Positions 1 through 64,000 of a stretch of 64,000 nucleotides of DNA are shown here, one piece after another. The notes beneath the pieces were generated by a model. The model did no database searches. It was given only the letters and a program-made list of their open reading frames with translations, and was not told where the DNA came from. Made by a program: the position numbers and the translations under genes. The stretch covers positions 744,001 to 808,000 of the forward strand of contig NZ_CP095491.1 in assembly GCF_023028105.1 (NCBI RefSeq), given 5' to 3'. Origin of the DNA: Halosolutus gelatinilyticus. GTDB taxonomy: Archaea; Halobacteriota; Halobacteria; Halobacteriales; Natrialbaceae. Position 1 is the stretch's first letter; every line of letters begins with the position of its first letter.

Positions 1-2
1 GG

Positions 3-107
3 GACGTGACCGACGACGACTGGGACTCGCTGTTCTCGACGAAGATATTGAAGAAGACTGGCATCCGATTAGCCGAGCGCGCCGACGCCAATACCGTATC
101 GGAATGA
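3..107 (+). CDS. Siroheme decarboxylase subunit (AhbB-like), C-terminal end only
   Basis: The window opens inside this gene, and only its last 34 codons are present before a TGA at 105-107. The visible tail contains DWDSLFSTKILKKTGIRLAE, which resembles the C-terminus of haloarchaeal Lrp/AsnC-like siroheme decarboxylase subunits. These enzymes convert siroheme to didecarboxysiroheme in the alternative heme pathway. The position fits, because the next two genes encode a precorrin-2 dehydrogenase and HemA. The gap to the next start is 37 bases and contains GGAGG at 126-130. Another overlapping frame also stays open here, so the assignment rests on tail similarity and context. The rest of the gene is outside the window. 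Confidence 0.5.
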   Translation, partial: DVTDDDWDSLFSTKILKKTGIRLAERADANTVSE

Positions 108-144
108 CAGCTAGCGATCGATCACGGAGGGACGAGAACACCGG

Positions 145-801
145 ATGATTCCGCTCTTTCACGACTTCTCCGGCGCGAGGGTGCTCGTCTTCGGCGGCGG
201 CCCCGTCGGCGCCCGCAAGGCGCGGCGGTTCGCCCGCGAAGCCGACGTGCTCGTGGTCAGCCCCGCCTTCGCCGATCGGGACTTCGGCGGGTCGGAGCGG
301 ATCCGGGCCGCGCCGGAGCCGGCGGACGTGCCGGGGTGGATCGATCGCGTCGACCCGGCGCTTGTCGTCGCCGCGACCGACGACGCGGCGATCAACGAGG
401 CCGTCGCGAGCGCGACCCGGGAGCGCGGGATCCTCGTCAACCGAGCGGACGAGTCCGGCGGGCGAGCGCCGGGGAGCGTCGTCGTCCCGGCGACCGTCCG
501 CGAGGATCCGGTCGTCGTGGCGATCGCGACCGGCGGAACGGCGCCCGCGCTGAGCAAGTACCTTCGGCGGGAACTCGAAGAAACGCTTTCGGGTGCCGGC
601 GAAATGGCCGAGCTCTGCTCGCGACTTCGAGCCGAACTCAAAGCGCGCGACGTGCCGCCGGCGCGCCGGCGCGAGATCGTCACCGATGTCGTCAATTCTC
701 CGGCCGTTTGGACAGCTTTACGTACCGGTGTTCCAAATTATCCCCAAGTGATCGAGGACGTGCTCGGGGAGGAGCCGGCTACCGGGGGTGACCGCTCGTG
801 A
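145..801 (+). CDS. Precorrin-2 dehydrogenase (Met8/CysG N-terminal family)
   Basis: This cytosolic enzyme oxidises precorrin-2 to sirohydrochlorin with NAD and may also insert iron. The 218-residue protein begins with a beta strand and an NAD-binding loop (LVFGGGPVGARKA, about residues 13-25). It continues with the family signature TDDAAINEAV followed by LVNRADES, where the Asp-containing loop is the usual catalytic site. The later segment IATGGTAPALSKYLR matches the substrate-binding region of Met8-like proteins. There is no uroporphyrinogen methyltransferase domain, so this is the short stand-alone form. Its stop overlaps the GTG start of hemA by four bases (GTGA), so the two are probably translated as a coupled operon for siroheme and heme supply. 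Confidence 0.9.
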   Translation: MIPLFHDFSGARVLVFGGGPVGARKARRFAREADVLVVSPAFADRDFGGSERIRAAPEPADVPGWIDRVDPALVVAATDDAAINEAVASATRERGILVNRADESGGRAPGSVVVPATVREDPVVVAIATGGTAPALSKYLRRELEETLSGAGEMAELCSRLRAELKARDVPPARRREIVTDVVNSPAVWTALRTGVPNYPQVIEDVLGEEPATGGDRS

Positions 802-2177
802 CGCAGTTCGGGGTCGTCATGGCCGCCTGCGTGACTCACGAGAGCGGCAGCGTTGACGATCTCGCCGCCGCTAGTCCTGACAGCCAGTACGAGGGTGTCG
901 ACGACCTGCTGTCGATTCCGAACGTCGAGGAGGCGTTCGTCCTCTCGACGTGCAACCGGGTCGAAGCGTACGTCGTCGCCACGGACGAGGGGATCGGCCG
1001 CGCGGCGCTCGAGGAGTTCTTCGCGCCGGTCGACGACGGTGCAGTCGTCCACACCGACCACGACGAGAGCCTGCGGCACCTCCTTCGGGTCGCGACGGGG
1101 CTCGAATCGGTCGTCCTCGGCGAGGACCAGATCATCGGCCAGGTCCGAACGGCGTACGAGGACGCCCGCAGCGCCGGCGGTATCGGATCGATGCTCGAAC
1201 CGGCGGTGACGAAGGCGATCCACGTGGGCGAACGCGCTCGCACCGAGACCGCGATCAACGAGGGCGTCGTCTCGCTCGGATCGGCCGCGACGAAACTCGT
1301 CGCCGAAGATGTTCCGTTGGCGGATGCGACGTCGCTGGTCGTCGGCGCCGGCGATATGGGCCGGCTCGCCGCCCGCAGCCTCGCCGACGCCGGCGTCGGC
1401 GAGCTCGTCGTCGCGAACCGGACCGTCGCCCACGCCGAACACGTCGTGGACGAACTCGACGCGGACGCCGCCGCGGCGCCGCTCGAGGCGCTGGGGCGGA
1501 TCGCTCACGAGGCCGACGTCGTCATCGCGGCGACCGGAAGCGACGATCCCGTCCTGGAGCCGGCGCACTTCGCGGCCGACGATCGCAACGACGGCGACGG
1601 CGACAGTACCGACGACGGAACGCCTGGACGGGTGATCGTCGATCTGGGACAGCCGCGCGACGTCGAGCCGGCGACGGCCGCCCTCCCGACGGTGACCGTC
1701 TACGATCTCGACGACCTCGAGTCGATCACCGAAGCGACCCGCGCCCAGCGTGCGGACGCGGCGCGCGACGTCGAGTCGATGATCGATCGCGAGTTCGATC
1801 GCCTCTGCGATCAGTACAAGCGATCGCGCGCGGACGAGGTGATCGCCGCGATGTACGAGTCCGCCGAGCGGATCAAAGAGCGCGAACTCGCGCGTGCGGT
1901 GTCGGAACTCGAGGGCGAACGCGGGAGCGGCCTCTCTGACGAGCAACGTCACGTCGTCGAGGCGATGGCCGACTCGCTCGTCAGTCAGCTTCTCGCACCG
2001 CCGACGAAGAGCCTCCGGGAGGCCGCCGCCGAGGACGACTGGCGGACGATCCACACCGCGCTCCAGCTGTTCGATCCCGCGTTCGGCGACGACGGCTCGA
2101 CGCCGCCGGCGTCGATCGCCAGAGCTATCGGCGCCGACGGGTACGACGCGCCGATCGGCGCGACCGACGACGACTGA
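798..2177 (+). CDS. hemA: Glutamyl-tRNA reductase
   Basis: HemA reduces glutamyl-tRNA(Glu) to glutamate-1-semialdehyde, the first committed step of C5 tetrapyrrole synthesis. The 459-residue protein has the catalytic-cysteine motif LSTCNRVEAY (Cys52 when numbered from the GTG). It also has the conserved GLESVVLGEDQIIGQV segment, an NADPH Rossmann loop (VVGAGDMG, about residue 180) and a C-terminal helical dimerisation domain. A Gly/Asp-rich linker near residues 260-275 (NDGDGDSTDDG) looks like a halophilic insertion. The GTG at 798 overlaps the upstream stop; an ATG at 819 is an alternative, but the coupling favours GTG. Family length and motifs are complete. Confidence 0.96.
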   Translation: MTQFGVVMAACVTHESGSVDDLAAASPDSQYEGVDDLLSIPNVEEAFVLSTCNRVEAYVVATDEGIGRAALEEFFAPVDDGAVVHTDHDESLRHLLRVATGLESVVLGEDQIIGQVRTAYEDARSAGGIGSMLEPAVTKAIHVGERARTETAINEGVVSLGSAATKLVAEDVPLADATSLVVGAGDMGRLAARSLADAGVGELVVANRTVAHAEHVVDELDADAAAAPLEALGRIAHEADVVIAATGSDDPVLEPAHFAADDRNDGDGDSTDDGTPGRVIVDLGQPRDVEPATAALPTVTVYDLDDLESITEATRAQRADAARDVESMIDREFDRLCDQYKRSRADEVIAAMYESAERIKERELARAVSELEGERGSGLSDEQRHVVEAMADSLVSQLLAPPTKSLREAAAEDDWRTIHTALQLFDPAFGDDGSTPPASIARAIGADGYDAPIGATDDD

Positions 2178-2285
2178 CGCGCCACCGCATCGTCGAGGGG
2201 CGTCGAGCGGCAATCGAACCGGGTTCTGTCGCCCGATTATCTCCCGAGCACAATCATTATTTGCATGGATTGCGTTCGGCCGAAC

Positions 2286-2567
2286 ATGGCCGACCTGCTT
2301 TCCGACGAAGAGATCGACGACCGACTCCCCGAGGCGTGGAGTCGCGACGGCGACGAGATCGTTCGCACGTACGAGTTCGACGACTACCTTCGAGGCGTCA
2401 ACTTCGCCCAGATGGTCGGCGAAATCGCCGAAGCGCAGTTCCACCACCCCGAAATCGTCATCCGGTACGAGGAGGTCGAGATTCGCCTGACCAGCCACGA
2501 AGCGGGCGGGATTACCGACGACGACATCGAGATGGCGGAGCTGATCGAATCCGAGCGGTCCGCCTGA
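2286..2567 (+). CDS. Pterin-4a-carbinolamine dehydratase
   Basis: This 93-residue protein belongs to the DCoH/PhhB family, which dehydrates 4a-hydroxytetrahydrobiopterin; some archaeal members are linked to molybdopterin or folate-like cofactors. The active-site signature appears as EAQFHHPEI, with the paired histidines in place, followed by an edge strand (VEIRLTSHEAGGITDDD) typical of the family C-terminus. I chose ATG 2286 because the protein then begins MADLLSDEEI, the usual family start; an in-frame ATG at 2265 would add seven residues not expected for the fold. It stands alone between hemA and a small haloarchaeal gene. The physiological substrate in this organism is not evident. Confidence 0.9.
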   Translation: MADLLSDEEIDDRLPEAWSRDGDEIVRTYEFDDYLRGVNFAQMVGEIAEAQFHHPEIVIRYEEVEIRLTSHEAGGITDDDIEMAELIESERSA

Positions 2568-2699
2568 ACGCGGTTCCGGCGCCGTCGATCCGAACGACGC
2601 CTCGCTTTTCGATCGACGCGGCGATCGTCGTCGGTCGCCGCCGTTCGCCGTCGCGATTCGCCGCCGGTCGTCCGACCGAAACCGACAGATCCAGCCACG

Positions 2700-3092
2700 A
2701 TGGAGGCACAGTACGTCTTTCGCGCCACGCTCCGACTCGCATCGCCGCGGGACGCGGTCACCGTCGATTCCGCGACCGCCGAGACGACCGTCACGCTCTC
2801 GCGGGCGGCGCCGCCGCCGGGCACCGACGGGTGGCTGTTCTTCCGCAACGCGCTCTGGCGCGGCGAGGTCGGCGATCAGGAGTACGGCCGCCGACTCGCC
2901 GCGGAGTGGCTCGACGTTCCGCGCGAGTCGATCGAGTCGGTCTCGTTTCGCGAACTGCAGGTCGACGAGGCGTACTTCGATGCGCTGAAAGCCGAGATCG
3001 GCGCCGATCTGGAGCCGTTTAACGCCGAGACCGTCTCGGAAGTGCTCTCGAAGTATCTCGGCTCGAGCATTCGGGTCGTCGACGGCGAGTGA
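2700..3092 (+). CDS. LWR-salt family small protein
   Basis: A 130-residue acidic protein with no enzymatic motif I recognise. It carries the segment FFRNALWRGEVGD (about residues 43-55). I recall this Leu-Trp-Arg core as the hallmark of the halophile-restricted LWR-salt family, of unknown function. The N-terminus MEAQYVFRATLRL looks like an amphipathic beta strand, followed by a second strand around the VTVDSATAETTVTL region. The C-terminal half is helical, acidic and without Cys or membrane segments, so it is probably cytosolic. No obvious operon partner: the flanking genes are a pterin dehydratase and a HAD hydrolase, both with their own spacing. The family call is from memory. Confidence 0.8.
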   Translation: MEAQYVFRATLRLASPRDAVTVDSATAETTVTLSRAAPPPGTDGWLFFRNALWRGEVGDQEYGRRLAAEWLDVPRESIESVSFRELQVDEAYFDALKAEIGADLEPFNAETVSEVLSKYLGSSIRVVDGE

Positions 3093-3181
3093 CCGGGCGA
3101 TCGTCGCCCGCAGCCGACTTCCACTCGGCGTCCGTACGGGCGACAAACATTTACTGCGATCGATCGTATATCAGTGTCCCA

Positions 3182-3808
3182 ATGGTCTCCGAATACGACT
3201 TTTGGCTGCTCGATCTCGACGGGACCCTGGTCGACGTCGAGTGGTCGTACACCCGCGAGGTGTTCGATCGCGTCGGCGATCGGCTCGGTCGCCGGTTCTC
3301 CGATCGGGAGGCCGAGATCCTCTGGCACGGTCTGACGGGTTCTCGCGATCGCCAGCTCGAGTTGTGGGGAATCGATCCCCGCGAGTTCTGGACGGCGTTT
3401 CACGAGGAGGAAGATCCGCACGTCCGGGCCGAGCAGACGTTCCTCCACGACGACGCCGCGTTCGTCGCCGATCTCGACGTTCCCGTCGGCCTGGTGACCC
3501 ACTGCCAGAAGTTCCTCGCCGAACCGGTCCTCGAGCACGTCGGCATCCGGGACTGGTTCGACGCGCGACTCTGCTGTACCGAGGAGACGGGCTGGAAGCC
3601 GGATCCCGAGCCGGTCCAGTCGGTAATGTGCGACCTCGGCGTCGGTCACAACGGCCACCGCGGCGTGCTGGCGGGCGACGGCGCCTGCGACGTCGGCGCG
3701 GCGTGGAACGCCGGCCTCGACGCGATCCACGTCGAGCGCCTCGGTCACGATCGGCGCGGCCGCTGCGTGCTCGGGGATTATCGCGTCCAGTCGTTCGACG
3801 AACTCTAG
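3182..3808 (+). CDS. HAD-superfamily hydrolase (phosphoglycolate phosphatase-like)
   Basis: A 208-residue HAD-fold phosphatase. Motif I is WLLDLDGTLVDVE (nucleophile Asp and acid/base Asp two residues later). Motif II is a Thr in VGLVTHCQ. Motif III is the Lys in TGWKPDPEP, and motif IV lies in VLAGDGACDVGAAWNAG. A helical cap lies between motifs I and II (about residues 20-85), as in the phosphoglycolate phosphatase group. The substrate cannot be read from sequence. ATG 3182 puts motif I at residue 9, as in homologues; upstream in-frame codons lie within promoter-like sequence. AT-rich ATTTACTG lies just upstream. The gene is monocistronic and converges with the regulator on the other strand. 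Confidence 0.88.
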   Translation: MVSEYDFWLLDLDGTLVDVEWSYTREVFDRVGDRLGRRFSDREAEILWHGLTGSRDRQLELWGIDPREFWTAFHEEEDPHVRAEQTFLHDDAAFVADLDVPVGLVTHCQKFLAEPVLEHVGIRDWFDARLCCTEETGWKPDPEPVQSVMCDLGVGHNGHRGVLAGDGACDVGAAWNAGLDAIHVERLGHDRRGRCVLGDYRVQSFDEL

Positions 3809-3890
3809 TGACCGTCCAGGGCGGTCGGCCCGATCGTCCGTCGGTTGCGCTGCGGTTTCAAACGGCTCGCTACTCGACCCGCCGATCGAA

Positions 3891-4535
3891 CTACGATTGT
3901 CTGCCCGCCGGTTGTAGTTCCTCGTCGACCAGGGTTTCGTACGCTCGTCGCAACCGTTCCGAGAGGGCCTGGTGTGAGATCCCGAGCTCCGCCGCGAGCT
4001 CCTCCATCGAGATATCTCGCGGAATCTCGAAGTAGCCGTTCTCGAGCGCCGCCTCGAGCGCTTCCTGTTGTTCGGGAGTGAGACGACTCTCCGTTCCCGC
4101 TCGCTTCGAGACGTCGGAGACGCGCCGGAGGTCGACGGTGACGCCGCGATCGACGAGCCCATCGTGGACCGTACAGAGCGTGTCCCGGTCGGGATATCTG
4201 ACCTCGACCTGCCACCAGCCGTCGGCGGCCCACGCTTCGAGGAGCGAGCCGCCGTCGACGAGGAGCTGATCGCACAGCGTCACCGTCCCGTCGGCGAACG
4301 TCACGTCGTAGAGGAACCGATCGTCCCGTTCGACGAGGAGGTCGTGCGCTTCGATGGACGGATCCGCTTCGAACGCTGCCGCGGTCGCAGTCCGGTTGAC
4401 TCCCGAGATCCAGAGGCAGGGTCGCGTGCGCGAGACCGCCGATTCGAGTTCGACCGTCGCCTCGGGTGCCCTGGCGAACAGCTCCGAGAGGGTCGTGTCG
4501 GCGGCCGGGAGCCGAAACTCGGCCAGTGTCGACAT
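3891..4535 (-). CDS. HTH_10 (bacterio-opsin activator type) transcriptional regulator
   Basis: A 214-residue DNA-binding protein of the Bat-type haloarchaeal regulator family. The N-terminal two-thirds (about residues 1-150) form the small ligand- or protein-sensing domain usual in this group, including the WWQVEVRYPDRDTL segment. The C-terminus carries the HTH_10 signature LTPEQQEALEAALENGYFEIPRD followed by the recognition region ISMEELAAELGISHQALSERLRRA. Start: GTG 4538 and ATG 4535 are adjacent; I take the ATG. On the reverse strand a TTTACA box lies about 28 bases before it (about 4559-4564), so the mRNA is probably leaderless. The target genes are unknown; the neighbouring convergent HAD gene gives no strong hint. 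Confidence 0.88.
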   Translation of the reverse strand: MSTLAEFRLPAADTTLSELFARAPEATVELESAVSRTRPCLWISGVNRTATAAAFEADPSIEAHDLLVERDDRFLYDVTFADGTVTLCDQLLVDGGSLLEAWAADGWWQVEVRYPDRDTLCTVHDGLVDRGVTVDLRRVSDVSKRAGTESRLTPEQQEALEAALENGYFEIPRDISMEELAAELGISHQALSERLRRAYETLVDEELQPAGRQS

Positions 4536-4610
4536 CACTGCACGTACACCCCCCCAGTGTAAAAATCGCAGTTCAGTTGAAGATGACTGTCCCGATCACC
4601 GACACGAGGG

Positions 4611-6536
4611 CTACGCGGATTCGACGCCGGACCGACCGTCGGTCTGGACCGACTCGAGTGTGCGCTCGAGTTCGGCGACCCCCCGCTTCTCGACCCGATC
4701 GGGGTTCGCCAGGACGCGGACGGACTGCACGCCGATCGGGACGAACCCGAGGTCGAGCCGATCGGCGGTGGCGCGGAGGCCGAGTCCGGCGTCGGCGTCG
4801 CCGTCGATGACCGTCCGGGCGGGACTCTCGTGGGCCCGCAAGCCGAGTTCGAAGCCGTCGATCGCATCGACGAGGTCGCGGCGGTCCGTCCCGCGCTCGT
4901 CGGCGAAGTCGGCGACCGCCCGCCCCAGACTCGTCCGCAGGCCCGAGTCGGTCGTCCGGTTGACGAACCGCAGTTCTCGGTCCGCGAGGTCGGCGAGGCC
5001 CTCTATCTCCGCGGGATTGCCCGCGGGAACGACGAGCCCCCACTCGCGCTCCCAGCGCCCGAGTTCGGTCGCCCCCGGATCTCGATCGATCGGCCCGGCG
5101 ACGACGGCGACGTCGGGGACGCCCTCGCGGAGCCGTCGCAGGCCGGGTCGCGAGCCGATCGAGAGGTACCGCGGATTCTCGAGGCGATCGAGAAGCCGGT
5201 TGAGCGTCGGGTCGTCCTCGCCGACGCCGAGCAGCGTCGGCGGGCGGACGTCCGAAGAGAACAGCCGGGCGGTAACCGGTTCCCCCTCGTCGAGGTAGTC
5301 GGTTCCGGGGTCGACCGCGACGACGCCGTCTGCCTCGGCGAGAGTGGTCGTCGCGCCGCTGCCCTTGTCGACGGGGTAGACGAGCGTCTCCCCGTCGGCG
5401 TCTTCCATCAGCCCGACCGGCATCAGCCGAAGCCGTCCCTCGCCGTAGCGTTCCTGTCTGGCCATCCGCCCCTCGACGGTCGCCGCCTTCGGTTCGGGGA
5501 GCCCGGCGGCCTCGCGGATCGCGGGCGCGACGAACGTCCGGAAGACCATCATCGCGGAGACGGGATACCCCGGCAGGCCGACGTACGCGGAATTCTGCAA
5601 TCGGCCGACCAGCATCGGCTTCCCCGGTTTGACCGCCACGCCGTGGAGCAGCAACTCGCCTTGCTCCTCGATCACGCGGTAGATGACGTCGACCGCGCTC
5701 GCGCTCGTCGATCCCGAGGAGAGGACGAGGTCGCACTCGTCGGCGGCCACCCGGAGCACGCGCTCCATCTCGTCCTGGTCGTCTCCGGCGTGGGGGTAGA
5801 GCACCGCCTCGCCGCCGGCGTCTTCGACGCCCGCCGCGATCGTGTAGCTGTTGACGTCGTAGATCTCGCCGCGATCGCTATCGACGTCGTCGCCGGGGCG
5901 GACGAGTTCGTCGCCGGTCGAGACGATGCCGACCGTCGGCGGCGCGCGGACGGGCACCTCGTCGATCCCCAGCGCCGAGAGGAGGCCGATATCACGCGGC
6001 GTGATCCGCGTGCCGGGCCCGAGCGCCCGTTCGCCCGCGGCGACGTCCGCGCCGGCGAACATGACGTTGTCTCCCGGCGCAACCGAGGTGCGGATCAAGA
6101 CGTCGTCGCCCTCGGTACCCGCGGCGTCGCCGTTCGTCTCGTCCGTCGAGCCGCGCTCGACGCGATCGGTTCGCTCGACCGGCACCATCGCGTCCGCGCC
6201 CTGGGGCATCACCGCGCCGGTCGAAATCTCGACGGCTTCGCCCTCGACGACCTCGACGTCGGGTGTCTCGCCGGCGTGTACCTCCCCGACGATCGTCAGC
6301 CGCGCCGGCTCCGCTTCGTCGGCCCCGAACGTGTCCCTCGCCCGGAGGGCGTACCCGTCCAGGCTCGCCCGATCGAACCCGGGCACGTCCAGTTCGGCGT
6401 CGAGCCGGGCGACGAGCACCCGCCCGCGGGCGTCCGCGAGCGAGACGCGTTCGACGCCGCCTTCGAGCGAGAGCGAGTCGATCGCCTCGCGTGCCTCCTC
6501 GGGGGTCGCGAGATCGCGAAACTCCTTGCGTTCCAT
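4611..6536 (-). CDS. moeA: Molybdopterin molybdenumtransferase MoeA fused to a PBP-like domain
   Basis: A 641-residue protein. Residues 1 to about 400 are MoeA, which inserts molybdate or tungstate into adenylylated molybdopterin. Visible MoeA marks are the start-proximal RVLVARLDAELDVPGFDRAS, SLDGYALRARDTFG, EISTGAVMPQGADAMV, the switch SSGSTSASAVDVIY and AVKPGKPMLVG with GLPGYPVSAM. The last 220 or so residues form a periplasmic-binding-protein-like fold (region beginning near PPTLLGVGEDDPTL) that is common as a C-terminal extension in archaeal MoeA proteins and may sense or bind the cofactor or metal. A second, shorter MoeA is encoded at 8214-9509. The ATG 6536 gives the standard family N-terminus. 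Confidence 0.94.
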   Translation of the reverse strand: MERKEFRDLATPEEAREAIDSLSLEGGVERVSLADARGRVLVARLDAELDVPGFDRASLDGYALRARDTFGADEAEPARLTIVGEVHAGETPDVEVVEGEAVEISTGAVMPQGADAMVPVERTDRVERGSTDETNGDAAGTEGDDVLIRTSVAPGDNVMFAGADVAAGERALGPGTRITPRDIGLLSALGIDEVPVRAPPTVGIVSTGDELVRPGDDVDSDRGEIYDVNSYTIAAGVEDAGGEAVLYPHAGDDQDEMERVLRVAADECDLVLSSGSTSASAVDVIYRVIEEQGELLLHGVAVKPGKPMLVGRLQNSAYVGLPGYPVSAMMVFRTFVAPAIREAAGLPEPKAATVEGRMARQERYGEGRLRLMPVGLMEDADGETLVYPVDKGSGATTTLAEADGVVAVDPGTDYLDEGEPVTARLFSSDVRPPTLLGVGEDDPTLNRLLDRLENPRYLSIGSRPGLRRLREGVPDVAVVAGPIDRDPGATELGRWEREWGLVVPAGNPAEIEGLADLADRELRFVNRTTDSGLRTSLGRAVADFADERGTDRRDLVDAIDGFELGLRAHESPARTVIDGDADAGLGLRATADRLDLGFVPIGVQSVRVLANPDRVEKRGVAELERTLESVQTDGRSGVESA

Positions 6537-6757
6537 ATCTGGATCCTTTGTGCGCCCGGAGTAAAAACGATAGTCGGCTGGCGATCCTCGAACCGGGTGC
6601 GATCAGCGTCTCGCCGTTCGACGGGACCGTGTTCTGCTGGCAGGCGCCCGATCGGGAACCCGTTCAGTACAGCTGTCATTTCTGGTCTGGTTGGGGCTGC
6701 AACTCCAGGTCTAATCGCGGAGTAACGACTAAGCGTCCACCTGAAGCATACCGTGCT

Positions 6758-7888
6758 ATGCCGCGACTCGCCGACGCCGATCGCGAGCGGATCACTGACC
6801 TGTTCGATCGCCACCTCGACGTCGGGCTCCACCATGGGGCACAACTGGCCGTCTACGTCGACGGCGAGTGCGTCCTGGATCTGGCGGGCGGCGAGACGGG
6901 GCCCGACGGCGATCGGACGACGCCGGAGACGCGCTACGTCCTCTTCTCGTGTACCAAGCCGTACGCCGCGGTCGCGTTGCACTCGCTGGTCGACGAGGGG
7001 GACCTCGAGTACGACGATCGGGTGGTCGACTACTGGCCGAAATTCGCCGATTCGGGGACGGAAAAATCGGAAATTACGATCCGACAGGTGCTCAGTCACA
7101 CGGCGGGTCTCCAGTACGGCGAGATCAACGACCGCCCCGATCGCTGGACCGACTGGGAGGCGTCCGTCGAGACGGTCGAGGGGATGGACCTCGTCACGTC
7201 GCCCGGCGAGGAACCGGCCTACCACGCGCTCACGTTCGGCTGGCTGGTCGGCGAACTCGTCCGCCGCGTCGCGGGGACGCCGATCGAGGTGGCGGCCCGC
7301 GAGCGCGTCTTCGATCCGCTGGGGATGGACGATACCGGGATCGGCCTCCGCGAGGACGAACCCGACGACGTGGCGACGCTCGTCGGCTTCGAGGCGTTCG
7401 ATCGGTGTCGCGACCCGGGCGAGGGGCTCAACGCCGACTACACCGACCTCGCGGCGCTGTTCAACGAGGAGCACATCCACCGGGCCGTTATCCCCGCCGC
7501 GAACGGCCTCGGCACCGCTCGCGATATGGCCCGGTTCTACGCTTGCCTCGCCAACGGGGGCGAACTCGACGGGACGCGCGTCCTCTCGGAAGGGGCGGTC
7601 GACGAGATGACCGCCCTCCAGGCGGAGACGGACGCCGACGGCACCCTCTCCCGACCGGCGCGGTTCGCACTCGGCTTCTGGAAGGGGGGCACGGGAGCGG
7701 ACCCGTACGGTTCGCTGACCCCGGAGCGCGTCTTCGGGCACGCCGGCCTCGGCAGCAGCGTCGGGTGGGCCGATCCCGAGGAGAACGTCGGGTTCGCGTA
7801 CGTCACTAACGGCGTTCGCGACGGCACCTACGAGCACGTGGCTCGATCGCGGTCGATCGCGGACGCGGTTCGACTGGCTCTTCGGTGA
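6758..7888 (+). CDS. Serine hydrolase, beta-lactamase (class C/esterase) family
   Basis: A 376-residue cytosolic beta-lactamase-fold hydrolase; no signal peptide is visible. The catalytic SxxK tetrad appears as SCTK (Ser64-Lys67 from ATG 6758) in the context YVLFSCTKPYAAVALHSL. The second motif lies near HTAGLQYGEIND, and the third conserved region is VFGHAGLGSSVGWADP near the C-terminus. Such proteins in haloarchaea are usually esterases or peptidase-like enzymes, so resistance is not implied. The start is chosen at ATG 6758, since homologues begin shortly before the YVDGECVLDLAGG strand; the frame is open much further upstream only because of GC richness. It sits between two moeA genes, with no evident functional link. 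Confidence 0.9.
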   Translation: MPRLADADRERITDLFDRHLDVGLHHGAQLAVYVDGECVLDLAGGETGPDGDRTTPETRYVLFSCTKPYAAVALHSLVDEGDLEYDDRVVDYWPKFADSGTEKSEITIRQVLSHTAGLQYGEINDRPDRWTDWEASVETVEGMDLVTSPGEEPAYHALTFGWLVGELVRRVAGTPIEVAARERVFDPLGMDDTGIGLREDEPDDVATLVGFEAFDRCRDPGEGLNADYTDLAALFNEEHIHRAVIPAANGLGTARDMARFYACLANGGELDGTRVLSEGAVDEMTALQAETDADGTLSRPARFALGFWKGGTGADPYGSLTPERVFGHAGLGSSVGWADPEENVGFAYVTNGVRDGTYEHVARSRSIADAVRLALR

Positions 7889-7975
7889 CCGCCGAGCCGG
7901 TCCGATCGCCCCGACGGATTACCGATCGGCAGATACAGTTAACCCGGATCGACGCGCACTGTGGATAGAACTCGA

Positions 7976-8191
7976 ATGGGTGATGATAACAAATCACGCC
8001 GGGCGGCCGCGATCTGCGAAAACTGCGGGACGGCCCATTCCGTTCGAATAGGGCCGGAGGGAGACGTCCGACCGATCGGCACCGGCCAAGGGCCGCAGTG
8101 CTCCTGTGACGATGGCGATCTCCACGTCCTCAGCGACGACGCGGATATTCTGGCCGACGTGGACTCGGAGGACCAACGACGGACCGAGTGA
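7976..8191 (+). CDS. Small zinc-ribbon-like haloarchaeal protein
   Basis: A 71-residue protein beginning MGDDNKSRRAAAICENCG and containing a CxxC pair (Cys15, Cys18) followed 30 residues later by CSC, then an acidic tail. This spacing suggests a small zinc ribbon or metal-binding knob, common among haloarchaeal mini-proteins. The exact function is unknown. ATG 7976 is preferred over GTG 7961 because the region before it (CAGTTAACCC around 7937) is a plausible promoter. It lies between the serine hydrolase and the oppositely oriented second moeA; its stop is 22 bases from that gene's stop, so the two converge. Confidence 0.65.
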   Translation: MGDDNKSRRAAAICENCGTAHSVRIGPEGDVRPIGTGQGPQCSCDDGDLHVLSDDADILADVDSEDQRRTE

Positions 8192-8213
8192 GCGGCTTCG
8201 GTATCTGGAGCCG

Positions 8214-9509
8214 CTACGGGTTGACTTCCCAGTTCTCGACGGTGACCGTCTCGCCCGACGGGATGCCCTCCCGATCGTCGTCGACGACCACCCAGCCGTC
8301 GGCCAGGGCGACGCTCGAGAGGACGCCGGAACCACTGGCCCGCGTGGGGATCGCGTCGAATCTCGGACCGTCCTCGCCGGGGTCGCGTTCCTCGAGTTGC
8401 ACCCGCGCGAACGTCCTGGTGCCGGGTTCGCTGGGGATCTTGCGATCGAGTTCGGCCCTGACGCCCGGGTGCGGATCGGGTTCGGTCCCCTCGAGCCAGC
8501 GCAGCGTCGGGCGGAGGAACTGGACGGCGTTGACGATGCAGGCGACGGGGTAGCCGGGCAGCGCGAGGACGGGGGTCTCTTCGACGACGCCGAGGCAGAC
8601 GGGGTGGCCGGGTTTGAGGCCGACGCCGTGGACGAGCACCTCCCCGAGGTCGTCGATCACCTCCGGGAGGAGATCGCGTTCGCCGACCGAGGAGCCGCCG
8701 GTGGTGACGACGACGTCCTTGGTCAGATCGCGCTGGATCGCGACCCGCAGCGACTCGGGATCGTCCGTGACGACGTCACGGTAGGTGGCGCGGCCGCCCC
8801 AGCGCTCGACCAGCCGGGAGACGGTGAGGCCGTTCGTCTCGATCACCTCGCCCGGGCCGGGATCGGCGTCGACGAGCTCCTCGCCCGTCGGGATCACGCC
8901 GACGGTCGGCTGTTGGGTCACCTCGACCCGGGCGTAGCCCGCCGATCGGAGCAAGCCGAGATCCGAGGGCCGCAGTCGGTGGCCCGCCTCGTAGAGTTCC
9001 TGGCCCTCCTCAACGTCCTCCCCGATCGCGGCGACGTTCTCGCCCTCGGCGACGGCGTCTTCGACCTCGACCTCGCCGAACTCGTCGAGCTCCTCGACGC
9101 GTTCGATCATGACGACGGCGTCCGCGCCCTCGGGAAGCGCGCTCCCGGTGTGGACCCGGGCGGCGGTGTCGGGGTCGACCCGATCGGCGGTGGCGTGGCC
9201 GTCGTCGGTCCCGCCGACCGGCTCCGCGATCCGTAATACCTCGGGCGATCGCTCGTTCGCCCCGAACGTGTCGCTCGCGCGGACGGCGTAGCCGTCCATC
9301 GCCGCTCGCCGGTAGTGGGGAACGTTCCGCGCCGCGGTCACCGATCGGGCGAGCGTTCGCCCGTCGGCGCGCTCGACCTCGACCCGCTCCGTCCCCGTCG
9401 CACACTCCCCGTCGGGGGCAGCGGCCTCCCTGAGGATTCGCCGCGCCTCGTCGACGGGGGTCCGGACCTTGAACCCGGCGTCCGTTCGTTCGCGGTCGGC
9501 ACCTTCCAT
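8214..9509 (-). CDS. moeA: Molybdopterin molybdenumtransferase MoeA, second paralogue (no PBP domain)
   Basis: A 431-residue stand-alone MoeA. Signatures include PHYRRAAMDGYAVRASDTFG (dimer/substrate region), HTGSALPEGADAVVMIERVE, the molybdopterin-binding loop TTGGSSVGERDLLPE, and GVGLKPGHPVCLG with LPGYPVACIVNAVQF. It lacks the C-terminal binding-protein-like domain of the paralogue at 4611-6536, so one may handle molybdate and the other tungstate, or one may be regulatory; this is inference. ATG 9509 gives MEGADRERTDAGFKVRTPVD, the usual haloarchaeal N-terminus; the longer upstream frame is not supported by any conserved residues. Both moeA genes are on the same strand, separated by two plus-strand genes. 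Confidence 0.94.
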   Translation of the reverse strand: MEGADRERTDAGFKVRTPVDEARRILREAAAPDGECATGTERVEVERADGRTLARSVTAARNVPHYRRAAMDGYAVRASDTFGANERSPEVLRIAEPVGGTDDGHATADRVDPDTAARVHTGSALPEGADAVVMIERVEELDEFGEVEVEDAVAEGENVAAIGEDVEEGQELYEAGHRLRPSDLGLLRSAGYARVEVTQQPTVGVIPTGEELVDADPGPGEVIETNGLTVSRLVERWGGRATYRDVVTDDPESLRVAIQRDLTKDVVVTTGGSSVGERDLLPEVIDDLGEVLVHGVGLKPGHPVCLGVVEETPVLALPGYPVACIVNAVQFLRPTLRWLEGTEPDPHPGVRAELDRKIPSEPGTRTFARVQLEERDPGEDGPRFDAIPTRASGSGVLSSVALADGWVVVDDDREGIPSGETVTVENWEVNP

Positions 9510-9677
9510 ACCTTGAATCGGGTCGCCGGGCGTCAAAAGCGTAGGGGACCGCGGCGGACGGCCCGCTTCGGAGCGCGACACCAATGCTGAAACGCCGCTC
9601 GGGGCCGAGCGCGTTCGGTCCAGAGCGCGTCCCGAACGTATCACTGTCATCACAGCACTATCCGACCGAGGATCAGT

Positions 9678-9809
9678 ATGATCATCCCGCCGATCGGGCC
9701 GTTCCGGCTCGCCGTGCTCGCACTCCTCGTGGCGGCCGTCGCCCTCCTTCTGTACAGGTCCGGCGTACTACGTGCTGCGATCGCGGTCGGCGTGACGTGG
9801 CTGGTCTGA
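9678..9809 (+). CDS. Putative 43-residue membrane protein
   Basis: A short reading frame starting MIIPPIGPFRLAVLALLVAA and ending in VGVTWLV. It has one confident membrane helix (about residues 10-26), a positively charged YRSG turn and a second, shorter hydrophobic stretch (about residues 31-43), so it could be a one- or two-pass membrane peptide. It lies in the 450-base gap between the second moeA (divergent) and the Hsp20-like gene. No homologue is recognised. Support is composition only: such long runs of Leu/Ala/Val with proper start and stop are not typical of shadow frames here, which tend to be Arg-rich. Treat as tentative. Confidence 0.4.
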   Translation: MIIPPIGPFRLAVLALLVAAVALLLYRSGVLRAAIAVGVTWLV

Positions 9810-9963
9810 CGCACCGTCGATCGCCTGACGAGTCGGGTCCGACAGGCCGTCGATCGCTGCCGTTCGAGACGAGTGTGGTCGCCCGAATGTAGACGGGGTG
9901 ACGCGATCGTCCGAAACGACCGCGACCGCGGCCTTTTTCGTATCCGCGTTCGAACCTGCTGTT

Positions 9964-10323
9964 ATGTCAGCGCTCCGTGACGCGTTGCGGGAGCTCTCCG
10001 AGGACGTCTTCTTCGATCTGCTGGAGAGCGACGACGCGTACCTGCTCGTTATCGACGTGCCAGGCGTTTCGGCCGACTCGCTCGACCTCTCGATCGAGGA
10101 CGGGCGCATCGCGATCGACGCCCGTCGGGCGAAAGACCGCGTCGACGACTACGACTACGTAGAGGAGAACCGTCCGCTCTTTTTCGAGGTCGACCTTCCG
10201 CTGCCCGGCGATGCGACCGAGTCGGACGCCGAGGCGACGGTCGAACGCGGCGTCCTCGAGTTGCGGTTGCCGAAGCAGGGAACCAGCGAGACCTCCATCG
10301 ACGTCGTCGACGGCGAGCCCTAA
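9964..10323 (+). CDS. Hsp20/alpha-crystallin-like (GvpH-type) small protein
   Basis: A 119-residue small heat-shock-like protein. The core DAYLLVIDVPGVSADSLDLS followed by DGRIAIDARR and a final VERGVLELRLPKQ strand reproduces the Hsp20 beta-sandwich, with the Ala/Gly-x-Leu-like edge at GVLELRLP. It lacks a long N-terminal arm and the C-terminal IxI motif, so it may be a reduced chaperone. It ends with TAA at 10321-10323, only 16 bases before the proposed CTG start of the AarF gene, and the Shine-Dalgarno sequence of that gene lies in the gap, implying an operon. Start ATG 9964 gives MSALRDALRELSEDVFFDLL. Confidence 0.82.
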   Translation: MSALRDALRELSEDVFFDLLESDDAYLLVIDVPGVSADSLDLSIEDGRIAIDARRAKDRVDDYDYVEENRPLFFEVDLPLPGDATESDAEATVERGVLELRLPKQGTSETSIDVVDGEP

Positions 10324-10326
10324 CCC

Positions 10327-10333
10327 GAGGTGA
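10327..10333 (+). promoter_or_regulatory. Shine-Dalgarno sequence for the CTG-initiated AarF gene
   Basis: GAGGTGA at 10327-10333 matches the haloarchaeal anti-Shine-Dalgarno core and sits 6 bases before CTG 10340. The same motif with the same 6-base spacing precedes the GTG start of the cytochrome oxidase gene at 22373, which is an internal control for how a ribosome site looks in this genome. Confidence 0.75.
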
Positions 10334-10339
10334 CCGAGA

Positions 10340-12064
10340 CTGGCATCATTCCGCGCGTACAGACGGTTCGTCGTCGTCGCGTGGCAGTTCCTCCCGCTGT
10401 TCGTCGCCTACGCGCGCGATCGACGGCGGTTCCTCCTGTTCGGCTCGCCGCGGCGGGTCGACTCGGCGACCCACCGCCGCCGTGCGGAGGTGCTGCTCGA
10501 GTCGCTGCTGACGCTGGGACCGACGTTCATCAAACTCGGCCAGTTGCTCTCGACGCGGCCCGACGTGCTCCCGCCGGAGTACATCGACGTGCTCTCCGCG
10601 CTGCAGGACGAGGTCCCGCCGGCCGACTGGGACGACGCGAGACGGGTGCTCGAGGACGAACTCGGCCCCGTCGAGGAGCGGTTCACGGAGTTCGAGACGG
10701 ACGCGATCAGCGGCGCGAGTCTCGGACAGGTGTACCGCGCGCGGATCGACGGCCGCCCGGAGCACGACGAGAGTCCGCAACCGACTGACGAGGGTTCGCG
10801 CGGGGAGGTCGTCCGGGACGTCGCGGTAAAGGTCCGGCGCCCGAACATCGAGGACCTGGTCGAGTCCGACCTGCGGGTCATCCGGTGGTCCCTGCCGATC
10901 CTGATGTACTTCGTCGACGACTCGCGAGCGTTCTCGCTCGAGAACCTGGCCGACGAGTTCGCGAAGACCATCCGGGAGGAGATGGACTACGAACGCGAGG
11001 CGACGATGCTCTCGGAGATCCGGACGAACTTCGCCGACGACGATCGGTTCGTCATCCCGCGCGTGATCGAGAGCCACTCGGGGCCGCGCGTGCTCACGAT
11101 GGAGTACGTCGAGGGGACGAAGATCACCAGGGTCGAGGAACTCGATCGCAAGGGGATCGACCGCACCGCCGTCGCGGAGAACCTCCAGCGGTCGTACCTC
11201 CAGATGATCATCGACGACGGGGTCTTCCACGCCGATCCGCACCCCGGAAACCTCGCGGTGGCCGACGACGGCCGGATCGTCTTCTACGACTTCGGGATGT
11301 CCGGCCGGGTCGACGAGTTCGTCCAGGACAAGATCGTCGACTTCTACGTCTCCGTCGCCAACCAGGACATCGACGGGATCCTCGACGCGCTGATCGAGAT
11401 CGGCACCCTGAGCCCCGATGCCGACCGGGGCGTGATGGCGGAGGTGATGGAGCTGGCGATCGAAGACGCCCGCGGCCGGGACATCGAGCAGTACCGCGTC
11501 CAGCAGATCGTCGGCCAGATCGAGGACTCGATCTACGAGTTTCCGTTCCGGCTGCCGAAGAACCTCGCGCTCGTCCTCCGGGTCGCGACCGTCGTCGAGG
11601 GCGTCTGCGTGACCCTCGACCCGAACTTCGACTTCATCGCGACCGCGACCGACTACCTGACCGAACGGGGCTACCGCGAGGAATCCGTCCGACAGTACCT
11701 GGAAGCGTCGGGCGAGCAACTCCGCCGATCGGCCGAGTCGTTGTCCCGGCTCGCTCCCAAGGCCGAGCGCACGCTCGATCGGCTCGATCGGGACGACCTC
11801 TACGTCCGCATCGGCGTCGAGGACTCGAAAGGGGTCTTCGACACGCTCGCAAAGCGGCTGATTTACGGCATGCTGCTGACGATGTCGCTGTTCTCGATGG
11901 GCGTCCTCTACGCCCTGGAGGCGCCGCAGGCGTCGATCGTCGCCGCCGTCTTCTCGGTCGCCGTGCTGATTCTACTGTACCGATCGTTCCGCGAACGAAC
12001 GTCGATCCGCGCGAAACCGCAGTTTACGCGTCAGAATCTCCGGCAGCGGCGTCGCCGGGAGTAG
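10340..12064 (+). CDS. AarF/UbiB (ABC1) family protein kinase-like, apparent CTG start
   Basis: A 574-residue atypical kinase of the UbiB family, membrane-associated and linked in other organisms to isoprenoid quinone metabolism. Hallmarks: FIKLGQLLSTRPDVLPPEY (KxGQ motif), the ExD region, VKVRRPNI, the catalytic DPHPGN and DFGMSG. Two hydrophobic helices lie at the C-terminus (about residues 515-550). The conserved N-terminus FRAYRRFVVVAWQFLPLF and YARDRRRFLLFG is encoded upstream of the first ATG/GTG/TTG (GTG 10490). The frame is closed by TGA at 10331, and the only initiator-like codon between is CTG 10340, placed 6 bases after GAGGTGA. I therefore call CTG as the start. Starting at GTG 10490 would delete 50 conserved residues. 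Confidence 0.9.
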   Translation: MASFRAYRRFVVVAWQFLPLFVAYARDRRRFLLFGSPRRVDSATHRRRAEVLLESLLTLGPTFIKLGQLLSTRPDVLPPEYIDVLSALQDEVPPADWDDARRVLEDELGPVEERFTEFETDAISGASLGQVYRARIDGRPEHDESPQPTDEGSRGEVVRDVAVKVRRPNIEDLVESDLRVIRWSLPILMYFVDDSRAFSLENLADEFAKTIREEMDYEREATMLSEIRTNFADDDRFVIPRVIESHSGPRVLTMEYVEGTKITRVEELDRKGIDRTAVAENLQRSYLQMIIDDGVFHADPHPGNLAVADDGRIVFYDFGMSGRVDEFVQDKIVDFYVSVANQDIDGILDALIEIGTLSPDADRGVMAEVMELAIEDARGRDIEQYRVQQIVGQIEDSIYEFPFRLPKNLALVLRVATVVEGVCVTLDPNFDFIATATDYLTERGYREESVRQYLEASGEQLRRSAESLSRLAPKAERTLDRLDRDDLYVRIGVEDSKGVFDTLAKRLIYGMLLTMSLFSMGVLYALEAPQASIVAAVFSVAVLILLYRSFRERTSIRAKPQFTRQNLRQRRRRE

Positions 12065-12159
12065 CCGTCCGCCCGTCGCTCCGTCACGATCGACGCCCGT
12101 TTCCCCGCCACGACCGACGCCCGTCGTCGACCGGACCCCGGCGTCTCGCGCCGATCGAG

Positions 12160-12576
12160 CTACGGAAGGTCGAGCAGTCCGAGCTGCCGGAACAGGTCGG
12201 GGGAGGGGTGAACCCACCGTTCGACGATTTCGTCGGCTTCGATCCGGGTGAAAACCGCGGTTTCCGATTCGAACTCGCGTCCCGTCGGGTCGATCCCCAG
12301 AAACTCGCCCTCGTGGGTCCCGCGCCACGTGATGGCCATCGCGACGACGTCCTCCTCCGCGAGGATCCGATCGACGGTGGCCTCGAAGTCCGGAAACGCG
12401 TCGAGAAACGACTGGATTTGATCTCTCGCTTCGTCGCGGCCGCGGATCTCCTGGCCGAACGGACCGTGTTCGACGAAATCGGGTGCCAGCACCTCGTCGA
12501 TGCGGTCGAGGTTCCCCTCGGTTGCGATCTCCTCCGGAACGCGACGGGCGAGCCGTTTGTTCGCCTCGCTACTCAT
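12160..12576 (-). CDS. SnoaL-like / ester cyclase (NTF2-fold) protein
   Basis: A 138-residue single-domain NTF2-fold protein. Landmarks are the N-terminal helix with ARRVPEEIATEGNLDRIDEV, the segment APDFVEHGPFGQEIRGRDEA, then FLDAFPDFEATVDRILAEED and TWRGTHEGEFLGIDPTGREF, as in SnoaL-like polyketide cyclases and predicted ester cyclases. The His and Asp residues of the pocket are retained, but the substrate is unknown; most haloarchaeal members are general small-molecule isomerases or hydrolases of unproven role. ATG 12576 is the only sensible start. It converges with the AarF gene and diverges from the giant regulator. Confidence 0.85.
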   Translation of the reverse strand: MSSEANKRLARRVPEEIATEGNLDRIDEVLAPDFVEHGPFGQEIRGRDEARDQIQSFLDAFPDFEATVDRILAEEDVVAMAITWRGTHEGEFLGIDPTGREFESETAVFTRIEADEIVERWVHPSPDLFRQLGLLDLP

Positions 12577-12814
12577 AGTTCTACGACGACGACGACCGTT
12601 TCCATAAGCGCGCCCCCGGAAGCGGCAACCGCGATCGAACCGATGTCGGCCCCGCGTGCCGCCGAGTCGTCGGCAGGGATCGACCCGGCTTCTGGATCGG
12701 ATCGGAATCGTCCGTTCGGCGACCGACGATCGAGAAAATCGATCGGTTGTAACTACGTTTCTTATTTTCTCCCGGAATTATACGAGCAGAAGGCTTTACA
12801 TCTGCAGATCTTTT

Positions 12815-15800
12815 ATGGACTTCAGAATGGATTCTGCTACCGCGGGGGAAGCCGAACGTCGCGAACGGATACGCCAGCAGGAGGTGATCGTCGATCTCGG
12901 TCAGCGGGCGCTCGAAATCGACGATCTCGATCAGTTCCTGCGCGAGGCCTCGGCCGCCGTCGCGGAGACGCTCGATGCCGAGTACGCGTCGGTGCTCGAG
13001 CTGCGTCCGGACGGCGAGGAGATCACCCTTCGTCAGGGAGTCGGCTGGCCCGCCGGTCTCGTCGGCGAGGCGACAGTGCCGGCCGATACCGACACCCAGG
13101 CGGGACACGCGCTCTGCAGGGACGACCCTGTAACCGTCGACGACTTCGAGAGCGAGGACCGATTCTCGGGTCCGGCGCTGCTCGCCGGTCGCGACGTCGA
13201 AAGCGGCATCTGCACGACCATTGGCTCGATCGAGGATCCGTGGGGCGTGCTGGGGGTACACGCGACCGATCGCCGCGAGTTCGGCGACCACGACGCGGTG
13301 TTCGTGCGGAGCGTCGCGAACGTCCTCGCGTCGGCGATCGACAACGAGGAGACGCGGAACGAAATCGAGGAGATCTACGGCCGCATCTCGGACGCCGTCT
13401 ACGCGCTCGACGAGGAGTGGCGGTTCACCCACGTCAACGAGCGGGCGGAGGCGCTGATCGACTTCAGCGGCGAGGGGCTCGAAGGGAAGAACATCTGGGA
13501 CACCTTCGAGCGGGCGGCGGACTCGAAACTGCGCCGGGAGTACGAGCGGGCGATGGAGACGCAGGAAGCCGCCTCATTCGAATTCTACTATCCCGATCCG
13601 CTCGACGCCTGGTACGTGGTCAACGTCTACCCCTCCGAAACGGGCCTGTCGGTCTACTTCCGGGACGTCACCGATCGCAAGGACCGGGAGCGGAAACTCC
13701 GCGAGCGCGAGCGGCAGTTCCGGACGCTCGCCGAGAACCTGAACGAGGTGATCTGGATGACGTCGGCCGATCCCGCGGAGTTTCTCTACCTCAACCCCGT
13801 CTACGAAGACGTCTGGGGGCAGGATCGGGAGACGGTGTACGACGACGGGATGGCGTTCGTCGAGGCCATTCATCCCGAGGATCGCGACCGCGTTCGCGAG
13901 GCGTATCGCGCCCTTCCGGAAACGGAGTACGACGAGGAATACCGCCTCGTCCAGCCCGACGACGACGTCCGCTGGATCCACGCTACGGCGGTTCCGGTCC
14001 GCGACGGGAGCGGCGCAGTCGAGCGCATCGTTGGGATCGCCGAGGACGTCACCGAGCACAAGGAACGCGAGCGGGAACTCCGCGAGACGAAACGCAGACT
14101 CAAACTCGCGATCGAGGGGACGAACACGGGGCTCTGGGAGTGGGCGCTGGCGACGGACGAGGTGACCTGGAACGAGACGCTGGAGCGAGCGATCGGGCTC
14201 GAACCCGGGTCGTTCGACGGGACGTTCGAGGCGTTCACGCGGCGCGTTCACCCGGACGACATGCCGCACATCGAATCGGCGCTCGACCAGGCGATCGAAA
14301 CCGGGGAATTGTACCAGCGGGAACTCAGGATGCGCCACGATGACGGCGGCTGGCGCTGGGCCGAGGTCCGCGGCCGGGTCGTGGGCGATCCGGGGAGCGA
14401 GCACATGATCGGGATCTACCACGACGTCACCCGGCGCAAGGCGCGCGAGCAGCAACTGCGCGACCGGCGACAGGAACTGAAACGGTACCAGGAGTACACG
14501 GACGACGTCCTCGATGCCATCGACGACGTGTTCTACGTCCTCGACGAGGACGGGGGACTGCGGCGCTGGAACGCGAGCCTCACCGGGGCGACCGGATACG
14601 CCGAAGCGGAGGTCGCGGAGATGCACGTCTTAGACTTCTTCGACGAGGACGAGCGCACTCGCATCGTCGAGGCCGTCGCGGAGGTGTTCGAGTCGGGGGA
14701 CGCGCGCGTGGAATCCGCGTTCCTGACGAAAAACGGGAACCGCGTCCCGTACGAGTTCGTCGCGACCGCGCTCGAGGACCTCGACGGAAATCCGGTGTTA
14801 GCCGGCATCGGTCGGGACATCGGCGATCGCGTCGAGAAAGAGCGCCAGCTCTCGCGACTTATCGATAACATTCCCGGACTCGTCTACCGCGTCGAGAACG
14901 CCCCCGGATGGCCGACCGAGTTCGTCAGCGACGGCGTTCGCGACATCACTGGGCACAGTCCCGATGCGTTCGAGCGCGGCGACGTCACCTGGGACGAGAT
15001 CACCGTTGGCCGGCACGAGCAGATCTGGGACGACGTACAAACGGCCCTGGACGAAAGGGAGCCGTACCACTTCGTCTTCCCTATCGAAACCGCCGACGGT
15101 GAGCGGCGCTGGGTCAAAGAGCAGGGCCGGGGCGTCTACGCCGACGACGGGTCGGTCGAAGCCCTCGAGGGCGTCCTCATCGACATCACGGAGCGCGTGC
15201 AGTACGAGCGGGAGTTAGAGCGGACCCGGCACCTCCTCGAGCAGTCCCAGCGCATGGCGGCGATCGGAGCCTGGGAGATCGACGTTCGCGGAACCGGGAC
15301 GACGCGGATGACCGTGACCGACGAGGTGTACCGGATCCACGGCCTCCCGCCAGAGGCCGATTTCGACCTCGAGGACGGCAGCAAATTCTACCGACCCGAG
15401 GACTGGCAGCGGCTCCGAACCGCGATCGACGGCGCGATCGAACGCGGCGACGCCTACGACATCGAGGTTCGGTTGACGACGGCCGAAGGGGAGCAGCGGT
15501 GGGTCCGGACCATTGGAAAACCCGTCTTCGAGAACGGCGAGCGCCGGCCGATCGAGGGCGATCGGACCGCCACCGGCGACGGGAACGTCGTCGCGGTTCG
15601 CGGGACGTTCCAGGATGTCACGGAGCGGAAGCGCCGCGAGGAAGAACTCGAACGGACGAAGAACCTGCTCGATCACACCGAGAACCTCGCGAACGTCGGC
15701 GGCTGGGAAATCGACGTCAGGGACGGCGTGCCGTACGACAGCATCCAGACCGAGGGGATCTATCGGCTGCACGGCCTTCCGCTGGACGAGGAGTTTCCGG

Positions 15801-18106
15801 TCGAACGAGGGATCGAATTCGTCCACCCCGAGGACCGCGGAACCGTCGAACGAGCCATCGCGAGCCTGCTGGTCGACGACGAACCGTTCGATATCGAGCG
15901 ACGGGTTCTCACGGCGGACGGCGACGTCCGGTGGGTTCGCGCGATCGGCGTTCCCGTCACGGCGGCCGGCGAGGTCGTCACGTACCGCGGCGCGATGGTG
16001 GACGTCACCGACCGAAAGCGCCGCGAGGAGGAGCTCGAACGGACGAAGAACATGCTCCAGCAGGCCCAGCGCATGACCGGAGTCGCCGGTTGGGAGGCGG
16101 ACGTTTCGGACGGACCGCCGTACGCGCCCCGGTGGAGCGGGGCGATCTACGAGCTGTTCGAGGTCCCCTCCGGGACGCCGCTCGACGTCGACGAGGTGAA
16201 CGACTTCTTCCACCTCGAAGACCCGGAAGAAGGACGGACGGCGTTCGATCGGGCGCTCGACGGGGGCGGCGGCTGGGATCACGAGGCCCGTCTCACGACG
16301 GCGGCGGGCAACGAGCGGTGGGTCCGAAGTATCGGCGAACTCGTCGAGGAGGACGGCGAACTCGTCAAACTCCGGGGGTCGATTCAGGACATCACCGAAC
16401 AGAAGGAACGAGAGTTCGCGCTCGAGTCGTTACACGAGACGACGCGTGGACTGCTCGGCGCGGAAACCGAAGACGAGATCGCCGAACTGGTCGTCGACGC
16501 AGCCGAAGACGCGCTCGGCGTTCCCAGCGTCGCCGTCTACCTCCTCGACGCCGATTCGAACCGGCTCGAACCGACCGCGTTCACCCCCGGATTCGTCGAA
16601 CTCTGCGAGGGCGCGCCGGCGGCAGCCACCCGAGAGTCCGTGCTGTGGGACGCCTTCATCCGGGGAGCCGCGACGTCGTTCACCGACTCGAGGGTCTTCG
16701 GCGAGGCCAGCGAGGACGGACTCGCGATCCCGATCGGCAACCACGGGGTGTTCGTCGTCGCCGATCGCTCGTCGCCGATCGACGCCGAGGTCCGGCAGTT
16801 GGTCGAGACGCTCGTCGCGACGACGGTAGCCGCGTTCGACCGACTCGAGAGCGAGGTCGCCCTTCGGAAACGCGACGTCGAACTCAACGCGCAGAACCGG
16901 CGGCTCAGACAGCACCAGCAGATCACCGACATCATCCGACGGATCGACCAGTCACTCATCGGCGCGGACAGTCGCGAGGAGATCGAGGCGGCCGTCTGCG
17001 AACGGCTGGTCGAGGCCGAAAACGTCGCCTTCGCGTGGATCGGCGCCTACGACGCCAGCGGGACGGAACTGGCGGCTCGGACCTGGGCGGGCACCGGCGA
17101 GGGCTATCTCGACGCGGTCACGCTCGCCGACGCGACGACCGGGGCCGATCCGGCCGCGATCGCCGCCCGCGAGGAGCGACCGATCGTCGTTCCAAACGTC
17201 GTCGAGGGGTTGAAAACCGAGGAGTGGCGCAAACGCGCGCTCGCGGACGGCTTCCACGCTGTCGCGAGCGTTCCGCTCTCCTTCGACGAGTACTTCTACG
17301 GCGTGCTCGCCGTCTACGCGGGCGAGCCGAACATGTTCAACGACCTGGAACGGACCGTGTTCGCGGAACTCGGCGAGAACATCGCGAACTCCATCAACGC
17401 CGTGGAGGCCCGGCAGGCGCTGCACACCGACGTCGCCGTCGAGGTCACGCTTCGGTTCGACGAGTCGGACGCGTTCCTCGCGACCGTCGCCCGGGAGGCG
17501 GACACGACGATCGAGTACGAAGGTCTCGCGACCCACTCCGACGACGAGACGAGACTATTCTTCACGGCCGGCGGCGATCCGACCGCCGTCGCGACGGCGC
17601 TGGACGACATTCTGATCGTCACCGATCACTGGTTGGTGACCCGATCGCCCGATCGGGCTCTCTTCGGGGCGACGGTCGCCGGGGAGGTGGTCGCCTCGCG
17701 ACTCGTCCGTCACGGCGGGAGTCCGCAGTCGATCCGGGCGACCCCGTCGGAGATGACGGTCGTGGTCGACGTCCCGACGACGGTCGACGTCCGCGAGTTC
17801 GTCGAGATGCTTCGCGAGCGGTACCCGTCCGTCGAACTGACCGGCCGCCACGACACTCGGCGAGACGAACGACTGCGACAACAGCGGGTGACGTCGCTGG
17901 TCGAGACGCTCACTGACCGCCAGCGGGAGATCCTCCAGACGGCCTACCTGGCGGGGTTCTTCGAGTGGCCTCGCGAGAGCACCGGCGAGGACGTCGCCGA
18001 GATGCTCGACGTCAGCCAGCCGACGGTCAACCGGCACCTCAGACTCGGCCAGCGGCGTCTCTTCGAACAGTTGTTCGGGAGCGTGGGGACCGCCGCCGGG
18101 AACTGA
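12815..18106 (+). CDS. Giant GAF/PAS multi-sensor HTH_10 transcriptional regulator
   Basis: A 1,763-residue one-component sensor-regulator. Approximate order: GAF (19-184); PAS1 (186-290); PAS2 (302-419); PAS3 (429-542); PAS4 (562-674); PAS5 (681-799); PAS6 (809-942); PAS7 (952-1069); PAS8 (1079-1199); two more GAF domains (1206-1346 and 1369-1529); a bacterio-opsin-activator-type domain (1539-1689); and a C-terminal HTH_10 beginning LTDRQREILQTAYLAGFFEW with DVSQPTVNRHLRLGQRR. PAS domains end in DVT- or DIT-type motifs. PAS6-8 share the AWEIDV/GWEIDV/GWEADV opening and look like recent tandem duplications. No histidine-kinase or receiver domain is seen, so signals should act directly on DNA binding. 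Start ATG 12815; ATG 12827 is equally possible, with TTTACA at 12795-12800. Confidence 0.92.
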   Translation: MDFRMDSATAGEAERRERIRQQEVIVDLGQRALEIDDLDQFLREASAAVAETLDAEYASVLELRPDGEEITLRQGVGWPAGLVGEATVPADTDTQAGHALCRDDPVTVDDFESEDRFSGPALLAGRDVESGICTTIGSIEDPWGVLGVHATDRREFGDHDAVFVRSVANVLASAIDNEETRNEIEEIYGRISDAVYALDEEWRFTHVNERAEALIDFSGEGLEGKNIWDTFERAADSKLRREYERAMETQEAASFEFYYPDPLDAWYVVNVYPSETGLSVYFRDVTDRKDRERKLRERERQFRTLAENLNEVIWMTSADPAEFLYLNPVYEDVWGQDRETVYDDGMAFVEAIHPEDRDRVREAYRALPETEYDEEYRLVQPDDDVRWIHATAVPVRDGSGAVERIVGIAEDVTEHKERERELRETKRRLKLAIEGTNTGLWEWALATDEVTWNETLERAIGLEPGSFDGTFEAFTRRVHPDDMPHIESALDQAIETGELYQRELRMRHDDGGWRWAEVRGRVVGDPGSEHMIGIYHDVTRRKAREQQLRDRRQELKRYQEYTDDVLDAIDDVFYVLDEDGGLRRWNASLTGATGYAEAEVAEMHVLDFFDEDERTRIVEAVAEVFESGDARVESAFLTKNGNRVPYEFVATALEDLDGNPVLAGIGRDIGDRVEKERQLSRLIDNIPGLVYRVENAPGWPTEFVSDGVRDITGHSPDAFERGDVTWDEITVGRHEQIWDDVQTALDEREPYHFVFPIETADGERRWVKEQGRGVYADDGSVEALEGVLIDITERVQYERELERTRHLLEQSQRMAAIGAWEIDVRGTGTTRMTVTDEVYRIHGLPPEADFDLEDGSKFYRPEDWQRLRTAIDGAIERGDAYDIEVRLTTAEGEQRWVRTIGKPVFENGERRPIEGDRTATGDGNVVAVRGTFQDVTERKRREEELERTKNLLDHTENLANVGGWEIDVRDGVPYDSIQTEGIYRLHGLPLDEEFPVERGIEFVHPEDRGTVERAIASLLVDDEPFDIERRVLTADGDVRWVRAIGVPVTAAGEVVTYRGAMVDVTDRKRREEELERTKNMLQQAQRMTGVAGWEADVSDGPPYAPRWSGAIYELFEVPSGTPLDVDEVNDFFHLEDPEEGRTAFDRALDGGGGWDHEARLTTAAGNERWVRSIGELVEEDGELVKLRGSIQDITEQKEREFALESLHETTRGLLGAETEDEIAELVVDAAEDALGVPSVAVYLLDADSNRLEPTAFTPGFVELCEGAPAAATRESVLWDAFIRGAATSFTDSRVFGEASEDGLAIPIGNHGVFVVADRSSPIDAEVRQLVETLVATTVAAFDRLESEVALRKRDVELNAQNRRLRQHQQITDIIRRIDQSLIGADSREEIEAAVCERLVEAENVAFAWIGAYDASGTELAARTWAGTGEGYLDAVTLADATTGADPAAIAAREERPIVVPNVVEGLKTEEWRKRALADGFHAVASVPLSFDEYFYGVLAVYAGEPNMFNDLERTVFAELGENIANSINAVEARQALHTDVAVEVTLRFDESDAFLATVAREADTTIEYEGLATHSDDETRLFFTAGGDPTAVATALDDILIVTDHWLVTRSPDRALFGATVAGEVVASRLVRHGGSPQSIRATPSEMTVVVDVPTTVDVREFVEMLRERYPSVELTGRHDTRRDERLRQQRVTSLVETLTDRQREILQTAYLAGFFEWPRESTGEDVAEMLDVSQPTVNRHLRLGQRRLFEQLFGSVGTAAGN

Positions 18107-18172
18107 CGCCGGCGAACGGACGGAACTGCCTCGACTCGAACGTTCTTCCCGCTGGCGACCGATGAGTGACCC

Positions 18173-19273
18173 ATGGCGTACGAGCGACTCGCAGCGCTGT
18201 CGGTGACGATCGACTCCGTCTCGACCGATCGCCTCGAGCGCGACACTTCGAGCGACTTCACGCGCGTGACGACCGAGTTCTCGCTGGCCGGCCCCGGTCC
18301 CGACGATCGGCCGGTCGTCGGGAAGGGCGAAGACGTTACCTACGACGCGGCGGAACACGACGCGCTCGTCGACCGCGAACTGCCGGACCTGACCGGCGAG
18401 TACACGATCGAGGCGTTCTCGCAACGCCTCGCGGACGTCGACCTCTTCCCCGCGGGAGCGCCCGATCGGGAGGTCTTTCGCAACTACCGCCGCTGGGGGC
18501 TCGAGAGCGCAGCGCTCGATCTCGCGCTGCGACAGGTGGAGACGGATCTCGCGAGCACGCTCGATCGCTCGCCCGAACCGCTGCGGTTCGTCGCCAGCAC
18601 ACGACTGGGCGAGCCGCCGACTCCGGATCGGCTCGTCGACCTGCGCGAGCGGGTCCCCGGCCTCGAGTTCAAACTCGATCCGACGCCGGCGTGGGACGAC
18701 GACGTCGTGACGTCGATCGAGGACAGCGTCGGGACCGAAGCCGTCCGAATTCTCGATCTCAAGGGGCAGTACGAGGGGACCGAGGTCGACGCCCCGGCCG
18801 ATCCCGACCTGTACCGGCGGGTGCTCGACGCCTTCCCCGAGGCCGTGATCGAGGATCCGGCGCTGACCCCGGAGACGGAACCGCTGTTCGACGATCCCGA
18901 GGTCCGATCGCGGGTCTCCTGGGACGCGCCGATCCACGGTCTCGCGGACGTCGAGGCCCTGCCGTGGGAGCCCGACTGGCTCAACGTCAAGCCCTCGCGG
19001 TTCGGCTCGATCGAGTCGCTGTTCGAGACGATTCGCCACTGCGCCGATCGCGGGATCAAAATGTACGGCGGCGGGCAGTTCGAACTCGGCGTCGGCCGCG
19101 GACAGATCCAGCTGCTGGCGTCACTTTGCTACCCGGAGACGCCGAACGACGTCGCCCCCGGCGCCTACAACGATCCCGAGGTCGCGGACGGACTTCCGGC
19201 GAGCCCGCTCGATCCGCCCGCGACGCCGATCGGCTTTCGGTGGGAAGCCGGCCCCGAACGCGAAACGGACTAA
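18173..19273 (+). CDS. Enolase-superfamily (mandelate racemase/muconate lactonising-like) enzyme
   Basis: A 366-residue member of the enolase superfamily of uncertain reaction. The barrel is indicated by GLEFKLDPTPAW, the metal-ligand strand RILDLKGQYEGTEV, then EAVIEDPALTP (second acidic ligand), RVSWDAPIHG and DWLNVKPSRFGSIES, with the late Gly-rich loop MYGGGQFELGVGRGQIQLLA. The N-terminal cap includes RNYRRWGLESAALDLAL. Family logic predicts Mg-dependent proton abstraction alpha to a carboxylate, but the specificity loop is not diagnostic. It follows the giant regulator by 66 bases on the same strand and could be cotranscribed, although its own start ATG 18173 may be served by a separate promoter. 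Confidence 0.85.
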   Translation: MAYERLAALSVTIDSVSTDRLERDTSSDFTRVTTEFSLAGPGPDDRPVVGKGEDVTYDAAEHDALVDRELPDLTGEYTIEAFSQRLADVDLFPAGAPDREVFRNYRRWGLESAALDLALRQVETDLASTLDRSPEPLRFVASTRLGEPPTPDRLVDLRERVPGLEFKLDPTPAWDDDVVTSIEDSVGTEAVRILDLKGQYEGTEVDAPADPDLYRRVLDAFPEAVIEDPALTPETEPLFDDPEVRSRVSWDAPIHGLADVEALPWEPDWLNVKPSRFGSIESLFETIRHCADRGIKMYGGGQFELGVGRGQIQLLASLCYPETPNDVAPGAYNDPEVADGLPASPLDPPATPIGFRWEAGPERETD

Positions 19274-19296
19274 TCGAGACGAGAGACCGGGCGGCG

Positions 19297-20592
19297 CTAT
19301 CCCCGCCGAAGGCAGTGACCGAGGATCTCGGTCGCACATTCCGTGAGCCCGTACAGGGTCCTGTCCGTGTTCACGTAGAGCCAGCCGTCGGCGACGGCGA
19401 TCGAGTTCTCGATACCCCAATCGAGTTCGTATCTACCGAGCACCTCGCCGTCGGACCGATCGATCACGAACACGGCCGAGCCGCCGACGTAGATCCGATC
19501 GCCGACGACCGCCGGCGCTCCGCTTTCGATCAGGTCGTCAGCCGACGGCCGCCCGCCGTCGGCGGTCCAGAGCCGATCGCCGGTCTCCGCGTCCCGGGCG
19601 ACGAGTCGATCGTGAGCCGGATAGTAGATCGCGTCGTCGGTGGCCGCGAGGTGACGCGGCGCCCACGCCGATCGCGCACCGTCCGTCTTCGACCAACGAA
19701 CCTCGCCGGTGGTCGCGTCGAGCGCGATCGCGCCGAGTTCCTCGGCGGCGTGCTCGTTCGTCGTCGCGAAGACGGTCCCGTTCGTGACGGTCGGCGCACT
19801 GTCGACGGGGAGCGATTCGGCCCACAGTTCGGTTCCGTCCGCCGCGTCGAGCGCTTTGACGCCCGCCCCGAATTCGGTGAGGTAGACCACCCCGTCGGCG
19901 ACCGCGGGCGAGTAGACCAGCTGCCCCTCCCACGCCGAGAACTCGTGACGCCACCGCTCGCGTCCGTCCTCGACGTCGACGGCGTAGAACGTCGGTTCCC
20001 GATCGTCGGTCCCGATCTGTCGATAGTGGCCGACGTAGGCGGTCCCGGCGTCGACGCCAGGACTGATCGGCTGGTAGCTGAGCTGGCCGTCCCCGACGTT
20101 GTCGAAACACCACTTCTCGGTTCCGTCGGTGCCGATCGCACAGAGGCCGTTCGAAGTCTGGAACAGGACGGTTTCCCCGCCGCCGGCGAGCGCCAGGGAA
20201 TCCGCGTGATAGTACGTCCCTCGGTCCTCTCGAGTCGTCGTGACGGGCACGCTCCACCGGCGGTCGCCCGTCGCCGGATCGAGCGCTTCGATCACGACGG
20301 TTCGTTCGCCGGCGGCGGGCGACGGCGGGCCGTCGGTGTAGCCGACGTAGACCGAGTCGCCGGCGAGCAGCGGCGAGACGCTGGTCCCGCCGCGGGAGGG
20401 GTGCTCGAAGCTCCAGGCGGTCGTCAGCGGCGGCTCGGGTCCGTCGACGTCGGGAGCGGCGGTCCCGGTCCGAGCGGAATCGTGTCCGCGCTGGGGCCAC
20501 GATCCGGCCACGGCGGCGTCGTCGCTGAGTGCGCCGCACCCGGCGAGCGTCGCGCTTCCGAGCGTCGCGAGGACGGCGCGTCTGGAGGGCAT
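19297..20592 (-). CDS. PQQ-like beta-propeller lipoprotein
   Basis: A 431-residue secreted protein. The N-terminus MPSRRAVLATLGSATLAGC contains a twin arginine and a lipobox (LAGC), so it is probably a Tat-exported lipoprotein facing the outside. The rest is a seven- or eight-bladed propeller of PQQ/quinoprotein-dehydrogenase type: repeated blades such as DGTEKWCF, DGRERWRH, DGTELWAES, TGEVRWSK and TGDRLWTA show the Trp-docking repeat (A-x-D/G-x-x-x-G-x-x-x-W). No catalytic cap or cofactor ligand is obvious, so it may be a scaffold or BamB-like protein. ATG 20592 is fixed by the signal peptide. It diverges from the aIF5A gene. Confidence 0.9.
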   Translation of the reverse strand: MPSRRAVLATLGSATLAGCGALSDDAAVAGSWPQRGHDSARTGTAAPDVDGPEPPLTTAWSFEHPSRGGTSVSPLLAGDSVYVGYTDGPPSPAAGERTVVIEALDPATGDRRWSVPVTTTREDRGTYYHADSLALAGGGETVLFQTSNGLCAIGTDGTEKWCFDNVGDGQLSYQPISPGVDAGTAYVGHYRQIGTDDREPTFYAVDVEDGRERWRHEFSAWEGQLVYSPAVADGVVYLTEFGAGVKALDAADGTELWAESLPVDSAPTVTNGTVFATTNEHAAEELGAIALDATTGEVRWSKTDGARSAWAPRHLAATDDAIYYPAHDRLVARDAETGDRLWTADGGRPSADDLIESGAPAVVGDRIYVGGSAVFVIDRSDGEVLGRYELDWGIENSIAVADGWLYVNTDRTLYGLTECATEILGHCLRRG

Positions 20593-20815
20593 GACGATAC
20601 CCGCCGATCGGCGGATCGAGTGATAGCAGTTTTGGTACGTTCGGAGTTTTAACAGTAATACGGGGCCGAGGAATCGGAGACCGATCGCGATCGCAGCCCG
20701 ATCGGTGGCCGAACGTCGATATCCCGTTCGATCGCAACTCGATCGGACGGGGATCGAGTTGCGCCCGAATCCGCGGTGTGGCGCCGTGACACGCCGTCGG
20801 CGCCGTTCCAAACCG

Positions 20816-20821
20816 TTTATA
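20816..20821 (+). promoter_or_regulatory. TATA box of aIF5A (leaderless)
   Basis: TTTATA at 20816-20821 is centred about 27 bases before ATG 20846, so transcription should begin at or next to the start codon. It is preceded by CCAAACCG, which fits a BRE-like element. Confidence 0.75.
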
Positions 20822-20845
20822 CCCGTCGGTTGATTACCCCGGGAT

Positions 20846-21220
20846 ATGGCGAAACAGCAGCAAGAAGTTCGCGACCTCCAGGAAGGAAGTTACGTCATGA
20901 TCGACGACGCGGCGTGTAAGATCAACGCCTACTCGACGGCCAAGCCGGGTAAACACGGCAGCGCCAAGGCTCGCGTCGAGGCCGTCGGCGTCTTCGACGG
21001 CAAGAAGCGGTCGCTCTCGCAGCCGGTCGACGCGAAGATCTGGGTCCCGATCATCGAGCGCAAGCAGGGCCAGGTCGTCTCCGTCGACGGCGCCGACATG
21101 CAGGTCATGGACCTCGAGACGTACGAGACGTTCACAATGCGCATCCCCGAGGACGTCGACGTCTCGCCCGACGACGAGATCGAGTTCCTCGAGATGGAGA
21201 ACCAGCGAAAGATCGTCTGA
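20846..21220 (+). CDS. eif5A: Translation factor aIF5A
   Basis: A 124-residue archaeal homologue of eIF5A, which relieves ribosome stalling after modification of a lysine by deoxyhypusine synthase. The modification loop [12 protein letters not shown] places the target lysine at Lys36; an N-terminal KOW-like SH3 domain (about residues 1-70) and a C-terminal OB fold (about residues 75-124) follow. It is transcribed from a clear TATA box with a leaderless start. Its TGA overlaps the ATG of agmatinase by one base (21218-21222, TGATG), showing translational coupling to a gene whose product is plausibly in the modification pathway. Confidence 0.97.
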
Positions 21221-22074
21221 TGTTTCCCGGGGCGACCGACTACCGGACGAACGGGTCCGACGCGGCCGCTCGCTCGGCCGACTCGGAGGACGCGAACTTC
21301 GTGGTCGTCGGTGCGCCCCTGGACGCCTCGACGACCTTCCAGCCGGGGACGCGCTTCGGTCCCCGGCGGATCAGGACGTTTGCGGAGCCGTTCGACGACT
21401 ACGATCGTCGGACCGATCAGTATTTTTCGGACCTCGGCGTCGCCGATCTCGGCGACGTCCGCGCCTGGGACGACGTTGCGGACTATCTCGAGTGGCTCGA
21501 CGGAACGCTTCGGGACGTCGTCCGGGACGACGCGATCCCGCTGACCCTCGGCGGCGAGCACACCGTCTCGCTGGCGGGCGCACGGGCCGTCGAACCCGAC
21601 GTCGTCGTCGTCCTCGACGCCCACCTCGACCTTCGCGACGAGTACGACGGCAACCCGCTGAGCCACGCCTGCGTCCTCCGGCGAATCCTCGAGGAGGGCG
21701 ACGCCGCGGAAGCGATCGTGCTGGGCGCTCGCACCGGCAGCGAGGAGGAGTGGGAGCGCGCAGGGGCCGACGACGTGACGGTCGTCCCGCCCGCGGCCGT
21801 CGCCGACTGGGAACCCGACGACCGGCTGGCCGACCGGGACGTCTACCTGAGCGTCGACGTCGACGCCGCGGATCCGGCCTACGCACCGGGGACGGGAACG
21901 ATGGAGCCGTTCGGCCTCGAGCCTCGCGAGCTGCGCGACGTCGTGCGCGCGGTCGCCCCGTACGCGAGCGGGTTCGACGTGGTCGAGGTCAACGACCGCG
22001 ACGACGGCCAGACGGCGTCGCTCGCCGGCAAACTGGTGCGAGAATTCGTCTTCTCGAACGCCGACGACTCGTAG
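21220..22074 (+). CDS. speB: Agmatinase (ureohydrolase family)
   Basis: A 284-residue Mn-dependent ureohydrolase. The metal sites are visible as LTLGGEHTVS (His), VVLDAHLDLRDE (the DAHxD motif) and SVDVDAADPAYAPG (the second Asp pair); the normal ligands are all present. The expected reaction splits agmatine to putrescine and urea. In Haloferax volcanii an agmatinase gene next to aIF5A has been linked to a route to deoxyhypusine that uses agmatine rather than spermidine; the same arrangement here supports that role. It overlaps aIF5A by one base and ends 298 bases before the oxidase gene. I do not see the deoxyhypusine synthase in this window. Confidence 0.92.
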   Translation: MFPGATDYRTNGSDAAARSADSEDANFVVVGAPLDASTTFQPGTRFGPRRIRTFAEPFDDYDRRTDQYFSDLGVADLGDVRAWDDVADYLEWLDGTLRDVVRDDAIPLTLGGEHTVSLAGARAVEPDVVVVLDAHLDLRDEYDGNPLSHACVLRRILEEGDAAEAIVLGARTGSEEEWERAGADDVTVVPPAAVADWEPDDRLADRDVYLSVDVDAADPAYAPGTGTMEPFGLEPRELRDVVRAVAPYASGFDVVEVNDRDDGQTASLAGKLVREFVFSNADDS

Positions 22075-22359
22075 GGAAAGGGTGCGTCGGGTCGCCGGCC
22101 CCCCTTCGAGCGCCGCGTTCCGATCGCACCGCCCGTTGCCTGCATACGCCGCCCACACGTTGATACTCGGAATCGTCGAGAGACGCTGACGATGATCTCC
22201 GCGTCGCGTTTTTCTGACTCTCACGACCCGCTCCGGGGCCCGCTCACCGGGGCGAACGGGGCGGGAGGGAACACGGTCCGTCGGGGTCGCGAGAAGCGCG
22301 ATCGGCGCGAAACTCGGGCCCCGACCGTCGGCGTCGGTAGTTCGACCGCCGCCCGTCGA

Positions 22360-22366
22360 GAGGTGA
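22360..22366 (+). promoter_or_regulatory. Shine-Dalgarno sequence of the oxidase gene
   Basis: GAGGTGA at 22360-22366 lies 6 bases before GTG 22373 and decides this GTG as the start; it implies a leadered mRNA. Confidence 0.7.
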
Positions 22367-22372
22367 CGCGTC

Positions 22373-24853
22373 GTGACTGATCTCCCGCCGCAGACGTCGA
22401 TCAAGCGGTGGTTCGTGACGACGAATCACAAGGACGTCGGTATTCTCTATCTCGCGACGGGGTTGTTCTTCCTCGTATTCGGCGGGGTCCTCGCGCTGTT
22501 GATGCGCGCGCACCTGTGGCAGACCGGCGGCCTCGGGATTCTCGAAGCGAGCGAGTACAACCAGTCCGTTACGACCCACGGGCTGTTGATGGTTTTCTGG
22601 TTCCTCTCGCCGTTCGCGTTCGGGTTCGCGAACTACATCGTCCCGCTGCAGATCGGGGCGAAGGACCTCGCGTTCCCGCGGCTGAACGCGCTGAGTTACT
22701 GGTTCTACCTGTTCTCGGGACTTCTGATCGGCATCTCGTTCTTCCAGCAGTCCGCGTTCGCCGGCGGCTGGACGATGTACGCGCCGCTGAACGTGCCGAT
22801 GTTCCGCACGGTGACGGAGGCGACCGCGGGCGGAAACACGACGATCCTGGGGCTGACGCTGTTTATCATGTCCGTCACGATCGGGACGGTGAACTTCCTC
22901 ACGACGATTCACCGATCGCGCGCGGAGGGACTGGGCCTGTGGAACCTCCCGCTGTTCACGTGGTCGATCCTGTTGACGGTCTGGATGATGCTGTTCGCGT
23001 TCGCGGCGCTGCTCGCCGCGCTGTTGTTGCTGTCGAGCGATCGCATCATGCTGACGCAGTACTTCTCGACCGAGCAGGGATCGAGCCTGCTGTGGGCGCA
23101 CCTGTTCTGGTTCTTCGGGCACCCGGAGGTGTACATCGTCTTCTTCCCGGCGCTGGGAATCATGTTCGAGACGTTCCAGACGTTCACCGGGCGCCGGCTC
23201 GTCGGTCGGAAGTGGGTCATCATCGCGATGGTGCTCGTGGCGGTCCAGTCGTTCCTGGTCTGGATGCACCACATGTTCCTGACGACGATCAACCTGGAGA
23301 TCAAGACGCTGTTCATGGCGACGACGATCGGCATCTCGCTGCCGTTTGACCTGATGGTCTTCGCGCTGATCTACACCATGGTCAAGGGCCGGGTCCGGTT
23401 CACGACGCCGTTTCTCTTCAGCCTCGGCGCGCTCGTGCTGTTCATTCTGGGTGGCATCACCGGGGTCTTCCTCGGCGCGGTCGTGCTCGACTACGAGTTC
23501 CGCGGCACCTACTGGGTCGTCGCCCACTTCCACTACGTGATGGTCTCGGGTGCGACGGCCCTGTTCGGCGGGCTCTACTACTGGTGGCCGAAGATCTCCG
23601 GAAAGATGTACTCGGAAGCCCTGGGGAAACTCAACTTCGCGGTATACTTCGTCGGCTTCAATCTGCTGTACTTCCCGATGTTCCTCGCCTGGGAGACGCC
23701 GCGGCGCGTCTTCCATTACCCCGGATCGACCCAGCCGTATCACCAACTCGCGACGGTCGGCGCCTTCATCTTCGGCGCGTCGTTTCTGATCATGTTCGCG
23801 ACGTTCGTCCACAGCTGGATCCGGGGTCCCGACGCACCCGACAACCCCTGGCAGTTCTCGCGCACCGCCGAGTGGGCGACCGCCTCCCCGCCGCCGCTCG
23901 AGAACTGGCCCGATCGGCCGAGCTACACGAGCGGTCACCTCGAGTTCGTCGACGATACGGCCACCGACGGAGGGGTGGACGGGGCGACGGCGAACGGCGG
24001 CGCGATGGCCGAGGACGTCCACCGGACCGCGGTCGCCACGGATCACGCCGACCACGCCAGCGTCTGGCCGTTCATGATCGGGGTCGGGATGTTCGTCACC
24101 TTCCTCGGCCTGTCCGGACTGACGCCGTACGTCGCGGAGTTCGCGATGGCGCGCGGACTCGAGGTGGCCCAGCCCGGAACGGCCGAGATCCGCTACCCGC
24201 TGCTCACCCTCGCGGGCGTCGCGGTCCTCGGCTATGCCCTCTTCGAGTTCGGACGCGAGCGGTTCCGCGCGCCCGAGCTGGCGATCGCCGAGCGCTGGCC
24301 GTTCGACGGGGTCGGCACCACGAAACTCGGGGTCTGGTTTTTCCTGGCCTCCGACGTGGTCGTCTTCGGCGCCGTCATCGGTGCGTACGTTTTCCTTCGG
24401 ATCCACATCGGCTGGAACGAGTGGGGACCGGTTCCGCCGTCGACGCTGGCCGGGCTGTTCAACACGTACGTCCTGTTAACCTCGAGTTTCACGGTCGTCC
24501 TCGCGCTCGTGATGGCCGAACGCGGCAACAGAAGCGGGCTCGTGGCGTCGATCGGGGCGACGCTGCTGCTCGGACTCACCTTCCTCGGCGTGAAATCGTG
24601 GGAGTGGTCCGAGGAGTTCGCCCACGGCGTCTACTGGTTCACCGACCTCGAGTACTCCGTCTACTTCTTCACGACGGGGTTGCACGCGCTCCACGTGATC
24701 CTCGGCCTGTTGCTCGCGGGGTTCCTGCTCTACCGGATCGTCGCCGCCGACGCCTACCTGGAGGATCACCGACCGGTGGAGTTCTTCGGGCTCTACTGGC
24801 ACTTCGTCGACATCGTCTGGGTCTTCCTCTTCCCGCTGTTCTACCTGATGTAG
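22373..24853 (+). CDS. coxA: Cytochrome c oxidase subunit I-III fusion (heme-copper oxidase)
   Basis: An 826-residue membrane protein that reduces O2 to water while pumping protons. Subunit I ligands are intact: His69 (HGLLM, low-spin heme), H250 and Tyr254 of GHPEVY (CuB ligand and cross-linked Tyr), His299/His300 (CuB) and His385/His387 of HFHY (high-spin and low-spin heme). The TTNHKDVG start is family-typical. After about residue 560 a second hydrophobic domain begins (WPFMIGVGMFV) with FFTTGLHALHVILGL and WHFVDIVWVFLFPLFYL, which is subunit III. A Gly/Asp-rich linker joins the two. Subunit II is not adjacent, so its CuA protein must be encoded elsewhere. Start GTG with a strong Shine-Dalgarno. 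Confidence 0.95.
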   Translation: MTDLPPQTSIKRWFVTTNHKDVGILYLATGLFFLVFGGVLALLMRAHLWQTGGLGILEASEYNQSVTTHGLLMVFWFLSPFAFGFANYIVPLQIGAKDLAFPRLNALSYWFYLFSGLLIGISFFQQSAFAGGWTMYAPLNVPMFRTVTEATAGGNTTILGLTLFIMSVTIGTVNFLTTIHRSRAEGLGLWNLPLFTWSILLTVWMMLFAFAALLAALLLLSSDRIMLTQYFSTEQGSSLLWAHLFWFFGHPEVYIVFFPALGIMFETFQTFTGRRLVGRKWVIIAMVLVAVQSFLVWMHHMFLTTINLEIKTLFMATTIGISLPFDLMVFALIYTMVKGRVRFTTPFLFSLGALVLFILGGITGVFLGAVVLDYEFRGTYWVVAHFHYVMVSGATALFGGLYYWWPKISGKMYSEALGKLNFAVYFVGFNLLYFPMFLAWETPRRVFHYPGSTQPYHQLATVGAFIFGASFLIMFATFVHSWIRGPDAPDNPWQFSRTAEWATASPPPLENWPDRPSYTSGHLEFVDDTATDGGVDGATANGGAMAEDVHRTAVATDHADHASVWPFMIGVGMFVTFLGLSGLTPYVAEFAMARGLEVAQPGTAEIRYPLLTLAGVAVLGYALFEFGRERFRAPELAIAERWPFDGVGTTKLGVWFFLASDVVVFGAVIGAYVFLRIHIGWNEWGPVPPSTLAGLFNTYVLLTSSFTVVLALVMAERGNRSGLVASIGATLLLGLTFLGVKSWEWSEEFAHGVYWFTDLEYSVYFFTTGLHALHVILGLLLAGFLLYRIVAADAYLEDHRPVEFFGLYWHFVDIVWVFLFPLFYLM

Positions 24854-24958
24854 CGGCGGGCCCCTCGCTTCCCGCTGCGTTTCGCGTCGTCGACCGTCGG
24901 ATCCGGTACCAGTCGATTACAAGACGCCGGCCCGAAAACCACCGCGTAGGCCATGGTC

Positions 24959-25726
24959 ATGGAACTCTCCGCGTTCGTCGATCGACTCGACGAGGAGCTT
25001 CGAACCGCCGACTACGCCGACCTCGACGCCAGCGCGAACGGGCTGCAGGTCGGCCCCGACGAGGGCACCGTCGAGCACGTCGCCTTCGCCGTGGACGGCG
25101 TTCGCGAGACGTTCGATCGGGCGATCGAGGTCGGCGCCGACGCGATCGTCGCCCACCACGGGATCTTGTGGGGCGGCTTCGATCGCGTGACGGGCCGCAC
25201 CTACGATCGAATCGCTCCGCTGATCGAGCACGACCTCGCGCTGTACGTCTCGCACCTGCCGCTCGACGGCCACCAGGAACTCGGGAACGCGGCCGGGGTG
25301 GCGGACGTGCTCGATCTCGAGAACCGAACGCCCTTCGGCGAACTCGGCTCCGAATACGTCGGCCAGCGCGGAGTCGCGTCCGACCCGTACGCGCCGGACG
25401 AACTCCGCGATCGGCTGGGGAGCGACCTCGAAACCGGCGACCGCTCCGTTCAGGTGCTCGAGTTCGGCCCCGACGAGATCGAGGAGGTCGCGATCGTCAC
25501 GGGCAGCGGCACCGACTGGCTCGACGAGGCCGTCGCGGCGGGCGCGGACGCGCTCGTTACGGGCGAGGGCAAACAGCAGGTCTACCACGAGGCCAGGGAA
25601 GCGGGGATTCACGTCGTCCTCGCCGGCCACTACGCCACCGAGACGTTCGGCGTTCGATCGGTGCGGGACCTCGTCGACGACTGGGGCCTGGAGACGACGT
25701 ACGTCGAGGTCCCGACGGGGCTGTAG
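24959..25726 (+). CDS. Nif3-like dinuclear metal-centre protein
   Basis: A 255-residue NIF3/YbgI-family protein that forms ring-shaped hexamers with two metal ions per subunit; a GTP cyclohydrolase-I-like role has been proposed in some archaea, but the function is unsettled. Visible ligands are IVAHHGILWGG, the SHLPLDGHQELGN motif and the C-terminal VLAGHYATETFGV, with LVTGEGKQQ in the second half. The chosen ATG 24959 begins MELSAFVDRLDEEL; ATG 24953 two codons earlier is the alternative. The gene is 105 bases after the oxidase gene and converges with the MFS transporter. Confidence 0.92.
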   Translation: MELSAFVDRLDEELRTADYADLDASANGLQVGPDEGTVEHVAFAVDGVRETFDRAIEVGADAIVAHHGILWGGFDRVTGRTYDRIAPLIEHDLALYVSHLPLDGHQELGNAAGVADVLDLENRTPFGELGSEYVGQRGVASDPYAPDELRDRLGSDLETGDRSVQVLEFGPDEIEEVAIVTGSGTDWLDEAVAAGADALVTGEGKQQVYHEAREAGIHVVLAGHYATETFGVRSVRDLVDDWGLETTYVEVPTGL

Positions 25727-25748
25727 GGCGATCGGCGTCGGGCGGCGC

Positions 25749-27047
25749 TCAGTCCGTTCCCGCCTCGATCGCCTCGGCGTCCTCCCCGGCGAAGAAGCGA
25801 TCGACGCCGGCCAGCAGGCCGACGGCGAGGACGGTGCCGACGAGCGCGAAGCCCGCGATCAGCAGGAAGAACGTCGACAGGGGGAAGCCGCCGAGGACGA
25901 AGCCGCCGATCGCGATGCTCGCGGAGCCGAGGCCGAACTCGCCGAGGTAGGTGTAGCCGTAGGAGAGGCCGCGGCTGTCCGGCGGGGTGTAGACAGCGAC
26001 CGCGTTCTGGTAGAACGGCTGGATGGCGAAGAGGAAGAAGCCGAAGACGCCACAGAGGGCGACGATCGCGAGCAGCCCCATGTCGGTGACGGGGACGAAC
26101 GCGGCCGCGAGCAGCGCCAGAACGGCGAAGAGGCCGGCGAGCCCGCGGGCGGGTGCGATCCGATCGGTGAGTTTCCCGCCGACGTACTGGCCGGCCATCC
26201 CGACGACGAGCAGGCCGACGTAGATGTAGAACTCGACGTTGAGGTCGTACCGCTCGAGCGTCGGCGCGACCGCGATCCCCTCGATCGCTGGCAGGCCGTG
26301 GAGGATCTCGGGGAGGAAGGTGAGCATCCCGCGGTAGTACAGCCCTTCGAAGGTGACGATCACGAAGACGATCGCGAAGGCGCTGGCGAACAGCGTGCGG
26401 GAGTTTCCGAGCAGATCGGAGGGTGACAGCGCCTCGTCGGGGCCGGCGTCGACGTCCTCGTCGACGGCCGCCGTCGGGTCGAAGTCCGCCCGAAGCCCGT
26501 AGGCGGCCGCGAGAAAGCCGGGAACCGCGAGGAGCGCGGCGACGACGTGCCACCGCTCCCAGCCGAAGACGATGAGCAGCGTGGCGGCGGCGAACGGGCC
26601 GAACGCGATACCGACGTTGCCGGCGATGCCGTGCCAGGCGAAGACGGTGCCGCGATCCTCGACGCCGGTGCTGATCAGCGACAGTCCGGCGGGATGGTAG
26701 ACGCTCGCCGCGATCCCCCACAGCACGAGACCGACGGCGATCGCGTAGATGGAGTCAAGGAACGCCGCAGCGGCGAGGACGAGAAACGAGGCGCTCATCC
26801 CGACGAGACAGAGCAGGATGAGCCGTTTCGTCCCGTACCGATCGGCGAGGATACCGCCCGGGAGCGCGCCGGCGCCGAATGGGGCGTAGCCGAGCGCGAC
26901 GATGAGTCCGGCAAGCGCGACCCGCACGTCGAACTCCGCGAGCCAAACGACGAGAAAGATGGGGATCGACGTCTCGAACCAGTGAACCAGCGCGTGGCCG
27001 GCCATCGTGAAGCTGGCGATCGATCGATCGTTCGCGTTGAGGGCCAT
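25749..27047 (-). CDS. Major facilitator superfamily transporter
   Basis: A 432-residue integral membrane protein with about 12 helices. The loop after helix 2 reads GGILADRYGTKRLI, the MFS motif A; a central acidic cytoplasmic loop (DPTAAVDEDVDAGPDEALSP, near residue 190) separates the two halves, and a second motif-A-like stretch (GGKLTDRIAPARGL) opens the C-terminal half. These features indicate a proton- or sodium-coupled single-substrate transporter, but the substrate cannot be inferred. Start ATG 27047 gives MALNANDRSIASFTMAGHAL, with helix 1 following. It is transcribed toward Nif3 and its upstream neighbour is the deacetylase on the same strand. Confidence 0.9.
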   Translation of the reverse strand: MALNANDRSIASFTMAGHALVHWFETSIPIFLVVWLAEFDVRVALAGLIVALGYAPFGAGALPGGILADRYGTKRLILLCLVGMSASFLVLAAAAFLDSIYAIAVGLVLWGIAASVYHPAGLSLISTGVEDRGTVFAWHGIAGNVGIAFGPFAAATLLIVFGWERWHVVAALLAVPGFLAAAYGLRADFDPTAAVDEDVDAGPDEALSPSDLLGNSRTLFASAFAIVFVIVTFEGLYYRGMLTFLPEILHGLPAIEGIAVAPTLERYDLNVEFYIYVGLLVVGMAGQYVGGKLTDRIAPARGLAGLFAVLALLAAAFVPVTDMGLLAIVALCGVFGFFLFAIQPFYQNAVAVYTPPDSRGLSYGYTYLGEFGLGSASIAIGGFVLGGFPLSTFFLLIAGFALVGTVLAVGLLAGVDRFFAGEDAEAIEAGTD

Positions 27048-27166
27048 CGAATCGGTACTCCAATCGGCACGTTCTACGCACTTAGCGGCTTGGATCCGGC
27101 CCGCGGATCGGCACGCACCCGTCCCGGCCGTCGGCGCCGCCGGATCGGACGACGGCGGCGAACCGT

Positions 27167-28444
27167 TCAGAACAGGTACGATCGTTCGAGGTCCCGAGGC
27201 AGGATGACGTCGATCTCGCCGGCCGACTCGTACTCGTGGAGCGCCTCGATCGTCGCCTCGAAGTCCGCGAGCGTCTCGCCTTCGAGGCCGTGAAAGAGCA
27301 GCGACGAGATGCCCCGAAGTTCGGCGGTCCGCTCGATCGCCGTCCGCGCCCGCTCGGCGTCCGGTTCGCCGAGGCGGGACGCGAGGGTCGTGTTGGTGGT
27401 GTACCCCTGCCCGACGCCGCCGCCGGCGAACCCGATGCTGTGGTGCTCGTCGACGAGTTCGATCGTCGTCGCGTCGTACGCGCCGAACGGGTAGGCGAAG
27501 TACTCGGCCCCCTCCTCGAAGCCGTGCTCCCGGAGCCACGCCTTACCCTCGCGGATCTCGGTTTCCTGTTCGCTCGCGTCGAGTTCCGGGAGTTCCGCGT
27601 GGGTCATCGTGTGGTTGGCGATACACCAGCCCGCGTCCCGAAGCTCGCGCGCCTGGTCGAGCGACAGCGCCGGACCGCCGTCCGACCCCCGCTCGATGGA
27701 CCCGGGGTTGACGAACGAGACGGCGGGGTAACCGTACGGCTCCAGTATCGGGAGCGCCTCCGTGTAATCCGTCTCGTTGCCGTCGTCGAACTGGATCATC
27801 ACCTTCCCCCGCTCCGGACGCGGGGTGAAGTGGAGGTCGTCGAGCCAGACGGTTCGCGCGTCGTCGTCGGCCGTCCACAGCCGTACCTGGACCTCGACGA
27901 TCGCTCCATGGTCGAACCCGTCGTCGACGGCGGTGAGTCCGACGTTGTACCGCATGAACGGCAGGTCGGCGTCGATGCGCCGTCGGTACTCGATCCGGTT
28001 GCCGTTCTCGTCGAGCAGCCAGACGACGAGCGTGAGCCGATCGGCGGCCGCGGCGGCGATCCCGGGAACGACGTCCGTCAGGTCGCGGGGGGACGAGAAC
28101 GGCTTTCGGAGCCGAGTCGCACCCTCGTCGCGTCGCGTCTCGAGACGAGCGCTCTGGGTGCCGACGAACGATCGATCCGGATCCGGCGTCAGCGTGCCGC
28201 CGGAAACGTCCCACGCGGAGAGGTCCTCGAAGTCGTCGTCGGTTCCCTCCGGGTTCGCCCCCTCGGTCGCGGATTCGTCCGGGTCGTCCGCCGTTCGATC
28301 GGACTCGGGAGTCGCGTTCGAGTCGATCGCCGAGGACGACTCGGTCTCCGACGCCGGCTCGCGGTCGCGAGACGCCGACCGCGAGTCGGTACAGCCGGCG
28401 AGGCAGGTTGCCGACGCGAGCGCGAGGTACGTTCGTCGCTCCAT
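27167..28444 (-). CDS. Exported polysaccharide deacetylase (NodB-type) lipoprotein
   Basis: A 425-residue lipoprotein: MERRTYLALASATCLAGC carries a signal and lipobox, followed by a long acidic Ser/Asp/Glu linker (about residues 22-75). A beta-rich domain (about residues 75-205) precedes the catalytic NodB fold. The metal site is visible as VMIQFDDGNETD (Asp pair) and IANHTMTHAELPEL (His-x3-His), and the later FAYPFGAYDA motif is also typical. It most likely removes acetyl groups from an extracellular polysaccharide or glycan. ATG 28444 is fixed by the signal peptide. Confidence 0.88.
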   Translation of the reverse strand: MERRTYLALASATCLAGCTDSRSASRDREPASETESSSAIDSNATPESDRTADDPDESATEGANPEGTDDDFEDLSAWDVSGGTLTPDPDRSFVGTQSARLETRRDEGATRLRKPFSSPRDLTDVVPGIAAAAADRLTLVVWLLDENGNRIEYRRRIDADLPFMRYNVGLTAVDDGFDHGAIVEVQVRLWTADDDARTVWLDDLHFTPRPERGKVMIQFDDGNETDYTEALPILEPYGYPAVSFVNPGSIERGSDGGPALSLDQARELRDAGWCIANHTMTHAELPELDASEQETEIREGKAWLREHGFEEGAEYFAYPFGAYDATTIELVDEHHSIGFAGGGVGQGYTTNTTLASRLGEPDAERARTAIERTAELRGISSLLFHGLEGETLADFEATIEALHEYESAGEIDVILPRDLERSYLF

Positions 28445-28651
28445 GTACGACGAGAGCTATCGGATGCTTCCATTGTTATGTCCGCGTTACTGTCCGGACG
28501 TCGGACCGTTCTATCGATCCGAAACGTAGGGCGGGCCGAACGATCGCGGAAACGGCGAACCGGCGATTTCGCATAGAAAATCCGCCCCTCGACGGGTCGA
28601 CGCAGCGTTCCGATTGCGAAGCAGCGAGGCGGCGGCGCCCCAACTCGATCG

Positions 28652-29254
28652 TCAGCGATCCGCCAGGTCGTCGGCGTCACCGTCGACGCCGACCGCCTGT
28701 GAGACGTCGGCGTCGGCCGGGTCCTCCCGGCCGCCGACGACGAGGTCGCCGTCCTCGGTCTCGACGTAGACGTCGTCCGCGAAGCCACCCTCGGCGTGGG
28801 GGTGCTCCGGATCGTCGAGCTTTTCGGGCGTCGACGGGGCTTCGGGGATCCCCGCCGGCGGTTCGAACTGGCCGAGCGGGTCGTCGATCGTGATCTCCCA
28901 GCGCTCGAAGAAGTCGCGGTAGCGATCGTAGTGATCCTCGAGCTCGTCGGTCGGGAACTCCATCATCTCGGTCCAGCCGTGGTTGTAGAAGTCGAAGTTG
29001 GCCTGGACGTGGGTGATCTCGCGGGCCTCGGCCTCCGAGTACCCGTCCTGGAGCGCCCGGAGATAGGCGTCGATCGTCGCGTCGAAGAAGGCGTCGAGGT
29101 GCGCTTCCCGCTCCTCGGCGTGGTCGGGATCGGCCTTCCGCGTAAAAATCGTCGTGTGCAGCCGAACCAGCCCGGACTTGGCGACCGATCGGACGACCGG
29201 CGTCTCGAGCGCCTTCCGGGAGGCGAAGTGACGTGCGTTCTGGCGGATTTTCAT
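28652..29254 (-). CDS. Haloarchaeal conserved protein (DUF6149-like)
   Basis: A 200-residue cytosolic protein starting MKIRQNARHFASRKALETPV. I recall this opening as a widespread haloarchaeal family (DUF6149), but have no functional assignment. It is mostly helical up to about residue 135 (ADPDHAEEREAHLDAFFDAT; QANFDFYNHGWTEMMEFP) and ends in a disordered acidic tail with repeated Asp/Gly/Val. No metal site or transmembrane segment is seen. It is divergent from the FAD oxidoreductase across 308 bases and has no evident operon partner; the upstream region has its own promoter-like AT-rich stretches on both strands. Confidence 0.75.
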   Translation of the reverse strand: MKIRQNARHFASRKALETPVVRSVAKSGLVRLHTTIFTRKADPDHAEEREAHLDAFFDATIDAYLRALQDGYSEAEAREITHVQANFDFYNHGWTEMMEFPTDELEDHYDRYRDFFERWEITIDDPLGQFEPPAGIPEAPSTPEKLDDPEHPHAEGGFADDVYVETEDGDLVVGGREDPADADVSQAVGVDGDADDLADR

Positions 29255-29562
29255 CGGGCGGGCGTACGGGACCGACGCTTATGAAAGGGGGTACTACCGA
29301 CGGGGATCGGCGCGTCCGTCGGCCGATCGGGGCGTGACGGCTCGTCGACCATGTTGTCGACCCGGGTTTCGCCCCTCGCGCGTCGATCGCGCGATTTTCC
29401 GGTATTCTCGCGATGCCGGGAAACCGCGGCGTATTTCGGGACGAAGTTCCGATCGTCGAATCGAACGCCGAGACGATGGACGATCGTTGGCACATCACAC
29501 GGGGCTGATCGAAATGAACGAGATAGCAACCCACTTTAACCCTCATTACGAACCGTCACGGT
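29255..29562. other. Divergent 308-base intergenic region
   Basis: Holds the divergent promoters of the DUF6149-like gene and the FAD oxidoreductase. TTTAA at 29535-29539 serves the plus-strand gene. Short open frames here are GC-driven and show no coding features. I see no RNA gene. Confidence 0.5.
29535..29539 (+). promoter_or_regulatory. TATA box of the FAD oxidoreductase (leaderless)
   Basis: TTTAA in ACTTTAACC is centred 26 bases before ATG 29563, fixing that ATG as a leaderless start. Confidence 0.65.
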
Positions 29563-30801
29563 ATGACCCAGTACGTCATCATCGGTGACGGGATCTCGGG
29601 CAGTTCGGCCGCCGAGACCCTCCGGGAGGAAGACCCGGAGTCGGAGATTACCGTCATCACCGATGAGGGGGAGGCTCTGTACAACCGGATTCTCATCAAA
29701 GAACACGCGAAAGGAAAACTCCCGGAAGCCCCCATCTCGATCCACGACGAGGAGTGGTACGAGGACCGCGACATCGAGCTCTCGCTCAACACGCACGTGA
29801 CGAGCGTGGATACGGATTCGAAAATCGTCCACACCCACGAGGGCGACGATCTCTCCTACGACAAACTGCTGATCGCGACCGGCGGAACCCCGACGCAGCT
29901 CCCGGTCGAGAACAGCGACGCCGACGGCATCCACCACTTCTGGACGTTCCAGGACGCCCGCAAGATCCGCGAGAGCGCCGAAGCCGCCGACGACGCGGTC
30001 ATCGTCGGCGCCGGCCTCCTCGGCATCGACTTCGCCGCCGTCTGCGGTTCGCAGGGCGTCGAGGGCAAGTACCTCATGCGCGGCGATCGCTGGTGGCGGT
30101 ACGCGCTCTCGGGCGACGGCGCCGAGATCATGCACGACGGAATGCGCGAGAAGGGCGTCGAACCCGTCTTCGACAGCGGCGTCGATCGCTTCGAGGTCGA
30201 CGACGACGGCCACGTCGTCGCCGCGGTCGATCCGAACGGCGAGCGCTACGCCTGTGACTTCGCGGGCGTCGCGATCGGACTGTCGTTCAACACCGAGTAC
30301 CTCCGCGGCGCCGGCATCGAACATGATAACGGCATCCTCGTCGATCAGTACATGCAGACGAACGTCGAGGACGTCTACGCCGCGGGCGACATCACTCGAT
30401 TCTACGACGTGCTGCTGGGCGAACAGGCCCAGAACGGATCGTGGGGGTCGGCAAAAGAGCAGGGGCGGGTTGCCGCCGTCAACATGGCCGCGGACGACGA
30501 GGCGGAGGAGTTCCAGTGGGTCTCCTCGTACTCGATCACGCACTTCGACTTCCCCTTCCTCTCCTTCGGGCACCCCACCCTGGGAGACGACCACGCCGAA
30601 CGTCGCTACAGCGACACCGAGTGGCGCCGCCTCGCGTTCAAGGACGGTAAGATCGTCGGCGGCGTCCTCATCGGCGATCTCGCCCCGCAGAGCAAGTTCA
30701 AGCGGCTCATGCGCGAACAGCGCGTCGTCGCCGACCAGAAGGACGTTCTCCTCGCAGAAACCGTCGACCTCGACGAGCTCGCGGCTCCGCAGGAGCCGTA
30801 A
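29563..30801 (+). CDS. NAD(P)/FAD-dependent oxidoreductase (rubredoxin-reductase-like)
   Basis: A 412-residue pyridine-nucleotide-disulphide oxidoreductase without an active-site CxxxxC. The FAD loop is YVIIGDGISGSSAAETL, the NAD(P) loop is AVIVGAGLLGIDFAAV (about residue 145), and the FAD-ribityl motif is VEDVYAAGDITRFYD. The C-terminal domain (from about residue 320) has the WRRLAFKDGKIVGGVLIGD signature of NirB/ferredoxin- or rubredoxin-reductase relatives. It should pass electrons from NAD(P)H to a small iron-sulphur or heme partner; the partner is not encoded next door. A TATA box with leaderless spacing sets the start. Confidence 0.92.
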   Translation: MTQYVIIGDGISGSSAAETLREEDPESEITVITDEGEALYNRILIKEHAKGKLPEAPISIHDEEWYEDRDIELSLNTHVTSVDTDSKIVHTHEGDDLSYDKLLIATGGTPTQLPVENSDADGIHHFWTFQDARKIRESAEAADDAVIVGAGLLGIDFAAVCGSQGVEGKYLMRGDRWWRYALSGDGAEIMHDGMREKGVEPVFDSGVDRFEVDDDGHVVAAVDPNGERYACDFAGVAIGLSFNTEYLRGAGIEHDNGILVDQYMQTNVEDVYAAGDITRFYDVLLGEQAQNGSWGSAKEQGRVAAVNMAADDEAEEFQWVSSYSITHFDFPFLSFGHPTLGDDHAERRYSDTEWRRLAFKDGKIVGGVLIGDLAPQSKFKRLMREQRVVADQKDVLLAETVDLDELAAPQEP

Positions 30802-31060
30802 CCGCGAACGCCGTCGAGGGTTTTCGCGGCGATCGTTCCTCGCGGTCCCACGCGTCGTCGACGATCGGTCTTCGGGTACCCGATCCCCCTTCGCGGTACC
30901 GGGTTCGACCGACCTCGTCGACGATCGATCGGCGGCCCGCGTTCCGATCCCGATACGTCGGCATCTCAGCTCCGAGGCGCTCGCACCCGAGTGTGGCTCC
31001 GGAACGCGGTGGTTCCAGCGGAAGGGTTAAGTCCATGGTTGACATTCGGTAACAGCAGTC

Positions 31061-31297
31061 ATGGTACCCAGCGAACTCCTCGAACAGTCCTCGACGCTTC
31101 AGCTCCGCCGGGTCTCGGCGGTCGAGGTCGAAGCCGCCGTCCGTCACGTCGATCAACTCGACGAGGAGACGCTGACCGCCGTCTACGACGCCGTCGAGAA
31201 CGATCGATCGATCTCGACCGTCGGGGCCGAACTCGAATCCGGCGAGATCATCGTCTTCACCGACTACTACCGCGTCGAACGCGATCGACGGTGCTAG
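31061..31297 (+). CDS. Small haloarchaeal protein, 78 residues
   Basis: Starts MVPSELLEQSSTLQLRRVSA, predicted as a helix, an acidic helix-turn-helix-like middle (AVRHVDQLDEETLTAVYDAV) and a final beta hairpin with the FTDYYRVERDRRC end. No known family is recognised. It has a plausible promoter at GGTTAAG (around 31025-31031) and sits alone between the FAD oxidoreductase and the next conserved gene. Composition is acidic as for real haloarchaeal proteins. It may be a regulatory or binding peptide, but there is no evidence of function. Confidence 0.6.
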   Translation: MVPSELLEQSSTLQLRRVSAVEVEAAVRHVDQLDEETLTAVYDAVENDRSISTVGAELESGEIIVFTDYYRVERDRRC

Positions 31298-31359
31298 CCG
31301 CGTCTCGGACGATCGGGCGTATCGAAGCCGTTTTCCCGGGTGCGCGTCTTCGATGACGT

Positions 31360-31770
31360 ATGAACGGCGACAGCGACATGACCCTGGCGTTCGAACTCGA
31401 GGCGCTGAAAGAGCTCGCCTCGCCGGAGTCCGTCTTCGAGGACGCCAGAGGGTGGACCGAGTACATCGGCGTCGTCTCGGAGAAACCGACCTACGTCGTG
31501 ACGAACTTCACCCGAAAGAACCGCATCCGCCAGGACTTCTTCTCCGGTCCTCGCGGCAAACGGGAGAGTCTGGAGGGGGTCAAAGATCAGTTCGACACCG
31601 ATCGCCACGTCTTCATCGGCGTGGGCGAGGAGGACGAACGGCTGGCCGAGGCGGTCGACTGGGAGTACCTCGCGATCGAGGACGCCGCCGACGCGGCCGA
31701 CTGGGTGCTGGCCTCGAGCATCGAGACCGAAGAGGACGACGCCGAACCGGTCCGGGACGACTGGCCCTAA
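31360..31770 (+). CDS. Haloarchaeal conserved hypothetical, 136 residues
   Basis: A cytosolic protein with the segment MTLAFELEALKELASPESVF, then SRGWTEYIG-like DARGWTEYIGVVSEKPTYVV, and the strongly conserved-looking basic stretch NFTRKNRIRQDFFSGPRGKR, ending in an acidic DDWP tail. The core suggests an alpha/beta fold with a nucleic-acid-compatible basic loop, which is unusual in an acidic proteome. I recognise it as a family seen across haloarchaea but cannot name a function. Start ATG 31360 gives MNGDSDMTLAF; the internal Met7 is an alternative start. Confidence 0.7.
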   Translation: MNGDSDMTLAFELEALKELASPESVFEDARGWTEYIGVVSEKPTYVVTNFTRKNRIRQDFFSGPRGKRESLEGVKDQFDTDRHVFIGVGEEDERLAEAVDWEYLAIEDAADAADWVLASSIETEEDDAEPVRDDWP

Positions 31771-31937
31771 CGCCGGCCCCGGCGGCCCGTCGTTCGCCGG
31801 AGCCGATCCGAACGGTCCGGTCGGCCGGCGATGCGACGATTTTGGCGGAGTTTCGACGACGTTCGGACCACAACTCCGGAGGTCGACGATCGTGCTGGGT
31901 GGCGGCGACTTATAGTCGTCCTCCGCGATGGTCCGGT

Positions 31938-32822
31938 ATGGAAACGCGATCCCTGGGTGCGACCGGCCACGAGAGTAGCGTCGCGACGTTCGGAGCGATC
32001 GCCCTCAATTGGCTCGAACAGGACGGTGCGGATCAGCTCGTCGAACTCGTTCTCGATCGCGGCGTCAATCACTTCGACGTCGCCCCGGCGTACGGCGACG
32101 CCGAACGCAAACTGGGTCCCAAGCTCCGCCAGCACCGCGAGGAGGTCTACCTCGGCTGCAAGACGATGGAGCGGGAGTACGACGGGGCGCAGCGAAAGCT
32201 CGAACGATCGCTCGATCGGCTCGGCGTAGACCACGTCGACCTCTACCAGATCCACGGCCTCGAGTACGAGGAAGAGCTGGAGACGATCACGGGCGAGGGC
32301 GGCGCCCTCGAAGCGTTCCGGGACGCGCGGGACAGCGGACTGATCGGCGACATCGGCCTCACGAGCCACGGCAACCCGCAACTCATCCTCGACGCGATCG
32401 ACCGAATCGACGATCTCGCGACGGTGATGTTTCCGCTGAACCCGGTCGTCGTCGGGAAGGACGGCGCGGAACACGACTACGAGGCCGTCCTCGAACGCGC
32501 GGACGAGGAGGGCATCGGGACGATCGGGATCAAGGCCTTCGCGAAGGGATCGTGGCCCCCGACGGACGAACTGTCCGAGGCGGATCGTCCCTACGCCAAC
32601 TGGTACGAGCCGGTCGACACGCAGGCCGAGATCGACGAGCGGTTCGACTTCGCGGCCGCGCAGGGGCTGACGACCGTCGTCACGCCCGGCGATCCGAAAC
32701 TCGTCGCGATGGCGCTCGACGCGGCGCGGCGGTACGACGGCATGAGCGAGAGCGCCCAGCGATCGCTGATCGAACGCATGCGCCACGACGACAGTCCGGT
32801 ACCCGAGCAGCTTCACCACTGA
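31938..32822 (+). CDS. Aldo/keto reductase
   Basis: A 294-residue TIM-barrel NAD(P)H oxidoreductase. The tetrad region is FDVAPAYGDAERKLG (Asp and Tyr), VYLGCKTMEREYDG (Lys) and VDLYQIHGLEYEEEL (His). Strand 7 and 8 segments (GTIGIKAFAKGSW; TTVVTPGDPKLVAMAL) complete the cofactor site. The protein is shorter than the 320-residue typical AKR, as in several archaeal and bacterial members. The substrate cannot be inferred. Start ATG 31938. It is followed 25 bases later by the methyltransferase gene, so the two may be cotranscribed. Confidence 0.92.
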   Translation: METRSLGATGHESSVATFGAIALNWLEQDGADQLVELVLDRGVNHFDVAPAYGDAERKLGPKLRQHREEVYLGCKTMEREYDGAQRKLERSLDRLGVDHVDLYQIHGLEYEEELETITGEGGALEAFRDARDSGLIGDIGLTSHGNPQLILDAIDRIDDLATVMFPLNPVVVGKDGAEHDYEAVLERADEEGIGTIGIKAFAKGSWPPTDELSEADRPYANWYEPVDTQAEIDERFDFAAAQGLTTVVTPGDPKLVAMALDAARRYDGMSESAQRSLIERMRHDDSPVPEQLHH

Positions 32823-32847
32823 CCGTTCCTCCGAACGCGACATCACC

Positions 32848-33594
32848 ATGGACGTTCCGAAGACGGTCACAGCGGCGCTCGACGACCGACCGATCGACGG
32901 CGCGATCTGTCTCGACGCCGGCGCCGGCGTCGGCAACACGACGGCGGGGCTCCTCGCGAGCGGCGCGGCCCGGGTCTACGCCGTTACGAACGACCGCGAA
33001 CACGCCCGAACGACCGTCGACCGCGTCAGAGAGCGGCTGCGGACGGAGGAGCGTCTTCGCGACGAGGGCGGCGATCGACTCGCCGTCCTCGAAGCCGACC
33101 TCCGGGAACTTCCGCTGCCCGACGACTCGATCGACGTCGTCACCGCACACGGACTGTTCAACGTCGTCCCGCCCGCGGACCTCGGCGCGATCGTCGAGGA
33201 ACTGACCCGCGTCGCGAGGCGCGGGGGACACCTCGTCGTCGACGATTACGAACCGCTCCCCGACGACGCCGCGGTCCGCGATCTCTTCGCCGCGGAGAAC
33301 GCAGCCGCGGAACTGGCCGCGGGCCGACCGATGCTCTCGTTTTACCCGTCGGACGTCCTCCGGCGGCTCTGCGAGGGCTACGGGTGGGCGTTCGATCGCC
33401 GCTTGACGCTCCTCGCGCCGGTGCCGTGGACCGGCGCCCACCTGGAGGCCCACGCCGCGGTGGTCCGCTCGAACGCGTCCGAACTGCCCCCCGAACTCGG
33501 CGACCCGCTGATCGCCCGTGCGGAGCGGCTCGCGGAGTCGATCGGCGAGGAATCGGTCGGGGAGATGTACAGCCTCGCAATGGCCCTGGAGTGA
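32848..33594 (+). CDS. Class I SAM-dependent methyltransferase
   Basis: A 248-residue Rossmann methyltransferase. SAM motif I is ICLDAGAGVGNTTAGLLASG, motif II YAVTNDREHART, and the post-motif acidic loop LEADLRELPLPDDSIDVVTA follows. The remaining C-terminal half covers the substrate face (PMLSFYPSDVLRRLCEGYGW) but lacks a diagnostic pocket for tRNA, rRNA or lipid. It is 25 bases after the aldo/keto reductase stop and on the same strand. A small-molecule or quinone methylation role is possible, but unproven. No Cys or Zn motif is seen. Confidence 0.88.
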   Translation: MDVPKTVTAALDDRPIDGAICLDAGAGVGNTTAGLLASGAARVYAVTNDREHARTTVDRVRERLRTEERLRDEGGDRLAVLEADLRELPLPDDSIDVVTAHGLFNVVPPADLGAIVEELTRVARRGGHLVVDDYEPLPDDAAVRDLFAAENAAAELAAGRPMLSFYPSDVLRRLCEGYGWAFDRRLTLLAPVPWTGAHLEAHAAVVRSNASELPPELGDPLIARAERLAESIGEESVGEMYSLAMALE

Positions 33595-33727
33595 GCGGCC
33601 GATCGGCGCGGGCCGGTCCCTCCGCAGCGTCGATCGAGCGGTGAGCCGCTGTCGCGATCGAACAACCGGGGTGCGATCGACCGTCGAGTCGTCGCCCTTA
33701 TCCCCGGGCCGGCCGAACGCATCGGTG

Positions 33728-34261
33728 ATGGCAGAACCCCGCGTACCGGGTCCCCGCGACGATCACCTGGAGTTGCCCTGTGGGGAGACCCTCGACCCCC
33801 ACGAGATCGACCTCGGGATGCGCGAGTACGCCTGCACCTGCGGCCGTCGCCACGCCGTCGTCACGGACGTCCATCCGCCGTCGCGATTCTTTCCCGAATC
33901 GCTCGTCGCCGTCCTTCAGGAGACGATCGAACCCGCCGACGAGTTCGAGGAGTTCGGGACGCCGCACCTGCTCGGCGTCGTCATGGAAGAGTTCCCCGAG
34001 AAGGTGGCGGTCCACGACGCGAGCGACGACGGCGCCGTCGGCTACGCGATGCTGTGGGTCACCGATTTCGACTCGCGGCGACTCCACGAGATAATCGTCG
34101 AACTCGTCGTCGAACTCATGGAACACGCGATCAGCCACGCCGACGACGATGCCGCGATCGCCGACTTCGAGTCCCAGATGCTCGAGTTCGACGTCTCGGC
34201 GTTCGTCGACGAGTACCGCCGACAGCGGGACTTCGAGAGCGAGTACGATCGGCCGATCTGA
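33728..34261 (+). CDS. Haloarchaeal conserved protein with small Cys motif (DUF5815-like)
   Basis: A 177-residue protein. The N-terminus has a rubredoxin-like knuckle spread over LELPCGETL and REYACTCGRRHAVV (three Cys plus His), then a helical body with FGTPHLLGVVMEEFPEKVAV and a long amphipathic helix RLHEIIVELVVELMEHAISH. I recall a match to the haloarchaeal DUF5815 family but no function. ATG 33728 gives MAEPRVPGPRDDHLELPC. It is downstream of the methyltransferase by 133 bases, and converges with the small lipoprotein gene. The Cys/His cluster may bind zinc. Confidence 0.75.
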   Translation: MAEPRVPGPRDDHLELPCGETLDPHEIDLGMREYACTCGRRHAVVTDVHPPSRFFPESLVAVLQETIEPADEFEEFGTPHLLGVVMEEFPEKVAVHDASDDGAVGYAMLWVTDFDSRRLHEIIVELVVELMEHAISHADDDAAIADFESQMLEFDVSAFVDEYRRQRDFESEYDRPI

Positions 34262-34269
34262 CGGGCGAG

Positions 34270-34824
34270 CTACTCGCGGTCCGCGCGGCGTTTCTCCCAG
34301 TCGTATTCTCGGACGTCGGTCTCCCACTCGCGTACGCGCTCCCGATCACCTTCTTCGACGTCCTCGAGACGAAAGGTATCGTCGACCAGCCGCACCTCGG
34401 CGCGATCGCCGAACTGGACGCGGTTGAAGTCGTCCCTCGAGATACCGGTGTTCCGACATCCGTGGGCGTCCGGCGAGCCGAAGTCCTCGCCGCAGAATCC
34501 GACGACGTACCGAACCCCATCGAACTCCCGCGCTAACCGATCGTGGACGCTCTCGGAGACGGTGACGTCGGCCGGCGCCGACGCCAGTTGCGCGTACTCG
34601 CTCGCGACGGTGCCCCGGATCTCGCTCTTCCCGTCGGACAGGAGTTTGAGGGGTTCGTCCCTGCGCGATCGGCCGTCCCGAGTCCACCGGACGCTGACGG
34701 CCTTCAGCTGGAGGTACTCGGCGAACAGGGACCTCGTGGTAAGTCTCGAAAGACAGCCGGCGCCGCCTACCGTGGGGAGAACGCCGCAGGTCGCCGCGAG
34801 TAGCGCGCGTCTTGGGGTGGGCAT
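34270..34824 (-). CDS. Hypothetical lipoprotein
   Basis: A 184-residue exported protein. MPTPRRALLAATCGVLPTVG followed by GAGC (Cys24) is a twin-arginine-containing signal with a lipobox. The mature part has no recognised domain. It contains two Cys (VVGFCGEDFGSPDAHGCRN) that may form a disulphide, and an Arg/Asp/Glu-rich C-terminus (VREWETDVREYDWEKRRADRE region). It is divergent from carB across 354 bases and overlaps nothing. No function can be proposed beyond surface localisation. Confidence 0.65.
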   Translation of the reverse strand: MPTPRRALLAATCGVLPTVGGAGCLSRLTTRSLFAEYLQLKAVSVRWTRDGRSRRDEPLKLLSDGKSEIRGTVASEYAQLASAPADVTVSESVHDRLAREFDGVRYVVGFCGEDFGSPDAHGCRNTGISRDDFNRVQFGDRAEVRLVDDTFRLEDVEEGDRERVREWETDVREYDWEKRRADRE

Positions 34825-35178
34825 CCAGTGTACGTTGCGACCGGGTTGATACCAATTTTCCGACTAGTCAGTGCACCGTCTCGTCGTCCGATCGCCGATC
34901 GTCGCTCGAGACGTTCGATCGAACTCCCCGAGTTCGCTCTCGCGGCCCCGGTCGACCGGCCACAATCTCGACGATCGCGGAAACGATCGCCAGCGCCGGC
35001 CATCCGATCGGGCTCGAACGGATGCAGCGAAGGTCGACGGGGCGTTTCGCCCCGTACGGCCGCCGATGCACGGCGACGGCCGATCGACCGGCCGATTCGA
35101 ATTTCGAAATTCGGCTTCGAGAATCGTACTGTATCGTGGGGCTTATTACGATGTGCGAACTTCGGACGGACAGGACCA
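34825..35178. other. 354-base divergent intergenic region upstream of carB
   Basis: Contains the carB promoter (TTATTA at 35143-35148, about 33 bases before ATG 35179, so a short leader is likely) and the promoter for the divergent lipoprotein. Otherwise Arg-rich shadow frames only. No RNA gene or strong palindrome noted. Confidence 0.5.
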
Positions 35179-38406
<3,228 letters not shown>

Positions 38407-38642
38407 TCGGCGCTCACTCGAATCGATCTTCGGCGGCGTAAGCGGAGCCCGCGAAGGCGGCCTTTTCATCGACGTTTTTGCACCCAGGGCAGGACCGCCG
38501 GTCCCGCGAGCCGTGCGAACGGGCGCCCCGCGCTCGTGATTGTCGTGGCGCAGTTTCGGCGTGCCGTCGACGCGCTTGTTGTACCGAATTAGAACGTCTC
38601 GGGGGCTTATACGCGCTCGAGCGCTACCCCGGGTCGCGACCC

Positions 38643-39788
38643 ATGACCGACCAGACCAGACGCGACGTGCTTCGGCTCGCGACCGCATCGGCGACCGCCG
38701 GCGTCATCGCGCTCGGCTCGACGGCCGGCGCGCAAACGGCCGACAACGAGTGGGAGCAGGTCGAGTCACCGACCGGAAAAGCGCTGAACGACGCCGTCGA
38801 CACCGCCGCGGGACCGTTCGCGGCGGGCGCGGACGGCAACGTCCTCGCTCGGCGCGAGGACGGCTGGCAGACCGTCGTCGACTACGGCCCGCAGGCCCGG
38901 AGCCGACGGCTGACGGGAGTCGACGCCACCGACGACGGCCGAGCGGTCTGGTTCGTCGGCGGCAGCGGCGTCATCGGCGAGTACAACGTCGAGACGCGGA
39001 CGCTGACGAATTACTCCGCGCCCAAAGGGAAGACGAGCACGTGGGAGGACTGCGCCGTGCGCGGGACCGCCGGCGAGAACGAGCGCCTCTACTTCGTTAA
39101 CGGCTCCGGGGAACTCCTCGTCGGCGTTCGACAGGACAGCGGTGCGATCCAGTACGCGGAGGTGACCAAGCCTGGCGGCGGATCGACGATTCCCGGCATC
39201 GACTGTCACGCTCGGGAAGCGGGTCACGTCTGCAGTACGAGCCAGTTCGTCGCCGAGACGGCCGACGGCGGAGAGACCTGGGAGCGGATCGGAATCGACT
39301 TCGCGGGCGGCGCGTTCTTCGATATCGCGAGTCGGGGCGACCGGGACGTGAACGTCGCCGCCGGGTCCGGAATCGTCTACCGCTACGACGGCTTCCGCTG
39401 GACGCCGCACGTCGTCGACGACGACCGACGGGCCATCCGGGCGATCGACCGCGACGGGGACGACGGCCTCGCGGCCGGCGACGGCGGCGCGCTGTACGAA
39501 CGGCAGTCCGCGGGCCAGTGGCGCCGATACGAGACGTCGGTCGAAACGAAACTGCACGGCGTCGCGAGCGGGGCGAGGTACGACGTCGCGGTCGGCGACG
39601 GCGGAACGATCCTCGAACGTCGGGTCGGAGGCGCCGGCGGAGACGGCGGCAACGAGACGAACGAAACGAACGCAACCAACGCGACGGCGACCGACGCCGC
39701 GTCCCGCCTGGCGGCCCTCTCCGGCGCGGAGCCGCTGTCGGTCGAGCGCTACGTCGAGGGGGAGTGGGTCGCACCGGGGGAGCAGTAG
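38643..39788 (+). CDS. Tat-exported YCF48-like beta-propeller protein
   Basis: A 381-residue secreted propeller. The N-terminus MTDQTRRDVLRLATASATAG is a twin-arginine signal with a hydrophobic core ending in GAQTADNEW. The body has the WEQV, GWQTV, WERI and WRRY repeats of photosystem-II-assembly-factor (YCF48)-type propellers, with FAAGADGNVLARRE and DVNVAAGSGIVYRYDG blades. The end is a Gly/Asn/Thr-rich linker (NETNETNATNATAT) and a short tail. It has its own promoter (TTATAC at 38607-38612). It sits between carB and a displaced copy of the carB end, so it may have been inserted there. No enzymatic motif is seen. Confidence 0.85.
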   Translation: MTDQTRRDVLRLATASATAGVIALGSTAGAQTADNEWEQVESPTGKALNDAVDTAAGPFAAGADGNVLARREDGWQTVVDYGPQARSRRLTGVDATDDGRAVWFVGGSGVIGEYNVETRTLTNYSAPKGKTSTWEDCAVRGTAGENERLYFVNGSGELLVGVRQDSGAIQYAEVTKPGGGSTIPGIDCHAREAGHVCSTSQFVAETADGGETWERIGIDFAGGAFFDIASRGDRDVNVAAGSGIVYRYDGFRWTPHVVDDDRRAIRAIDRDGDDGLAAGDGGALYERQSAGQWRRYETSVETKLHGVASGARYDVAVGDGGTILERRVGGAGGDGGNETNETNATNATATDAASRLAALSGAEPLSVERYVEGEWVAPGEQ

Positions 39789-39824
39789 CCTCGCCGCCGT
39801 CGGTGCGAACCCACGCCCGATCCA

Positions 39825-39905
39825 CTCCAGCGCGTACCGGTCGAACCGATCGACGCCCGGGCCGTCACCGATCGGCCGAAGCGGGCGCCCGAGTGGGGAA
39901 AGTGA
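39825..39905 (+). pseudogene. Degenerate duplicate of the carB 3' end
   Basis: After the YCF48-like stop, an in-frame remnant reads LQRVPVEPIDARAVTDRPKR and APEWGK before TGA at 39903-39905. CarB ends LQAKDEPIDVQAVTDRPKRT and AEWGRAD. At DNA level 39846-39898 aligns with carB 38341-38393 with 7 mismatches in 53 positions and a perfect 24-base core. There is no start codon of its own, so it cannot be an independent gene. It marks a duplication or a displaced original end, with a 1,505-base offset between the copies. Confidence 0.85.
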
Positions 39906-40016
39906 CGCGATACGCTCGGCTCCTGGCCGGACGAGCGATCGGGGGCGATCCCGCCGTCGGATCAAATCGTCTGATTTTTTGGTTCCGGAGACCGTACCCC
40001 AAAGCGGTGATTCTGC

Positions 40017-40259
40017 ATGCGGGAGAGCGGCAGCACTGACGTCGACCCAGCACGCACCGTTCGCCAGCGAGTCTCGTCTCTCGGTCGGTACGACGCGCTC
40101 CTGGCCGTGATTCCGATCGCGTTTTGCTGTTCGATCCTCGTGGGCGAAGCGATCGGCCTTCCGCTCGAAGCCGCGCTCCTCGGCGGCGGGACGGTCGGCG
40201 TACTCGCGCTGTTCGACGGGCTCTTCTTGCGGCCGCCGACGGGACTTCGGAGGACGTGA
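40017..40259 (+). CDS. Small two-helix membrane protein, 80 residues
   Basis: MRESGSTDVDPARTVRQRVS leads into two hydrophobic helices: ALLAVIPIAFCCSILVGEAI and LEAALLGGGTVGVLALFDGL, then a short basic tail (FLRPPTGLRRT). This looks like a haloarchaeal small membrane protein of unknown role. ATG 40017. A poly-T-rich stretch ATTTTTTGG just upstream (39974-39982) could be a promoter, although the spacing is longer than usual. Its stop is 34 bases from the convergent stop of another small membrane gene on the opposite strand, so the two converge. Confidence 0.7.
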   Translation: MRESGSTDVDPARTVRQRVSSLGRYDALLAVIPIAFCCSILVGEAIGLPLEAALLGGGTVGVLALFDGLFLRPPTGLRRT

Positions 40260-40293
40260 CCGTCGGCGCGCTGCTGTGCCCGGATCGAGCCGG

Positions 40294-40479
40294 TTACGTC
40301 GGCTCCCCCTCGGTCAGCGCGACGAACGCCAGCCCGGCGATGCAGAGGGCGATTATCGCGCCGCCGGCGATCGTGACGGGGCCGGTCGGGCCGCCGAGGA
40401 AGAACCCCGTGACGAAGGTGATGGAGCCGATAGCCTGGCCCGCGAGCAGTCCGCCGAACGTGGTCGTGTTCCCTTCCAT
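40294..40479 (-). CDS. Small two-helix membrane protein, 61 residues
   Basis: MEGNTTTFGGLLAGQAIGSI starts a protein with two membrane helices: IGSITFVTGFFLGGPTG and VTIAGGAIIALCIAGLAFVA, then a short acidic end (TEGEPT). It has the sequence feel of DUF7525-like haloarchaeal small membrane proteins, but I cannot assign a family with certainty. It is divergent from the folCP gene, with 173 bases between them, and converges with the preceding small membrane gene. Cys-containing helix, Gly-rich. Confidence in it as a gene rests on its hydrophobic pattern and a clean start. Confidence 0.7.
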   Translation of the reverse strand: MEGNTTTFGGLLAGQAIGSITFVTGFFLGGPTGPVTIAGGAIIALCIAGLAFVALTEGEPT

Positions 40480-40624
40480 GGTAGAACTACGACGTGGATA
40501 CTGATAGCCGCATCTCGCGTCGTACGGGACGGTCCGCGGCGCATACGTATTGTTAATCTATCACTATCGGTCGTCGAACGCGGAACAAGCGCGATTTCGC
40601 CGGATCGTCGGCGATCAGAATACA

Positions 40625-40630
40625 CTAAAA
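40625..40630 (+). promoter_or_regulatory. TATA box of folCP (leaderless)
   Basis: CTAAAA at 40625-40630 is about 26 bases before ATG 40653, consistent with a leaderless start. Confidence 0.6.
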
Positions 40631-40652
40631 CACTCGCGCTCTCTGATCGGAC

Positions 40653-43148
40653 ATGGAGTATCACGAGGCGGCGGACTTCCTCTTCGGCCTGCGCCGGTTC
40701 CGTCCCAGACCCGGGACGGAGTCGACCGCGCGGCTGCTCGCCCACCTCGAGAATTCCCAGGAGTCGATCGACTGCGTCCAGATCGCCGGCTCGAACGGGA
40801 AAGGGAGCACGGCGAGAATGCTCGAACGGACGCTCCGCGAGGCGGGCCTGTCCGTCGGACTCTACACGTCGCCGCACCTCGACGACCTGCGCGAGCGCGT
40901 CAGGGTCGACGGCCGCAAGATCCCGCGATCGGCGATCTGCGCGTACGTCGACGAGGTGCGCGGGTACGTCACCGAGCGGGCCGCCGACGGTGACTCGCCG
41001 ACGTTCTTCGAGGCGATGACGGCGCTGGCGCTGTGGCACTTCGGCCGGGAGGACGTCGACGTCGCGGTCCTCGAGGTCGGGATCGGCGGCAAGTACGACG
41101 CCACGAGCGTCGTCGATCCGATCGCGAGCGCGGTCACGAGCGTCACCTTAGAGCACACGGGCATCATCGGCGACACCGAGGAGGCGATCGCCCGCGACAA
41201 GGCCCACGTCGCTCCCGACGAACGACCGCTGGTGACGGGCGTCACGGGCGCCCCGCTCGCGGCGATCCGAGAGGTTGCCGGCGACGTCGTCACGGTCGGC
41301 GCGGAGGACTGGACCGACGCGCCGGGCGAGAGCGGCGACGAGGAGGAGACGGGGCCGGACGTCTCCGTCGCCTACCAGGGTCGAACGAACCACACCGAGG
41401 CCGCGGTTTCGATCGACGCCGGCGACTGGAGCGTCGAGACGCGGATCCCGCTTCCCGGATCCTACCAGGCGGAAAACGCCGGCGTCGCCGCCGCGCTCGC
41501 TCGACAGATCGCGGACGTCTCCGAGACCGAGATCGCCCGCGGGCTGCGAAACGCCCACTGGCCCGGCCGGTTCGAGGTCATCGACACCGATCCGCTGGTG
41601 ATCTTGGACGGCGCCCACAACCCCGGCGCCTGCGAGCAACTCGCCGAGACGCTCGGAAGCTACGAGTACGATCGCCTCCACCTCGTCTTCGGCGCGATGC
41701 ACGACAAGGACCACCGGGCGATGGCGGCGGCCCTGCCCGCGCCGGACAGGGTGATCGCGACGGAACCCGCCCTCGATCGGGCCGAGGACAGCGACGTCCT
41801 CGCCGAGGTGTTCGCGTCGGCCGGCGTCGAAGACGTCACCACCGCGACCGCCGTTCAGGACGGCCTCGCGACGGCGATCGGCGGAAGCGACGCGGACGAC
41901 TGCGTCCTCGTCACCGGGTCGCTGTTCGCCGTCGCCGAGGCCCGATCGCGCTGGACGAGCGCCGGCATCCCGAAGCGGATCCGGGATCTGTCGGACGCTC
42001 GCGATGCGCTCGAAGGTGCGAACGTCACGGACGCCGGCGTCTACCGGACGCGCGGGACGGCCGTCCACCGGGTCGTCAAAAAGAGCCTGCAGCGCCGGCA
42101 GGCGAGTTCGCTGAAAGCGGAGCTGTTGCGGCTGGGCGGCGAGTGCGCCCTTTCCGGGCTGCAACGCGACGACGAGAACGTCGACGCCGTCCTGATGGGG
42201 ACGCTCGCCCAGTTCGAGCGGCTCGCGGAGAACCTGGAGGACCGGGCCCACGGCCTCCCCGAGATCGCCCGCGAACTACGCGAGACGCTCGACATCGGAC
42301 CCGACGCGGAACCGGCGATCGAGGCCCGCTACCCGTGGCACGATCGAACGGCCGTGATGGGCATCCTGAACGTCACGCCCGACAGCTTCCACGACGGCGG
42401 CGAGTACGACGCGCTCGAGGACGCCGTCGCCCGCGCAGAGGCGATGGTCGAGGCCGACGTCGACGTGATCGACGTCGGCGGCGAGTCGACCCGACCCGGC
42501 GCCGATCCGGTCCCGATCGAGAAGGAGATCGATCGCGTCGTCCCCGTGATCGAGCGGATCGCGGATCTCGACGTCCACGTCTCGATCGACACGCGAAAGG
42601 CGGCCGTGGCCGACGCCGCCCTCGAGGCCGGCGCGGACATCGTCAACGACGTCTCGGGGCTCGAAGATCCCGAGATGCGGTTTGTCGCGGCCGACCACGA
42701 CGCGGGGCTGGTGGTGATGCACAGCATCGACGCGCCGGTCGTCCCCGAGCGCGACGTGACCTACGACGACGTCGTCGAGGACGTCATCGACCGGCTCTCG
42801 GAGCGGGTGCTGCTCGCCGAGAAGGCCGGGCTCGATCGCGACCAGATCGTCGTCGATCCCGGCCTCGGCTTCGGCAAGTCGGCCCGCGAGAGCTTCGAAC
42901 TGCTGGGTCGGATCGACGAGTTCGCCGCGCTCGGCTGTCCCGTGCTCGTCGGCCACTCCCACAAGTCGATGTTCGACCACGTCGGTCGCGAAGCCGGCGA
43001 CCGACTCGCGGCGACCGTCGCGGCGACCGCGATCGCCGCCGATCGCGGCGCCGACGTGGTTCGGGTCCACGACGCGCCCGAGAACGTCGCCGCGGTGCGG
43101 ACGGCCCTCGCGGCGCGCGATCCGGACGCGTACGAGTGGCGGGGCTGA
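40653..43148 (+). CDS. folCP: Folylpolyglutamate synthase-dihydropteroate synthase fusion
   Basis: An 831-residue bifunctional folate enzyme. The FolC/Mur-ligase half spans about residues 1-440, with a P-loop IAGSNGKGSTARML, TSPHLDDLRERV, AVLEVGIGGKYDAT, LEHTGIIGDTEEAIARDKAH and LDGAHNPGACEQ. A linker region contains a VYRTRGTAVHRVVKKSLQRR segment. The FolP half begins near residue 565 with AVMGILNVTPDSFHDGG, continues with VIDVGGESTRPGADPV, VSIDTRKAAV and DIVNDVSG, and ends with VVDPGLGFGK and PVLVGHSHKSMF. It thus makes dihydropteroate and adds glutamates. The same FolC-FolP fusion is known in Haloferax volcanii. It is transcribed alone. Confidence 0.96.
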   Translation: MEYHEAADFLFGLRRFRPRPGTESTARLLAHLENSQESIDCVQIAGSNGKGSTARMLERTLREAGLSVGLYTSPHLDDLRERVRVDGRKIPRSAICAYVDEVRGYVTERAADGDSPTFFEAMTALALWHFGREDVDVAVLEVGIGGKYDATSVVDPIASAVTSVTLEHTGIIGDTEEAIARDKAHVAPDERPLVTGVTGAPLAAIREVAGDVVTVGAEDWTDAPGESGDEEETGPDVSVAYQGRTNHTEAAVSIDAGDWSVETRIPLPGSYQAENAGVAAALARQIADVSETEIARGLRNAHWPGRFEVIDTDPLVILDGAHNPGACEQLAETLGSYEYDRLHLVFGAMHDKDHRAMAAALPAPDRVIATEPALDRAEDSDVLAEVFASAGVEDVTTATAVQDGLATAIGGSDADDCVLVTGSLFAVAEARSRWTSAGIPKRIRDLSDARDALEGANVTDAGVYRTRGTAVHRVVKKSLQRRQASSLKAELLRLGGECALSGLQRDDENVDAVLMGTLAQFERLAENLEDRAHGLPEIARELRETLDIGPDAEPAIEARYPWHDRTAVMGILNVTPDSFHDGGEYDALEDAVARAEAMVEADVDVIDVGGESTRPGADPVPIEKEIDRVVPVIERIADLDVHVSIDTRKAAVADAALEAGADIVNDVSGLEDPEMRFVAADHDAGLVVMHSIDAPVVPERDVTYDDVVEDVIDRLSERVLLAEKAGLDRDQIVVDPGLGFGKSARESFELLGRIDEFAALGCPVLVGHSHKSMFDHVGREAGDRLAATVAATAIAADRGADVVRVHDAPENVAAVRTALAARDPDAYEWRG

Positions 43149-43237
43149 GTCGTCGATCGGGGCCGCACGTGCCGGTCCAACTTTCAACCGTCCGGGAGCG
43201 CTACGAATCGTGAGCGACGCGTGCTCGGTGATCCAGG

Positions 43238-43954
43238 ATGTCAGAGGAACACGATCGAGATCCGCAGTCGGACGTCGGGACGGAACCGTTCACGGACTGG
43301 GAAGAACTCGATTCGCCCGCGAAAACGGTGCTCGCGAGCGACGGCGGCCGGCTCGGGACGCTCGAGCTGGCGGGCGGCGGCCTGATGCTGTTCTCCGCCG
43401 TCCGATCGCTGCTGCGCGGACAGGCGCGCGCGATTCCGAAGGGCGTCATCGCCGCCGGCCTGCTGGGCGCCGGACTGCGACGCCGCGCCCGCGACGAACC
43501 GCTCGTGGAGCCGGGTACCTTCGAGGGTGAGAACAAGGAGGCGTCGGACGAGGCCCACACCGCGACGTACGGGAGAGAGGACCGCGATGACGAGCAACCG
43601 CGACACGACCCCGCGGCGGATCCCGACACGGCCGACGCCCCCGACGACGACGGCGGCGATATCGAGTTCACACGCGACGAGCCCGGCGATCGCGAGCTGC
43701 CGCGATCGAACGCGGAACTGGACGACGAGGAAACCGACCCGCGTCGGGACGAGGACGACGGACCGGTCGAGATCGACGTCTCGGAATCGGCGCTGGCCGA
43801 CGAGGCCAGCGAAGCCGCGGGTCCCAGTCCGGAACAGGCACAGCCGTCGCAAACCGACGCGACCGAACCCGAGGAAACGCCGGCGGAAGACGCCTCGGAC
43901 ATGAAGGTCGAACCGGACGACGAGGACGAGAACGAGAACGAGGACGAGGAGTGA
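43238..43954 (+). CDS. Acidic-tailed haloarchaeal membrane-associated protein
   Basis: A 238-residue protein. Its N-terminal third has a hydrophobic patch (LGTLELAGGGLMLFSAVRSL and AIPKGVIAAGLLGAGLRRRA, about residues 38-88) that may be a short hairpin in the membrane. The rest is an extremely acidic disordered tail with repeated Asp/Glu (DDDGGDIEFTRDEPGDRELP region; final DDEDENENEDEE). No domain is recognised. ATG 43238 follows the folCP stop by 89 bases on the same strand. The gene product may be a haloadaptive membrane tether or scaffold; this is a guess from composition. Confidence 0.65.
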   Translation: MSEEHDRDPQSDVGTEPFTDWEELDSPAKTVLASDGGRLGTLELAGGGLMLFSAVRSLLRGQARAIPKGVIAAGLLGAGLRRRARDEPLVEPGTFEGENKEASDEAHTATYGREDRDDEQPRHDPAADPDTADAPDDDGGDIEFTRDEPGDRELPRSNAELDDEETDPRRDEDDGPVEIDVSESALADEASEAAGPSPEQAQPSQTDATEPEETPAEDASDMKVEPDDEDENENEDEE

Positions 43955-44051
43955 CGGTGAGATCGAACCCACTCGCTCCCGCGGCGGGGCACGGACCACG
44001 CGGCGATCGCGGTCGACCGGAAGCACGGCCCCGAAACCGATCGCGAGAGCC

Positions 44052-44774
44052 GTGACGGACTGGGCCGATCTGTGCAGGCGGGGGCTCAACCGACCGGAGA
44101 AGCTCCCGCGGTACCTGTTCGGGCTGCTCGCGCCCTCGTCGCGCTGGGGCCCCGAGTGGCGCAAACGCGACGGGACCGTCCTGTTCGAACCCGGCGGGTA
44201 CGCCGCGAGTCCCCGCACGCGGCCGGAGTTCGCGTCGAACCTCTACCGCGAGGTCGACGGGCTGTGGGCGGCGCTCGACGCCCACCTCGACGGCGGGACG
44301 GTCGATCGGACGCTCGAGGTCGGCTGCGGCTACGGGCGGCTCTCGCCGTGGATCGCGACCCGCGCCGGCTCCTTCGTCGGCGTCGATCCGGACGAGCGCG
44401 CGCTCGGGATCGCCCGACGGCAGTATCCGGACCTCGCGTTCGCCCGCGGGCGGGCGGAGGCGTTGCCCATCGACGACGGTTCGATCGACCTGCTCGTCAC
44501 CTGGACGGTCCTCCAGCACGTCGCCGACGATCGGATCGCCGACGTCGTCGCCGAGTTTCGGCGAACCCTCTCGGACGACGGCGTCGCCGTCTGCTGCGAG
44601 CGGGTCGAACCGCCCGGCGACGACCACCTCTGGCCCCGATCGGTCGAGAGCTACGATCGGCTGTTCGACCCGATGGACCTCGAGGGGACGTACGAGCGTC
44701 CGGTCGAACCGACGTGGGGCGAGGCGATGGCGACGGATCGACCGCCGGAGCGCGTGCTGGTATTCCGGTCGTAA
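44052..44774 (+). CDS. Class I SAM-dependent methyltransferase
   Basis: A 240-residue methyltransferase of the Methyltransf_11-like class. Motif I is TLEVGCGYGRLSPWIATRAG, motif II FVGVDPDERALGI, then FARGRAEALPIDDGSIDLLV and LLVTWTVLQHVADDRIADVV. N-terminal residues 1-60 are basic-aromatic (RRGLNRPEKLPRYLFGLLAP), which is unusual for the family and may bind a partner or lipid. Start GTG 44052, 97 bases after the acidic-tailed gene. The target cannot be deduced. It precedes the nuoCD promoter region by 188 bases. Confidence 0.85.
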   Translation: MTDWADLCRRGLNRPEKLPRYLFGLLAPSSRWGPEWRKRDGTVLFEPGGYAASPRTRPEFASNLYREVDGLWAALDAHLDGGTVDRTLEVGCGYGRLSPWIATRAGSFVGVDPDERALGIARRQYPDLAFARGRAEALPIDDGSIDLLVTWTVLQHVADDRIADVVAEFRRTLSDDGVAVCCERVEPPGDDHLWPRSVESYDRLFDPMDLEGTYERPVEPTWGEAMATDRPPERVLVFRS

Positions 44775-44858
44775 GACTCGACGCACCCGTGAAAGCGAGA
44801 AGACGCGACCGGTGACCGTCGTAGAGGCGCGATCGACGGCCGGGCACAGTCGGAACGC

Positions 44859-44877
44859 AGTGACAGTCACTGTCACT
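44859..44877. promoter_or_regulatory. Perfect 19-base palindrome upstream of nuoCD
   Basis: AGTGACAGTCACTGTCACT is a perfect 9-bp inverted repeat around a central C, about 86 bases before ATG 44963. Its size and symmetry fit an operator for a dimeric regulator. Terminator function for the methyltransferase is less likely, because there is no T-run and the stop is 85 bases away. Confidence 0.6.
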
Positions 44878-44962
44878 CACCAAAACCCTCATTTCCGCGT
44901 CAGGTGTAGCTACGGGAAATGCGCCGGTGGCAGCGGCCGCAACGGCGTTTACGGGGCCCCCA

Positions 44963-46648
44963 ATGAGCGAATCACCACAACAAGAGCGCGAACGCATCGA
45001 TCCCGAGTATGACCACATCCGGGAGGACGGCGTCGACGTGGGCGAACTCGAGGACCTGCTCGACGAGTACGCGATCGGACGAGACGACCACGAGAACGCG
45101 CCCGCGTTCGTAATCCGGGCGGACGAGGTCCAGGAGGTGCTGACCCTCTTACGGGACGAGGCGGGCTTCGACCACCTCTCGTGTCTCACGCCCCAGGAGT
45201 ACGAGGATCGGTACGAGTCGATCCTCCACCTCACGAAGTACGATCGGCGGACCCACGAGGTGACCCTGATCGCGCAGCTTCCCCAGTCGAATCCCGTCTG
45301 TCAGAGCGCGGAACCGGTGTTCCGGACCGCCGACTGGCACGAGCGCGAGGCCTACGACCTGGTCGGGATCGAGTACGACGGCCACCCCGACCTCCGACGG
45401 ATCCTGCTGCCCGACTCGTGGCAGGGCCACCCGCTCGCGCTCGACTACGACCAGCAGAAACCTCAGATCGTCGAGTTCGCCGAGCACGCGAACCCTTTAC
45501 AGCCCGATCGGGAGGGCCCCGAGTCAGACACGATGCTCATCAACATCGGACCGCACCACCCGGCGACCCACGGCGTGCTCCACCTCAAGACCATCCTCGA
45601 CGGCGAGACCGTCGCGGACGTCGATCCCGACGTGGGCTACCTCCACCGCTGCGAGGAGCAGATGTGCCAGAACGGGGAGTACCGCCACCAGATCATCCCC
45701 TACTCCAACCGGTGGGACTACACCGCGAACCTGCCCAACGAGTGGGCCGTCGCCCGCGCGATTGAGGACATCACGGACATCGAGGTGCCCGAGTACGCCC
45801 AGGTGCTGCGGACGATGTCGACCGAGTTCGGCCGGATGCTCGGTCACTTCCTCGCGGTCGGCACCTTCGCGCTCGACGTCTACGGCGATTTCACGGCGAT
45901 CTTTCAGTACGCCTTCCGCGATCGGGAGGTCGTCCAGGACATCCTGGAGGACCTGACCGGCCAACGGATGATGTTCTACTACTTCCGGCTGGGCGGGGTC
46001 GCCTGGGATCTGCCCCGCCCGCGCGAGGAGTGGATCGAGAAGTGCCGAGACTTCCTCGACGACCTCCCCGCGAAGATGGAGGAGTATCACGCGCTGCTGA
46101 CCGGCAACGAGATCTTCCAGGTGCGGTGTCTCGACACCGGCGTCCTCGAACCCGAGGTGGCCAAAGACTACGGCTGCACCGGCCCGGTCGCCCGCGGCTC
46201 CGGCATCGACTACGACCTGCGCCGGGACGACTCCTACGGCTACTACCCGAACCTTGACTGGAACGTCGTCACCGAGGACGGCTGCGACAACTACAGCCGC
46301 GTCCTCGTGCGCATGCAGGAGGTCGAGGAGTCCGCGAAGATCGTCGAGCAGTGTCTCGATCTGCTCGAGGACTGGCCCGAGGACGAGCGAACCGTCCAGA
46401 GCAACGTTCCCCGAACGCTCAAGCCCGACGCCGGAACCGAGACCTACCGCGCCGTCGAGTCCGCGAAGGGCGAACTCGGCATCTACATCCGATCGGACGG
46501 CTCGAACTCGCCCGCCCGGTTCAAGATCCGCAGCCCGTGCTACCACAACCTCTCCGCACTCCCCGAGATGGCCGAAGGGGAGTACGTCGCCGACCTGATC
46601 GCCTCGCTCGGGAGTCTGGACATCGTCCTCGGCAGCGTGGATCGCTAG
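44963..46648 (+). CDS. nuoCD: NADH-quinone oxidoreductase subunit CD-like, isolated copy
   Basis: A 561-residue NuoC-NuoD fusion of complex I. The NuoC part (about residues 20-170) includes QSAEPVFRTADWHEREAYDL and HPDLRRILLPDSWQGHP. The NuoD part begins at INIGPHHPATHGVLHLK (about residue 192), followed by the catalytic-cavity region YLHRCEEQMCQ, the FGRMLGHFLAVGTFALD helix and RGSGIDYDLRRDDSYGYY. The C-terminal region SPARFKIRSPCYHNL is intact. In haloarchaea nuoCD normally lies inside nuoABCDHIJKLMN; none of its partners is within this window. It is therefore a second copy or a relocated gene. GTG 44927 upstream in frame is an alternative start. Confidence 0.93.
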   Translation: MSESPQQERERIDPEYDHIREDGVDVGELEDLLDEYAIGRDDHENAPAFVIRADEVQEVLTLLRDEAGFDHLSCLTPQEYEDRYESILHLTKYDRRTHEVTLIAQLPQSNPVCQSAEPVFRTADWHEREAYDLVGIEYDGHPDLRRILLPDSWQGHPLALDYDQQKPQIVEFAEHANPLQPDREGPESDTMLINIGPHHPATHGVLHLKTILDGETVADVDPDVGYLHRCEEQMCQNGEYRHQIIPYSNRWDYTANLPNEWAVARAIEDITDIEVPEYAQVLRTMSTEFGRMLGHFLAVGTFALDVYGDFTAIFQYAFRDREVVQDILEDLTGQRMMFYYFRLGGVAWDLPRPREEWIEKCRDFLDDLPAKMEEYHALLTGNEIFQVRCLDTGVLEPEVAKDYGCTGPVARGSGIDYDLRRDDSYGYYPNLDWNVVTEDGCDNYSRVLVRMQEVEESAKIVEQCLDLLEDWPEDERTVQSNVPRTLKPDAGTETYRAVESAKGELGIYIRSDGSNSPARFKIRSPCYHNLSALPEMAEGEYVADLIASLGSLDIVLGSVDR

Positions 46649-46691
46649 TCTCGCGTCGTAACCGAGCGAGCGAGACGGTGTGGGCGATCGC

Positions 46692-47039
46692 TCACCCGCC
46701 TCTTGGCTGTTCGTCGCCGCCGCCCTCCGCCAGGTACTCGCGGCAGTGATCGCGGGCGATCCGGATGTGCTTGACCGTCTCGCCCGAGGCCTCCTCGGTC
46801 AGGCCATCGAGTTTCTCGGCGACCTCGGCGATCCGATCGACCTTCGGCCCCGGTTCGGACTGGGTCAGGTCCCCGTCCTGCTCCTCGAACACGCCCGCGG
46901 TGATCGAGTGCAGCTGCGTGTCGACCGGCCGGTCGGCGGTCTCGGCCGCCCGCTGGAGGCGTTCGCGCACCCGTTTCAGGTGTTCGTCGGGTTCGTGCGG
47001 CTCGTCGGACTCGGCCGCGTCGTTCGCGTCGTTCGTCAT
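46692..47039 (-). CDS. Acidic helical haloarchaeal protein (115 residues)
   Basis: MTNDANDAAESDEPHEPDEH is an acidic disordered start, followed by a helical body: LKRVRERLQRAAETADRPVD and GPKVDRIAEVAEKLDGLTEE, then HIRIARDHCREYLAEGGG. The pattern of amphipathic helices with a single Cys resembles several small haloarchaeal helical families, but I cannot name one. The ATG at 47039 is preferred over the upstream in-frame start because homologous small proteins begin with a similar acidic stretch. It converges with nuoCD; the gap between stops is 43 bases. It is followed upstream by the 482-residue unknown gene on the same strand. Confidence 0.65.
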   Translation of the reverse strand: MTNDANDAAESDEPHEPDEHLKRVRERLQRAAETADRPVDTQLHSITAGVFEEQDGDLTQSEPGPKVDRIAEVAEKLDGLTEEASGETVKHIRIARDHCREYLAEGGGDEQPRGG

Positions 47040-47120
47040 ACTGGCGTTCCGTCGCCGATCGGGGTAATCGATCGGCTTGCCGCTGATGGATCGCGCCACC
47101 GCGTCGGCAGCCGCGGACGG

Positions 47121-48569
47121 TCAGCCCCGCTCCCATTCGATCGCGTACTCGTCCTCGACTCCGCTCGCGATCGAGTCGAACCGATCGAACGACAGCGGCG
47201 GCGGATGCGGGTGCCGCGCCGCGATCGTCCGGGGGAGGTCGTCGTGGTAGCGGACGTGGGTTTCGACGTCGTAGGGAAACTCCGTCGGGTCGGCGCCGAC
47301 GAAGCCGTGGTGGTCGCGCGCGATCGCGAGCACGTCCCGCCAGCGGTCGATCGACGCCAGGCCGGCGGATCTGACCCCGTGGGAGAACAGCGTCATCCAG
47401 GCCTCGTCGTACGGCTCGCTCTCCGCGAGGTACGACTCGAGGAACGCGGCGTCGGGCCGCGTGTTGAACGGGGCCCAGTAGGGAACCGATCCGGTACGGA
47501 CCGTCCACCACGGTTCGACGAGGGCGAACGACTGGACGAGCAGCCGATCGACCGGCCGCCCCCGATCGGCGTACCGGTCCCGATAGCGATCGGCGACGAA
47601 CGGGCTCAGGTCCCGCGGATCGTCGAACCGGAGCCGGCGAACGTCGTAGCCGCGCTCGTCGGCGACCCGATCGAGGTCGTCGCGGAGCGCGGGGTCGAAT
47701 CCCCACTCGGCCTCCGGGATCCGATCGTCCGGCACGGGGGCGTCCCAGCCGCCGTAGCCGTCGGCGACGACCCCCTCGCGCCCGCCGTCGACGCCCTGTC
47801 GCTCGAGGAAGTCAGCGATCGCCGGACAGCCGTCGTAGTACTCCTCCGGGAAGAGCCCGCCGAGGCCGCCGAGCTGGAAGCTGTGGCGCTCCCCGAGGTC
47901 GATCGCCGGCCACTCGTACTCGCATTCGAGGGAGACGACGGTGCCGCCGGGTTCCAGCACCCGGCGGATGAACGACTCGTATGCATCGCCGAGGGCGCGG
48001 GACTTGACTCGGAAGTACGCCAGTTTCCGGACCATCAACCGATCCTGGTTGGGGTCGTGCATCCGGTGGAGCGAGACGTCCGGGTTGGCCGCGAGCAAGG
48101 GATCGGCGCGGGCCGCGCCCCACTCGACGTCCGCCCGGATCGCGTCGGCGTCCATCGATCGCCGAACCGGGACGAGAAACGTCTGCGGCAGCCACGGCAC
48201 GCCGAGCAGCGCGGCGAGGTGGACCGCCGCGCCGTTGCTCGAGCCGACGATCACCGCCGGGTAGCCGCGATCGGGGTACTGCTCGACCACCCAGCGGCGA
48301 AACCGTTCGACGTCGATGTCGCCGAGGTTCTCCGGCGAGATACCCTCGTTCGCGCCGCCGACGGTGTATAGCGTTTGTCTGGCGGTTCGGGGGAGACGGT
48401 TGAGCCGCTTCGCGATCGGAACCAGTCTCGGATCGAGCATGCCGAGCGCCGGAAACGACTCGCCGCGGAGGTAGCTGGCGGCGGCGCGGACGAAGACGGT
48501 CGTCGAGTCGAAGTTCGCGAGGCCGGGCGGGGTCGATCGATCGGCGCCGAGCAGCCTGAAGACCCTCAT
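47121..48569 (-). CDS. Unknown protein, 482 residues, possible alpha/beta-hydrolase-like core
   Basis: No family is recognised. The protein has an early segment AVIVGSSNGAAVHLAALLGV, whose GSSNG resembles a nucleophile-elbow GxSxG. Later stretches (VVSLECEYEWPAIDLGERHS; VIEYYDG-like PEEYYDGCPAIADF; FVADRYRDRYADRGRPVDRL) are rich in aromatic and acidic residues. The C-terminus contains SHGVRSAGLASIDRWRDVLA. The protein is probably soluble, with no signal peptide or membrane helix. ATG 48569 gives MRVFRLLGADRSTPPGLANF. It is divergent from trpB across 403 bases. A hydrolase or transferase role is only a guess. Confidence 0.7.
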   Translation of the reverse strand: MRVFRLLGADRSTPPGLANFDSTTVFVRAAASYLRGESFPALGMLDPRLVPIAKRLNRLPRTARQTLYTVGGANEGISPENLGDIDVERFRRWVVEQYPDRGYPAVIVGSSNGAAVHLAALLGVPWLPQTFLVPVRRSMDADAIRADVEWGAARADPLLAANPDVSLHRMHDPNQDRLMVRKLAYFRVKSRALGDAYESFIRRVLEPGGTVVSLECEYEWPAIDLGERHSFQLGGLGGLFPEEYYDGCPAIADFLERQGVDGGREGVVADGYGGWDAPVPDDRIPEAEWGFDPALRDDLDRVADERGYDVRRLRFDDPRDLSPFVADRYRDRYADRGRPVDRLLVQSFALVEPWWTVRTGSVPYWAPFNTRPDAAFLESYLAESEPYDEAWMTLFSHGVRSAGLASIDRWRDVLAIARDHHGFVGADPTEFPYDVETHVRYHDDLPRTIAARHPHPPPLSFDRFDSIASGVEDEYAIEWERG

Positions 48570-48972
48570 CGGCTATTCCTCGGACGGGCGGCCTGTCGAC
48601 CCGGATTCCGCGTCGGCGAGGTCGCCGTCGGTCCGGGTCGATCGGTTCGCGCTGGAACGCGTCGCTGCATCGAACGGTCGTGCCGTTCGACGGCGATCGG
48701 ACGGATAAGGCTGGGGCCGGCGAACCGCGAAGAATGCGATTAGGGTTCGGTTACCAGGTGACGAAACCTTCGTAACCGCCACGAAAGCAGCCGCCGGCGC
48801 TCGATCGAGACCCTGGAATCGAGCGCAGTTCTCGAGCATCGCGGGAGCGACGCTCCTGCGCAACGGCGGGTTTTCGCCGCGTTCACAGGTTTGTTGGCGG
48901 TTGGAAACGGTGCGAAACGGCGCAACGCCGATACGCGCAGGAGCTAAGACGGTGCGAGCAAAACCTGCCGGT
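48570..48972. other. 403-base divergent intergenic region before trpB
   Basis: No convincing gene. It has a 7-bp hairpin CGAACGG/CCGTTCG at 48672-48690 and a GGTTAC/GTAACC pair with a 17-base spacer near 48750. There is no run of Trp codons suggesting attenuation, and no tRNA. The promoter of trpB is presumably within 48920-48960, but no strong TATA is seen. Confidence 0.45.
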
Positions 48973-50124
48973 ATGTCCGAGGGAGACTTCGACGGATACG
49001 GGGGTCGACACGTTCCGGAACCGCTTCGAGAGCCGCTCGAGCAGCTCGCGACCGCCTACGACGAGGTGGCGACGACCGACGAGTTCCAGACCGAGTTCCG
49101 CGATCTACTGGCCGAATTCGCGGGTCGACCGACGCCGCTGTACCGCGCGAGCAACCTCAGCGATCGGTACGGAGCCGACATCTACCTCAAGCGGGAGGAT
49201 CTACTCCACGGCGGCGCGCACAAGCTCAACAACTGTCTCGGCCAGGCGCTGCTGGCGAAACGCGCCGGGCGCGATCGGCTGATCGCGGAGACCGGAGCCG
49301 GCCAACACGGCACCGCGACGGCGATGGTCGGCGCGCTGCTCGGGCTCGACACCGAGATCTACATGGGGAAGAAAGACGCCGAGCGCCAGGCGATGAACGT
49401 CTTCCGGATGCGGCTGATGGGCGCCGAGGTAAACGAGGTCACCCGCGGGAACGAAGGGCTGGCCGACGCCGTTGACGCCGCGCTCGAGGACTTCGCCCGG
49501 AACGTCGAGAACACCCACTACCTCGTCGGCAGCGTCGTCGGGCCGGACCCGTTCCCGCGGATGGTTCGGGACTTCCAGAGCGTCATCGGCGAGGAGGCAC
49601 GCGAGCAGTTCCGGGAGCGAACGGGCGGTCTGCCCGACGCGGCCGTCGCCTGCGTCGGCGGCGGCTCGAACGCGATCGGCCTCTTCCACGCCTTCCGCGA
49701 CGACCCGGTCGACTTCTACGGGGCCGAGGGCGGCGGCAAGGGCGCGGGTTCAACCAAGCACGCCGCGCCGCTGTCGAAGGGCAAAGACGACGTGATCCAC
49801 GGGATGAAGACGCGCGTGATCGACGACGACGTCGAGGTGCACTCGGTCTCCGCGGGGCTTGACTACCCCGGCGTCGGCCCCGAGCACGCCATGTTCCGCG
49901 CGATCGGCCGCTGCGAGTACACCGGCGTCACCGACGAGGAGGCCCTCGCCGCGTTCCGCGAACTGAGCGAAACGGAGGGGATCGTCCCGGCGCTGGAGTC
50001 GAGTCACGCCGTCGCCCGCGCGATCCGGCTGGCCGAGGACGGGGAGCACGACGCGATCCTGGTGAACCTCTCCGGACGGGGCGACAAGGACATGGAGACG
50101 GCGGCTTCGAAGTTCGATCTCTGA
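48973..50124 (+). CDS. trpB: Tryptophan synthase beta subunit
   Basis: A 383-residue PLP enzyme that condenses indole with serine. The pyridoxal lysine is Lys84 in LLHGGAHKLNNCLGQ; ETGAGQHGTATAMVGAL carries the catalytic Glu, and the phosphate loop is CVGGGSNAIGLF. The C-terminal LVNLSGRGDKDMET is typical of TrpB1-type, that is, the partner of TrpA. No trpA or other trp genes are adjacent, although haloarchaeal trpB usually sits in trpCBA. ATG 48973 begins MSEGDFDGYGGRHVPEPL, matching the family. It may be the main trpB or a second copy; an indole-salvage role is possible. Confidence 0.95.
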   Translation: MSEGDFDGYGGRHVPEPLREPLEQLATAYDEVATTDEFQTEFRDLLAEFAGRPTPLYRASNLSDRYGADIYLKREDLLHGGAHKLNNCLGQALLAKRAGRDRLIAETGAGQHGTATAMVGALLGLDTEIYMGKKDAERQAMNVFRMRLMGAEVNEVTRGNEGLADAVDAALEDFARNVENTHYLVGSVVGPDPFPRMVRDFQSVIGEEAREQFRERTGGLPDAAVACVGGGSNAIGLFHAFRDDPVDFYGAEGGGKGAGSTKHAAPLSKGKDDVIHGMKTRVIDDDVEVHSVSAGLDYPGVGPEHAMFRAIGRCEYTGVTDEEALAAFRELSETEGIVPALESSHAVARAIRLAEDGEHDAILVNLSGRGDKDMETAASKFDL

Positions 50125-50190
50125 GACGGTCTCCGTCGCCGACTCCCGCGTCCGGGACCCACCTCCCGCGGGCGGTACGGAAGCCGGCCG

Positions 50191-51252
50191 CTACCACAGC
50201 CCCTGATCGTCCCGCAACCGTCGATAGCGCTCCAGGTATCGATCGGTAACGGCGCCCTCGTCGTACTCGGCGAAGGTCTCGTCGTACTCCCGGTGTTCGA
50301 GGTCGCCCGCCGCGAGAATGGCCTCGGCGAGTTCCTCTTCGCTCGTCGTTCTGAAGCCCCGATCCCACCCCTCGACGAGTTCGTGTGCGCTGGAGTCGGT
50401 GTGGTACTCGACGACCCCGACGCACCCCGACGCGAGCGCCCACAGCATCTCCGTCGGGAAGACGCAGTGTTCGGCCGTCTGGGCGAAGACGTGCGCCCCG
50501 CGGTAGGCGGCGATCCGCTCCTCGAGCGACAGTTCGCCGGCGAACGAGAGTCGATCGTCGATTCGGAGATCGGTCGCGAGTTGCTCGTAGGCCGCCCGCT
50601 CGGGCCCGTCGCCGACGACGGTCGCCGACCAGTTCCGATCGCGAAGTTCCGCGAGCCCCAGCAACAGGCTCTCGAGGTTCGCCCCGTCGTCGAGCCGTCT
50701 GGCGTAGATCACGTCCACGGCGTTACCCGGGGGAACATCCCGAATCCGATCGACGTCGATCGGGTTCGGGACGGTGTCGACGACCGCCCCGTCGGCCCCC
50801 CGCTCCCGAACCCACGTCGCGACGAGTTCCGAGGGGGTGACGATCCGGTCGGGACCGCCAGCGGCCAGCCGCGTCCAGCGGCCGTCGTCGACGCCGCCGT
50901 CGCCGTACCACTCGACGACGAGCGGCGCCCGGGCGAGCGTCGCGCCCGCCCTCGCCGCGAGGACCTGCGTCGGCGGTTCGGCGCCCGCGTGAACGATATC
51001 CGGCCGGGCGGTCGCGAGGACGAACGGGAGCCGCAGGTGAAACGAGTGACGCGCCTCGGGGCCGACCGAGACGCCGCGGTAGGTGATCCCGTCCCGCTCG
51101 AGTCGATCGAGGTGGCCGTCCCAGAACTGCGTACAGAAGCAGTGAACGTCGTGGCCGCGGTCCGCGAGGAACTCGAGGATCGATTGCAGTCGTCGGTTCG
51201 TCTCGGTATCCCGGTGGAAGACCGTTTCGTACGAGACGAACGCGATACGCAT
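50191..51252 (-). CDS. Glycosyltransferase family 4 (GT-B fold)
   Basis: A 353-residue GT-B glycosyltransferase. The N-domain opens MRIAFVSYETVFHRDTETNR with SILEFLADRGHDVHCF; the middle has DIVHAGAEPPTQVLAARAGA. The C-domain contains RIVTPSELVATWV, TVPNPIDVDRI, SATVVGDGPERAAYEQLA and RLSFAGELSLEERIAAYRGA; the sugar-nucleotide Glu region (FPTEMLWALASGCVGVVEY) matches the E-x7-E type. The donor and acceptor are unknown; S-layer or cell-surface glycan is the usual context in haloarchaea. ATG 51252. It converges with trpB. Confidence 0.9.
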   Translation of the reverse strand: MRIAFVSYETVFHRDTETNRRLQSILEFLADRGHDVHCFCTQFWDGHLDRLERDGITYRGVSVGPEARHSFHLRLPFVLATARPDIVHAGAEPPTQVLAARAGATLARAPLVVEWYGDGGVDDGRWTRLAAGGPDRIVTPSELVATWVRERGADGAVVDTVPNPIDVDRIRDVPPGNAVDVIYARRLDDGANLESLLLGLAELRDRNWSATVVGDGPERAAYEQLATDLRIDDRLSFAGELSLEERIAAYRGAHVFAQTAEHCVFPTEMLWALASGCVGVVEYHTDSSAHELVEGWDRGFRTTSEEELAEAILAAGDLEHREYDETFAEYDEGAVTDRYLERYRRLRDDQGLW

Positions 51253-51424
51253 TAGGCGGGCCCACGCAGTGGGAGGATAAAAAGTCACTTCTTTCGTGTA
51301 GACAACTCGACGTTGAAGCCGCGAAACCGAATCGGGAGCGCGACTCGAGACGACTCGACCGATCGCGGGCGGGCGGCCCCGGAGCGATCGAGTCCAGGCG
51401 ACCGGCGCCTACGCTGCACTCAAT

Positions 51425-52012
51425 TTATTCCGCGCTCGATTCCTCAGTCCCGGTCGTGTTCACCGTGCCCGACGACTCGCAGTCGACGGTCACGGTATCA
51501 GGCTCGACCGGCGCCGATCCCTCGTCGGCGGACGAGACCTCGTAGGTGCCGTCCGCGAGTCCACGGATCGTGAGCTCCTCCTCGGCCGGAATCGTGACGT
51601 TCAGCAGGCCGGGTTCGAACTCGACCGCGACGGTTCGGTCGTCGCTGCCGATCGAGACCGACTGTTCGGCGGTCGCGCCGCCCACGCGTATCGTCTGGGT
51701 CGCGTTCTCGCTCTCGAGTCGCACTTCGATCGCGGACTGCTCGACCGACCAGTTCATCGCGACGGTCGCGGCCGCCTCCGTCGGGTTCTCGATCGTAAGG
51801 ACCCCGTCGCCGGCGACGCACTCGCCGGCGATCGCCACCGCGTTCGCGTCGTCGCCCGTCTCCTCGGCGGGGCCCGTCGTTCCGACGACGCTCGCGCCGC
51901 CGAGTACCAGTCCGGCGGCGATCGCCGCGGCCAGGAGCAACAGCCCCCCCAGTTTCGCTCGGTGGTCCGCTCCGGTACCCCCTCTCGCGTCGGATCGCGC
52001 TCTATCACCCAT
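51425..52012 (-). CDS. Membrane-anchored extracellular beta-rich protein
   Basis: A 195-residue protein. After a basic/acidic N-terminus (MGDRARSDARGGTGADHRAK) there is one membrane helix (LGGLLLLAAAIAAGLVLGGA). The extracellular part is a beta-sandwich-like domain with N-glycosylation-type sequons (NWS, NAT and NVT) and two Cys (AGECVAG, TVDCESSG) that could pair. The end is Thr/Ser/Glu-rich. Single-anchor topology and sequons suggest a cell-surface protein. Start ATG 52012 is chosen because the upstream frame up to 52105 is Arg-rich and lacks a signal. No family is named. Confidence 0.65.
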   Translation of the reverse strand: MGDRARSDARGGTGADHRAKLGGLLLLAAAIAAGLVLGGASVVGTTGPAEETGDDANAVAIAGECVAGDGVLTIENPTEAAATVAMNWSVEQSAIEVRLESENATQTIRVGGATAEQSVSIGSDDRTVAVEFEPGLLNVTIPAEEELTIRGLADGTYEVSSADEGSAPVEPDTVTVDCESSGTVNTTGTEESSAE

Positions 52013-52336
52013 CGGAAACCGTAGGGGACCACGGCTCACCCGTGCTTTGTTATTGAGACCAGACGGACGATAATCGCGCGTTAGGAGCGGTGCGAACGCG
52101 ACCAAGCCGGCGTCGAATTCGCACGGCGATCGACCGCGCAGCGGCGACCCGGATCTCGATCGTTTCGACGGCTCCGCGGTCGGCGAACCGTGGCGACGGG
52201 ACGGCCGATCGCGAGCGGACGACGCCGCTGATCGTCAGGCCCGCGAACCGAGCGGGTGTGACGCCTCGACGGACACGAACCGAAGGCCGCGGCGGGAACG
52301 CAAACGACTACGGGGTTCGGTCCGTACGCCTTCGCC
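52013..52336. other. 324-base intergenic region before the S9 peptidase
   Basis: No gene or RNA is seen. It separates the divergent membrane-anchored gene from the peptidase and must carry both promoters; AACGACTACGG near 52303 is a weak candidate. Nothing else notable. Confidence 0.4.
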
Positions 52337-54217
52337 ATGGGCAGCTACGAGATCGAACGGTATCTCAACATTCGAAGCGCCTACGGCGCGTCCTTCGGGC
52401 CCGCCGGCGATCGGCTCTCGTTCCTGATGGACACGACCGGGACGTCTCAGGTCTGGACGATCACTGAACCCCGCGAGTGGCCCGAACAGCGGACGTTCTA
52501 CGACGAGCGGGTGCTGTTCGCCTCCTGGTCGCCGGAACGTCCCGAGTTGATCTTCGGGATGGACGAGGGCGGCAACGAGCGCGCCCAGCTGTTCCGACTC
52601 GACGCGGAAACCGGCGAGATTACGAACCTGACGGCGATGCCCGAGGCCAAACACCGGTGGGGCGGCTGGAGCCACGACGGCGATCAGGTCGCGTTCGCGT
52701 CCAACCGTCGGGACGAGGCCGTCTTCGACGTGTACGTCCAGGGGCGGGACGAGCGGGGCGACGAGGCGCAGCTCGTGTACGACGGCGACGGCTGGCTCTC
52801 GCTCGCCGGGTGGAGCCCCGACGACACCCGCCTGCTCGTCTCGCAGGCGTACTCCAACTTCGATCAGGATCTCTACGTGCTCGACCTGGAGACGACGGAG
52901 CTCGATCACCTCACGCCCCACGAGGGCGACGTCCGGTACACGCGGGCGAGCTGGGCGCCCGACGGCGAGGGCGTCTATCTCGTAACCGACGAGGGCGACG
53001 CCGACACCCTCTATCTGGCCTACCTCGACCTCGAAACTCGAGACCTGGAGACGGTCGTCGAGGGAGACGGATGGAACGTCGACGGCATCGCCCTGGACGA
53101 CGAGACCGGCCGGTTCGTCTACTCGCGCAACGTCGAGGGCTACACCGAGTTGACCGTCGGCGAGTTCGATTCCGACGATCCGACCGCGTTCGAGACGTTC
53201 CCCGAACCGGACCTGCCCGGCGGCATCGCCGGCGGCGTGAGTTTCGCCTCCGGCGCCGATCGGTTCGCGCTGTCCACCTCGGGCGACGCCGTCAACACGA
53301 ACGTCTTCGTCGTCGACGTCGAGACCGGCGACGCCGAACGCTGGACGAGCGCCCCAACCGCGGGCATTCCGCGGGAGTCGTTCGACGAATCCGAACTCGT
53401 CCACGTCGAGAGCTTCGGCGTTGACGGGCGAAGCCCGTCCGCTCGTGGGACTCCGTCGGAGTCCCACGCTGGACTCGACGTGCCCGGCTTCCTGACGCTA
53501 CCGGAAGAGTCCGCGAGCGGCGACGCCGACGAGGACGGCGCACCGGTGATCGTCGACATCCACGGTGGCCCCGAGGGCCAGCGCCGACCCTCGTTCTCCA
53601 GCGTCAAGCAGTACTTCCTCGATCGGGGCTACGCCTACTTCGAGCCGAACGTCCGGGGATCGTCGGGGTACGGCGCCGACTACGCGGCCCTCGACGACGT
53701 CGAGAAGCGGATGGATTCGGTCGCGGATATCGAGGCTTGCGTCGAGTGGCTGCGCGAGCACCCGGCGATCGATCCAAATCGCATCGCCGCGAAGGGCGGC
53801 TCCTACGGCGGGTTCATGGTCCTCTCGGCGCTCACCGAGTACCCCGATCTGTGGGCCGCCGGGATCGACGTCGTCGGCATCGCCAACTTCGTCACGTTCC
53901 TCGAGAACACGGGCGACTGGCGCCGCGAACTCCGGGAAGCCGAGTACGGGAGCCTCGAAGACGATCGGGAGTTCCTCGAATCGATCTCGCCGATCAACAA
54001 CGTCGAGCGGATCGAGGCGCCGCTGTTCGTCCTCCACGGCGCGAACGACCCCCGCGTCCCCGTCGGCGAGGCCGAGCAGATCGTCGAGAAGGTCGACGAA
54101 CAGGGCGTGCCGGTCCGCAAGCTGATCTTCGACGACGAGGGCCACGGCTTCTCGAAGCTCGAGAACCGCATCGAGGCCTACTCGGCGATCGCCGACTTCC
54201 TCGACGAGCACATCTGA
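52337..54217 (+). CDS. S9-family (prolyl oligopeptidase/acylaminoacyl-peptidase-type) serine peptidase
   Basis: A 626-residue cytosolic peptidase. Residues 1-380 form a beta-propeller with WD-like blades (VLFASWSPERPELIFGMDEG and AGWSPDDTRLLVS are examples), and about residue 395 starts the alpha/beta-hydrolase domain with VIVDIHGGPEGQ. The catalytic triad is Ser489 (GGSYGG), Asp571 (HGANDPRV) and His603 (DEGHGF). It should cleave oligopeptides or acylpeptides. Residues 363-377 (DGRSPSARGTPSESH) are encoded by a two-hairpin repeat inserted in frame exactly at the propeller/hydrolase junction. ATG 52337 gives MGSYEIERYLNIRS. Confidence 0.93.
   Translation: MGSYEIERYLNIRSAYGASFGPAGDRLSFLMDTTGTSQVWTITEPREWPEQRTFYDERVLFASWSPERPELIFGMDEGGNERAQLFRLDAETGEITNLTAMPEAKHRWGGWSHDGDQVAFASNRRDEAVFDVYVQGRDERGDEAQLVYDGDGWLSLAGWSPDDTRLLVSQAYSNFDQDLYVLDLETTELDHLTPHEGDVRYTRASWAPDGEGVYLVTDEGDADTLYLAYLDLETRDLETVVEGDGWNVDGIALDDETGRFVYSRNVEGYTELTVGEFDSDDPTAFETFPEPDLPGGIAGGVSFASGADRFALSTSGDAVNTNVFVVDVETGDAERWTSAPTAGIPRESFDESELVHVESFGVDGRSPSARGTPSESHAGLDVPGFLTLPEESASGDADEDGAPVIVDIHGGPEGQRRPSFSSVKQYFLDRGYAYFEPNVRGSSGYGADYAALDDVEKRMDSVADIEACVEWLREHPAIDPNRIAAKGGSYGGFMVLSALTEYPDLWAAGIDVVGIANFVTFLENTGDWRRELREAEYGSLEDDREFLESISPINNVERIEAPLFVLHGANDPRVPVGEAEQIVEKVDEQGVPVRKLIFDDEGHGFSKLENRIEAYSAIADFLDEHI
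53423..53467 (+). repeat. In-frame two-hairpin repeat inside the S9 peptidase
   Basis: Two perfect adjacent hairpins: GACGGGC-GAA-GCCCGTC (53423-53439) and GTGGGACTCC-GTC-GGAGTCCCAC (53445-53467). Both have 3-nt loops; the second has a 10-bp stem. Together they span 45 bases, 15 codons, so the reading frame is kept. It resembles a mobile palindromic (REP-like) unit. Confidence 0.8.
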
Positions 54218-54306
54218 GACGCCGGATCAACTCCCGCTCCGTCTCGCCGGCGTCGCCGCTCCGGATCGCTCGGCGTCCGGAACTGTTATCCCCACATCCA
54301 GAAAGA

Positions 54307-54312
54307 TTTACA
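54307..54312 (+). promoter_or_regulatory. TATA box of the ABC exporter operon
   Basis: TTTACA lies 27 bases before GTG 54336, supporting a leaderless GTG start; ATG 54312 overlaps this box and is rejected as a start. Confidence 0.65.
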
Positions 54313-54335
54313 TGTACCTGCTCAGAGGTTTACCT

Positions 54336-55307
54336 GTGCCCGCTATCGAAACGACCGCCCTCACGAAACGGTACGGCGAGGACGTCCTCGCCGTCGACGA
54401 TCTGGAACTGACCGTCGAAGACGGAGAGATCTTCGGCTTTCTCGGGCCCAACGGCGCCGGGAAGTCGACGACGATCAACATGTTACTGGATTTCGTCCGC
54501 CCGTCCGCCGGCAGCGCGACGGTGCTCGGATACGACGCCCAGAACGAACCCGAAGCGATCCGCGAGCGCATCGGCGTCCTCCCCGAAGGCGCGACCCTGT
54601 ACGACCGACTCACCGGTCGCGAACACCTCGAGTGGGTCATCGACACCAAGGGAACCGGCGACGATCCCGCCGATCTCCTCGATCGGGTCGGCCTCGAGCC
54701 CCAGGCCGCGGAGCGATCGGCGGGCGGCTACTCGAAGGGGATGCAACAGCGCCTCGGGTTCGCGATGGCGCTGGTCGGCGATCCCGACCTGCTGATTCTG
54801 GACGAGCCGTCGTCGGGGCTCGACCCCACGGGAATGCAGGAGATGCGCGAAATCATCGGCGCCGAGGCCGACCGCGGCACGACGGTGTTCTTCTCGAGTC
54901 ACATCCTCGGTGAAGTCGAGGCGGTCTGCGACCGCGTCGGAATCATGAACGAGGGGCGACTCGCCGCGACGGGGACCCTCGACGCACTGCGCGAGAATCT
55001 CGATCTCGACGCGTCGATCTCACTGACCGTCGAGACCGTCTCCGATGCGTTGATCGCTGACCTCGAGGCACTCGAAGGCGTCCGTTCGGTAACCGCCGAC
55101 GGATCGACGATCACGGCCTCCTGCGCCACAACGCCCGTAAAGTACGACGTCGTGACGCGGGTCGGAGACGCGGCGACCGTCGTCGATATCGTCTCCGAGG
55201 ACACGTCGCTCGAGCAACTGTTCAACACGTACACGAACGGCGAACGGCCGAGTCAGGTCGACGACGACGCGGATCTCGCCGCGGTCGAGGCGGAGGTGTC
55301 GACATGA
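54336..55307 (+). CDS. ABC-2-type exporter ATP-binding protein
   Basis: A 323-residue ABC ATPase. Walker A is FLGPNGAGKSTTINML, the Q-loop region is IGVLPEGATLYDRLTG, the signature is SAGGYSKGMQQRLGFAMALV, Walker B is LLILDEPSSGLDPTG and the switch histidine lies in FFSSHILGEVEAV. A C-terminal extra domain (about residues 225-310) with SLTVETVSDALIADLEALEG is typical of NatA/CcmA-like exporters. GTG 54336 begins MPAIETTALTKRYGEDVLA. The stop overlaps the permease start by four bases (ATGA), so the two form an operon. Confidence 0.93.
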   Translation: MPAIETTALTKRYGEDVLAVDDLELTVEDGEIFGFLGPNGAGKSTTINMLLDFVRPSAGSATVLGYDAQNEPEAIRERIGVLPEGATLYDRLTGREHLEWVIDTKGTGDDPADLLDRVGLEPQAAERSAGGYSKGMQQRLGFAMALVGDPDLLILDEPSSGLDPTGMQEMREIIGAEADRGTTVFFSSHILGEVEAVCDRVGIMNEGRLAATGTLDALRENLDLDASISLTVETVSDALIADLEALEGVRSVTADGSTITASCATTPVKYDVVTRVGDAATVVDIVSEDTSLEQLFNTYTNGERPSQVDDDADLAAVEAEVST

Positions 55308-56131
55308 GCATCCGCTCCGTAGCCAAGAAGGACATCCTCGACGTCCGTCGGGCGAAGATCGTCTGGTTCGTCGGGGGGCTGTACACGCTGTTTGCGCTGT
55401 TGTTCTTCTATCTCGGACAGATCGGGTCGGAACCGAACGTCATCTACCAGCTCGTGTCGCTCTCGGGCATCGGGTCGCTGTTCATCCCGCTCATCGCGCT
55501 CGTCACGGCGTACCTCGCGATCGCCGGCGAGCGGGAATCGGGAAGCATCAAGTACCTGCTCTCGCTCCCGAACACGCGACGCGACGTCGTCCTCGGGAAG
55601 TACCTCTCTCGCGGAGCCGTCGTCACCGCGGCGGTTCTCCTCGCGTTCGGCGTCGGTGCGGTGCTGACGGTCCTCTGGTATCCGTCGCTCGAAGCTGCCG
55701 TTTTCGCGCCCATCGTCGCCTTGACCCTGCTCTTTACGCTGGGGTACGTCGCGATCGCGATCGGCATCTCCGCGGCGACGAAATCCCGCTCGCGTGCGAT
55801 GGGCGGGGCGATCGGGTTCTATTTCGTCGGAAACCTGTTGATGATATTCCCCGGCCTCTCGATCGTCGACGCGTTCGGATACGTGCTGAACGACCGGCTC
55901 GGGTTGGGAATCTCGGAGAACCTGTTCGAGTTCGTTCGACGACTCAGTCCGACGGTCGCCTTCGAGGAGGCCATGCCGCTCGTCATTCCGGACGACGTAA
56001 TAACGTTCCGAGGGACCGAGGACGTCCCGTTCTACCTCGAGCCCGAGGCGGCCCTCGTCGTGTTGTTCGCCTGGCTCGTCGTTCCGGTTGCCTTCGGGCT
56101 GTGGCGATTCGGCCGAGCCGATCTCGGCTGA
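55304..56131 (+). CDS. ABC-2-type exporter permease
   Basis: A 275-residue integral membrane protein with six predicted helices (for example VWFVGGLYTLFALLFFYLGQ, LFIPLIALVTAYLAIAG, AVFAPIVALTLLFTLGYVAI and ALVVLFAWLVVPVAFGL). The cytoplasmic coupling loop ESGSIKYLLSLPNTRRDVVL is the ABC-2 hallmark after helix 2. Substrate unknown; Cu-processing NosY-like or drug/Na+ exporters have a similar architecture. It overlaps the ATPase gene by four bases and is the last gene of the operon; it converges with egsA. Confidence 0.92.
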   Translation: MSIRSVAKKDILDVRRAKIVWFVGGLYTLFALLFFYLGQIGSEPNVIYQLVSLSGIGSLFIPLIALVTAYLAIAGERESGSIKYLLSLPNTRRDVVLGKYLSRGAVVTAAVLLAFGVGAVLTVLWYPSLEAAVFAPIVALTLLFTLGYVAIAIGISAATKSRSRAMGGAIGFYFVGNLLMIFPGLSIVDAFGYVLNDRLGLGISENLFEFVRRLSPTVAFEEAMPLVIPDDVITFRGTEDVPFYLEPEAALVVLFAWLVVPVAFGLWRFGRADLG

Positions 56132-56168
56132 GCGCCCTCCGGTTCCGCTATCCGATTCGTCGTCGTCG

Positions 56169-57227
56169 TCAGATCACGCCCGTTTTCGTCGCCACTTCGC
56201 GTGCGGCCCGCTCGTTCATCCCGTCGCCGAGGATCGTGTACCGATCGCGGATCGCGTGACAGGTCGTCAGCGCCTCGATGACGGTCTCGTCGTCGATCCC
56301 GAGTTCGGTCGCCGTGGTGGGGGCGTCGATGCTCGAGAGGGCGTCCCGGATGTTTCGCCAGAAGCCGCGATCGCCGCCGTGGAGGTAGGCGGTCATGATC
56401 GAGCCGACGCCGACCTGGTGACCGTGTAAGGCCGCGCCGGGCGCCAGTCGATCGAGCTGGTGGGAGAAGAGGTGTTCGGCCCCGCTCGCCGGTCGCGAGG
56501 AGCCAGCGATGCTCATCGCGACGCCCGAGGAGACGAGCGCCTTGGTGACGACCCAGGCCGACTCCTCCAGCCCGGGGCGGATGAGGTCGGCGTTGTCGAC
56601 GAGGATCTCGGCGGTCATCTCCGAGAGCGCGGCCGAGTACTCCGAGTACTCGACGTCCTTGAGCCGCTTTGCGAGCCGCCAGTCCATCACCGCGGTGTAG
56701 TTGGAGATGATGTCCGCACAGCCCGCGGTCGTGAGGTCCCACGGCGCCTCGGCCAGGACCTCGGTGTCAGCGACGACCGCCAGCGGCGGCTCCGCGGCGA
56801 CGCTGTGGCGCGTATCGCCGTCCGGAACCGAGCCCCGGTTGCTAACGATACCGTCGTGGCTGGCCGCCGTCGGCACCGACAGGAAGCCCATCGAGAGGTG
56901 ATCGCTCGCCATCTTCGCGATGTCGATCGCCTTCCCGCCGCCGACGCCGACCAGGTAGGAGACCTCCTCGGCCTCGGCGGCCTCGATCACCCGCTCGACG
57001 GCGTCGAACGTCGCCTCCTCGATCGCCATGATCGCGGGATCGATGCCGGCCGCTTCGAAGTCGGCGGCGATCGGATCGGCCGCGACTTCGCGCGGGGTCG
57101 GACTGGTCACGAACAGCGGGCGACCCTGCAGGTGGAGGTCGTCGACGACTTTGACGACCTCGTCGATGACGCCGTGGCCGACGACGACGTTTCGCGGCAG
57201 GCGAATCCACGTCGACTTCTCGAACAT
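56169..57227 (-). CDS. egsA: sn-Glycerol-1-phosphate dehydrogenase
   Basis: A 352-residue NAD(P)- and metal-dependent enzyme that makes the archaeal lipid backbone sn-glycerol 1-phosphate. The cofactor site is LVGVGGGKAIDIAKMA; FLSVPTAASHDGIVSNRGSV carries the first metal Asp, and SGAEHLFSHQLDRLAPGAAL and LHGHQVGVGSI provide the His ligands. ATG 57227 (MFEKSTWIRLPRNVVVG) is chosen because a TATA box lies about 26 bases before it on the reverse strand (57250-57255), leading to a leaderless transcript; the ATG at 57251 lies inside that box. Convergent with the exporter operon. Confidence 0.95.
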   Translation of the reverse strand: MFEKSTWIRLPRNVVVGHGVIDEVVKVVDDLHLQGRPLFVTSPTPREVAADPIAADFEAAGIDPAIMAIEEATFDAVERVIEAAEAEEVSYLVGVGGGKAIDIAKMASDHLSMGFLSVPTAASHDGIVSNRGSVPDGDTRHSVAAEPPLAVVADTEVLAEAPWDLTTAGCADIISNYTAVMDWRLAKRLKDVEYSEYSAALSEMTAEILVDNADLIRPGLEESAWVVTKALVSSGVAMSIAGSSRPASGAEHLFSHQLDRLAPGAALHGHQVGVGSIMTAYLHGGDRGFWRNIRDALSSIDAPTTATELGIDDETVIEALTTCHAIRDRYTILGDGMNERAAREVATKTGVI

Positions 57228-57249
57228 ACGAGCACTTTCGTTCGTACCC

Positions 57250-57255
57250 ATTTAA
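57250..57255 (-). promoter_or_regulatory. TATA box of egsA
   Basis: TTAAAT on the reverse strand, centred about 26 bases before ATG 57227; sets a leaderless start. Confidence 0.65.
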
Positions 57256-57371
57256 CGGATGAGGTTCGAGGGGCGATACCGCGACGGATCGCGGCTCGAA
57301 ACGCCGGGGCCGACGATCAGATCGGTCCGCCGGCACCCGGGCCGCGACGCGATACGTGCCGGTCCGACGGG

Positions 57372-58244
57372 CTACCGATCGACGGCGATCCGCGATCGGA
57401 ACTCCGGAACGCCGGTCGCGCCCGGGTCCGAGATCCGAAACAGGGCGCCCGCGCCGTCGCCCTCGTCCGATCGATCGCCGTCGCTGAGCGCGGTCGTCAA
57501 GTACAGATCGTCGTAGTCGGGGCCGCCGAAGGTAACCGAGGAGACCTTTCGCGCTGGGAGGTCGATCGCGTCGCGTTCCGTCCCGTCGGCGGCGTAGCGG
57601 ACGACCCGACCGCCGTTCCAGCGGGCCGACCAGACGCGGCCGTCGGCGTCGACGGTCAGGCCGTCGGGGACGCCGTCGCCCTCGGGCGTCTCGACGACGG
57701 TTCGTTCGTTCGTGATCGCGCCGGTCTCGCGATCGTAGTCGAACGCGTAGATCCGGTGTGCCTCGGACTCGGTGACGTAGAACGTCTCCCGATCCCGCGA
57801 GAAGCCCATCCCGTTCGGAATGTCGAGGTCCTCGACGACGATCGTCGCCGTCCCGTCGGTATCGAGTCGGTAGAGGTCGCCGAGCGCGTCCTCGCCGGGC
57901 ATCGTGCCGCAGAAGACCCGGCCCTCGGGATCGGCGATCACGTCGTTGAACCGCGTGTCGGCGTCGACCTCGACGATCGGCTCCGCGGCGTCGGCGCCCG
58001 GTTCCCACCGACAAACCGTTCCGAGCGTGAACAGGAGCAACGCGCCGTCAGCTTCGATCGTGAAGCCGCCGATCGGTGCGCCGTCGGTCTCGTAGGCGAG
58101 TTCGGCCTCGTCGGTTTCCGGATCATACCGGTAGAGTCGTCCCGCCGGGATATCCACCCAGTACAGTACGCTCTCGTCGGGGTGCCACAGCGGCCCTTCG
58201 CCCGTGTGAGCGCGCGGGTCAGCGACGCGTTCTGGTCGTGTCAT
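57372..58244 (-). CDS. SMP-30/gluconolactonase-like beta-propeller hydrolase
   Basis: A 290-residue six-bladed propeller lactonase. Metal-site landmarks are HTGEGPLWHPDESVLYWVDI (Glu), RFNDVIADPEGRVFCGTM (Asn), IPNGMGFSRDRETFYVTES (Asn) and VPDGLTVDADGRVW (Asp). The family hydrolyses sugar lactones such as gluconolactone or xylonolactone, and in haloarchaea often works in sugar oxidation, but no dehydrogenase is adjacent. ATG 58244 is set by a TATA box 27 bases upstream on the reverse strand (58269-58274). Two codons upstream in-frame ATG 58268 lies in the promoter and is rejected. Confidence 0.92.
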   Translation of the reverse strand: MTRPERVADPRAHTGEGPLWHPDESVLYWVDIPAGRLYRYDPETDEAELAYETDGAPIGGFTIEADGALLLFTLGTVCRWEPGADAAEPIVEVDADTRFNDVIADPEGRVFCGTMPGEDALGDLYRLDTDGTATIVVEDLDIPNGMGFSRDRETFYVTESEAHRIYAFDYDRETGAITNERTVVETPEGDGVPDGLTVDADGRVWSARWNGGRVVRYAADGTERDAIDLPARKVSSVTFGGPDYDDLYLTTALSDGDRSDEGDGAGALFRISDPGATGVPEFRSRIAVDR

Positions 58245-58268
58245 ACCCGTGGGTTCGGGTAGCGTCAC

Positions 58269-58274
58269 GTTAAG
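58269..58274 (-). promoter_or_regulatory. TATA box of the SMP-30-like gene
   Basis: CTTAAC on the reverse strand, about 27 bases before ATG 58244; leaderless spacing. Confidence 0.6.
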
Positions 58275-58328
58275 TCAGTGGGTCTCGGTCTCGATCGCAT
58301 ACTGTGGGTCTGCTCGTACCAGGATCAT

Positions 58329-58405
58329 TACACACACCACGAAAGCCCCACCTGTCCCGGCTGACTGGGCAAGCCACCGCGGGTGGGGCTTTCGTGGTGT
58401 GTGTA
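58329..58405. repeat. Perfect 24-bp inverted repeat with 29-base loop
   Basis: The left arm is 58329-58352 (begins TACACACACCACGAAAG) and the right arm 58382-58405 is its exact complement. The 29-base loop reads TGTCCCGGCTGAC and onward. The unit lies between the epimerase stop and the SMP-30 promoter. It is too long and too perfect for a normal terminator and has no T-run; a small mobile hairpin (MITE-like) or structured RNA is more likely. Confidence 0.8.
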
Positions 58406-58455
58406 GTCCTGCAAGAATTCCGGGTAGTACCTGATCCCTCCGATCCGTTAGGCCT

Positions 58456-59502
58456 TCAAAACGTATCCAGGATTCCGAGGACGCGCTCTTCGGCCTCTCG
58501 ATCGGGGCCGTGCTCCCGACCGCCCCGATCGCTCTCGAGGTGGTCCTCGACCGATCGGGTCATGGCTTCCTCCAGGGGCGTCGACTCCCAGCCGAGAGCG
58601 GCGAGTTTCGCGGTCGAAAGGACGTGCGGGTACTCGCGGTAGAGGACGTAGTCGTCGAGTTCGATGCCGCCGGCCTCGAGTTCGCGGGGGCCGGCGGCGA
58701 CGGCCTCGACGCTGCTCGCTCTCGGCTCGCTTCGCTCGCCGCTCGCGGTTTCCGTGGCGCGTGGCGCCGCCCGATCGAGCGCGTCCGCGATCAGACGGAC
58801 CAGCTCTTCGAGCGTGACGAGGCGCCGATCGCCGACGTTGTACGCCTCGCCGGCCTCGCCGCGTTCGGCGACGATCCGAAGCGCGCTGGCGACGTCCTCG
58901 ACGTAGGCTCGGTGCCAGATGTTCGTGCCGTCGCCGGGGACGACGATCCGATCGAAGCGGTTGACGCGATCGATCCAGAAGTCCAGTCGCTCGGTGTAGT
59001 CGTGCGGGCCGTAGACGATGCAGGGGCGGACGGACATGGCCTCGACGCCGCGGTCCGCGGCGGCGAACACCGCGCGATCGGCCTCCGCTTTTCGGGCGCC
59101 GTAGGTCTCGCCGGATCCGTCGCGCGCCTGCTCGGCCGTACAGGATTCGAGTGGCGTCTCGCCCTCGCGCTTGGGGATCTCCTCGCGACCGTAGGCCGCG
59201 CCGCTGGAGACGAAGACGTACGCCTCGCAGTCCGCAAAGATTCGAGTCGCGGCCTGCACGTCCTTCGGATAGTAGGCGACGCAGTCGAAGACGGCGTCGG
59301 GGTCGACGGTCGTCGCCGCGGCCTCGAGCGCCGAGTCGGATGTCCGATCGCCCTCGACGCGGTCGACCCGATCGTCGTCGGCGAACGGGTTCTCGCGGGT
59401 CCCGCGGTTGAAGATCGTCACGTCGTAGTCGTGGGCGAGCAGATCCGCCACGAGGTGGCGACCGATGAAACGCGTGCCGCCGATGACGAGTGCGCTGTCC
59501 AT
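58456..59502 (-). CDS. NAD-dependent epimerase/dehydratase (extended SDR)
   Basis: A 348-residue extended short-chain dehydrogenase. The cofactor motif is LVIGGTRFIGRHLVADLL, the catalytic YxxxK is YGARKAEAD, and VFVSSGAAYG is the Ser strand. MSVRPCIVYGPHDYTERLDF follows. The protein resembles sugar-nucleotide or RNA-binding-like epimerases of haloarchaea; the substrate is unknown. Around residues 249-270 a low-complexity stretch (TASGERSEPRASSVEAV) interrupts the conserved C-domain and looks inserted. ATG 59502 gives the normal Rossmann start; the upstream 43 in-frame codons are Arg/Ser-rich and rejected. No TATA is obvious. Confidence 0.87.
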   Translation of the reverse strand: MDSALVIGGTRFIGRHLVADLLAHDYDVTIFNRGTRENPFADDDRVDRVEGDRTSDSALEAAATTVDPDAVFDCVAYYPKDVQAATRIFADCEAYVFVSSGAAYGREEIPKREGETPLESCTAEQARDGSGETYGARKAEADRAVFAAADRGVEAMSVRPCIVYGPHDYTERLDFWIDRVNRFDRIVVPGDGTNIWHRAYVEDVASALRIVAERGEAGEAYNVGDRRLVTLEELVRLIADALDRAAPRATETASGERSEPRASSVEAVAAGPRELEAGGIELDDYVLYREYPHVLSTAKLAALGWESTPLEEAMTRSVEDHLESDRGGREHGPDREAEERVLGILDTF

Positions 59503-59650
59503 ACTCGGTGATCGCCACTGGCCCCGATAACGATGCCGAAGCGGTGTACGTGATCGCGGTGCCGGAGATAAACGCGATCGCGACGTCGAAGTGACCGACG
59601 ACGACGACTGATCGCGATGCTGAACAGTCACCGAAGCCGGGGATGGGAAC

Positions 59651-59656
59651 TATTTT
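59651..59656 (+). promoter_or_regulatory. TATA box of the RAD55-like gene
   Basis: TATTTT is centred 26-27 bases before ATG 59680; leaderless spacing. Confidence 0.6.
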
Positions 59657-59679
59657 CGGGACCGTGGTAGGGCCTCGTC

Positions 59680-60696
59680 ATGACAGCGTCCCAGTGGAGC
59701 GATCGGCCGCCGGAGTATCCCCTCCAGTGCGACCACTGCCACTACCCCATCCCGGAGGAGCCGCGGGAGGGGAACGACGGCCAGTACTGCTCGGAAGCCT
59801 GTCGCGAGGCTGCCGACGACGAGTCGACGATGCCGAATCCGGACGCCTACAAGTGCGTCGTCACCGGCGTCGAACCCCTCGACTCGGTCATCCCGAACGG
59901 CGTTCCGGCGGACTCGTGTCTCCTCGTCTCCGGCGACGAGGGAACGCGCCGGGACGAACTCCTGACGGAGTTCGTCTGGCGGGCCCTGGAGCGCGGCGAG
60001 CCGGCCGTCGTCGTCTCCTACGGCGATCCGCCGTCGGCGACGCTCGAGCGCTTCTTCGAGAACGGCTGGAACGTCCTGCCGGCGCTCGAGGACGATCGAC
60101 TGCGGATCGTCGACTGCTTCACCCACCGCCTGGCGGACCGCGAGCGATTCCTCGAAACCCGCAACCGCTGGCAGGAGTTCGTCGGCGAGGCGGCCGGCGA
60201 CGCGATCGTCGAGGTCGAGGAGCCGAGCGACGGTCGCGCCGCGGCGACGGCGCTCCACGACGCACTCGACGACCTCGAGATGACTGAAACCGGCCTGGTG
60301 ACGATCGACTCGCTCGACGAACTCCGACGGGTCCTCCAGACGCAACCCGTTCACAACTTCGTCAGCGACGTGCGCGCGACGGTCTGTAGGGCGCGGTACG
60401 TCCCGATCGTCGCCGGCGCGACGACGGCCGGCGGCCCCGCGTTCGCCGAGGACGAGTACCTCTTCGACGGCGTCGTCGACCTCCGGCTGACCGATCGACG
60501 CGGCCCCGAGACGCGGCTCAAGCAGCTGTCCGTTCGCAAACTGACCGGCGCCCAGTTCCTCCCGCAGTGGATCTCCTACGAGTACGAACCGACTCGCGGG
60601 CTCTTCGCGTTCGGCTCCGCGTCCGACGCGAAACGGGCCTACGACACCGGCTCCGGACCGAGCCACGAGCCGCCACGATCCGCGGAGCGGCGCTAA
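59680..60696 (+). CDS. RAD55/HTR-like protein with zinc finger and degenerate P-loop
   Basis: A 338-residue cytosolic protein. Residues 15-42 have a C-x2-C-x17-C-x3-C finger (CDHCHYPI; YCSEAC). A KaiC/RadA-like domain follows: VTGVEPLDSVIPNGVP, then LLVSGDEGTRRDELLTEF, the Walker B-like TGLVTIDSLDELRRVL and VDLRLTDRRGPETRLKQL. The expected Walker A Lys is missing (GDEGTRRD instead of GxxGxGKT), so ATP binding is doubtful. The family occurs in haloarchaea as HTR-like or RAD55-like proteins of unclear role. Start ATG 59680 matches a TATA box 27 bases upstream. Confidence 0.85.
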   Translation: MTASQWSDRPPEYPLQCDHCHYPIPEEPREGNDGQYCSEACREAADDESTMPNPDAYKCVVTGVEPLDSVIPNGVPADSCLLVSGDEGTRRDELLTEFVWRALERGEPAVVVSYGDPPSATLERFFENGWNVLPALEDDRLRIVDCFTHRLADRERFLETRNRWQEFVGEAAGDAIVEVEEPSDGRAAATALHDALDDLEMTETGLVTIDSLDELRRVLQTQPVHNFVSDVRATVCRARYVPIVAGATTAGGPAFAEDEYLFDGVVDLRLTDRRGPETRLKQLSVRKLTGAQFLPQWISYEYEPTRGLFAFGSASDAKRAYDTGSGPSHEPPRSAERR

Positions 60697-60764
60697 CCCG
60701 GCGGATCGATCGACGGCGGACCGCGGTCCCGTGTGGACCCGTTGCAAGCGACAGCACGCCCCGG

Positions 60765-60770
60765 TTTTAT
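60765..60770 (+). promoter_or_regulatory. TATA box upstream of the mini-ORF
   Basis: TTTTAT is centred 26-27 bases before GTG 60794, so the transcript should start near that GTG rather than at the downstream ATG 60877. Confidence 0.5.
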
Positions 60771-60793
60771 TCGCTCGCTCGCCGTATCACGAC

Positions 60794-60880
60794 GTGCAGA
60801 ACGCACCACAGCGACAGCCATCAGCCGTCGACGAGATACCGCCAGCAAAACGCATCCCGCAGACACGAGAGACACCATGA
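60794..60880 (+). CDS. Putative 28-residue leader peptide, overlapping the next gene (ATGA)
   Basis: A GTG at the expected transcription start opens a 28-codon frame (VQNAPQRQPSAVDEIPPAKR and onward) whose TGA is 60878-60880, overlapping ATG 60877 of the next gene as ATGA. Such overlap is used for termination-reinitiation. No Shine-Dalgarno precedes ATG 60877, so coupling would explain its translation. No homologue is recognised; support is position only. Confidence 0.4.
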   Translation: MQNAPQRQPSAVDEIPPAKRIPQTRETP

Positions 60881-62406
60881 ACGACCGATACGACGACCGA
60901 CGAGGCGAACGCGATCGGGGTATGGACTTCACGAGCGACAGTGACTTCTACCGCGGCGGAAACAGCGACGATCGCGAAGGCGACGATCGCGGCTGGCTCC
61001 ACGGTCTGTTCAGTCGCGGCGAAGGAGATCGAGAACGACGCGGCGAACGAAGACGGCAGCACGAGTACGAGGGCCGAGGCCGAGAGCGCGAAGGTCACGG
61101 CGGAGAGCGATCGCAGGGCGGGACCGGTCGGGGTCGACAACCCGGCGCCCGCGGCGAGCAACGAGGGTCGGAAGGCCAGCACCGACGCGGCCAGCGAACC
61201 GGCGAGCGGGGGCGAAGCCGCTATCAGCAGGAGGGCCAGTACGGCGCCGGCGGTTCCGAGGGCTTCGATCGCGGCGGTCGCGAAGGCTTCGGGACGAACG
61301 CGCGGGAGGAAGCGAACCTCCAGTACGGCGGCGAGGCACGACGAGAGGGACACCGACATCAGCAGGGTCAGCGCGGCCCCGAAGGCCGCGGACGCGGCGG
61401 GCACGAACGCGGACAGTGGAGCGACGATCGCGGCCAGCAGAGCCGGCAGCAGCGGGGCGGCGATCGGCAGGAACGCGGCGGCGGTCGCGAGCAGCCGGGA
61501 CGGCACGATCGCGCCGGCCGCGAACACATGAGCCAGCACGGTCGCCGAGATCGCGAGCAGCGCGGACAACAGGACCAACAGTACGGCCAGCAGGGCCAAC
61601 AGTACGGTCAGCAACGCGGCCAGCGGGAGTTCAAGCAACGCGGCTGGCAGCAGGAAGGTGGCGCCCACCAGCGACGAGGGCAGCAGGGCAGGCAGGGACA
61701 GCACGATCAGGGTCGCCAGCGCGGTCACCAGGGCGATCGGCAGGGCTGGCAGGAACCCCGCGACCAGCAAGGACAGCAGGGAGGCTACCGAGAGCGGGAG
61801 CAACGCGAATACCAGCAGCAGGGTCGAGACCGAAGCCGGGAGAATCAGCAGCGGAACCGCGGCCAGCAGGGCCGCGGCGGCAGCGCCGATCGAGAAGAGA
61901 TGGGCGCGCGACAGCGCTGGCACGAAGGGGAGACCCCCGAGCACCGGCCGGGACAGCAACCGGGCGGCCAGCAGCAGCGACAGGGTGGCCGCGGCCAGCA
62001 AGAATATGGACGACAGGGGTACGACCGAGGCGGCCCGCGACAGTCCGACCGCGGCGATCGCGAGTACGGACAGGAAGAGTTCCGCGGCGGGCCGGAGTAC
62101 ACCCGCAGCGACGATTCGCGCCGACAGCAGGGCGGCGGCTACCAGTCGGGCGGCGGCCTCCAGTACCGGCAGAACCTCCCGCGCGACGAGTCGGGATCCT
62201 GGACCGAGGACTCGGAGCGGCGATCGGGCGAGCGGCACCGGCAGGAACACCGATCGGACGAACACCACCAGCGGGAACAGCGATCGGACGAACGGCGACA
62301 GCAGGAACGAAGTCGACGACGACAGGGCTCCGATCACGACATGAGTAACCGTCGACACGTTCACGACAACGAGCAGGACGACGAGACGCGGCACGACCAC
62401 TACTAA
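60877..62406 (+). CDS. Arg/Gln/Gly-rich low-complexity protein, 509 residues
   Basis: Starts MNDRYDDRRGERDRGMDFTS, with DDRGWLHGLFSRGEGDRERR near residue 40. The remainder is a long disordered region of Arg, Gln, Gly, Glu and His: examples are QQYGQQGQQYGQQRGQRE, RGGHERGQW and GGGREQPGRHDRAG. There are no hydrophobic segments, Cys, or folded domain that I can see. The W-LHGLFSRGEGDRERR segment resembles SWFGD-type stress proteins of bacteria only in flavour. Arg/Gly/Gln repeats suggest nucleic acid binding or condensate formation, which is unusual in an acidic proteome. The gene sits just downstream of a mini-ORF with an ATGA overlap. The antisense long frame is a mirror of this composition. 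Confidence 0.8.
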   Translation: MNDRYDDRRGERDRGMDFTSDSDFYRGGNSDDREGDDRGWLHGLFSRGEGDRERRGERRRQHEYEGRGREREGHGGERSQGGTGRGRQPGARGEQRGSEGQHRRGQRTGERGRSRYQQEGQYGAGGSEGFDRGGREGFGTNAREEANLQYGGEARREGHRHQQGQRGPEGRGRGGHERGQWSDDRGQQSRQQRGGDRQERGGGREQPGRHDRAGREHMSQHGRRDREQRGQQDQQYGQQGQQYGQQRGQREFKQRGWQQEGGAHQRRGQQGRQGQHDQGRQRGHQGDRQGWQEPRDQQGQQGGYREREQREYQQQGRDRSRENQQRNRGQQGRGGSADREEMGARQRWHEGETPEHRPGQQPGGQQQRQGGRGQQEYGRQGYDRGGPRQSDRGDREYGQEEFRGGPEYTRSDDSRRQQGGGYQSGGGLQYRQNLPRDESGSWTEDSERRSGERHRQEHRSDEHHQREQRSDERRQQERSRRRQGSDHDMSNRRHVHDNEQDDETRHDHY

Positions 62407-62505
62407 CCGTCGGCTCCCGACCGACGCTCCGTCGCTAGAGCGGCCCGATCGAGATCGGCGTCGTCGAAATCGGAGTCATTTTTCGGCGCCGGAATACGCT
62501 CCGCT

Positions 62506-62769
62506 ATGGCGGAACGTACGTCCCTCTGATCGACGTACAGCGATCGATCGAGGTGACGGTCGGCGCGCTCAGAGCCCAGGAGTTCCGGGCGGGAACCTAC
62601 GCCTACGTCGGCAGCGCGTTCGGTCCCGGCGGTTTCGCCCGCGTCGACAGACACCGCGAACTCGCCCGGAGAGAGCGGGACTCGACACTGGCACGTCGAC
62701 TACCTGCTCGGCCATCCCGACACCCGTCTCGACGGCGCCGTCACGTTCCCCGACGCCGATCGGGAGTAG
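62506..62769 (+). pseudogene. Degenerate DUF123/GIY-YIG-type gene with frameshifts
   Basis: A readable relic of a DUF123-type (GIY-YIG related) protein. The frame encoding GTYVPLIDVQRSIEVTVGAL and FRAGTYAYVGSAFGPGGFAR is out of phase with the only ATG (62506), consistent with one lost base right after it. At about 62679 the conserved RHWHVDYLLGHPDTRLDG continues in another frame, a second indel. It then ends at a stop (62767-62769) far before the normal family C-terminus. No long intact frame covers it, and both frame changes fall inside conserved motifs. Confidence 0.8.
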
Positions 62770-62820
62770 CCCCGACGGGTTTTCGGACGCCCCGTCGAAA
62801 CCGAACGCCCACACCCCGAC

Positions 62821-62824
62821 TTAT
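62821..62824 (+). promoter_or_regulatory. TATA box of the AhpD-like gene
   Basis: The CTTATG region, TTAT at 62821-62824, is about 27 bases before ATG 62850; leaderless start. It argues against the upstream in-frame ATG 62823. Confidence 0.6.
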
Positions 62825-62849
62825 GGCGATCGCTCGCGAACTGGGAGCC

Positions 62850-63470
62850 ATGTCTGAGACGGACGAGATGGACGCGGAGCCCGCACCGGAACCCGAACTC
62901 GCCGACGACGCTATGCACCGGTTCCCCGTGCCCGACTGGGAGGGCCTCCCCGACGACCTCCGGGAGCGCATCGCCGAGGAGACCGATCGGGCCGGATTCA
63001 CGCCGAACGTGTTCTCTGCGATGGCGTACAAACCCTCGCACTTCCGCGCGTTCTTCGAGTTCCACGACGCGCTGGTCGAGGACGCCGCTCTGGAGCGCGA
63101 GGAGATCGAGATGATCGTCGTCGCGGTGTCGGGCGTCAACCACTGCTACTACTGCAACGTCGCCCACGGCGCGCTCGTCCGCATCTACGCGGACGATCCG
63201 CTGCTCGCCGATCAACTCGTGGCGGATTATCGGACCGCAGACATCAACGACGCCCACCGGACGATGCTCGACGTCGCCGTGAAACTCACCGAGCAGCCGG
63301 CCAAAGTGGAGGGAAGCGATCTGGAGGCGCTCCGCGAGGCCGGCTTCGGCGAGGAGGCGATCTGGGACATTGCGGCCGTGGCGGCCTTCTACAACCTGAG
63401 CAACCGACTGGCGATGTTCGCGGACATGCGCCCGAACGAGGAGTTCCATACGATCGGTCGGGAGCGATAG
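62850..63470 (+). CDS. AhpD-like peroxidase-related protein
   Basis: A 206-residue carboxymuconolactone decarboxylase/AhpD-fold protein. The active-site cluster is VSGVNHCYYCNVAHGALV, a CxxC with a nearby His, typical of peroxidase-related enzymes that use thiols. Helices before and after it (FRAFFEFHDALVEDAAL; LRIYADDPLLADQLVADYRT-like region) and the C-terminal EEAIWDIAAVAAFYNLSNRL fit the family. It may detoxify hydroperoxides with an unknown reductant. The start ATG 62850 agrees with a TATA box 27 bases upstream; the frame continues far upstream through the pseudogene, but this is not coding for this protein. Confidence 0.9.
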   Translation: MSETDEMDAEPAPEPELADDAMHRFPVPDWEGLPDDLRERIAEETDRAGFTPNVFSAMAYKPSHFRAFFEFHDALVEDAALEREEIEMIVVAVSGVNHCYYCNVAHGALVRIYADDPLLADQLVADYRTADINDAHRTMLDVAVKLTEQPAKVEGSDLEALREAGFGEEAIWDIAAVAAFYNLSNRLAMFADMRPNEEFHTIGRER

Positions 63471-63564
63471 CCACCGGGTGCGATCGACGTGCGATCTGTG
63501 TCGGAAACGAAACGCACGCTGGTGGGGGATTGAACCCGGCCCACCGTCATCACGACGTTCGTGG

Positions 63565-63582
63565 TGTCTCGATCCCGAGACA
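63565..63582. terminator. Possible shared hairpin between converging genes
   Basis: TGTCTCG-ATCC-CGAGACA is a 7-bp hairpin between the AhpD-like gene and gltB, which converge here. No T-run follows, so terminator function is tentative. Confidence 0.35.
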
Positions 63583-63654
63583 GAGAACGCGCGCTCGGAA
63601 CCGTCTCGCTGCAGGCGCGAAAAATCGAATCGACCCGAACCGCGCTGTGACCGA

Positions 63655-64000
63655 TCAGTCGTCGCTGGCGGCGAAGGTGGCCGACTCGATCGCGGCCTCC
63701 GCGCCGGGTTCGCTCGGCAGTTCCGCGCGCACGTCGTCAGAACCCTGCTCGGTGATCGCCCGGCGGTAGGCCTCGGGCATGACCTTCACGAAGGCGTCGA
63801 GCGCGCGCTCCCAGTTCTCCAGCAGGAGTTGCCCCCGATCGGAGTCCGTGTAGGCGACGTGGTTCTCGACGAGTCGGCGAAGCATCCCCTCGTCTTTCTC
63901 CTCGAGTTCGTCGTGGAGCGAGACCATCTCGGTGTTGGCCTTCGCCGCGAACTCGCCGTCCGGATCGTAGACGTAGGCGACGCCGCCGGACATGCCGGCC
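63655..64000 (-). CDS. gltB: Glutamate synthase large subunit, C-terminal part (runs off window)
   Basis: Only the last 115 codons are present; the window cuts the gene, with the stop at 63655-63657. The visible part begins GMSGGVAYVYDPDGEF, the C-terminal beta-helix domain signature of GltB, and continues with EMVSLHDELEEKDEGMLRRL and VENHVAYTDSDRGQLLLENW. The full enzyme makes glutamate from glutamine and 2-oxoglutarate with ferredoxin or NAD(P)H. It converges with the AhpD-like gene. Nothing of the glutaminase or FMN domains can be seen here. Confidence 0.9.
   Translation of the reverse strand, partial: AGMSGGVAYVYDPDGEFAAKANTEMVSLHDELEEKDEGMLRRLVENHVAYTDSDRGQLLLENWERALDAFVKVMPEAYRRAITEQGSDDVRAELPSEPGAEAAIESATFAASDD

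Follow-up and report, generated by a model that had tools for sequence, protein, structure and literature searches.

The S9 (prolyl oligopeptidase family) peptidase gene of Halosolutus gelatinilyticus carries an in-frame double-hairpin segment that is a member of a class-wide, dispersed and apparently undescribed family of haloarchaeal elements. The gene lies in a window of 64,000 nucleotides (contig NZ_CP095491.1, positions 744,001 to 808,000), and coordinates given below without a contig or locus label are those of the window. In the reading that we consider probable, the family is non-autonomous and palindromic, resembles REPs and PATEs, is kin to the right ends of IS200/IS605 elements, and has inserted in frame in many unrelated genes. 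How selfish palindromes spread through protein-coding genes can be tested in archaea amenable to genetics, because this family spans a whole archaeal class, sits in conserved enzymes whose empty sites allow comparison, keeps one codon phase, shows compensatory change within coding sequence and has a plausible insertion sequence (IS) relative.

A double hairpin in frame in an S9 peptidase

The host gene (52337..54217, plus strand) encodes 626 aa, and the translation of the open reading frame and the Pfam match (PF00326, E = 2.3e-47) indicate a full-length hydrolase domain and a frame that stays open across the insert. Alignment of filled and empty orthologues places the element at 53420..53470 on the plus strand, a net 51 nt or 17 codons (VDGRSPSARGTPSESHA, residues 362-378) lying between the native codons GAC and GGC/GGA, the first of which reads GGC in the window copy. 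Sequence, fold and covariation define within it hairpin 1 (53423..53439, plus strand), with the 7-bp stem GACGGGC/GCCCGTC and the loop GAA, and hairpin 2 (53444..53468, plus strand), with the 11-bp stem CGTGGGACTCC/GGAGTCCCACG and the loop GTC. The linker CGCT (53440..53443, plus strand) corresponds to the family consensus TGCTCG when the foot of hairpin 2 is counted. The earlier note had placed two hairpins with 3-nt loops at this point of the peptidase, and sequence and fold agree; its 7-bp stem also stands, but its second stem of 10 bp has 11, and the net insert measured by the filled/empty comparison is 51 nt and not 45. Hairpin 2 of the window is a long form, and most coding copies elsewhere have a form that is 6 nt shorter.

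Folded as DNA, positions 53415-53475 reach -23.4 kcal/mol versus -12.8 +/- 2.6 for 200 dinucleotide shuffles (z = -4.1), 1 of which folds as well. The insert (53417-53473) scores 83.6 bits with a covariance model of the family. In an AlphaFold model of moderate quality (mean pLDDT 68.5) it falls in a low-confidence stretch, residues 339-381, at the boundary between the propeller and the hydrolase. An Rfam scan around the insert gave no match near the gathering score, and a search of viral contigs for the insert gave none. An open frame of 410 aa on the minus strand (52235-53467), antisense to the peptidase, starts within the insert and is probably a by-product of GC-rich codon usage.

The segment is present in 7 and absent from 23 of the 30 best peptidase matches, with gapless flanks. 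The empty orthologues include those of both other genomes of the same genus, again with seamless flanks, as was expected of close homologues if the residues had been inserted. Natribaculum breve (L009/L048) carries a 45-nt form at the same site. On a protein tree computed with the insert columns removed and paralogues included, presence and absence need 10 changes over 46 rows, a count to be read with many inner branches being weak and with the starred branches by themselves forcing only 2. For example, a starred branch unites as sisters a filled (G004) and an empty (G031) genome of a single genus. There is also a second site within the S9 peptidase, which is filled by +45 nt in G004, so that both sites are occupied in that genome; a degenerate in-frame copy at this second site in G036 (L033) has broken hairpins and an intact frame.

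Copies in other genes and between genes

The family is poorly visible to literal searches. Exact and near-exact searches returned one match per carrier genome, always in the S9 peptidase gene, and the hairpin-2 core GACTCCGTCGGAGTC has no second exact copy in this genome. Such searches mislead in a family whose structure is better conserved than its exact sequence, and the genome-wide literal search that the earlier note proposed would thus have pointed away from a true finding; the further copies it anticipated are there, four of them strong, when structure is taken into account. A degenerate pattern run against GTDB contigs also picked up the double hairpin in an aminotransferase of Halovivax and, in a haloarchaeal MAG, in a different gene. 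Five bacterial matches to this pattern (Pseudomonas, Hydrogenedentota, Cellulomonas and two Streptomyces) lack the second hairpin and were rejected as chance.

A covariance model (R1) built from 15 copies finds strong copies in most of 125 family genomes and, at E<=1e-5, matches in 196 of 391 Halobacteria genomes and 60 of 86 genera. Only matches well above the GC-rich background, which reaches about 20 bits, were counted, and for that reason weak matches (about 30 bits or less, e.g. L120, L121, L123, L124 and L128) were left out. Five copies in this genome score at least 35 bits, the four besides the peptidase copy at 35-46 bits. They include R1 matches in a gene of the nicotinate/quinolinate phosphoribosyltransferase type (NAPRTase; C1:1873216-1873269) and in a DUF302 gene (C1:291207-291257); with the peptidase, the repeat thus occurs in several unrelated genes of one genome, and two of the five strong copies look non-coding. 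The suggestion of a REP- or MITE-like unit turned coding is borne out by this dispersed family with its in-frame coding copies. Intergenic-looking, partly tandem copies in genomes of the same order (family f5: L246, at 2433-2483 and 2501-2551, and L274, L277 and L280) probably represent a REP-like intergenic mode of the same element family. In genome G202, 53-nt copies (L234-L236) lie inside a longer repeated, apparently non-coding unit, with at least about 150 nt of shared flanks, and adjoin no recognised tnpB.

Clustering of 164 extracted copies by their flanks yielded 70 sites. The common unit is GTC-[NNCGGRC NNN GYCCGNN]-TGCTCG-[NGRGAC NNN GTCYCN]-CGCT (45 nt), and long forms carry an additional 3 or 6 nt within a hairpin, such that units inside genes measure 45, 48 or 51 nt. 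With the host frame set by flank GC3, 44 sites pass the coding filter, every one of them in codon phase 0, and 41 remain after three weak matches are dropped; the only two cases in another phase are both weak, chance-level matches. All 41 coding sites share identical codon boundaries relative to the element and have lengths divisible by three, and the multiple-of-three length first remarked on in the peptidase is therefore true of all confident coding copies. Roughly 17 are sense and 24 antisense to the gene, with one site (TrxB-like) called in both orientations, and the encoded peptides are VDGxxPSARGTxSxxA in the sense and SxGRSPSSSRTQSGDD in the antisense orientation. The other phases, by reading of the consensus, are not generally closed by stops, so the phase bias suggests that insertion is specific or that a hydrophilic peptide is selected for.

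By Pfam, the hosts of coding copies are ordinary conserved enzymes. In addition to the aminotransferase and the NAPRTase they include the large chain of carbamoyl-phosphate synthase (CarB), class I lysyl-tRNA synthetase (LysRS), Lhr helicase, PEP synthase, aldehyde dehydrogenases, a beta-CASP nuclease, aldehyde ferredoxin oxidoreductase, a Cys/Met PLP enzyme, a CbiA/CobB-like protein, a DHH/DHHA1 protein, a sulfatase and an ABC exporter. In sensor histidine kinases the element lies at the NSVEHG motif, in some cases in multiple copies that are nested or in tandem (locus centres of L282, L283, L287, L190, L237, L238 and L248), and one arm of hairpin 2 (GTGGAAC) coincides there with the native VEHG codons.

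Precise in-frame insertion with empty orthologues is seen at four gene sites, namely the S9 peptidase, the NAPRTase, the aminotransferase and the second S9 site. Four of 30 orthologues of the NAPRTase-type gene are filled, with a net +48 nt in this genome. The aminotransferase gains exactly +45 nt between GAC and GGC, as in the peptidase, and the aminotransferase of this genome itself is empty; in that of G007 a decayed in-frame copy (L295) has broken hairpins and an intact frame. Two hallmarks of MITEs are missing from the filled/empty pairs, namely a terminal inverted repeat pairing both ends and a consistent target-site duplication. Empty sites seem to hold one hairpin arm (window 53420-53470, L291-L320 and L113), as in GAC^GGC versus GACGGGC and in CGAGGG of the NAPRTase gene; judged from sequence, this resemblance might result from insertion guided by homology to an arm, or from template switching.

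The pattern of substitution bears on the level at which the element is maintained. Across 107 matches, in an alignment that was fitted to the covariance model and thus leans towards structure, 98.0% of pair cells are standard pairs, double-sided changes occur at 17 of 18 pairs, and shuffles gave 78 double-sided cells and slid controls no more than 27, against the 276 observed. When only coding sites are taken, one copy per site, 98.8% of cells are paired and there are 94 compensatory cells versus 23 (maximum 32) in shuffles. Among the 13 long-form carriers of the peptidase, identity is 96% in the stems, 63% at flanking four-fold sites and 43% in the loops, and third codon positions within the stems are also 96% identical. 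Stem identity and compensatory change indicate that the stems are maintained at the level of the nucleic acid, or have been repeatedly introduced from near-identical sources, and that the loops are free.

Kinship with tnpB right ends and possible routes of spread

Sequence comparison provides good support for kinship of the coding element with the right end of tnpB elements. Many of the non-coding copies, which measure 51 or 53 nt, follow TnpB-type ORFs (PF07282/PF01385) at a distance of about 36-50 nt; it is these copies, and not the window copy within its peptidase gene, that occur at tnpB 3′ ends. One non-coding copy overlaps the 3′ end of an Rfam match to sot0042, a tnpB-associated sense-overlapping RNA, and such RNAs (sotRNA) are regarded as omegaRNAs (PMC12558985). 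The ends of the IS were defined from four copies of one IS in G066, which has a left-end hairpin and a right end composed of two hairpins within an outer stem (CCTCGCCGT/ACGGCGAGG) followed by the terminus GGAGGATGTCAC. At L230-L233, around 2440-2580, a tnpB IS right end folds as a three-way junction with the outer stem CCTCGCCGT/ACGGCGAGG and with GGAGGATGTCAC at its end. Hairpins, linker and tail are common to coding and tnpB-end copies, with up to 86% identity, the shared linker and tail being partly expected since the model that found the copies already contains both. The coding copies have no IS left end, outer stem or terminal GGAGGATGTCAC and are not complete PATEs. The idea that they are placed in a native hairpin acting as the outer stem was rejected, the longest stem averaging 4.89 versus 5.03 +/- 0.15 for re-paired flanks. 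The earlier note's pointer to IS200/IS605 transposases holds as far as kinship with tnpB-linked copies goes, but this genome has one TnpB match and no match to the Y1 transposase (PF01797, Y1_Tnp; a control matched in Haloferax volcanii), and IS200/IS605 mobilisation here and now is therefore unsupported.

The family may descend from, or share an ancestor with, the right-end/omegaRNA hairpins of IS200/IS605 (IS1341-type) elements. It would have spread in the manner of PATEs or REPs as a hairpin DNA substrate of an enzyme supplied in trans at some time and in some host, whether of the IS200/IS605 type or of another kind. Selection at the protein level would then have kept only insertions that are multiples of three and in the phase encoding a Gly/Ser/Pro/Asp-rich loop, and the loops retained at exposed or interdomain positions could be near-neutral surface or linker loops. 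Continued recognition of the hairpin, or its maintenance at the DNA/RNA level, would let the stems persist, with loops drifting and some copies decaying.

A more active role is unlikely, in which the intragenic double hairpins would be live TnpB/IS200-IS605 modules whose RNA or ssDNA is recognised by TnpB or transposase, with empty alleles converted by homing into fixed sites. We hold improbable, too, its explicit form, in which the transcribed double hairpin would serve as part of an omegaRNA scaffold with host sequence as the guide, TnpB would cut empty alleles and recombination would copy the element in. Kinship to the hairpins of tnpB-linked right ends and omegaRNA, the scattered occupancy of identical sites, which changes about 10 times across the gene tree, and conserved stems amid diverging flanks are all consistent with homing. 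However, the final ~20 nt of the right end, which lead into the guide, are missing from coding copies, about half of the copies are antisense to the gene such that the host mRNA would bear the wrong strand, and this genome has a single TnpB. Local formation of the palindromes, by replication template switching from native arms and separately at each site, would make the copies convergent. The likeness of native GAC^GGC in the peptidase and aminotransferase to the arm GACGGGC, and the use of native VEHG codons (GTGGAAC) as a hairpin-2 arm in the histidine kinases, fit such an origin, yet hairpin cores, 3-nt loops, the TGCTCG linker and the CGCT tail are common to unrelated genes and tnpB-adjoining copies, and net insertions of exactly 45 nt recur at three sites, which makes it quite unlikely.

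Selection for the peptide itself is likewise a poor candidate. If its 15-17 residues formed a useful conserved linker, with the palindrome incidental, the single codon phase of all coding copies, the hydrophilic peptide and retention of the same site in several genera would follow; but stem third codon positions are far more conserved than flanking four-fold sites (96% versus 63%), pairing is kept by compensatory changes, the two orientations encode different peptides, and many orthologues do without the insert. We give almost no credence to reading the insert as a long-standing part of the S9 family or as a palindrome that arose by chance in GC-rich DNA. The same peptidase site is filled in some S9 homologues of other haloarchaeal families, as an old segment might be, but the filling is patchy, and conservation among distant S9 homologues, which the earlier note had offered as grounds for rejecting an insertion, consequently does not separate the cases cleanly. 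The empty same-genus orthologues with seamless flanks and the fold z-score of -4.1 argue against these origins, and recurrence of the element in dozens of unrelated genes, that is, the dispersed family, refutes them.

Comparison with known palindromic elements

No earlier report of in-frame coding palindromic elements in archaea was found in the literature searched, which is weak evidence with subscription papers outside the search. Protein-coding palindromes are known chiefly from Rickettsia (PMC10969869) and from intragenic REPs of other bacteria (PMC3733652), with the mobiliser unclear. The haloarchaeal family calls for two cautions: a loop in an alignment of haloarchaeal proteins may be an inserted repeat, and such families escape exact-sequence searches.

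The Rickettsia palindromic elements (RPE; Ogata et al. 2000, 2002; reviewed in PMC10969869) offer a likeness of behaviour, as palindromic, selfish DNA that lies in frame in unrelated genes and is kept as an extra peptide. The archaeal element differs in its size of 45-51 nt (RPE are ~150 bp per PMC10969869), its fixed double hairpin with 3-nt loops, its one codon phase in both orientations and its kinship to the tnpB right end. Closer in host range are the PATEs, palindrome-associated elements derived from IS605-type transposons in Haloquadratum (PMC3119063), which are likewise haloarchaeal, without transposase, ~50 nt long and made of palindromes related to IS605-type ends. PATEs retain their termini, whereas the coding copies have neither the left end nor the right terminal sequence, and PATEs are not described as coding in the searched text of that source (PMC3119063). 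The right end and omegaRNA (sotRNA; PMC12558985, RF02656) share the two-hairpin core and a similar linker and tail just downstream of tnpB, but the IS right end has an outer stem around the hairpins and then ~20 nt ending in GGAGGATGTCAC, and the coding copies have neither.

REPs mobilised by RAYTs are linked to a tyrosine transposase of that type, and this genome has no Y1_Tnp (PF01797) match. GTAG and CGTC REPs occur within genes of several bacteria, and no transposase association is given for the CGTC type (PMC3733652). They are mostly intergenic, with stems of 8-9 bp and loops of 4-5 nt in the CGTC type, in contrast to the 3-nt loops and asymmetric hairpin pair seen here. Like the haloarchaeal element they are small palindromes, sometimes dimers, with some copies inside ORFs (PMC3733652), and CGTC stands at the 5′ foot of many haloarchaeal copies.
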